The notes under the pieces were generated by a model that was not told the origin of the DNA, did no database searches, and saw only the letters and a list, made by a program, of their open reading frames with translations. DNA of 29,531 nt, taken from positions 1 to 29,531 of the IMG/VR virus record IMGVR_UViG_3300013126_000169; one strand, written 5' to 3'. The position numbers and the translations under genes were made by a program. Shown here piece after piece: positions 1 through 29,531 of the stretch (positions are counted from its first letter, which is position 1; the number at the start of each line of letters is the position of its first letter). The stretch comes from a virus.

Positions 1-542
1 CTAGGACTAATTAAAAGTTCGCCAGTAAGAGTGCCGCCAGCTTTTGGAAGTGCAGCATTGGCTAGGTCATAAGCACTTTTAACAGCCGTAGAAGATGCAA
101 TGGTGGTGGAACTGGTTGTGCTCGTGCTATCGCTAATTTTGCTTTGCAGGCCAGAAGGCGTGACTGCCCTTACATTGTCAGTGCCAGTTTGAGTTTCTGC
201 GTCAGTGGCAAGCTCAACAAGGCCAACAGTAGTAGTGGTGCCAGAAGGTGTTAAGTTGACAAACGTGGCGCCATCGTAATATTTCAATCCACGAGTGGTC
301 AGACTTTCGTCAATCCATAATTCGCCATCAGAATTACCAGCACTACCAGCGGGGCTTACATTTGGAGCAGTGGTGCCGGTGTGAGCAGGGCCAATTTTGA
401 CAATGTTTCCAGCACTGTCCTTGAAAAACATTGCAGGCGTCCCTGACGCCGTATTAATTGCAATTTGTCCATCAGCCAAGCCCGATGCAGTGGGGCGCTT
501 ATCGGCAGTGGACGAACGAAGATGCTTAAGAATGGAAGCCAT
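1..542 (-). CDS. tail fibre / tail tip protein, N-terminal part (cut by window edge)
   Basis: The reading frame opens at ATG 542 (MASILKHLRSSTADKRPTAS...) and runs without a stop to base 1, so about 180 residues are visible and the C-terminus lies outside. The N-terminus (KHLRSS, then P.ASGLADGQIAINTASG) is the type seen at the start of many aquatic phage fibre proteins. Residues near 105-130 carry a G-VELATDAETQTGTDN-RAVTPSGL motif, which is the classic phage tail-fibre repeat that also occurs in T4/lambda-type side fibres. Role: trimeric receptor-binding fibre (family knowledge plus position after the tail tip genes). It lies downstream of the small 56-residue gene with a 40-nt gap and has no good Shine-Dalgarno sequence; a TAGAATG element ends 36 nt upstream. 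Confidence 0.8.
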   Translation of the reverse strand, partial: MASILKHLRSSTADKRPTASGLADGQIAINTASGTPAMFFKDSAGNIVKIGPAHTGTTAPNVSPAGSAGNSDGELWIDESLTTRGLKYYDGATFVNLTPSGTTTTVGLVELATDAETQTGTDNVRAVTPSGLQSKISDSTSTTSSTTIASSTAVKSAYDLANAALPKAGGTLTGELLISP

Positions 543-582
543 GTGCCTAAACCAAAAAGGTGGCGATTAAGTCTTTCACATT

Positions 583-753
583 CTAATAATATTCACCTTC
601 ATCTATCTCAGCATTGCTGTCATTGATTAAATGATCCAAATCATCCCATGCCGTATAGTAAAACGCTGAGGCCGTCTTAACTAATACCTGCCCTGGCGTT
701 CCATAAGGTGGTATTTCCTTGCCTGCATAGACAAACTTTTGCGGGATATGCAT
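583..753 (-). CDS. small hypothetical protein between the two fibres (56 aa)
   Basis: This short frame starts at ATG 753 and stops with TAG at 583. It has one of the best ribosome binding sites in the tail region, AGGAG 7 nt upstream, which argues strongly that it is translated. The protein (MHIPQKFVYAGKEIPPYGTP..., ending ..EIDEGEYY) is acidic at the C-terminus, rich in aromatic residues, and has no signal peptide or membrane segment. I do not recognise a family. The segment VLVKTASAFYYTAWDDLD looks like the ..G.VLVK.sa..y.t.W.d.. motif found at the ends of fibre modules, so it may be a fibre-attachment or chaperone peptide, or the detached tip of a fibre. That functional idea is inference. 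Confidence 0.7.
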   Translation of the reverse strand: MHIPQKFVYAGKEIPPYGTPGQVLVKTASAFYYTAWDDLDHLINDSNAEIDEGEYY

Positions 754-760
754 GATTTAG

Positions 761-765
761 CTCCT
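761..765 (-). promoter_or_regulatory. ribosome binding site (AGGAG) of the 56-aa gene
   Basis: AGGAG on the minus strand, spaced 7 nt from ATG 753. It overlaps the gap just after the fibre stop codon at 776 and is the main reason for accepting the small gene. Confidence 0.75.
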
Positions 766-775
766 GCAGCATGGC

Positions 776-3394
776 TCAATAAGCGCCATCGTCTACAGTG
801 CCAACATTCATAATGCCAGTGCCAGATGCCACTGTAATTTCACTAGAAGCACGCACAATGCCTGCTGTAGTTGTATTTGCAATTTGCACTTTCGCCCACA
901 CACTTTCATTAAAATCCTCCTGGCTAGCAATGCCAGAAGCTACAGGCACCAACGAACCTCCGTCAACAAGAACGTCTTGATCGCCAATACCCGCAACAGC
1001 ACTCGTTAGTTCTACTTTGCGCCAATTAGCACCAATCCCCTCAGACAACACCCAGTTGCCAATGGCAAGATTGCTATTGGGAGCTGGCGTGGTGCCAACA
1101 CCAGAAGATGTGACGATAAGATAGAGGCCATTGCTGCTAGTGTTCGGACTAGACAGGGCCTGCCCAACCGTCAAGCCAGCTTCAATGCCATAACTATTAA
1201 TACTTTCAACAACATTGCCGGAGGCGTTATAAGTGCCGCCAAAACGAAGGTTAATTTGCGTGGGACTGCCATAACCAAGGTTTAGCCAGTAACCTTCAGG
1301 CGTAGGTGATACCACGCCCACCCAGATATAGGCAGAACGATCATTGGGATTGATCCACCATTGTCCAGCAAATTCAGGAGTGGGAGCACTTTCGCTAACC
1401 TGTGCAATTCCATAGTCAGCCAGTTGCGAGGCCGTGACGCTATTTGGCGCCAAGAAACTACTCGTAAATGATCCCGTGATAATTTTGCTTGCATCTAAGC
1501 TTGGGATGTCATCTGGCACCAAGTTATTGGCAACAGAAACAATATGACCTTGCGCGTCAATTGTATAGGCTCCTCGATAAGTTCCTGCAGTGGTATTGTT
1601 TGAATGTTGAATAATGCCAGGACCGCCCATTTGCAAGCCCGCGCCGGGTTGCACAGCGCCAACAGTACCACTCGTGGCCAATGGCAAATCAGCCGGAACC
1701 ATTGCCCTAAAAGTTGGTGCTGCATTTGCACCAGTTGTTGGGCCAACAAAAAACCTATTAGCAGCTTGACTGTCTAACGATGAAGTGATGACTGCCGAGA
1801 AATTATCGGGATAAGAAACAGAAAAAGCAAGAGGAGTGGAATCATTAAAAGTGATATTATTAATTGCCGCTTGACGCTGCCAACTGCTGCCATTCCACGT
1901 ATATTCGTAACTAGTGGAAGTGTCCAAGAACTGCTGTCCAGTGAAAGTTCCATTAGCAATTGGCGCATTTGCTTGAACAACAGTAGAAGAACTATTGGCG
2001 AGCTTAATTGCTGTAACGCCACTATTAGCAATTTGCAACGTATCCACTGCATTGTCACCAATCTTGGCATTGGTAATGGCATCATCAGCAATATCTGTTG
2101 TCGCAATGGCGCCTGCAACAAATTTTCCGGCTCCAATGGTGGCCGATGCAATCTTTGCATTAGTTACAGCGCCATCAGCTAAATTGGCGGTAAGAACACC
2201 ACCAGTGCTAATTTGCAGCCCGCTAATTGTTGCAGAAGTAATCTTTGTGCCGGGAACATCACCATCGGAAAGACTAAGTTTTGCATAGGTGACAGCACTG
2301 TCTGCAATCTTGACAGTAGTAACGGCGCTTGTTCCTAAGGCTGTCGTGTCAACAGCTCCAGCGGTGAACTTGGCTGAAGTGATGCCGCTAGAGGCTAGTG
2401 CAGACGTACCAACAGCTCCGGCGTCAATCTTTGCTGCAGTTACGGCAGCAGAAGCAATGGTGGCCGTTGTGACAGCGCTCGTATCTATTCTGCCAGCCGT
2501 AACGCCACTTGTAGCGATTTTGGCGGCAGTAACTGCACCATCGGCAATGGCAGCCGTTGCAACGGCTGCAGAGGCAAGTTGAAGGCCGCTAATCGTGGCA
2601 CTTGTAATTTTGCTGCCAGGAACATCACCAGCCGCCAAATTAAGCTTGGCATAGGCAATAGTATTGTCTGCAATTTTTACATTAGTAACAGCACTGCTTC
2701 CAAGGGCTGTAGTGTCAACTGCACCAGCCGCAAATTTTGCACTAGTAATGCCACTAGTTGCTAACGCAGCAGTGCTGACTGCCCCATCAGCAAGCTTAGT
2801 TCCCTGAATAGTTGCAGCAGCAATTTTTGCATTGGTAATTGCGCTATCAGCAATTTTTGCCGTTGTTACATTGCTATCAAGAATTTTGATAGTGGTAATT
2901 GCGTCCGAAGCAATACTTCCAGCAGTTAAGCCACCGCTTTGAATTTTGGCATCAGTGATGGCATTGGCGGCAATTTTTGCTGTTGTAATGGCACTATCGG
3001 CAATGCCAGCAGTGGGCATAACCACTTGCTGATAAGAGCCAGCAGAATAAATATAGAGATTTTGGTCAGTGGAACGGAACCAACCTTTGCCAGTAAAATT
3101 ATTGGCGGCGGGAGAAGTGCTAGCTGAAACAATAGAGCTATTGTCGTTTAATTTTGCAGAGGTGATTAGGCTATCTGCCAATGCAGAGGTGCCGATTTTG
3201 GTTGCACTAGCCTGGTTAAGTTTGATTAAATCAATACTGCCATCAGTGATTAAGGTAATACCGGCCTCAACCAAACTGGCCGCGCGAATTTTCTTTGTTT
3301 CACTAGCGCTTATATCGACAATCGGCAGCTCATCATTGGCGGCCAATGACCCAGCAGCAAGCAAATTAAGCTGAGAAATTGTCTGGTCGGCCAT
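776..3394 (-). CDS. large repeat-built tail fibre / structural protein (872 aa)
   Basis: The N-terminus (MADQTISQLNLLAAGSLAAN, then DELPIVDISASETKKI) matches a type of N-terminal module I remember from cyanophage fibre and baseplate-attached proteins. Residues about 131-467 consist of repeats with a period of roughly 10 residues of the form A-[IV]-T-x-A-K-I-A-D/x, probably a trimeric beta-solenoid shaft. The second half contains fibre-type modules: a WNGSSWQ segment near 500, a Q-W-W-I-N motif near 675, and a C-terminal TTAGIVRASSEITVASGTG motif. There is no catalytic signature. It lies between tail-tube-like genes and the 56-aa gene, and has no clear Shine-Dalgarno sequence. Role: host recognition fibre (inference from family and position). 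The same locus produces several long antisense and off-frame ORFs because of the repeat. Confidence 0.8.
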   Translation of the reverse strand: MADQTISQLNLLAAGSLAANDELPIVDISASETKKIRAASLVEAGITLITDGSIDLIKLNQASATKIGTSALADSLITSAKLNDNSSIVSASTSPAANNFTGKGWFRSTDQNLYIYSAGSYQQVVMPTAGIADSAITTAKIAANAITDAKIQSGGLTAGSIASDAITTIKILDSNVTTAKIADSAITNAKIAAATIQGTKLADGAVSTAALATSGITSAKFAAGAVDTTALGSSAVTNVKIADNTIAYAKLNLAAGDVPGSKITSATISGLQLASAAVATAAIADGAVTAAKIATSGVTAGRIDTSAVTTATIASAAVTAAKIDAGAVGTSALASSGITSAKFTAGAVDTTALGTSAVTTVKIADSAVTYAKLSLSDGDVPGTKITSATISGLQISTGGVLTANLADGAVTNAKIASATIGAGKFVAGAIATTDIADDAITNAKIGDNAVDTLQIANSGVTAIKLANSSSTVVQANAPIANGTFTGQQFLDTSTSYEYTWNGSSWQRQAAINNITFNDSTPLAFSVSYPDNFSAVITSSLDSQAANRFFVGPTTGANAAPTFRAMVPADLPLATSGTVGAVQPGAGLQMGGPGIIQHSNNTTAGTYRGAYTIDAQGHIVSVANNLVPDDIPSLDASKIITGSFTSSFLAPNSVTASQLADYGIAQVSESAPTPEFAGQWWINPNDRSAYIWVGVVSPTPEGYWLNLGYGSPTQINLRFGGTYNASGNVVESINSYGIEAGLTVGQALSSPNTSSNGLYLIVTSSGVGTTPAPNSNLAIGNWVLSEGIGANWRKVELTSAVAGIGDQDVLVDGGSLVPVASGIASQEDFNESVWAKVQIANTTTAGIVRASSEITVASGTGIMNVGTVDDGAY
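1994..3004 (-). repeat. decapeptide-repeat tract with a 122-residue block duplication
   Basis: This is an in-gene repeat encoding residues 131-467 of the fibre. The unit is about 30 bp (10 residues; e.g. DSAITTAKIA). A longer block, residues 214-272 (SGITSAKF...KITSATISGLQ), recurs at 336-394 with few changes, an offset of 122 residues (366 bp). This suggests tandem duplication followed by drift. Confidence 0.8.
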
Positions 3395-3444
3395 CTTACA
3401 ATGTCTGTGCTATTAAAAGAATTCTAACCATTGCCACCATTGTA

Positions 3445-4320
3445 TTAATCATCCACTTCCTGAAGCAATGCATCCACGTCAAACAATTTGGTAAGAATGC
3501 GTCCTTGGTCTTGCTGCAGCACATAACCTTGCGCTCTTCCTACTTTTAAACCAATTTCCCCTGTCGAAAGAAAATCAATGGACACGGAAATAATCTGATC
3601 GCCCCTAATCTCAACGCCAGCCCTGTTAATTACTGCGTCAAATTCATAATATACATCCAAATCACTGCCATATACGTTTTCGTCCGTAAGCCATAATTGA
3701 GCCGAAAATGCGCTTCCAATTTCTATGCGTTGAATAAGCTGTAAAAGTAAGAGTGAATTTTCTTTACGCTCCGTTGTAAATGGATTAAAAAGCGCATCAA
3801 TCGAACCACTTCCACTAATCAATCCAGCGCTATATTGCTGCTTAAATTTATCGTTAAGCGAAGTGGTCTCAACCGCATCTCGTTCGGTTTGAAAAGTAAA
3901 CCCTGTAACATTGCCCGCTATGTTATAGTCTGCATCTTCCACTTCAATGACAATAGCAACTGGAGCCCCTGTAAATGCAGCCAAAGGAAGCTCTAGGCTT
4001 CTTTCGTTATTAACCGCCGCTTCAAACGTGCGAAAAAATCGCAAGCCACCGTATAAATTTACATTAACGTAGGCCGTAAATGTTTCCTGAATTTGCAATG
4101 CTAAGGGCCAATTTGCGGCGGGAAAACAAATTAACTTACGTGAATCAGTGGTTGAAATGGTAATTCTATCGCCAGTTACAATATTTTCTAGACTGCCGTC
4201 AAATCCAAGTCGATTTAAAACTACATTCACGTCATCTGGCGCGATTTCACTATTAAATGAAACCACTTGCGAATTTCTCCGCAAACGGACTGTGCCCGTA
4301 TGTCCAGCGAAGAAAGTCAT
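3445..4320 (-). CDS. tail-tube-like structural protein, long paralogue (291 aa)
   Basis: It starts MTFFAGHTGTVRLRR, which lines up with MAFYTGRSGSLSFG of the gene immediately upstream. Its second half (around residues 140-275, with TSLNDKFKQQYSAGLISGSG followed by SIDALF) parallels the VELISTNSIDSG / GIKGATGSATLIYY segment of that gene. I therefore read the two as paralogues with a tail-tube-like beta-barrel fold; residues about 40-135 are extra. The gap to the upstream stop is only 4 nt. No Shine-Dalgarno sequence is evident. Role: tail or tail-tip structural component (inference). Its position after the J-like hub rather than before the tape measure gene is unusual for a tube protein. Confidence 0.6.
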   Translation of the reverse strand: MTFFAGHTGTVRLRRNSQVVSFNSEIAPDDVNVVLNRLGFDGSLENIVTGDRITISTTDSRKLICFPAANWPLALQIQETFTAYVNVNLYGGLRFFRTFEAAVNNERSLELPLAAFTGAPVAIVIEVEDADYNIAGNVTGFTFQTERDAVETTSLNDKFKQQYSAGLISGSGSIDALFNPFTTERKENSLLLLQLIQRIEIGSAFSAQLWLTDENVYGSDLDVYYEFDAVINRAGVEIRGDQIISVSIDFLSTGEIGLKVGRAQGYVLQQDQGRILTKLFDVDALLQEVDD

Positions 4321-4324
4321 TAAC

Positions 4325-4807
4325 TTAGCTCAACACTTCCACAAAATCCCCGTCCATAGTGAATTGGATGGGCACGGTAGAAAGCTCGCCGGTTGAAACA
4401 GCTACGCCAGCGGAAGTAATGTAGCCCCAAAATTTAATATCGTCGGAACCATCGCCACCAGTATTGAGTTCAAAAAATAAGCGATCAGCTTCCGTAATAT
4501 TGCCAGTTTTCATAATAGAATTTTGTAGCAAATTCACGAAAGAATATAAAGTGTTGGTTTCGTTACCCTCCAGGCGGTAATAAATCAATGTGGCACTACC
4601 AGTGGCACCTTTAATGCCAGGAGTGAAAGTATTAACGCCGCTATCAATGGAATTGGTGGAAATCAATTCAACAGTGGTGTCAAGCGACCAGTCGCGAATC
4701 TTAGCCACCTGACGAATGTTAGAGGGCTGGCTAAGACTGCTAGAAGGCGCCGTGCTGTCCGTTGTGCCAAAGGACAAGCTCCCAGAGCGACCAGTGTAAA
4801 AGGCCAT
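4325..4807 (-). CDS. tail-tube-like structural protein, short paralogue (160 aa)
   Basis: This compact 160-aa protein has the hallmarks of major tail tube proteins of siphoviruses: a central IRDWSLDTTVELISTNSIDS stretch, a following GIKGATGSATLIYY strand, and a C-terminal VPIQFTMDGDFVEV strand. Length and motif order agree with a single tube domain. It lies between the J-like hub and its longer paralogue. Because a better-placed, highly expressed major tail protein candidate exists at 16571-17149, I treat this one as a tail-tip or fibre-connecting tube homologue; it could alternatively be the true tube. A TATAGAATG element lies 22 nt upstream of the start. Confidence 0.6.
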   Translation of the reverse strand: MAFYTGRSGSLSFGTTDSTAPSSSLSQPSNIRQVAKIRDWSLDTTVELISTNSIDSGVNTFTPGIKGATGSATLIYYRLEGNETNTLYSFVNLLQNSIMKTGNITEADRLFFELNTGGDGSDDIKFWGYITSAGVAVSTGELSTVPIQFTMDGDFVEVLS

Positions 4808-4829
4808 GTCGATGAATCGTTAATAATTA

Positions 4830-4838
4830 CATTCTATA
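4830..4838 (-). promoter_or_regulatory. candidate intergenic element TATAGAATG (possible -10 box)
   Basis: TATAGAATG on the minus strand, in the 37-nt gap before the 160-aa tail protein. The identical nonamer occurs in the gap before the tape measure gene at 14458-14466, and shorter forms lie at 579-585 and 3421-3426. No convincing -35 box is seen, so a promoter role is only a hypothesis. Confidence 0.25.
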
Positions 4839-4844
4839 CATAGT

Positions 4845-7800
4845 CTATTCTGAACGACCATCAATTAAGAACAAACCATTTACCGTTTCTGCCAAACCGC
4901 GGGAAATCATGGATAGGCCATTGCCATCAGTGGCATGATGCACAGCGCGAATGGTCACTTCCCCTTCTTCATCCATTTGCACTTCCGTCACACGAAACAC
5001 TCGCTTTGTATTAACAACAGTGCCAATTACAAAAAGCTTACCCACGTAATTCTGGAAAGCTCCAAAATCATTCCCCACTCGCGCTTGATTATTGGCAACA
5101 GTAACGCCAGTAAATAATTGCGTGGAAGATGCCCCGCCATCTGGCGTATACACAAGCATCGAATAGTTTGTTCCATCGGGAATAGTAGTAGTCACGGGCA
5201 GGTTTAATTTGCCTCCGTCTTCAATGGTTCCCGTGTAAATGCCATCCCATTGATTATGGGCTAGTTCCACATAAATATATGCACCAGGGAAAACGGGACT
5301 ATCGGTGGGAAAGGTTTTAAATTCAATGGCACGTTGCGAATATCGCTTGCTATTGCAAAGAAATTTGGCCATCAAAATGGCTTGCTGACGTTGCGTAACG
5401 AATGCTGAAGCATCAATAGTTTTGCGCGAAGCATTGTTTTCAATAATATCAGCAAATTGCACGTCCACGCTTGTATTAACTGCAAAGCCATTGTCGGTAT
5501 CATTTTTCCTGTAAATTACCGATACAATCATGTCTTGCGTATTTTCCCCGTAATCAATAAACTCTTCTTTGTACGATTCTTCAATAATATTGCCTTGATT
5601 AAACAATGCCGAAATGCCAATCTGCCTGGTAATTGCACCAGTATTTTGCACGTATGGTACAGCCGGAATTAATACATCTTGACCGCCAACTTTTGCAAGT
5701 TCTAGCAAACTAAATCCCGACGTTTGTGCCCAAAATTGACGCCACGAAACTGGTTCCGCGATCACTCCGTCCACGAATAAATTATTGGTTTCGCAAAACT
5801 TTTTACTCTTTGCCAACTGCTCTAAATCTACGGAATGCACGCTTGCATGACGACCAATGCCATCTTGTGCATCAAGCACGGTATCAATGAAAATATCTGG
5901 GGCTGTATTGGCATAACCATTGGCCGAATCCGAAAGATATTGAAAACCAGACTGCCCCCATGCAATACCATTAACTGTGCCAGAAGTGCGGAGAAGGCGA
6001 CAAAGGCGCCCTTGTTCCACAAAAACACTAAAAGAACGTAAATCTTGGACGCTTTTGCCCGAATATAAATTCAAACCAATCAGGCATAAATTATTATATA
6101 ACCCTAAATAATTTTCATAGGAGTCAACAATTTGTTCAGTTACTGCGGCCAGCATTAATTCTGGACCATTATCAAAAGAAAATTGCAATTGAGTGTCAGA
6201 ATTAACACTAAATACATCCCATTCGTTAGTTCCGGCAGGCTGTTGATTAATTGGCGGAAATAAAGGGGATTCTTGAATCGAACCAGTAAAGTGCATAAAT
6301 GCAGTTGGCGCAAAAGATAAATTCACGCCTAGCGTTTGCTCGGTTCCATTGTTTTCCAAATAGGCAAACCGAATTTTGCCTTCAAAAGTTCTCAATGCTG
6401 GTGTTTTATTTGCCTCCGCTATTACATCGTAGATTGGCTCAAATTTAAACTGAAAGTTTTGGCCATTTACTGCCCCAGTAAGATTACTATCAAATCGCAA
6501 GTAAACAAAATTTTCAATGTCAGCAGCTCGTCTTATTACAAATATAGCGGGCACATATGAATATGATGAGTCGGTTGTTCTTTTTACCTTGACTACAAAC
6601 ATAGAAGAGCGATGTTTTAAGCCATTGTCCGCACTACTATATCCAGACCCCCGTCGATTGCTGCCATATTCTTCTTGTCTTCCGCTAACTCTTTTGAAAA
6701 CCCTGGCCTTAATTGAAAAATCAACAATGTGACATGGTGAAACCACTTGATAAAAAGCCTCTTCAATGCGAACAAGAGCTTTTGTATTGAAATAATCATC
6801 TCTCTGCGACCCAAGCGCAGTCGGCCCCGCAATATTATCAAGATCAACATATGATTGCAAAATTATGCGTTCTTGTTCTGTTAAAGGTCGCGCAGCACGG
6901 TGTCCATATTCGGTGGGATTGCAAATATTTTGATTTTCCCAATATCCATCTTCGCCATATGTGCTCACAAAAACCAACTGCTCATTGCATTCCCAATTTG
7001 TTGGCACATAATTGTGGATGTTTCCATTTGCCAATAATTCGGCGGCGCTTCCAAAAAGTGAATCTTCTTCCATAATTGGAACAATTGCCTGTTCTGCTCT
7101 TAGAAATTGCTGCCGACGCTCATATAAATATGTATTTGGTGTCAAATAACTAAAAATAGAGTTTGGATCTACATCTTCTACTTTTACGGCTTGATATGGA
7201 ACATAAGGCGCCAATCCTCGCTCAACAACAACAAGGCCAATATTCATAACGCCATCAACCGTATCTCCACGAGAAATAGTGGTAACCTTCGCCTTTATTG
7301 AACCAAATTTAAACAATCCAGAATTATCAAAAACTGATGCCAAGGATCGTCTTGATTCTTTTGCTTCTTCAGTGGCCAGCCCTTCCCGTTCATTTGTGGT
7401 TTGGGCAAGCGCAACTCCAATTGAAGTGTTTTCTTCATATGCACGTAAAGCAACGTATTCTGCGCCATTTTCAATGGAAAGAAAAATTTTATTATTATCT
7501 TGCTCAAAGTCTCCGCCAGCATTTCTAATAAATAAATTTACATGTATTGGCACCGCCCCATAAATACCAAATTGATTTGCGGATGATGGCGAATAACAAT
7601 GGCTAAAGCCCTGATAAACCGCACCTCCTTTTCTAATCAAATAAACATTTGTCGATTCATTGCCAATTTTAGTGGGATCCGCCACATCAATTCCATACAA
7701 TTGCGGTTTTAAATAAGAATTAATAATTGCTCCTGTTGTGTTTTCGCGAAAATAAATCCAAAAATTTTGTGCAACCAAACCGCTCAGCGCTGTTTGCCCA

Positions 7801-8321
7801 AAAGCTGTTTTTCCCAAATTAATTCTTCCAATCCCGCCCCCGCCAAGAGCGAATAAAAGTTTTACTAGCTGACTATTACCATAACTTAACAATGACGACC
7901 AAATTAATGAGGCGGCCATTCGCACGCCACCATTTGAATTTGCCTCTATGTTTGTATAAACAAGATTAACTGGATCACCATAGGCCGCTAATTGCTGCTG
8001 GCTATCAAAGCCAAAACGAGGGGCAAATAGTTCGTCACGAGTGGATGGAACGCCGCCTCCCGTGGATGAACCAGCGCGAAGCTGAGGGGCTTGAGCAGGT
8101 GGAGGCGCAATAAGTGCCGCCACCACTTGAAATACAATGCCAACAACGGCAATAATAATTGCAGCAACTTCCCAGTTTCTAATATCTAATGTTGTGCCTT
8201 CTTTTGCGTCTGCATATAATTGTTGCTGCGCGACAAAATCTAAATACTCTTCCTTGGTAATGCCAAGAGCATCAATTAATTGGTATTCATAAGGAAGCAG
8301 TTTGTCGCGCTTGTCGCTCAT
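4845..8321 (-). CDS. tail tip hub protein, lambda J-like (1158 aa)
   Basis: This very large protein directly follows the K/L/M-type genes, the usual position of the central tail fibre or host-specificity hub. I chose ATG 8321 (MSDKRDKLLPYEY) because it overlaps the upstream stop as TAATG; the frame extends four more codons to a TTG. Residues about 51-72 form a strongly hydrophobic, proline-terminated segment (VAAIIIAVVGIVFQVVAALI) like that of lambda gpI-type assembly proteins. Then comes YGDPVNLVYTN...GGVRMAASLIW, typical of the N-terminal hub of J-like proteins in aquatic siphoviruses. The later part (about 830-1000) looks like the phage tail 'tip attachment' domain with FVDGVIAEP and QILMAKFLCNSKR-type motifs. 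Role: closes the tube, contacts the cell surface and nucleates tail assembly (family knowledge). Confidence 0.8.
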   Translation of the reverse strand: MSDKRDKLLPYEYQLIDALGITKEEYLDFVAQQQLYADAKEGTTLDIRNWEVAAIIIAVVGIVFQVVAALIAPPPAQAPQLRAGSSTGGGVPSTRDELFAPRFGFDSQQQLAAYGDPVNLVYTNIEANSNGGVRMAASLIWSSLLSYGNSQLVKLLFALGGGGIGRINLGKTAFGQTALSGLVAQNFWIYFRENTTGAIINSYLKPQLYGIDVADPTKIGNESTNVYLIRKGGAVYQGFSHCYSPSSANQFGIYGAVPIHVNLFIRNAGGDFEQDNNKIFLSIENGAEYVALRAYEENTSIGVALAQTTNEREGLATEEAKESRRSLASVFDNSGLFKFGSIKAKVTTISRGDTVDGVMNIGLVVVERGLAPYVPYQAVKVEDVDPNSIFSYLTPNTYLYERRQQFLRAEQAIVPIMEEDSLFGSAAELLANGNIHNYVPTNWECNEQLVFVSTYGEDGYWENQNICNPTEYGHRAARPLTEQERIILQSYVDLDNIAGPTALGSQRDDYFNTKALVRIEEAFYQVVSPCHIVDFSIKARVFKRVSGRQEEYGSNRRGSGYSSADNGLKHRSSMFVVKVKRTTDSSYSYVPAIFVIRRAADIENFVYLRFDSNLTGAVNGQNFQFKFEPIYDVIAEANKTPALRTFEGKIRFAYLENNGTEQTLGVNLSFAPTAFMHFTGSIQESPLFPPINQQPAGTNEWDVFSVNSDTQLQFSFDNGPELMLAAVTEQIVDSYENYLGLYNNLCLIGLNLYSGKSVQDLRSFSVFVEQGRLCRLLRTSGTVNGIAWGQSGFQYLSDSANGYANTAPDIFIDTVLDAQDGIGRHASVHSVDLEQLAKSKKFCETNNLFVDGVIAEPVSWRQFWAQTSGFSLLELAKVGGQDVLIPAVPYVQNTGAITRQIGISALFNQGNIIEESYKEEFIDYGENTQDMIVSVIYRKNDTDNGFAVNTSVDVQFADIIENNASRKTIDASAFVTQRQQAILMAKFLCNSKRYSQRAIEFKTFPTDSPVFPGAYIYVELAHNQWDGIYTGTIEDGGKLNLPVTTTIPDGTNYSMLVYTPDGGASSTQLFTGVTVANNQARVGNDFGAFQNYVGKLFVIGTVVNTKRVFRVTEVQMDEEGEVTIRAVHHATDGNGLSMISRGLAETVNGLFLIDGRSE

Positions 8322-8713
8322 TAATCTGCCCAAAAATAATACTTTGGCCGCACCCTTGAGACAGGCGCTGCTACTACCATCTTACTTGGCCCGAGAAATA
8401 AACAATTGCCATCGTCCAATACAACAGCCATGGCAAGCAATGAATTGCCGCCTGGCAGGTAAAATACTGCGCCAGGGCGTGGTTCAGTAATTTTTTTGCC
8501 AAAACTTAATAACCAACGTAAAATTTTCCAAATAGTTAGCTCTTCCTCTTCATAATCTTGATACACCCATGGATAGGAAGCTTCTAAATGCTTAAGGCCC
8601 AGCCGTTTTCTAACTTCCATGCAAAGAAGCCAGCAATCAGTGAAGCCTTCACCATCACTTGGGCGTGCAGCATATTGATGCTTTAGCCCAATCAGATCGC
8701 TGTAATCAATCAT
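8321..8713 (-). CDS. NlpC/P60-type tail assembly protein, lambda K-like, lacking the usual His (130 aa)
   Basis: The motif FTDCWLLCMEVRKRLGL at residues 24-40 is the catalytic-cysteine segment of NlpC/P60 domains (Cys27), as in phage tail protein K. The later PRPGAVFYLPGG and AMAVVLDDGNCLFL segments match the second half of the fold, but the position where the catalytic histidine normally sits (before V-V-L) is Ala94, so the enzyme may be inactive. The gene overlaps the upstream one as ATGA and the downstream one as TAATG, indicating translational coupling within the M-L-K-J block. Family role: peptidoglycan hydrolysis or tip assembly at the tail end. Confidence 0.75.
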   Translation of the reverse strand: MIDYSDLIGLKHQYAARPSDGEGFTDCWLLCMEVRKRLGLKHLEASYPWVYQDYEEEELTIWKILRWLLSFGKKITEPRPGAVFYLPGGNSLLAMAVVLDDGNCLFLGPSKMVVAAPVSRVRPKYYFWAD

Positions 8714-9249
8714 CGCAATGAAACACTAGCGCTTAACGGCAATAATCCTACAAGACTGCGCGTTAACGAGCGTGCTGGAAATTGCGTTCCAACGCTATCC
8801 ATTGCGCTTCTAAATCTAAGCTCAATAGTGGTATCAGAGAATGCGGCGCCAATACCAATATATCTTTCTTCGTAAGTTTTTACTGGAGCAAAATTTGCAT
8901 TAAGCCATTGCGTGGTTAAAACTAATCGGCTAAGCCTATTACCATTGCCCTGTTCAACTAAACGCAGTGCCACTTCTACATTGGGAAATAACACTTGCAA
9001 TAGTGTATTGTCGCCGCCTAAATTGCTAATTGTGCCTTCTGTGCGAAATGGAGCGAAAGAATATAATTGCCCATCGTAAGTCTTGGCTTCGTTGACAAAG
9101 AAATTTTGGTAGCGATGATAGACAGTATTAGGATCGCTGCCAAGAGTGATGGTATCAGCTTGATTCATGCCTGCCAAATTAGCTGCCGTAGCAGCCGTAT
9201 CCGTCATTGCTAGAAGATCAAAATATTGGACAATTCTTAGCGTGGTCAT
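8710..9249 (-). CDS. minor tail protein, lambda L-like by position (179 aa)
   Basis: It lies between the M-like and K-like genes and overlaps both by 4 nt. The sequence (MTTLRIVQYFDLLAMTDTAA..., then NLGGDNTLLQVLFPN and RLSRLVLTTQWLNANF) shows alternating beta-strand character. The C-terminal ATIELRFRSAMD-type segment (TTIELRFRSAMDSVGTQFPA) resembles baseplate hub / DUF2163-like proteins. It lacks the cysteine cluster expected of gpL iron-sulfur domains, since no cysteine is visible in the translation. Role: tail-tip assembly between the distal tail protein and the hub (inference from synteny). Confidence 0.6.
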   Translation of the reverse strand: MTTLRIVQYFDLLAMTDTAATAANLAGMNQADTITLGSDPNTVYHRYQNFFVNEAKTYDGQLYSFAPFRTEGTISNLGGDNTLLQVLFPNVEVALRLVEQGNGNRLSRLVLTTQWLNANFAPVKTYEERYIGIGAAFSDTTIELRFRSAMDSVGTQFPARSLTRSLVGLLPLSASVSLR

Positions 9250-9686
9250 GGTGTAAATTCAGAGCTAAGTTTGACGCTAATTGTGCTTAAATTTCTATAA
9301 GTGCTTTCCACTTGAGGGGCTTCATCATAAAACCAAAGCATTTCAGAAGAACTTCCACTTCCAATGCCAAGTTGTTGCAGCACGATAAATGGCGCTCCAG
9401 CTTTTAACTGCCTGGTTGTATTTGTGCCAGCAGTCAATCCTGCCAATGCTTCATCGGACAATGCAAAGCCTGTGGAATTACCTAGCTGTCCGTGATAATG
9501 GCTGTAAATGGCGGCCAATGCGTCTTCGCTCACGTTTTCAAACACTAGTTCTAACGTGGCCCCATATGGACGATTGCCAAAACTTCTGCGAATAGTCTTT
9601 CCTGATAAAGAACGATAAATTTTTGTTGGATATTCGCCCAGCGTAAAATTACGACGAGTTGGTTTTAATGATGGAAAATTAGCCAT
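9246..9686 (-). CDS. minor tail protein, lambda M-like / distal tail protein (146 aa)
   Basis: The N-terminus MANFPSLKPTRRNFTLGEYP, followed by RSFGNRPYGATLELVFENVS and a C-terminal strand region, matches the pattern of phage minor tail protein M: small, beta-rich, with a conserved FP.L.P..R.y..G motif. It directly follows the tape measure gene with a 5-nt gap, as in lambda, and overlaps the next gene by 4 nt. Role: forms the ring at the distal end of the tail tube (family knowledge). Confidence 0.65.
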   Translation of the reverse strand: MANFPSLKPTRRNFTLGEYPTKIYRSLSGKTIRRSFGNRPYGATLELVFENVSEDALAAIYSHYHGQLGNSTGFALSDEALAGLTAGTNTTRQLKAGAPFIVLQQLGIGSGSSSEMLWFYDEAPQVESTYRNLSTISVKLSSEFTP

Positions 9687-9691
9687 GGTAA

Positions 9692-12600
9692 TTAAATGCC
9701 AATTCTCCGACGAGTGTTAGGACTTTGTTGGATTTTATCAATGGCTAAATTAGCCCCTTGCCGTGCACCATCTTTTGTGGCAAGCTTTCTAGTCTCCATC
9801 ATAGCCTTCTCTAGTTGTTCCCTACTCACATATTCCACGTTGTTAATGGTAGTGGTTTCAAAGTTCATTGATAACATTGGCGATGCGGCACCACCACCAT
9901 TGCCGCTATTGCTCATTTTGTCTCTTACGCTATCGCCTTGCATTTGCACGGGAATAGCGCGACCATCGGGAAGAGGAACAATGGCTTCGTTGTATTTTCC
10001 TTCGCCCACGAGACCAAGCGTAGGGCCTTGGACAATTCCACCATTCGCAAAAGCCCTGAAGCCTCCAGAGGCAATGCCTCCATCGGCAAAGCCGGTGATA
10101 GTACCAGCCCCAAAGCCCGCTGTAGAACTTAAATTGCCGGAAGCCTTGGTTGCTCCTTCAAGACCCATTCCCCCACCCATGCCCGCAAAAATACGAGCAA
10201 TGCCAATTGCCACATAAGTGGCAATCATTTGAGAAGCGGCCTGCATTAAAGCTTGTCCAATAGCATTTAAGAATTGGCTAAATACTTCCTGAGCCGTGGC
10301 AGTGCCTTGCACCATAGAAGCAATGCCTTCAGTCATTAAGGCGCCAAAGGCGCTGCCAATGCCTCCAATGGCGTTTTGAATGCCGCCAAACGTGGCCTGA
10401 AGGCGCATGGATTGCGTTTCCAGCTCAGCCATTTGCCTGGCATGTTCTTGTGTTGCTCCTTTTGCAATTTGGTTTTCATAAGTCTGAGCTGCGCTGCCAT
10501 AAAAACCTGCCATTAAGCCGGTGCCCATGGCTCCAATTTCTCGTTGAGCTTTTGCTACTTCCTCCAACTGAGCCTGTCGCTCTTGAAGGGCAATGCTTTC
10601 AATGGTTAGTTGATTAAACTCTCTAAGTTTTTCATTTAAACTGGCTCGCGCTTTAGTTGCATCGTCAGTTTTAATTTTTCCATCTTTTTCTAAATTATTA
10701 ATGGCTTCAATGCCATAACGCACTTTTTCTTGGGTTTCAAACAATTTTGATTCTTGTTGAATAACCGAATCTGGAAGCCCTTGGGCGATAAGTTCATTTT
10801 TCTTTTGTAATAAAGAATTTTGCAATCTTTGCTCACTAGTGGGCATAATTGCATTTGCATATTCTTCTAAAGCAACTTGTACTTTTTTTGTTGCCTCTGC
10901 TTCTGCTTGTTTTGAAACAGTAGATTGATTTGTTAACGCAATACTACGCTGCTGATCCGCAAGTAAATCGCGGCGTTCGTTTCCTCCAACTTTTCGTGGA
11001 GCACCCACGCGAGCGCCAATAGGCGTCCCCATGGCATTTTGCCCCGGCAACAAAGCGCCAGATTCGCCAGGAGGCACCATGCCTAAACCAGAAGGAGCTG
11101 GGCCTGTTGCACCACCTGTGCGAATAGTTCCGCTTTGCGCCATTTTGACGGCACTAGCCGCCTCTAAAATTTTACTTTGACGCTCTAAATCAATTTCTAC
11201 AATTTTTCTTTCAAAAGCTAATGCTTCTTTTTGAAAACTATTGGCGCGAGCTTCGCGGAAATCATATTCCGCTTTAATTAATTCAATGCGATGTTGATGC
11301 TCTTGTTTAATTCGATCTATTTCGGCTTGCGTATTAGCTTTTGCAAGTTGATCTTCAAGACTATAGTAACCCTCAAGGCTCGATTTGCCGCCTTTGGCAG
11401 TTGTAGCTTCCGCTGCGCCAGGTGCTGCTGGTGTGGGTTGATTTAAACCAATTGCTCTTTGTCTTTGCAATGCCATGGGCAATGCTTGCCTAACATTTTG
11501 CACCACTTGCTGATTGCCGGAAATGGCAGAACCGAACAAACGTCCCACTTCAGAAGTGCCAACTCTTCCAGTTGGCAGTTGAACCCCCAGTAATCCAGCT
11601 TGCTGTCTTAAAGATTCGCTTGGTGCAACCGTTGCGGTAACAGAACTTTTAACTCGTCTCTCTTTCCTTCCAGAACGCAAAATCTGAGTTTGCAATGATT
11701 GCAAGTCTTTAATATTTGCTTGTGCAGTGCCACCTTGCATTTGCAACATTGATACATTACCTGACAATGCTGCATCCCTAATTTGTTGAGATGCATTTTT
11801 TGCATCCTCCGCTGCTTTTTTAGCATTGTCTCCCATTGAAGCAAATGCAGCGCCTAGGCCAACAACTAACGCGGCCAATGCTCCAATACCAGTGGAAACC
11901 AACAATACCCTCAATGCAGTGGTCAATCCAATCACTCCTATTTGAGCCCCGCCAGCACTAATCCCTAAAACGTTAAACGCTGCAGACAACGCCGCAACTG
12001 AAACACTTCCTGCACCAGCCGCTTTGACGGCAATATTCATTAATGTCAACGCGCCCATAACCGTCATCGCAATAATCCTTACAGAAGCAAGGCCAATTGC
12101 AAAACTTGCCAAAACAGTGATTACGCTTGACAAATTAGTTCCCAAAAAAGTCATGACTGGATTGAGAACATTGCCGATAACATTTGCAATATTCATGGCA
12201 ACAGTTGCCGCCTTTCCGATTTCGGAAGTAAAGGCTTGTATGTTTTTTGCTTGTTGAGCAATGGCTGGATCTTTGGCAGCAAGATTTAGCGCTTCTAATC
12301 TTGATTGCAAAGCTGCTACATTTTGTTGGGCAGCGCGAATTTGTTCTGGCTTAGCCCCACCAATTGACAAATCTTTAACGTCTTTTTGTGCAGCGGTTAA
12401 TTGTTTTATTGCCCTATCTTGTTCTCCCATGGCAATTTGTGCGGCCATGGAAAGCTGCTTCAACGCTCCAGATAGAGGCACCAAAATTGCTTGCGCGGCT
12501 GCATTTGCCAAAGGCGCAAAGCTTTCCAGTGTACGTTGAAAATCACCTTGAACAGTATTAAGAAGACCCTGCAATGATTTTCCAGCCGCTTGCGCTCCAG

Positions 12601-14431
12601 TGCCGAAACGATTCATTAATTCATCACTAACCTTGGCAAATACTTCTCTAAAACGTTGACCGACAAACTGACCATCTTCCATGGCCTGGCTAAATTCTTT
12701 TACCGACATCCCAGCCGCTTTAGCAAAAATCGCCAATGCGCCAGGCAGTACATCGCCAAGTTGCCCTTTGAGTTCTTCGCTCATGATTTGGCCTTTGCTT
12801 GCCATTTGGCCAAAGGCATAAATAACTCGCTCAGCCTTATCTGGCGTAAGCTGCAAAGCAGCAGTGGCCGCGCTAATGCCAGTGAAAAGCTTTTCAATGG
12901 AGCCAGAATCGAAGCCCGTGGGCGCCATAGAAGCATATAAACGCACAAAACCTTGACGAGTAGTATCAAGGTTCAAGCCAAAGGCTCGCTGAATATTATC
13001 CACATAAAGCATTTCTTTGGCAAACGTGCCTGTGTCTTGCGTGGCAGTTTGCATGGCATTAGCAAATTGCTGTTGGCTTTTGGCTGCGTTTAAAATTTGG
13101 CCAGGCAAAGAAGTTATAAAAGCAAGACCTTTATATGCAGTGCCATATAGCAACACTTGTTTTGTTGCATTTAAAAATTCGCCACCAATTTCTTTTAACC
13201 CGCCAATTAAAGGAATTGACGAGGCCCTGAAATTTTTTACAGAAGCACTTGCAATGTCAATGGTAGTTTTAAACTTTTCCATTGAACCGCCTGCGCCAAT
13301 AAACGTTGAAGGGCCAAATTTTTCAATTAGCCCTTCAGACGGGAAACCGCCAGGAGGGACAAAGCCACCACCTCCACTTTGTCCCACAAGGGAAGCTCTT
13401 CGCGAAAATTCAAGAAAACTACTAGGAGCACCTCCCCGTCCTATTTGAGAGGCTTTCCTGGAAAAAGCAAGAAAAGAATTTGGATCGACGCTTGATTGAG
13501 CAGGCCGCTGGTAAACGCCAGAAGCCAGTCTTGGCGTATAACCACCACCCTCAGCAGCCCACGGCTCCTTAGAGCCCATGGGGAGCGGACCAATGGGCTC
13601 TGTATACGCACGCCTTCCTTGTGGGCGTTGTGGCCGCATTGCTTGTTTCTCTAAGAATTCAGACCATCCTTTTTTCCATTTTGCCCCAGTTCCAAGATTC
13701 GCACCCCCCGCTTTTGCTAGTTCTGCTTTTAGCAGCGCAACCAATTGCCTTATGTCTGCAACCGCACCAGTCTTGAATTCATTGAAACGTTTTGTAAATC
13801 CATCGTCAAAGCCTTCCGCCGTAAAACGGCCAAGGGCATCAAAAATTTTTGATGGAGAGGCAATTCCAAGGGTTTTTTTAGTGCTAGCAATTAAATCTTT
13901 CCCCAGCATTTCTGCTGCTGAACGAATTTTTGCATTGCCACGTTCTAGTCCATTTAACAAACCTTCAATTGAGTCACGTCCAATACTTCCAAGTGCGGTG
14001 ACCATTTGCTCCCTGGTTTTTCCAAGGGTTTTAGGGTCTAATAATCCCGCTTGAATTGATGCGTTAAATAGTTTCCTAATGTCTTCAACCCCTAACCCTC
14101 CCGCTGGTTTTTTAATTCCCAACTGTCCAGTACCAAGTGGTAACCCACCAGTTGTTTTGGTGCCTACTTTTTGAACGCTCTGCAGGGCTTTAACCAACCT
14201 CCCCGCATTTTTGATTTCGGTCTCTAAATTTGTATTAACTTCAATGCGAAATTGTTTTTTTCCAAAATACTTATTTAAAAGACGATATTGATCCGCGATG
14301 GACTTTTGGTTAATTTTTAAATTAATTGGAGCCGAATAGCCAGCAGCTTCAATGGGAAGGCGGGAAAGTTGCGCCTTGAAATAGGCTAGGTCAAGACTTA
14401 CCTTAAGCTTCAGTTCGGCGTCTTGAGCCAT
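9692..14431 (-). CDS. tape measure protein (1579 aa)
   Basis: This is the longest gene in the window. Residues about 430-620 carry the tape-measure N-terminal-domain family signature, including FGLNLDTTRQGFVRLYASMA and MSEELKGQLGDVLPGALAIF. Residues about 750-870 form hydrophobic, Gly/Ala-rich segments that could span a membrane during DNA ejection. Residues about 1020-1090 are charged and predicted coiled coil (EDQLAKANTQAEIDRIKQEH). The C-terminus has the FADGGIASGGF...LGLVGEGKYNEAIVPLPDGR signature common to tape measure proteins. The start at ATG 14431 (MAQDAELKLKVSLDL) has only a weak GGA upstream. By the usual relation of tape measure length to tail length, a tail well over 200 nm is expected (inference). 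Confidence 0.95.
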   Translation of the reverse strand: MAQDAELKLKVSLDLAYFKAQLSRLPIEAAGYSAPINLKINQKSIADQYRLLNKYFGKKQFRIEVNTNLETEIKNAGRLVKALQSVQKVGTKTTGGLPLGTGQLGIKKPAGGLGVEDIRKLFNASIQAGLLDPKTLGKTREQMVTALGSIGRDSIEGLLNGLERGNAKIRSAAEMLGKDLIASTKKTLGIASPSKIFDALGRFTAEGFDDGFTKRFNEFKTGAVADIRQLVALLKAELAKAGGANLGTGAKWKKGWSEFLEKQAMRPQRPQGRRAYTEPIGPLPMGSKEPWAAEGGGYTPRLASGVYQRPAQSSVDPNSFLAFSRKASQIGRGGAPSSFLEFSRRASLVGQSGGGGFVPPGGFPSEGLIEKFGPSTFIGAGGSMEKFKTTIDIASASVKNFRASSIPLIGGLKEIGGEFLNATKQVLLYGTAYKGLAFITSLPGQILNAAKSQQQFANAMQTATQDTGTFAKEMLYVDNIQRAFGLNLDTTRQGFVRLYASMAPTGFDSGSIEKLFTGISAATAALQLTPDKAERVIYAFGQMASKGQIMSEELKGQLGDVLPGALAIFAKAAGMSVKEFSQAMEDGQFVGQRFREVFAKVSDELMNRFGTGAQAAGKSLQGLLNTVQGDFQRTLESFAPLANAAAQAILVPLSGALKQLSMAAQIAMGEQDRAIKQLTAAQKDVKDLSIGGAKPEQIRAAQQNVAALQSRLEALNLAAKDPAIAQQAKNIQAFTSEIGKAATVAMNIANVIGNVLNPVMTFLGTNLSSVITVLASFAIGLASVRIIAMTVMGALTLMNIAVKAAGAGSVSVAALSAAFNVLGISAGGAQIGVIGLTTALRVLLVSTGIGALAALVVGLGAAFASMGDNAKKAAEDAKNASQQIRDAALSGNVSMLQMQGGTAQANIKDLQSLQTQILRSGRKERRVKSSVTATVAPSESLRQQAGLLGVQLPTGRVGTSEVGRLFGSAISGNQQVVQNVRQALPMALQRQRAIGLNQPTPAAPGAAEATTAKGGKSSLEGYYSLEDQLAKANTQAEIDRIKQEHQHRIELIKAEYDFREARANSFQKEALAFERKIVEIDLERQSKILEAASAVKMAQSGTIRTGGATGPAPSGLGMVPPGESGALLPGQNAMGTPIGARVGAPRKVGGNERRDLLADQQRSIALTNQSTVSKQAEAEATKKVQVALEEYANAIMPTSEQRLQNSLLQKKNELIAQGLPDSVIQQESKLFETQEKVRYGIEAINNLEKDGKIKTDDATKARASLNEKLREFNQLTIESIALQERQAQLEEVAKAQREIGAMGTGLMAGFYGSAAQTYENQIAKGATQEHARQMAELETQSMRLQATFGGIQNAIGGIGSAFGALMTEGIASMVQGTATAQEVFSQFLNAIGQALMQAASQMIATYVAIGIARIFAGMGGGMGLEGATKASGNLSSTAGFGAGTITGFADGGIASGGFRAFANGGIVQGPTLGLVGEGKYNEAIVPLPDGRAIPVQMQGDSVRDKMSNSGNGGGAASPMLSMNFETTTINNVEYVSREQLEKAMMETRKLATKDGARQGANLAIDKIQQSPNTRRRIGI

Positions 14432-14457
14432 CTTGCTTATCCAGATACTTTTCCTTT

Positions 14458-14466
14458 CATTCTATA
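14458..14466 (-). promoter_or_regulatory. candidate intergenic element TATAGAATG (possible -10 box)
   Basis: TATAGAATG on the minus strand, 26 nt upstream of the tape measure start and immediately after the stop of the chaperone extension. It is identical to 4830-4838. The surrounding bases (GGTGAATGAT before, AAAG after) also resemble the sequence around 579-595. The role is not established. Confidence 0.25.
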
Positions 14467-14467
14467 A

Positions 14468-14935
14468 TCATTCACCATTATTACGCCCAGCAAACGCTTT
14501 GATTTCATCAGCCATTAAGGCGATCACTCTTCCATCAATCATCCTGGTCTTCATTAATCTTTGAAGAACAATCAGACTTGCGTCAGTAACGCCACCTTCT
14601 TTTTTAATGCTCTTAGTGTCAAACGGCAAGAAATCTTCGGGCTTAATCTTGCTCTTTTTGCCAGCCATCATGCCAGCAACCATTGTGCCCATCTTGGCAA
14701 TAGCAATGCTCTTGATGTTGTATTTTGTAATATCGTGCTTATCCAAATACAGCAACGCTTTTCTTAAATCAGATATTTTTTGACGCCCAAAATTCTTTGC
14801 CGACCATCTATCGTCTTTAAAGTCTGACGATGAAAGGCGAAAATAAAGCTCGTTCCATGGCGTAAGATTACGCAACGTAGAGCGAGCTTGTGCCTCAGTG
14901 CGTTCTGTTATTGAGGACCATTCCTCTTTGGGGCT
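14468..14935 (-). CDS. tail assembly chaperone extension (GT-type), reached by -1 frameshift
   Basis: This frame is open from the slip site at 14935 to its stop at 14468 but has no ATG or GTG near its beginning; the only early start-like codon is TTG 14875 without a ribosome binding site. Read by a -1 shift it continues the upstream protein as ..AKK-SPKEEWSSITERTEAQARS.., giving a fusion of about 324 residues. This is the lambda gpG/gpGT arrangement: a short chaperone and a minor longer form that binds the tape measure protein and recruits tube subunits. It sits directly before the tape measure gene, as expected. The C-terminal part is basic and alpha-helical (KSKIKPEDFLPFD, RMIDGRVIALMADEIKAF). 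Confidence 0.8.
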   Translation of the reverse strand, partial: SPKEEWSSITERTEAQARSTLRNLTPWNELYFRLSSSDFKDDRWSAKNFGRQKISDLRKALLYLDKHDITKYNIKSIAIAKMGTMVAGMMAGKKSKIKPEDFLPFDTKSIKKEGGVTDASLIVLQRLMKTRMIDGRVIALMADEIKAFAGRNNGE

Positions 14936-15441
14936 TTTTTTGCGCTTGCAGCCTCCTTCGCCTCAGCGTCTTGTTCAGCGGCAATAAATTGCACCATCTT
15001 TGCAATGGCCTTGCGTGGCAATGCTTTGGTGTCGTCCAGTTCCCAATCGTTAAGGTCTTGCCATTCCCCGTCAACCATGCCCTGCCCGCGTGAACGCATG
15101 AAGGCAGTCACCATGCGAGCATTAGTGGCCTCAACGGAGGTGCCGCTGGTAATCATGCTGAGGGTTTCCTCAGTGTAGTCCGCAAGCAATTCAGCTTCAG
15201 TGAGCGTTCCGCCGCCTTGCAGCAATGCAAAAGCTTCGTCAAGGGGAATACTTTTAGCAGAGGCAATGCGCTTAGCCAGTTGTACGGCACGAATGGTGGC
15301 TTGACTTTGAAGCTTGCTAATTTCTTCCTGCTCAATTGCCTCTGCAACCAGCCAGCCACCGTATTTCTTTAGGCGAATGTTAGGTAGAAGATCAAAGAAA
15401 TCTTCAGTCTTCGTTTCCAGAAGGAAGCTGTACTTGCTCAT
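14908..15441 (-). CDS. tail assembly chaperone, lambda G-like (177 aa)
   Basis: The product starts MSKYSFLLETKTEDFFDLLP and is mostly alpha-helical, with an acidic middle (DGEWQDLNDWELDD) and a Lys/Ala tail (AKEAASAKKAPKRNGPQ) carrying the slip site. Its size and place, two genes before the tape measure with a -1 frameshift near its end, are those of gpG-type chaperones. The start at ATG 15441 lies inside the preceding 87-aa gene (38-nt overlap), with no good Shine-Dalgarno sequence, so translation may be coupled. Most ribosomes should make this 177-aa form and a minority the 324-aa fusion. Confidence 0.85.
   Translation of the reverse strand: MSKYSFLLETKTEDFFDLLPNIRLKKYGGWLVAEAIEQEEISKLQSQATIRAVQLAKRIASAKSIPLDEAFALLQGGGTLTEAELLADYTEETLSMITSGTSVEATNARMVTAFMRSRGQGMVDGEWQDLNDWELDDTKALPRKAIAKMVQFIAAEQDAEAKEAASAKKAPKRNGPQ
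14913..14941 (-). other. programmed -1 frameshift signal of the G/GT chaperone pair
   Basis: The slippery heptamer A-AAA-AAA (14941-14935) is in the correct phase: codons GCA-AAA-AAA-GCC. An 8-nt spacer leads to a small hairpin with a 5-bp stem, GAGGA (14926-14922) with TCCTC (14917-14913), and an ATGG loop. The zero frame stops 25 nt downstream of the slip site (TAA 14910-14908), and the -1 frame is open. Confidence 0.8.
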
Positions 15442-15667
15442 GATCTAGCACGTTTAACAATGCATTAAAGACCTTCACTCTTTCGCTGCTAGAGCGAAAT
15501 TCTTTAGGCACTTCAATCAGCATTGAATGATGTTCGTTCGATATTCTAATGGTCTCCTCCCGGCAGGAAATAAGACACAATATGCCCACTTCCAAGGCCG
15601 CGCCATCCAACAAGCAATTAATGGCATGCACGGTTTTGTCCGCGCTCCATAAATAATCAATTTGCAT
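15404..15667 (-). CDS. hypothetical small protein in the neck/tail-completion block (87 aa)
   Basis: The start overlaps the upstream stop as TAATG (15669-15665), which supports translation by coupling. The protein (MQIDYLWSADKTVHAINCLL..., with CLISCREETIRIS) has three cysteines and no signal peptide. I do not recognise a family. Its position between the gp10-like neck gene and the G chaperone is often held by a short tail-chaperone partner or regulator. It overlaps the next gene by 38 nt, which is long for this window, so the end of this protein or the start of the next could be mis-set. Confidence 0.6.
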   Translation of the reverse strand: MQIDYLWSADKTVHAINCLLDGAALEVGILCLISCREETIRISNEHHSMLIEVPKEFRSSSERVKVFNALLNVLDHEQVQLPSGNED

Positions 15668-16113
15668 TAGCCCAACGCTGCTTTAATTCTGCGCTTCAAT
15701 GCTAAACGCACGCTGCTGTTTGCAAACTTCTGTGGGTAGTAAAGCTCATCGGTCCATGGACGGGGAACCAAATTAGTCCCTATTCCTTCATGCACATATA
15801 CGGCATAGGCTCCTCCCGTACTATTCTTTGCGTCCCAGTTCCAAGCCGCCGAAACGCTGTTGGCATTTAAATTAATGTTCACATCTTTTCCACTTTCGTA
15901 CAATGCCCCAAGGTCATAAATATCACGAGTGGTGCCGGCAGTACCGCCATTCTTTCGTTTTGTTTCCCTTGGATAGTACCAAATATTGCTCGTAAACTGA
16001 TTTTCAAAAAAATTATTTACATCTTGCTTGGCCCAAAGTTCAAAAGCCTGGGCAAGTTTTTGCTCCAGAATTCTAGAATTAATAATTTTTCCGCCAACAA
16101 TTGTGCCGCTCAT
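15667..16113 (-). CDS. HK97 gp10-like neck / tail-completion protein (148 aa)
   Basis: The motif pair DIYDLGALYESGKDVNINL (residues about 65-85) and GGAYAVYVHEG followed by VPRPWTDELYY is the pattern of HK97 gp10-type head-tail joining proteins (..D.GaL..S, ..YA.yve.G....RPF). The length fits the family (about 110-160 aa). The start ATG overlaps the upstream stop as ATGA; the end overlaps the 87-aa gene as TAATG. Role: links the head connector to the top of the tail (family knowledge). Confidence 0.65.
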   Translation of the reverse strand: MSGTIVGGKIINSRILEQKLAQAFELWAKQDVNNFFENQFTSNIWYYPRETKRKNGGTAGTTRDIYDLGALYESGKDVNINLNANSVSAAWNWDAKNSTGGAYAVYVHEGIGTNLVPRPWTDELYYPQKFANSSVRLALKRRIKAALG

Positions 16114-16520
16114 GCTTGATAAAGATGGCGAAGAATTAAATCAGGAATGACAAAACGGCAACGCTCATAAGCAATGTCATCACCAGGAAAATATCGAGGC
16201 GTAGAGTCGGGAAAACGCCGTACCATCCTGTCCATAGCCAAAGCCAGCGTATTATCGTTTGTTGTATATTGCACCAAAATCACTTCCCATAGTTGACTCA
16301 CTTTCACCGTCCCTCCCAATGGAGAAGAAGGCGTTAATTCTGGAAACTGGCGCATCGTCACTTCCAGTCCCTTCACTTTCCATTCCTTCGGCACACTCTG
16401 CTGTCCCACCACATACACAGCAGGCAAAGTGGAACCATTAGGCAACGTATAAGTGCCAATCAAATTGGGAGAAGATGAAAGAAGCTCAGTAATAGCTTCC
16501 CTCAATTGCGTAATATTCAT
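16110..16520 (-). CDS. putative tail terminator protein (136 aa)
   Basis: The N-terminal helix MNITQLREAITELLSSSP, followed by beta strands (TLPAVYVVGQQ, SQLWEVILVQYT) and a second helix (LALAMDRMVRRFPDS), fits the alpha/beta layout of lambda gpU-type tail terminators, but I see no diagnostic motif. The placement between major tail protein and gp10-like neck protein is consistent. The start ATG 16520 has an excellent Shine-Dalgarno sequence (GGGAGG, 7 nt from ATG) that is part of the terminator hairpin just upstream, so expression is probably restrained by structure. Confidence 0.45.
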   Translation of the reverse strand: MNITQLREAITELLSSSPNLIGTYTLPNGSTLPAVYVVGQQSVPKEWKVKGLEVTMRQFPELTPSSPLGGTVKVSQLWEVILVQYTTNDNTLALAMDRMVRRFPDSTPRYFPGDDIAYERCRFVIPDLILRHLYQA

Positions 16521-16545
16521 AAAAAAGCCTCCCTATAGGGAGGCT
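16521..16545 (-). terminator. intrinsic terminator after the major tail gene, overlapping the next gene's ribosome binding site
   Basis: On the minus strand an 8-bp stem, AGCCTCCC (16545-16538) with GGGAGGCT (16533-16526) around a TATA loop, is followed by six T. The 3' arm GGGAGG is also the only Shine-Dalgarno candidate for ATG 16520, which begins immediately after the T run. It can therefore act as an attenuator of transcription and as an occluder of translation. Confidence 0.85.
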
Positions 16546-16570
16546 AGCAAGAAAATCAATGGAACAGTGA

Positions 16571-17149
16571 TCAGCTATTAGGAGCAGTCGGGATGATGCT
16601 GCCGTTTTCTTCAGCATTCTGGTGAATGCCAATACGACCACGGCTTTGCAGATCAAAAGTACATTCCACGAGATTATCAGCAGGATAGCTCTCGTTGTAG
16701 TTCATCACGCAAGCCACATAAGCCACGCGATCATAGTAATAGGTGGAGCCGCTCACGCCCAGTTGCTTGTTAATCTCCACGTACACTTCGTGGTTTTTGT
16801 CGTAGCGCGAAGCACTAATGGCTTGGAACGCTTCGTCAAAGCTATTGGGGATGAAGGTGGTGCCATCCACGTCCTTCTGGAAATAAGAAGTGACGGAGGC
16901 AGTTGCAGCAGAGGTGGTAATCACACTATCAGCGAAGCCACCGCCGCCCAGCAGATAGAATTCTTGGTTGCCATCGTTAAAGGCAACAGAGGCAGTAGTA
17001 GTGGCTTGCAAGGTGTAAAGCGTCGGAGCACCGCTCACCGTAAAGGTGGCGCCGCTCTGGGTGATCACAGGACGGGTGGTGCCTGCGATAGAGCCAACGC
17101 GCACAATCACGTCTTGGCTCTTTACCAGTTCAGTGGGATGGTAGAGCAT
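16571..17149 (-). CDS. major tail (tube) protein candidate (192 aa)
   Basis: Size, place (after the head-closure gene and before terminator, neck and chaperone genes) and composition fit a major tail tube protein. The sequence is beta-rich, with a FYLLGGGGFADSVITTS segment, a helix-like FDEAFQAISASRYDKNHEVY stretch, and a C-terminal VECTFDLQSRGRIGI strand. Its codons are visibly more GC-rich than those of neighbours, as are the capsid, cement and scaffold genes, which suggests high expression. GAGG lies 10 nt before ATG 17149. A strong terminator directly after the stop would keep downstream minor proteins low. The alternative tube candidates are the paralogues at 3445-4807. Confidence 0.6.
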   Translation of the reverse strand: MLYHPTELVKSQDVIVRVGSIAGTTRPVITQSGATFTVSGAPTLYTLQATTTASVAFNDGNQEFYLLGGGGFADSVITTSAATASVTSYFQKDVDGTTFIPNSFDEAFQAISASRYDKNHEVYVEINKQLGVSGSTYYYDRVAYVACVMNYNESYPADNLVECTFDLQSRGRIGIHQNAEENGSIIPTAPNS

Positions 17150-17183
17150 GAGAGGAAATCCTCAGCAATGAAAGGGAAAGTGA

Positions 17184-17573
17184 TTAAGCGTTGTCAACGC
17201 TTCCTTTGCCAATTAGTCTAAAAATTCCCCTAATTGGCGTGCCGAGGAACTGCCAATAATGAATAGCAATTTCCTCGTTAGGTAAAAGTTCAAACCGTCC
17301 TTCCCTTCCATTGATTGTTGCCTGAGCAGAATCACCAGGAACAATGCCAGAAAGCGTTAGAGGGCGTGTTAAACGCCCTTCCATATAAACTGCAGTTTGA
17401 TCAGCCCCAAGGAGATGATCATACTGTGGCGCACGCTTTTGTCTTAACGATGCATAATAAGTAATGCCCGTCGTTGTGGCCGTATAATTGCCAGTTTCGC
17501 TGTCAAGCACATACCCTGAAGCCACATACCATACCAACGTGGCATTGGCTAATGGCTCCAGAAGATTGCTCAT
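17184..17573 (-). CDS. head closure / stopper-like connector protein (129 aa)
   Basis: The sequence starts MSNLLEPLANATLVWYVASG. The RGIFRLIGKGSVDNA end and the LEGRLTRP-type strand (YMEGRLTRPLTLSGIVPGDS) give a small beta-barrel-like protein typical of the second connector ring (HK97 gp7 / SPP1 gp16 / lambda FII position). It overlaps the upstream adaptor gene by 4 nt (ATGA). Assignment rests mainly on synteny between the adaptor and the major tail protein. Confidence 0.5.
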   Translation of the reverse strand: MSNLLEPLANATLVWYVASGYVLDSETGNYTATTTGITYYASLRQKRAPQYDHLLGADQTAVYMEGRLTRPLTLSGIVPGDSAQATINGREGRFELLPNEEIAIHYWQFLGTPIRGIFRLIGKGSVDNA

Positions 17574-17881
17574 ACAACAAAACCAACTGCAGTCGATGGA
17601 AGAGAATTTAATAACCGTTTAAACTCTTGACCATATTGTGAGGCGTCAAGCCCCCCACCATACACCTTCCCATCTGTGGCACCAATTTGAATGCCCATTT
17701 GTGCAAGTTGTATGGCAATAATATGAGCAGCTAAAAATTTCACTGCTCGATCAGTTTGATCCCCAAACACGTCCGAAGAGGCGTCATAAGACGCCTCCGT
17801 GATGGCACCATTCACAATGCCCGATGGATGGGGCGTGAATTCAGGAAACCGTTCTAGAAAAGTTGCGTAGGTGACAGCCAT
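17570..17881 (-). CDS. head-tail adaptor protein, DUF4054 / HK97 gp6-like (103 aa)
   Basis: The N-terminal motif MAVTYATFLERFPEF, followed by the helical FLAAHIIAIQLAQMGI segment, is the characteristic pattern of small all-helical head-tail adaptors (FR..FPEF... and LAAHLL). I chose ATG 17881, 2 nt after the upstream stop; the frame extends two codons further only through a TTG. Role: first connector ring docking below the portal (family knowledge). Confidence 0.7.
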   Translation of the reverse strand: MAVTYATFLERFPEFTPHPSGIVNGAITEASYDASSDVFGDQTDRAVKFLAAHIIAIQLAQMGIQIGATDGKVYGGGLDASQYGQEFKRLLNSLPSTAVGFVV

Positions 17882-17883
17882 AA

Positions 17884-18270
17884 TCAAGCTTTTCCAATAC
17901 GAATGGCTTCCATACGTTTGGCAATAGCATTTCTCACGCGAATGCGCCCTTCAATCTTTTTCCAATCAGCCAAACGATCTGCATCATGGATGAGTTCAAT
18001 GGCACGAATGGCTTGAGTGAGGGGAAGTTCACTAAGGCTTTGCACGTTTTCAGGCAGGTCTTCAACCATCACCTGTTCACGCATTTCCTCAATGGCACCA
18101 ATGGCAAGAAGTTTCTTGACAGTAGTGTTTTCCTTCGCCTCTTTCCATCGTTCATCAGGAATGTCCTGATTCAGCCCTGGAGTAAGTTGAATAAGCCCAC
18201 TTTTCGTGATAACGCCAAAGCCAGCATCACGAGGGGGATTTTCAAGTTCAGGGCGGTAAGCAATTAACAT
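17884..18270 (-). CDS. hypothetical head-region protein (128 aa)
   Basis: MLIAYRPELENPPRDAGFGV... has an N-terminal part with ITKSGLIQLTPGLNQDIPDE, then a helical, charged C-terminus (LADWKKIEGRIRVRNAIAKR). A gene of this size is common between capsid and adaptor genes in siphoviruses. The ..L...GLN.D....W..... layout is reminiscent of short phage proteins with an N-terminal strand pair, but I cannot name the family. It follows the capsid gene after a 56-nt gap and has no Shine-Dalgarno sequence. A 6-bp AT-rich inverted repeat (ATTGTT/AACAAT, 18269-18287) covers its start codon. Confidence 0.55.
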   Translation of the reverse strand: MLIAYRPELENPPRDAGFGVITKSGLIQLTPGLNQDIPDERWKEAKENTTVKKLLAIGAIEEMREQVMVEDLPENVQSLSELPLTQAIRAIELIHDADRLADWKKIEGRIRVRNAIAKRMEAIRIGKA

Positions 18271-18326
18271 TGTTCTAAATAAACAATCGTCAATAGCTTA
18301 ACGCCCCTCTTCTTGATTAACTATCC

Positions 18327-19229
18327 TCAGGCGTTGGCCTGAACGTAAATAACGCTCTTGGGATAGTACAAAGCCACGCCACCAACGCGAGCATGGGCGG
18401 GAACAATGAATTCCAGACCGCGCTGTTGAGGGGGGAACAGCTCAAGGGGTTGAGGAATGTGCAGTTGCACTTTCTCAGGATCGCGCTTGTAAACCACCAT
18501 ACGGTTGGTATTCAGCACGCTATTGTCAGCATCCAGCTCGTTAATCGGCTCAACGTTGCGGATGTAGGGGTTGGTACGCAGGAAGTACTCAAGCACGGTC
18601 ACGTCCGAAGAATCGGAATTGCGAGTGGTGCTCACTTTGTTGTAATCTTCCCAAGCCATCAGAATGGTGTCGGGCTGCTCCTTCATCTTGGAAGCGTTGA
18701 TAATGGCAGTCACGCCATAGTTCAGCAGTTCCAGCATTTCCTGAGCAGTGGCAGTGGGGAACCACTTATCAGCGGCCACCACATCCACGGTGGAATTGTT
18801 GAAGAAACCAGAAAGGCCCACGGTGCTCTCACCGAAGAAGGCAAGGCTTTCCACCTTTTCTTCATAAGCACGACGCACAGCAGCAGCACGACGCTGCTCC
18901 AGGGCGATGTTGGCCATTTGAGCAGCACGCAGTTCCTGCACGGTGTAGCCGAAGCTACCGCCGAAGGAACGAATGTTGATGCTCTTCTCGGTTTGGCTGA
19001 TGTCGGCACGGGGCAGATCATCAGCAGCATCCGCAATCAGACGGAACTCACCAGTGGAGTCCATGATGCGGAAGGTGAAGGTCTGGGCGCCAGGACCAGC
19101 CTCAGAAGTTACGGGCAGAACAGTCGGATATTTAATATCCGCATACTGCACTTCAAACACTTGCGGGCGAATGAACTCAAGCTGACGCTCAAGAAACAGA
19201 CCCGCTTCATCCATACGGAATTCAGACAT
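18327..19229 (-). CDS. major capsid protein, DUF2184-like (300 aa)
   Basis: The product begins MSEFRMDEAGLFLERQLEFI. Its SFGGSFGYTVQELRAAQMAN and AVRRAYEEKVESLAFFGE segments, and the C-terminal PLELFPPQQRGLEFIVPAHA then RVGGVALYYPKSV, match the DUF2184 group of HK97-fold capsid proteins. The length is right for a protein made without an N-terminal delta domain, which agrees with a separate scaffold. It has the best ribosome binding site in the window (AGGAGG, 8 nt from ATG) and GC-rich codons, as expected for the most abundant protein. It follows protease/scaffold and cement genes in canonical order. Confidence 0.85.
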   Translation of the reverse strand: MSEFRMDEAGLFLERQLEFIRPQVFEVQYADIKYPTVLPVTSEAGPGAQTFTFRIMDSTGEFRLIADAADDLPRADISQTEKSINIRSFGGSFGYTVQELRAAQMANIALEQRRAAAVRRAYEEKVESLAFFGESTVGLSGFFNNSTVDVVAADKWFPTATAQEMLELLNYGVTAIINASKMKEQPDTILMAWEDYNKVSTTRNSDSSDVTVLEYFLRTNPYIRNVEPINELDADNSVLNTNRMVVYKRDPEKVQLHIPQPLELFPPQQRGLEFIVPAHARVGGVALYYPKSVIYVQANA

Positions 19230-19237
19230 TGTTAGGG

Positions 19238-19243
19238 CCTCCT
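19238..19243 (-). promoter_or_regulatory. consensus ribosome binding site of the major capsid gene
   Basis: AGGAGG on the minus strand, 8 nt from ATG 19229. Most genes in the window lack such a site, so this one marks unusually high expected translation. Confidence 0.8.
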
Positions 19244-19244
19244 A

Positions 19245-19805
19245 TCAAGAATCAGCAGAGAGGGTGAAGCTCGGACCATTCAGCTCCAGCACGGCCAGGC
19301 CGCTGCTAGTAGTAGAAGTGAGGAAACGAGCGCCAGCCAGCCGCACGGTTTTGCCCGAAGCGAAGGCATGGGAGAATTGACCAGCTTTACCAGTGCCGCT
19401 AGCTGAATACAGCACACGCACGGGGGAAGCAGGGGTGACAGCGCCAGTCACGTAGACGGCCACAGCACCTTCGTTCACCACGTTGAGAGCTTGCTTGTCC
19501 TTCACGCCAGGACGGCTGTTGGAATCAAGGGCGGTCTCGTCAACATAGGTGAGAGCATTCAGACCCAGAACGGTGTCGGAAGCGCCAGAAATAGTGGTAG
19601 CAGAATTGGCAACAGTGCCAGCGGTGTTATAAACCACCAGATTACCGAAAGCCAGCACAGCGCCGGTTTCGTTAAGGCCAGTGGAGATGGTGTTGTCGCG
19701 AATGTCGGACAGTTGGCCTTCAAGCAGGGCGGCGTGGGCGAGAGCATAGCTCTGTTGCACACCACCAGCCGTAGCAGTGCCCGAGGCAGAGAAAGAAACG
19801 GCCAT
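19245..19805 (-). CDS. head decoration / structural cement protein (186 aa)
   Basis: A small Ala/Gly/Ser/Thr-rich beta protein directly upstream of the capsid gene. It has a GLNETGAVLAFGNLVVYNTA segment and NVVNEGAVAVYVTGAVTPAS, then GKTVRLAGARFLTST. These are features of capsid-stabilising cement proteins such as the DUF2190-like / gp24 type. AAGGAGG lies 10 nt before ATG 19805, inside the end of the protease gene, so translation is strong and independent. Role: binds the outer shell after expansion (family knowledge). Confidence 0.65.
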   Translation of the reverse strand: MAVSFSASGTATAGGVQQSYALAHAALLEGQLSDIRDNTISTGLNETGAVLAFGNLVVYNTAGTVANSATTISGASDTVLGLNALTYVDETALDSNSRPGVKDKQALNVVNEGAVAVYVTGAVTPASPVRVLYSASGTGKAGQFSHAFASGKTVRLAGARFLTSTTSSGLAVLELNGPSFTLSADS

Positions 19806-19807
19806 AA

Positions 19808-20425
19808 TTACTTAGCCTCCTTGGAGATGGAGAGGGGCTTCTTCCAGGCGTTCTGCAGATTGTCCATATAGGACGAAGGAGCAGACATGGGGGAAGCAAT
19901 GGAAGCTACGGCTTTACGCAGCTCATCAGTGGTGGCAGAGTCCTTGCGGGACGCCTCCAGAGTGTCAAACATGGCCTGCACGTAGTCATCAGACCTTTCG
20001 GACAGGTCAATGCTGTCGCCGCGAACGGCTTGGATGGCATCAACCATCACTTCACGAGCTTCTTTGCCGCTGAAATCATAAGCAGCATCGAGAACAGGCT
20101 TGGCTTTTTCGATGAGGGAAAGACGCTCTTCCACCATGGAATCAAGATTGATTTCCTTGGCAGTAGCCAGATCGGCTTTCAGTTCCTCAACGTGCTCGGC
20201 CAGGGCATCGGCGCGGCCTTCGGCAGCGTCGCACTTGCCTTGCATTTTCTTTTCCATGGCGTCCATTTCGGCTTTCATGGAATCGGCAGCGGCCTGCAGC
20301 TCGTCGTATTTTTTCTTCATGTCCTCATAGGACATTTTGGCGTCTTCGCGTTCTTTCGTGATCGCAAGAGCAACGCTCTCCGTCACTTCAAACTCGGCGC
20401 CATCAAAAACGACTTTTGCAGTCAT
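19808..20425 (-). CDS. nested scaffold protein from internal start (205 aa, in frame)
   Basis: ATG 20425 (codon 193 of the protease gene) falls exactly in the linker between the protease and coiled-coil scaffold parts and is preceded by GGAG at 8 nt spacing (20437-20434). A separate scaffold product, MTAKVVFDGAEFEV..., would be made in excess over the fusion, as lambda Nu3 is within C. The site is better than that of the full-length start, so the scaffold-only form may be the main product. Not proven by sequence alone. Confidence 0.6.
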   Translation of the reverse strand: MTAKVVFDGAEFEVTESVALAITKEREDAKMSYEDMKKKYDELQAAADSMKAEMDAMEKKMQGKCDAAEGRADALAEHVEELKADLATAKEINLDSMVEERLSLIEKAKPVLDAAYDFSGKEAREVMVDAIQAVRGDSIDLSERSDDYVQAMFDTLEASRKDSATTDELRKAVASIASPMSAPSSYMDNLQNAWKKPLSISKEAK

Positions 20426-21001
20426 TAGACGGTCTCCGTTATTAGAGAGTAAGGATGGATCAGCAGCATCTTGACGATCAAGATGAAGCTTCACTTGCGG
20501 GCCTGCGCGGCCCCGACGAACAACGGCAATGTGATTACCGATGATTTCCTTTTGGACACCATCGTAATGTTCGCCGTTTTCTGTAACGCCAGGCGTGGGA
20601 TCATAATTCACCCGATAGCCCGCGCTCACTTCACGAGCATCACCGCGCATAATACGTTCAATGGCTTCTTTGTCCGTAATTGTCATTACGGCCTTAACAA
20701 AACCATCGTCGTAAACCACTTCAGTGCCGCTAAATCCTACTTGGTAGTCTTTAGTATTTTCAGCATCAAGAAGAACTGGGGGATGTTCAGAAGTGATAGC
20801 TTTGCCCGCAAATGAGGCCAAGCTTTCTGGAGACGCCACTTCAACAGCGGGACGATATTCACGACGGACTGAGCCATCAGCGTCTGTGTAGAGCTGAATG
20901 CCAGTGCGAGCAATCGAAGCCCACGCCCGAAGGTAGCCTTCTGGCGTCATTTCGTATTTCTCAATTGGCGAGAAATCGTACCGATAAGAGATGGTGCTCA
21001 T
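19808..21001 (-). CDS. prohead protease fused to scaffold, DUF2213-type (397 aa)
   Basis: Residues 1-175 are a DUF2213-like prohead serine protease. ITSEHPPVLL places the catalytic His at 73, REVSAGYRVNYD places Ser at 126, and GNHIAVVRRGRAGPQV at 156-170 is the conserved third motif. Residues about 215-290 are a highly charged coiled coil (MKKKYDELQAAADSMKAEMD) typical of scaffold, ending in a helical C-terminus. The protease and scaffold are thus one polypeptide, as in lambda C/Nu3. ATG 21001 has no Shine-Dalgarno sequence, whereas the internal Met193 does. The codons are GC-rich. The upstream gap faces the divergent regulator gene. Confidence 0.85.
   Translation of the reverse strand: MSTISYRYDFSPIEKYEMTPEGYLRAWASIARTGIQLYTDADGSVRREYRPAVEVASPESLASFAGKAITSEHPPVLLDAENTKDYQVGFSGTEVVYDDGFVKAVMTITDKEAIERIMRGDAREVSAGYRVNYDPTPGVTENGEHYDGVQKEIIGNHIAVVRRGRAGPQVKLHLDRQDAADPSLLSNNGDRLMTAKVVFDGAEFEVTESVALAITKEREDAKMSYEDMKKKYDELQAAADSMKAEMDAMEKKMQGKCDAAEGRADALAEHVEELKADLATAKEINLDSMVEERLSLIEKAKPVLDAAYDFSGKEAREVMVDAIQAVRGDSIDLSERSDDYVQAMFDTLEASRKDSATTDELRKAVASIASPMSAPSSYMDNLQNAWKKPLSISKEAK
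20434..20437 (-). promoter_or_regulatory. internal ribosome binding site for the nested scaffold
   Basis: GGAG on the minus strand, 8 nt from ATG 20425, within the inter-domain linker of the protease-scaffold gene. Confidence 0.55.
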
Positions 21002-21064
21002 AGATATACTTTACCAAACAATTCTTATTACAATTAAAAAGCTTATGCAATTTAGACTAGCGGC
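21002..21064. promoter_or_regulatory. AT-rich divergent gap between the protease operon and the regulator gene
   Basis: This 63-bp gap is about 70% AT, lies between two divergent genes and must hold the start signals of the regulator. A plausible plus-strand pair is TTACAA and TTTAGA with a 17-nt spacer; a minus-strand TTGCAT is also present. None is close to consensus. No operator-like palindrome is obvious. Neither flanking gene has a Shine-Dalgarno sequence. Confidence 0.3.
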
Positions 21065-21346
21065 ATGATGTTTCTTGCAAGGGGCAATGCGGACGTGCTT
21101 AAAATGCCGCACCATCAGGCGCGGCTTCTTATTGCCCAACGAGTAAAAGATGCTCGCCTCAATAGTGGCCTATCACAAAAAGACGTGGCCGAAGTCCTTC
21201 ACGTCAGCCAAAGCTCTTACTCTCGCATGGAACGCGCCGAATTGGCTCCAGATTGCGTGCAAATACGCACCCTTAGTGGTCTCTATGGAATTAGCGTATT
21301 GTGGCTTATGGGCTATCCATCTTTCATCGCCCATACAAAGAATTAA
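21065..21346 (+). CDS. XRE/Cro-CI family helix-turn-helix regulator (93 aa)
   Basis: Residues 24-80 form a complete HTH_3 domain: QRVKDARLNSGLSQKDVAEV, then LHVSQSSYSRMERAELAPDC, ending ISVLWLMGYP. The recognition helix is around VSQSSYSRMERA. There is no dimerisation or peptidase domain, so it is Cro-like in size. The exact start is uncertain: two consecutive ATG codons (21065, 21068) and one at 21104, none with a ribosome binding site. It runs against the head genes, is antisense to any transcript linking 21343 and 21001, and overlaps the convergent gene by 4 nt. It may regulate the late operon or the host, or be a moron-type insertion; no integrase or second repressor is in view. Confidence 0.85.
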   Translation: MMFLARGNADVLKMPHHQARLLIAQRVKDARLNSGLSQKDVAEVLHVSQSSYSRMERAELAPDCVQIRTLSGLYGISVLWLMGYPSFIAHTKN

Positions 21347-21654
21347 TCCTCTTCGTCTTCCTCGCCACGAATCTCGCGAAGCTGCTGCTCCACGCCTTCC
21401 ATTACATAAGCTTTTGCAATTGCTTCAGCCTCAAAAACTAAAAATTTTGTAGGCTCAAAATGATCATCGGGCTTTTCATAGACGCTCACCACATAAATAT
21501 GCGTCTCATCGAGCCGTCCGTTTTTGAAGCATTGTTTTTCAACAAGCTCCCAGCGAGAAGTATTGCGATGTTCATTGGCGGAAAGAAGCGCCAATGATTT
21601 CATGAGACCAATGCCTTCGTCTTCTTCTTCAATCACGCGCACATACTCGCTCAT
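21343..21654 (-). CDS. hypothetical acidic protein (103 aa)
   Basis: MSEYVRVIEEEDEGIGLMKS... has a W-E-L-V-E-K-Q-C-F segment, DETHIYVVSVYEKPDD strands, an FEAEAIAKAYVMEGV helix, and a run of acidic residues at the C-terminus (EIRGEEDEED). This looks like a small alpha/beta fold with a single long helix. I do not recognise the family. It begins with an ATGA overlap with the preceding frame, so it is probably coupled to the frameshifted gene, and ends 4 nt inside the convergent regulator gene. Confidence 0.6.
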   Translation of the reverse strand: MSEYVRVIEEEDEGIGLMKSLALLSANEHRNTSRWELVEKQCFKNGRLDETHIYVVSVYEKPDDHFEPTKFLVFEAEAIAKAYVMEGVEQQLREIRGEEDEED

Positions 21655-22004
21655 TGGTCTTTTTGACGACTCTCTACCATCTTAATAATGCGCCGAGCCC
21701 AAGACCTACCAGCATCCCCGCCCCAAAGCATCCACGCGATATAGCCAGCATCACTTTCTCCTCCGCTCTTATTCTTTTCATGACGAGAGAAAAACGCAGA
21801 CATGCGCTTGATAGTTTCAAAGCTAATCTTGCTTCCGCCAGCTAAATCACCAGCCCGCGCCACGCCACTACCAATGCCTTGCTTGCCAGCTTCTTGAGTG
21901 GTAAGGCCGCCCCTGCCATATTTCTTCCGCAGCTCAAGGCCGCGTCTTGCAGCGGCCCTCACTGCAGCAGGAGGGGCGAAGCTCTCAGCATCACCCCTTA
22001 ACGC
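21651..22004 (-). CDS. C-terminal domain reached by -1 frameshift from the DUF6496-like ORF
   Basis: This frame is open from the slip site at 22004 to 21651 but contains no ATG, and its only near-start codon is GTG 21962 with no ribosome binding site. That GTG lies inside the conserved-looking motif FAPPAAVRAAARRGLELRKK, which I associate with a C-terminal module found in phage head proteins (..PP..VR.AA.RGLELR..., then ARAGDLAGG...S.ETI.RM..FF.RHE, then IAWMLWGGDAGRSWA). Translation from GTG would cut the module's first helix, so entry by frameshift is more sensible, giving a fusion of about 202 residues (85 + 117). The function of the module is not known to me; it often sits near protease and portal genes. 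Confidence 0.65.
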   Translation of the reverse strand, partial: ALRGDAESFAPPAAVRAAARRGLELRKKYGRGGLTTQEAGKQGIGSGVARAGDLAGGSKISFETIKRMSAFFSRHEKNKSGGESDAGYIAWMLWGGDAGRSWARRIIKMVESRQKDQ

Positions 22005-22010
22005 TTTTTT
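21972..22010 (-). other. candidate programmed -1 frameshift signal (A-AAA-AAG plus stem-loop)
   Basis: The heptamer A-AAA-AAG (22010-22004) is in phase: codons GGA-AAA-AAG-CGT-TAA. It is the same heptamer as in E. coli dnaX. A 5-nt spacer (CGTTA) is followed by an 8-bp stem, AGGGGTGA (21998-21991) with TCGCCCCT (21979-21972), one pair being G-U. The 11-nt loop can form a further 3-bp stem (GCT/AGC) capped by GAG. The zero-frame stop falls right after the site (22000-21998). Confidence 0.65.
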
Positions 22011-22258
22011 CCATCCATCTCCTCTTCATCATCAGGCCCTTCCATTTCATTTTCTTCCTCTTTTCCAATGAGGGTCATGAAATAGTTGTCCCAATATTCA
22101 TCGCTTTTACCCTGACGGCTCATGCCAGCTTCCGAAAGCGCCATGGCAATTGCTTGCTTGCGATTCTTGACGGGTTTTTTATCGCTGCCCTTCAGCGTGC
22201 CAGCTTTAAATTCACGCATTACTTTGGCCACCTTGGCCTGCTTTTCTTTTTTAGTCAT
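21998..22258 (-). CDS. DUF6496-like small basic protein (86 aa; zero-frame product)
   Basis: The sequence MTKKEKQAKVAKVMREFKAG, then TLKGSDKKPVKNRKQAIAMA and LSEAG, is the pattern of DUF6496 proteins (KVM.EFK.G.L....K.VK.RKQAIAIALSEA), common in phages and of unknown function. The N-terminus is basic; the C-terminus is acidic (EEENEMEGPDDEEEMDGKKR). The reading frame ends two codons after an A-AAA-AAG slip site, and the -1 frame continues into the next ORF. ATG 22258 has no Shine-Dalgarno sequence. A 7-bp inverted repeat (ATGCTTT/AAAGCAT, 22266-22282) lies in the upstream gap. Confidence 0.75.
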   Translation of the reverse strand: MTKKEKQAKVAKVMREFKAGTLKGSDKKPVKNRKQAIAMALSEAGMSRQGKSDEYWDNYFMTLIGKEEENEMEGPDDEEEMDGKKR

Positions 22259-22284
22259 GGCAATAATGCTTTCTTAAAGCATAA

Positions 22285-23001
22285 TCAATTAATAAATCCT
22301 ATCGGAGCCGTGGCAATTTTTACATTGGGCAACACTCTATCCCGATGTAAAACTAAGCCAGTAATAATGCGCTCAGCAATAAAAGCAATGGCTCGCCTGT
22401 CATATCCTTCAATGGAAAGAAAATGATCTTTATGTTTTTCCCAAATGGGAATAAGAGCATGAAAAAGAACAGTCATAAATTCTTTATATTCCCGCTTCGG
22501 ACCACGCGCCATGTTGCAGCCAATGAATAAATTTTGCGCCCACACTGCATCAATCTCTTCCCTGCTAAACACCCACTGACCACCATCGGCTAGTTCGCGA
22601 GTGATGGCAGGAGCATCAAAGTCACGATGTCCGCCATAGAACTGTTGTTCTAACGAACAAGCAAAAACGGCAGGTTCTGGCACGTACAACGTGTCATCAG
22701 CGTACCATTCATTATGAGGCTCAATCCAATTGCGGCGATACTGAGCATTGCCAATATTTTTTTCTTCTGCATTAAGCATCATCCACTGCACACAACTCAG
22801 CTCCCCCCATCGTTCGTTCAATGCAGACATATAACCACCTTCATCATCAAAAACATAGCCTTCTTTGCGAAGCGCATCGCGCTTCTCATTGTCAATAGCC
22901 CATGCCCCACCAAGAATTGGGACAATTGTGCTTTTGGCTTCGTAACGTACCTTCTCGTCGCCGATGCAAACGGCGTAAATGGTGCAATCAGACGGTTGCA
23001 T
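22285..23001 (-). CDS. DUF4422-like, glycosyltransferase-associated protein (238 aa)
   Basis: Residues 62-74 (NERWGELSCVQWM) and 83-92 (IGNAQYRRNW) match the DUF4422 pattern (N..y.ElT..YW.WkN and vG..HYRR), a family found next to glycosyltransferases and believed to be a GT-A-like sugar transferase. The histidine of HYRR is Gln-Tyr-Arg-Arg here. I chose ATG 23001 (MQPSDCTIYAVC) because GAGGG lies 6 nt upstream; ATG 23028 would add 9 residues and a longer overlap. It overlaps the previous gene's end by 14 nt, so the two are probably coupled. Role: last transferase gene of the cassette (inference). Confidence 0.6.
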   Translation of the reverse strand: MQPSDCTIYAVCIGDEKVRYEAKSTIVPILGGAWAIDNEKRDALRKEGYVFDDEGGYMSALNERWGELSCVQWMMLNAEEKNIGNAQYRRNWIEPHNEWYADDTLYVPEPAVFACSLEQQFYGGHRDFDAPAITRELADGGQWVFSREEIDAVWAQNLFIGCNMARGPKREYKEFMTVLFHALIPIWEKHKDHFLSIEGYDRRAIAFIAERIITGLVLHRDRVLPNVKIATAPIGFIN

Positions 23002-23704
23002 AAACATCCCTCGCGGCCCACAGCTCATTGTAATTATTAACGCTCTTGGCCCCCACGCCAGTCAAGTCGCCACCGCCAGAAGGCTTGCTCCAGGCCATGA
23101 TGGTGCCATCGGGCAAAACAAAAGCCCTGTTCTTCTGCTGATGCGTGGGCGTTAGCTCTAAATAATCGCCATAGACGAAATCGGCCTGACTTCCATTGGA
23201 AGCAAGAGCTTTGCCAAGCAACGTAGGTCCAGTGGGGCACAATGGCGTGATGCCATAGTATTGTTCGATGCAATTTGCCACAATCATTTCAATGGCAGTT
23301 TGCAATGCCGCATTGTTTGGCTTGGAATAGAGGACAGTAGTGGCGCAGGCCCAGCTTGTATAGCTAAAGCGTTGAATATCGCGGAAAGCCAAAAAATTAA
23401 TACGCTCTCCCACGTCCACGGCATTAACTGCTCTAATGGCAATGTCAAAATACCATCCGCCAAAAATGTTCAACAAACAAAATCGGCCAAGATCAGCCTT
23501 GTAAGAAAAAGGCTTCAAACTGTCATAAGCCCATACCACTTCTTTGTCATAATGCTCAGCAATAAAAGCGCGAAGGCTTTCATTGTTATAAATAATATGC
23601 TCCGCATTGGGAAACACATTATCAATGGTGCCAGTGGCGTATTCCAGGAAAGGGCTAAGCTTTTCTTCTGAATTGGTAGTCAAAAAGATTTGTGAAATTT
23701 GCAT
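22988..23704 (-). CDS. DXD-type (Gly_transf_sug-like) glycosyltransferase (238 aa)
   Basis: The core FSYKADLGRFCLLNIFGGWY (residues about 67-86) followed by FDI is the hallmark of the Gly_transf_sug / OCH1-like family (..KaD..Ry..Ly..GG.Y.D.D). The second Asp of the DXD metal motif is replaced: the sequence reads F-D-I-A. A CPTGPTLLGKAL motif near 160 is the usual G-P motif of the family. I chose ATG 23704, 4 nt after the upstream stop; the frame extends only to a TTG. It lies between a GT4 enzyme and a DUF4422 protein, so it probably adds a sugar in the same glycan. Confidence 0.7.
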   Translation of the reverse strand: MQISQIFLTTNSEEKLSPFLEYATGTIDNVFPNAEHIIYNNESLRAFIAEHYDKEVVWAYDSLKPFSYKADLGRFCLLNIFGGWYFDIAIRAVNAVDVGERINFLAFRDIQRFSYTSWACATTVLYSKPNNAALQTAIEMIVANCIEQYYGITPLCPTGPTLLGKALASNGSQADFVYGDYLELTPTHQQKNRAFVLPDGTIMAWSKPSGGGDLTGVGAKSVNNYNELWAARDVYATV

Positions 23705-23708
23705 GGCT

Positions 23709-24932
23709 TCAATCAATTTTTGCGGGAGTACCAAAGCCCTTAAATTCAGGCTCTGCTGGTTTTGCGGCTAATGTTTTTTCGACAATTTCTAACATTTGCT
23801 TCGTAATATAAGGCCAAGTAAGGGCTTCTTCGTGAATACGGTTGTAGCACCACTGACCATCTCTTTTTAGTGAATCTCGGAAATCGTAATAATAAGAAAG
23901 TAATTCGGCGGCAGAATCCGGGTCGGGAAGCAATCGTTCCAAACCATAGTTCCTATCAGTCTCTGCAGCATTACATAAAATCCGTGGCAGTTCGTCAAAA
24001 ATTTCGGCCAGGCTCGTATGATCAGGCACCAGTTGGGCCACGCCAGCGGCAGCATGTTCAGTATTAACCAGGCCCCAACCTTCTCCAATGCAAGTGTTAA
24101 TGCCAATATCGGAAGCGTTGTAAACCATGTTAAGTTGTTCAATGCTTAAGCAATTTGCCGTGGAAAAATGAGGACTAGTAAGAATAAGTTTGCCCGTAGG
24201 ATCATAACCCTCGTCTCGCGCCACACGTTTAAACAATGGGATTAAATCCCATCCCATATCTTTACTGCCCATATTGAGCCACAATCGTGCATCGTCTTTA
24301 TCTTTTGCAAATTTAATAAAAGCCTTAATGGTCAAATCAATTCGCTTGCGCGGTTGATTTCTGTTGCCATTGAAAACAATAAACTTATCTTTTGGTACGC
24401 CCAGCTTTTCTCGACATTCTTCTTTGTCCATTGGAAAAAATTTAGAGAAATCAGTGCCATGTCCCATGATGGCGATTTCTTTTTCGTAGCCAATTTTTTC
24501 AATTTCTGCCGCCCCAAATTTTGTATAAGTGGCAACGCCATCCCATTCATTGATGGGCTCTAAAAGTTCAGGAAATAGTCCATAACTGTCGATGGGAGTG
24601 TAAACAAAAAACTTAAAACCAATGCTTTCTTTAAACGCCTTAACGGCCTTCCATAAGCTAATTCCAATCCAAATATCATTTGTCACCCACACCAAATCGG
24701 GCTTAATTTTTTGAACAAGTTCCCCAATGCGGTGGGAGCCAAACGGATCGGAGCCATGCAACATGGCAGGATAAACTTCATATTTCTTGGCTTCTGGATC
24801 GGGGTCGCCGTGGTAATTAACCGCCAACACACTCACCTCATGGTGCTCAGCTAAGGCGGGAAGCAAATTTTCGGCCACACGTCCAAAGCCGGTTTCAACA
24901 AAAGCGTCGCCGCAGTAGAGGATTTTTGCCAT
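23709..24932 (-). CDS. GT-B glycosyltransferase, family 4-like (407 aa)
   Basis: This is a full-length GT-B enzyme. Its N-terminal Rossmann half starts MAKILYCGDAFVETGFGRVA (Gly-rich acceptor loop). The C-terminal half begins with FIVFNGNRNQPRKRIDLTIK at about 184-203 (donor-phosphate R/K). CIGEGWGLVNTEHAAAG at 281-297 supplies the E-x7-E motif (Glu284 and Glu292). All expected catalytic parts are present, so it is likely active, transferring a nucleotide-sugar-derived residue in the cytoplasm. It is the first minus-strand gene after the divergent 41-bp gap at 24933-24973 and has no Shine-Dalgarno sequence. Confidence 0.85.
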   Translation of the reverse strand: MAKILYCGDAFVETGFGRVAENLLPALAEHHEVSVLAVNYHGDPDPEAKKYEVYPAMLHGSDPFGSHRIGELVQKIKPDLVWVTNDIWIGISLWKAVKAFKESIGFKFFVYTPIDSYGLFPELLEPINEWDGVATYTKFGAAEIEKIGYEKEIAIMGHGTDFSKFFPMDKEECREKLGVPKDKFIVFNGNRNQPRKRIDLTIKAFIKFAKDKDDARLWLNMGSKDMGWDLIPLFKRVARDEGYDPTGKLILTSPHFSTANCLSIEQLNMVYNASDIGINTCIGEGWGLVNTEHAAAGVAQLVPDHTSLAEIFDELPRILCNAAETDRNYGLERLLPDPDSAAELLSYYYDFRDSLKRDGQWCYNRIHEEALTWPYITKQMLEIVEKTLAAKPAEPEFKGFGTPAKID

Positions 24933-24947
24933 GACAAAAATGAATCT

Positions 24948-24975
24948 TTGACATCATAAGGGCCGTTTATACTAT
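24948..24975 (+). promoter_or_regulatory. candidate sigma70-type promoter for the plus-strand pair
   Basis: A perfect TTGACA (24948-24953), 16-nt spacer, and TACTAT (24970-24975). The -10 box overlaps the annotated ATG 24974, so if it is active the transcript would start near 24982, and the first usable start would be Met8 at 24995 or later. Confidence 0.4.
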
Positions 24976-25684
24976 GAGCGCAGCATTTATCAGCATGGTC
25001 TCTCCGCAAATCAAATTTTGCATTAGCACCTGCAAAGCCTTTGCACCACATACAATTCCCGTGGTGATTGGCAGCATGATTCGCTGGGGAATCAAGGCGG
25101 AAGAAATCTTAATTGTCAATGGTGGTTGGGAAGTAGATGCCACCAGTAGCTATAAAGGCGCGGAGATGCTGCTTGTCAAGCAGAATTCGTTTGAATACAC
25201 GCCCCTCATTGAAATTGTTGAGCGTGAACTATGGAGCGATTATTGGTTCCTGCTGCATGACACTTGCACTGTTGGCGAACGGTTTAATTCTCTTGTCCGC
25301 GCATTGCCCGTCGAGCGGCCTGAGAAAGTGGCAATGAAAGGCACGCCGTCCATGAGCGTTGGCCTTTACAGCATGCCCTATCTCATGCAGCATAAAGATC
25401 GCCTAACGGCCATCAAAAACTTTGATCTGTCCCGTGAGGGGCTTCAGGCATGGAAGCAATGGGGCGTGCCGAATGAAGACTATATGCTCTGGAAACTTGG
25501 CGATGTGCCCACACACGTATACCATCCTGAACTGCATGGTCCTGATGAATGGAACTATCAAGGCCATGCCGATTTCTATGACACGGGCCATCCTCGCCGC
25601 GTTGAATATTTTCCTCAGTTAGACCTCTACAAAGCCAAAAGCAATTGGCAGGGTGTTCAGCCAACTCTCTGCATTGACATCTAA
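24974..25684 (+). CDS. putative GT-A-type glycosyltransferase (236 aa)
   Basis: No family is certain. The protein has an IVNGGWEVDATSSY strand-loop and a YWFLLHDTCTVGERFNSLVR segment (residues 90-109), where LLHDTC stands where GT-A enzymes carry the hydrophobic strand plus metal-binding Asp. A P-NEDYMLWKLGDV-H region near 160 resembles the acceptor-side helix of GT2/GT25-like enzymes. Its location in a cluster of sugar genes supports the call. The start is uncertain: ATG 24974 overlaps a candidate -10 box, and Met8 (24995) is the alternative. The end overlaps the next gene as TAATG. Confidence 0.5.
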   Translation: MSAAFISMVSPQIKFCISTCKAFAPHTIPVVIGSMIRWGIKAEEILIVNGGWEVDATSSYKGAEMLLVKQNSFEYTPLIEIVERELWSDYWFLLHDTCTVGERFNSLVRALPVERPEKVAMKGTPSMSVGLYSMPYLMQHKDRLTAIKNFDLSREGLQAWKQWGVPNEDYMLWKLGDVPTHVYHPELHGPDEWNYQGHADFYDTGHPRRVEYFPQLDLYKAKSNWQGVQPTLCIDI

Positions 25685-26664
25685 TGGTTTCCATCGCAAT
25701 TATTGGCGGTGGCTGGACTGGCTGCCACTTAGCGGCCTCGTTTGTGAACGAGGCCAAAGTAACGCTCTATGAAAAAAACGAATGGTTAATTAGCGAAGCG
25801 TCGCTTATCAATCAAAATCGCTTGCATTATGGCTATCACTACGCCAGAGACGGCGCCACAAGACGCCTTTGCCAATCGACTTTCCATCGCTTCCTGGCCG
25901 ATTATGGGCATGTCGTTCAAGACGTGCCTCATAATTTCTATGCAGTGCCAGAGAAAGAAAGTCTTCTCGATGCAGAAACATTGTCTTTGATTTTTAAAAA
26001 CTGGCCCCATCAAGAAATTAAGAACCATCCGCTCCTAAACACTTCTCTTGTTCTCGATACGCAAGAGAAATTTATTAGCTCTATTAAGGCTGGTAAATAT
26101 TTTGATTTTCTTCTTGATCCAATTGTTGTTTACGAAGAAATCAAGCGCAATGATCTGGCCTTGCTCAAGCAAGATTATGATTTTGTTTTTGATTGTACTA
26201 ATAATGCCTTGTTAAAACCAGCCAATGATTGCTTCTTTGAGCAAACAATGATGGCAATTTACAGTCCCAAACAGCAGCTTCCCTTTGAGGCCCTCACCTA
26301 CATTGATGGCCCCCTTTTCTCCATCTATCCCTATTCTTCCTCCCTTTATTCATTGAGTCACGTCGAGCATGGCGTGCTCTCGCAGGGCGCCAGCTTTCCA
26401 GAGCGTCATTGGCCATGGGAAGAACTTCAACCGCATTGGAAGGCCATGGAGCGGCATGCAAAGCAATACTGGCCTGCCTTTGATGATTTCCTCAAGTTTG
26501 AATTTACTTGCGTATCTACAAAGGCCAAAACTAAAAACAAAAGTGCCAATCGCACGCCTGTTTTTAAAACGGAAGACAATCTTCTATCAATTTTTACTGG
26601 CAAGATTCAAGGCATCTATGCCATTGAAGAAACGGCTCGCCAGTTCATTGATAAATCTGCCTAA
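25684..26664 (+). CDS. FAD-dependent oxidoreductase, DAO-like (326 aa)
   Basis: The N-terminus MVSIAIIGGGWTGCHLAASF is a Rossmann dinucleotide-binding fold (GxGxxG at 8-13) with Glu30 at the end of the second strand for FAD ribose. SLINQNRLHYGYHYARDG follows, like the substrate-side segment of amino-acid or sugar-nucleotide oxidoreductases. A C-terminal LLSIFTGKIQGIYAIEETAR closes the FAD domain. The length (326) is a little short for the DAO family. It is translationally coupled (TAATG) to the preceding gene, suggesting oxidation of a sugar intermediate. Its last 20 bp overlap the convergent minus-strand gene. Confidence 0.7.
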   Translation: MVSIAIIGGGWTGCHLAASFVNEAKVTLYEKNEWLISEASLINQNRLHYGYHYARDGATRRLCQSTFHRFLADYGHVVQDVPHNFYAVPEKESLLDAETLSLIFKNWPHQEIKNHPLLNTSLVLDTQEKFISSIKAGKYFDFLLDPIVVYEEIKRNDLALLKQDYDFVFDCTNNALLKPANDCFFEQTMMAIYSPKQQLPFEALTYIDGPLFSIYPYSSSLYSLSHVEHGVLSQGASFPERHWPWEELQPHWKAMERHAKQYWPAFDDFLKFEFTCVSTKAKTKNKSANRTPVFKTEDNLLSIFTGKIQGIYAIEETARQFIDKSA

Positions 26665-27388
26665 ACAAGGGATATTCTCTCATATTCTGCTTGGCCTTAA
26701 ATAATTCCCTAACAACGCCAAATGGATAGCCAAATGTTTCAAGCATTTTCCTGACTTGCTGATGTTCATACTTATTAAGCAACGGACCGTTGTCCGTATC
26801 GCTTACATGCACATGAGCAATGTAAGACGAATAATTTTTTAAAATCTTGCGAGGACTATCGCCCTGTAGCCATGCATTGTTTGTATCAAGCATGGTCTTC
26901 ACGTGATGCAAATTATAGTAGTCAATTAAATTGACAATTTCGCTAACAGTATGGAAATAGCGCCCGCCAAATGCTCTAGCAATTGGTTCAATGCAAAGAA
27001 TGGCATCGTTTGCTTCCAATATTTTATCCATGCGACGCAAAGTGTTCATTAAACATGCAGGACTTCCCTTACGAAGACCTGGACTCCCAAGAATAAAACG
27101 CTTGATTCCCATGTAGGAACCAAGCTTAATCACGCGCAATAAATGTTCAGTGGTGGCTTCAGTATCTTCAAAACTTGCCACATTACTGCCAAAGAATAAT
27201 GCCTGAGCGGAATATGTCCAAAGGCCATATTCCTCGCGATAACGTTTCGCAGTATCAGCCCAGTCTTGATTATTGGCGAAGATGCGGCCTGGTACGATTT
27301 CTAAAATATTAAACGCCCCTGCATTGGCGCTCAATATTTGATCTTCGTCCTCATCTTCCCAGCCAATAGCACTAATTCCGATAAGCAT
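26645..27388 (-). CDS. TIM-barrel sugar isomerase/epimerase-like protein (247 aa)
   Basis: The protein follows the xylose-isomerase-like TIM barrel (AP endonuclease 2 family) layout: N-terminal MLIGISAIGWEDEDED, then LCIEPIARAFGG with Glu134, KTMLDTNNAWLQGD with Asp168, and AHVHVSDTDNG with His192/His194. These are plausible metal ligands of a keto-sugar epimerase. The length agrees with small members of the family. It lies 9 nt after the epimerase-like gene, and its 3' end overlaps the convergent FAD gene by 20 bp. Probable role: making an unusual sugar for the transferases nearby (inference). Confidence 0.75.
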   Translation of the reverse strand: MLIGISAIGWEDEDEDQILSANAGAFNILEIVPGRIFANNQDWADTAKRYREEYGLWTYSAQALFFGSNVASFEDTEATTEHLLRVIKLGSYMGIKRFILGSPGLRKGSPACLMNTLRRMDKILEANDAILCIEPIARAFGGRYFHTVSEIVNLIDYYNLHHVKTMLDTNNAWLQGDSPRKILKNYSSYIAHVHVSDTDNGPLLNKYEHQQVRKMLETFGYPFGVVRELFKAKQNMREYPLFRQIYQ

Positions 27389-27409
27389 ACAATATCACTA
27401 ATTCCGATA
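27370..27409. repeat. 14-bp direct repeat spanning a gene junction
   Basis: CACTAATTCCGATA occurs at 27370-27383 and again at 27396-27409, 12 bp apart. On the minus strand one copy encodes the last codons and stop of the epimerase-like gene and the other the first codons of the isomerase gene. Confidence 0.85.
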
Positions 27410-28117
27410 GGAACGAACAAACACTTCCATCTTGGCCAGCATTTCTTCCTTGCTAGCAAAATATGGTCCTAAATTGTAAGCCGTTCGTGGGCCAATGCCC
27501 ACTCGCGCTCGCGGAAACATGCGCTCAATAATGTCCTTTGTTTCAATGGGCTCGGAAAAGAAATTGTGATAGCCATCTTCCTTGGCCTGCTCTGTATCGT
27601 GCCATAAATCATTGAGATCATACCACTGATAGGCACTGTCAATGTTGACATTATGAAGCTCGTTGTTGTTCAATAAATCGAACAAAATATTCTTCTTAAT
27701 GCGATTATGAAACAATGCAGGAAGGCGGATAACTTTTAACTTTGCACTAGGAAAAGCTTCCCTTATTAAAAGCTCAAATATGCGGCGAGTGGTGCCGTAA
27801 TTAATTTCATCAATTTTGGGCAGTTCAAACACATCTTTCTCATCGCTAAATATGTCGATGGTGGAATATAAAACGACTTCCCTGCATTGCCAATGTTTAA
27901 TATCTTCTACGACAAGCTGCATGTTGGCAAAGTCTCGCAAGGGATCTTGATTGGCTTTCCATTTCTCCGCAGGAAGGCATGCAAGATAAAGCTTGTCAAT
28001 CGTGCCTTGCAGCAGACGAGCACGATGGAGAGTGCGCGAATGGTAGCAATGATCAAAATTGTGACTATCTTGCAGCACAGAACCAATTAGCCCCGTGCTT
28101 CCAACTAATACATCCAT
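27398..28117 (-). CDS. NAD-dependent epimerase/dehydratase-like protein (239 aa)
   Basis: The N-terminus MDVLVGSTGLIGSVLQDSHN is an extended short-chain dehydrogenase Rossmann motif (G.TG.IG, residues 6-12). YSTIDIFSDE parallels the catalytic Ser/Thr strand, and INYGTTRRIFELLIRE is the active-site helix, with Tyr followed three residues later by Arg instead of the usual Lys. At 239 residues it is shorter than typical sugar epimerases (about 300). I chose ATG 28117, 2 nt after the upstream stop; a TTG two codons earlier is the only alternative. Expected substrate: a nucleotide-sugar (inference). Confidence 0.7.
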   Translation of the reverse strand: MDVLVGSTGLIGSVLQDSHNFDHCYHSRTLHRARLLQGTIDKLYLACLPAEKWKANQDPLRDFANMQLVVEDIKHWQCREVVLYSTIDIFSDEKDVFELPKIDEINYGTTRRIFELLIREAFPSAKLKVIRLPALFHNRIKKNILFDLLNNNELHNVNIDSAYQWYDLNDLWHDTEQAKEDGYHNFFSEPIETKDIIERMFPRARVGIGPRTAYNLGPYFASKEEMLAKMEVFVRSYRN

Positions 28118-28119
28118 GC

Positions 28120-28800
28120 TCAAACGGGCACTGCGGGTGCTTGCTGTCGCAGATACTTTACCCTACATTTGCAGTTGGAACGACACGCGCAACGCTGACC
28201 AGGCATGGGCAAACTGCCCATTGGCACCACGCCCCTTGCTGCATAGTCCAGGCAGTCCTGACAATGCTTAGCTTGTGAGTCCAAAATGCGTCGCATCAGA
28301 CTATATCCTTGTCGCTCCTGGCGAATTCCAACGGCCTCCCAATAAGAGCCTCGCACGCTCTCACCGTACATGCTGATACGAGCAAGAGCCATGGGAGTAG
28401 AAACACTGCCAGCCAAAAGATCGCGAGCAAAACTCTCCAAATAACGATATTCCGCACGAAGTCGTTGACCAATTTTGCCCCATTCCGCAGGGCCCATACT
28501 ATCTCGTCCACCACTACCAATAATTGCCACTTGTGCATGGCTAAGCTTCAATGCTTCTCTGACGCTTTCCTGCCATTGCGAAAGCGTAATATCGCCTCGA
28601 CTAAGCATGTTTGTAAAACGCCGTAAATTGCGATTAAGGCGAGAAATTCGACCATCAACCAAAGCCTCCACAGCAGATTCAGAAAGAAAACGTCCGTTAA
28701 GGCCGCGATAACGGCCACTAACAGGAGAGTAAGACCATGATGATTCGTCCAGACGAACAATGGCATCAGCGAATTGCGAGAGATCATTCAGGCTTTGCAT
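28120..28800 (-). CDS. minor head protein, Mu gpF / SPP1 gp7-type (226 aa)
   Basis: The C-terminus carries the motif of phage head morphogenesis proteins: AKHCQDCLDYAARGVVPMGS, then LPMPGQRCACRSNCKCRVKY, with Cys180, 183, 204, 206, 210 and 212, a likely zinc-binding set. The N-terminal two-thirds are helical. GGAGG lies 6 nt before ATG 28800, and the start overlaps the upstream gene by 17 nt. Role: bound to the portal inside the prohead, needed for DNA packaging or ejection (family knowledge). It is followed directly by the sugar cassette, an unusual neighbour. Confidence 0.8.
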   Translation of the reverse strand: MQSLNDLSQFADAIVRLDESSWSYSPVSGRYRGLNGRFLSESAVEALVDGRISRLNRNLRRFTNMLSRGDITLSQWQESVREALKLSHAQVAIIGSGGRDSMGPAEWGKIGQRLRAEYRYLESFARDLLAGSVSTPMALARISMYGESVRGSYWEAVGIRQERQGYSLMRRILDSQAKHCQDCLDYAARGVVPMGSLPMPGQRCACRSNCKCRVKYLRQQAPAVPV

Positions 28801-29503
28801 CCTCCGCCTCCAAAAGATCCTTAAAACGATCAGGCGCTTCTTCTTTCCATTGGTTCAATGCAGCGTCAATATCCTCTGCAGAAATCAAAGCCGCTTCGTC
28901 CAAGTCAGAAAGAATGAGGCCCTCCACTTTCATGGGCTCCATTGCATCCACTTTGCTGCTCACATTTTTGGCAGGACCACGACGTTCGGGATTTGGGTCG
29001 GCCTTGCGCTTGCGGGCAACAATAGTCTGGCGCTCTTCTTTACTCAGGGCTTGAGCTTTAGCCTGAGGCAAGCATTTAGGCTTGCCTTCTTTTTCTGCAC
29101 GGGCTCCGCATGGGCCAAGAATTTCGCCATTGGCGCCAATTCTCACCCACTTTTCATTAAACCATTGCTCTAAATCATCGGCGTTGATTTCGCCTTCATC
29201 GTTTTTAAAGGCACCACTCAGTGAACCATGCTTCTTTTTATAAGCCTGCTTGTACTGCTGCACCACATAACCACTGGCATAAGCCGAAGGCCACACCTTG
29301 AACTTAGACTTGGCTGCGCTCACTGCTTGGGAATGTAGCGTTTTGTCAGTGAATACCACATCGCCACGCACTTTCTCTAGATCACGAGGCAGAAACAAAC
29401 CAGCCGCATCTTCTCGGCTGTCCTCTACTTCCCTGCTTCCGTCCATGGGAAGAGTGCCGTTCTCTTCGTTCAACGGATCACGCCCGCCAGGAGGCACCGC
29501 CAT
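28784..29503 (-). CDS. unrecognised head-region protein with a KVWPSAYASG motif (239 aa)
   Basis: Residues about 65-130 (KFKVWPSAYASGYVVQQYKQ... and WFNEKWVRIGANGEILG) match a motif family I recall as DUF5872-like, with paired KVWPSAYAS and EKWVRI segments. It is found in aquatic phage and giant-virus proteins; the function is unknown. A basic KEERQTIVARKRKADPNPER segment and an acidic C-terminus follow. GAGGG lies 7 nt before ATG 29503, inside a hairpin. In this gene order the portal gene would be expected just upstream, outside the window. Confidence 0.65.
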   Translation of the reverse strand: MAVPPGGRDPLNEENGTLPMDGSREVEDSREDAAGLFLPRDLEKVRGDVVFTDKTLHSQAVSAAKSKFKVWPSAYASGYVVQQYKQAYKKKHGSLSGAFKNDEGEINADDLEQWFNEKWVRIGANGEILGPCGARAEKEGKPKCLPQAKAQALSKEERQTIVARKRKADPNPERRGPAKNVSSKVDAMEPMKVEGLILSDLDEAALISAEDIDAALNQWKEEAPDRFKDLLEAEDAKPE

Positions 29504-29505
29504 CT

Positions 29506-29528
29506 TTCCACCCTCTTTAAGGGTGGAA
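29506..29528 (-). promoter_or_regulatory. hairpin covering the ribosome binding site of the 239-aa gene
   Basis: An 8-bp inverted repeat, TTCCACCC (29506-29513) and GGGTGGAA (29521-29528), with a 7-nt loop. On the minus strand its 3' arm contains most of the GAGGGTGG ribosome binding region, and the stem ends 2 nt before the ATG. No T-run follows, so it is not a typical terminator. Confidence 0.6.
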
Positions 29529-29531
29529 CCA

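Follow-up and report, generated by a model that had tools for sequence, protein, structure and literature searches.

An exchangeable locus for sugar synthesis and transfer in the head operon of S-CBS4-like cyanophages

The window, by which we mean the whole 29,531-nucleotide stretch of viral DNA analysed (IMG/VR record IMGVR_UViG_3300013126_000169), carries a block of seven sugar-related genes at 22285-28123, bounded by a minor head gene and the head protease gene. This block is almost certainly an exchangeable locus for sugar synthesis and transfer in the head operon of S-CBS4-like cyanophages. Judged from gene content in the window and its relatives, the block is composed of two units. Unit 1 comprises a GT4-family and a PF04488-type glycosyltransferase, usually accompanied by a DUF4422 gene, and unit 2 an SDR protein, a TIM-barrel protein, an FAD-dependent oxidoreductase and a GT-A-like protein. 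The best explanation as a whole, an exchangeable locus whose SDR/TIM/FAD trio makes a sugar that is transferred to a virion protein, has in our estimate somewhat more than an even chance of being correct. The head genes of the 29.5-kb record share 77% DNA identity with Synechococcus phage S-CBS4; by sequence relationship the window is a contig related to this phage, and we refer to the virus as a freshwater cyanobacterial one.

The features of the locus are, in late-gene order:

28784-29530, late strand (-): portal C-terminal end, the ORF at the right edge of the window, with DUF5872
28120..28800, - strand: putative minor head protein gene, upstream anchor, adjoining the portal; phrog_24776, 3e-74; homologous to S-CBS4 gp013
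27398..28123, - strand: extended SDR ('epimerase') of unit 2, predicted from an AlphaFold model, PDB fold matches and the motif TGxxGxxG
26645..27388, - strand: TIM-barrel sugar isomerase/epimerase of unit 2; PF01261 (xylose-isomerase-like), 5e-18
25684..26664, + strand: FAD-dependent oxidoreductase (DAO-like) of unit 2; PF01266, 5e-8
24974..25684, + strand: GT-A-like putative glycosyltransferase (236 aa) of unit 2, from fold matches
24933..24973, both strands: divergent promoter-like spacer between unit 2 (+) and the GT4 gene (-), from conservation among relatives
23709..24932, - strand: GT4-family glycosyltransferase, core of unit 1; PF00534, 3e-8; phrog_2170 (glycosyltransferase), 1e-56
22988..23734, - strand: PF04488-type (Gly_transf_sug) glycosyltransferase, core of unit 1; PF04488, 7e-5, just above the cut-off
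22285..23028, - strand: DUF4422 putative glycosyltransferase, exchangeable third slot; PF14393, 4e-12
19808..21001, - strand: head maturation protease, downstream anchor; phrog_530, 3e-105; 80% to the S-CBS4 protease

The right-edge ORF was assigned to the portal because a 683-aa ORF of a relative fuses PF06381 with the same DUF5872, and it was gene position that suggested the name 'minor head'. The start codon of the SDR gene overlaps the stop codon of the minor head gene, and the FAD and TIM genes overlap tail-to-tail. The 236-aa gene probably begins at 24995, giving 229 aa, since its relatives begin there. The first-pass annotation had described seven sugar genes between the minor head and protease genes. 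Each of the seven ORFs was confirmed, and selection on them is purifying, with dN/dS at or below about 0.2 wherever it could be measured. The start of the block at 22285 stands, but its right end had been placed short of the minor head stop codon that it overlaps. Between the DUF4422 gene and the protease lie three small late-strand ORFs and one inverted HTH gene on the + strand. This repressor-like gene (21065-21346) stands inverted between two late genes beside the protease, as does gp021 in S-CBS4.

The protein families and predicted folds agree with the earlier reading of the block as a cassette for making and transferring a sugar. Profile searches gave a Pfam match for five of the seven proteins; the SDR and the 236-aa protein had none, and PDB sequence searches with their profiles returned chance-level matches only, while fold searches resolved both. 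The model of the 241-aa SDR protein was confident (AF2, pLDDT 88.9), with UDP-sugar 4-epimerases and RmlD as top PDB matches, and a bacterial homologue passes PF01370; the model fold and this homologue identify the protein as an extended SDR. In an alignment of 22 phage and bacterial members the TGxxGxxG motif was kept (G8, T10, G11 and G14 invariant). The catalytic YxxxK was absent, Y109 and R113 (YxxxR) being invariant in all 22, so the chemistry may differ from standard epimerisation. The TIM-barrel protein, aligned to D-psicose 3-epimerase, retained the four metal ligands of that enzyme (E134, D168, H194 and E228). In the FAD protein the DAO profile matched residues 4-70, i.e. only the N-terminal FAD-binding Rossmann part; its motifs GxGxxG and NQNRLHxGYHYAR were conserved in 23 viral members. 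Among the cassette enzymes there were also weak NCBIfam matches to keto-sugar epimerases.

The 236-aa protein was modelled with a mean pLDDT of only 63, the N-terminal half being confident. Nearly all of its top structural matches were glycosyltransferases (Foldseek E 2e-6, VIA Z up to 10.2), and no clear DxD was seen; the predicted fold makes it a probable, though not certain, GT-A-like glycosyltransferase. A tblastn search of isolated phages, with the FAD protein and the 236-aa protein as queries, gave no match. The PF04488-type protein (22988-23734) reads GGWYFDIA, its 'DXD' being D-I-A with the second Asp gone, as in the relative L234.

About 100 distinct viral intervals repeat this arrangement of genes, with order and strand unchanged, and the block is therefore not a product of chance. 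A survey of the exact site in distinct relatives, found via their flanking head genes, revealed unit 2 complete in 38 minor-head-to-GT4 intervals, empty in 17 and partial in none. The wider set of relatives contained one exception, L234, which lacks only the 236-aa GT-A-like gene. In relatives without the module the GT4 gene begins about 41-59 bases after the minor head gene. On a head-gene tree (minor head and protease, 39 rows) the distribution of unit 2 requires at least five gains or losses, all forced by well-supported branches. The GT4 gene was present in every compared relative having the site, including S-CBS4 (60%), and the PF04488-type gene in nearly all, whereas the DUF4422 gene was divergent (32-41%) or missing in some. 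Further along the site, the module-less relatives carry a sugar C-methyltransferase, a rhamnosyl-type O-methyltransferase, an FkbM methyltransferase, a DegT aminotransferase, another epimerase or a Methyltransf_23 protein.

Divergence within the cassette is far higher than in its flanks. Between the window and the relative L005, dS was 0.14 in the major capsid protein (MCP) gene and 0.23 in the protease gene, but 1.1-2.3 in cassette genes where not saturated, and the relative L004 has near-identical flanks, yet a GT4 only 70% identical. Both observations point to a recombination hotspot for glycan genes. The close module-less relative L008 is 94-95% identical to the window in protease and GT4. 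The comparison of sequences thus marks the site as a sugar-tailoring hotspot of the whole S-CBS4-like group. The idea of a unique insertion was rejected: the core is common to S-CBS4 and all relatives examined, and only the four-gene half is missing in some. Homing-endonuclease-like ORFs (HNH; GIY-like by eye) occur within the cassette site or next to it in L061 (13878-14390), L147 (3224-3778), L063 (15167-15700) and S-CBS4 (gp017), and these possibly drive cassette exchange. A contig in a Dolichospermum genome assembly (L386) also bears the module. It was rejected as a cyanobacterial copy, since the portal end and minor head genes adjoin; it is an S-CBS4-like phage contig binned into Dolichospermum.

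The 41-base spacer between the two units contains TATACT at 24968-24973 on the + strand, on the side of the inverted pair, and TATGAT on the - strand, on the GT4 side. Of 54 distinct upstream sequences with the module, 45 contained AGTATA/TATACT, against none of 19 without it, and all of these sequences are related rather than independent. In L008, which lacks the module, the GT4-side TATGAT is kept and the TATACT element is missing. A generic promoter and terminator scan of the region found promoter-like sites at chance level, so comparative conservation is the sole evidence here; it is suggestive of a conserved divergent promoter-like element at 24933..24973, and suggestive only. The first-pass annotation had expected the block to be expressed late, during assembly. 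This holds in so far as five of the seven share the orientation of the head operon and the first of them overlaps the minor head gene. A single late block does not fit the FAD and GT-A-like genes (25684-26664 and 24974-25684), which are inverted behind the promoter-like element; shared late timing is not supported for this pair, which may be expressed at another stage.

Relatives of unit 2 were also found in bacteria. A first scan with the 236-aa family gave no bacterial relative, and a scan with the SDR family succeeded, yielding 74 loci after one fragment, the phage contig and one marginal match were left out. The TIM gene was present in 72 of them (directly downstream of the SDR gene in 66), an FAD relative in 70, always on the same strand, and a particular GT2 (L160 type) in 67; copies of the phage's four transferases were not detectable in these loci. 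The trio sits in surface-glycan operons, beside the GT2 and sometimes flippase, GtrA or SMR transporter genes, in carriers such as Gemmiger, Clostridium neonatale, Azospirillum, Sagittula (with GtrA) and Psychrobacter. The phage module resembles these operons in having the same trio, with the SDR gene directly followed by the TIM gene and the FAD gene nearby. In the bacterial operons all genes share one strand and are joined by a GT2 and, in many cases, a transporter gene, whereas in the phage the FAD gene is inverted and has its own GT-A-like partner, and no such GT2 or flippase was found. Among 291 cyanobacterial genomes, SDR-TIM-GT2 occurred in six. Of 201 genomes from a cyanobacterial family in which small genomes prevail, presumably the family of the hosts, one had FAD and SDR genes side by side among transposase-like ORFs, together with a third ORF, similar in size to the TIM gene, for which no match was obtained.

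The conservation of the trio across bacterial loci, including a plasmid, indicates a portable bacterial gene set, and the three enzymes very probably work as one pathway. The earlier suggestion of an unusual sugar gains support from the coherence of this set. Neither the trio nor its product was found described in the literature searched, a body with most subscription papers outside it. It is tempting to speculate that the trio is a hitherto undescribed sugar-nucleotide pathway, passed as a whole from one bacterium to another and captured by cyanophages for interchangeable capsid 'glycan coats', swapped by recombination at one site of the head operon; we put this forward tentatively and would not wager on it. 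The 10.8-kb Psychrobacter plasmid pA22P4 (L398) consists almost only of SDR, TIM, SMR transporter, FAD and GT2 genes and resembles a minimal portable glycan operon.

Eight related records of 68-80 kb contained no NTP_transferase, and the trio would therefore start from a nucleotide sugar of the host, which the SDR, TIM-barrel and FAD enzymes would jointly turn into an unusual sugar. The adjacent GT-A-like protein, together with the core transferases, would then attach this sugar, most likely to a virion protein, the transfer taking place in the cytoplasm during capsid assembly. On the particle, the sugar could change adsorption, stability or recognition. None of the cassette proteins has membrane segments (maximum hydropathy 0.8-1.3, compared with 2.6-3.0 in the bacterial membrane partners), and neither GtrA (PF04138) nor the GT2 family (PF00535) was found in the eight related records, which may be incomplete. 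Both observations favour a cytoplasmic acceptor, most simply a virion protein, and the co-orientation of the core genes with the head genes was counted on the same side. The two module genes on the opposite strand count against this explanation. On balance, a virion protein appears the more probable acceptor. The product of 19245-19805, between the protease and the MCP, contains 23% Ser+Thr, compared with 6-13% in the other proteins tested; on composition alone it is a possible decoration protein and candidate glycan acceptor.

The main rival explanation is that the cassette modifies lipopolysaccharide (LPS) or another surface glycan of the host, during infection or lysogeny, and thereby blocks superinfection. 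In bacteria the trio indeed accompanies GT2, GtrA or SMR transporter genes in operons for surface glycans, and the two + strand genes may escape the late phase. Bacterial LPS-core transferases are likewise soluble, so the missing membrane segments are compatible with a host-surface target too. An integrase is encoded in three of the eight related records, which makes lysogenic conversion possible, and the LPS genes of T4-like cyanophages have been interpreted in this way (PMC9602691). Against such a role, neither in the cassette nor in the related records was a flippase, a GT2-family polyprenyl-phosphate transferase or a membrane protein found, five of the seven genes lie among the head genes in the same orientation, and late expression would come too late for useful exclusion. 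We consider a host-surface target conceivable, although rather unlikely.

The enzyme families of the trio also occur in general sugar metabolism. Together with the weak matches to keto-sugar epimerases, this would suit a small glycosylated metabolite or an altered host carbohydrate flow, i.e. auxiliary metabolism without a macromolecular acceptor. Such a role is improbable, given that the always-kept core consists of glycosyltransferases and that the alternative genes at the site encode tailoring enzymes, for sugars or for C-/O-methyl groups, of a kind typical of glycans. Transfer of the sugar to phage DNA bases as a protection against restriction was judged very unlikely. Sugar-modified phage DNA exists, as with the pentose on cytosine reported for Shewanella phage Thanatos (PMC12838424), but members of the thymidylate synthase/dCMP hydroxymethylase family were absent from the eight related records, the searches matched no known family of DNA glycosyltransferases, and the genes are located among head genes.

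Virion glycosylation, the preferred reading, has precedents, and phage-encoded glycosylation as such is already known. Mycobacteriophages are reported to glycosylate capsid and tail tube with glycosyltransferases that they encode themselves (PMC12363180, citing Freeman 2023). The window shares with these phages (Che8, Corndog and Myrna) the phage-encoded glycosyltransferases, here represented by GT4, PF04488, PHROG 2170 and a GT-A-like fold. Glycosylation was demonstrated there and is predicted here, and a sugar-synthesis trio is not reported for them in the text consulted (PMC12363180). The T4-like cyanophages P-SSM2 and S-SCSM1 likewise encode sugar synthesis and transferases (PMC9602691). 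S-SCSM1 carries GDP-mannose, fucose and rhamnose genes in a large myovirus, unlike the uncharacterised trio in a siphovirus-like head operon. The serotype-converting gtrABC genes are similar in being exchangeable and phage-borne; their GtrA flippase and GT2-family GtrB (bactoprenol transferase) have no counterpart in the eight related records.

The closest parallel is S-CBS4 itself (gp013-gp020), which has the same site between portal/minor head and protease and an orthologous GT4, with another transferase and a methyltransferase after it, but lacks the SDR/TIM/FAD/GT-A-like module. The S-CBS4 records name the genes at this site only as glycosyltransferase, galactosyl transferase and methyltransferase. 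The literature searched gave no description of a head operon that houses an interchangeable, half-inverted module containing a bacterial sugar trio. The locus bears on the wider question of how common glycan decoration is among environmental phages and what purpose it serves. Beyond the phages, it draws attention to a set of three enzymes that is widespread in bacteria and whose chemistry could be worked out from the compact phage version. The S-CBS4-like group offers natural pairs of near-identical heads with and without the sugar module, such as the window and L008, and the same slot holds different tailoring genes in different phages of the group.
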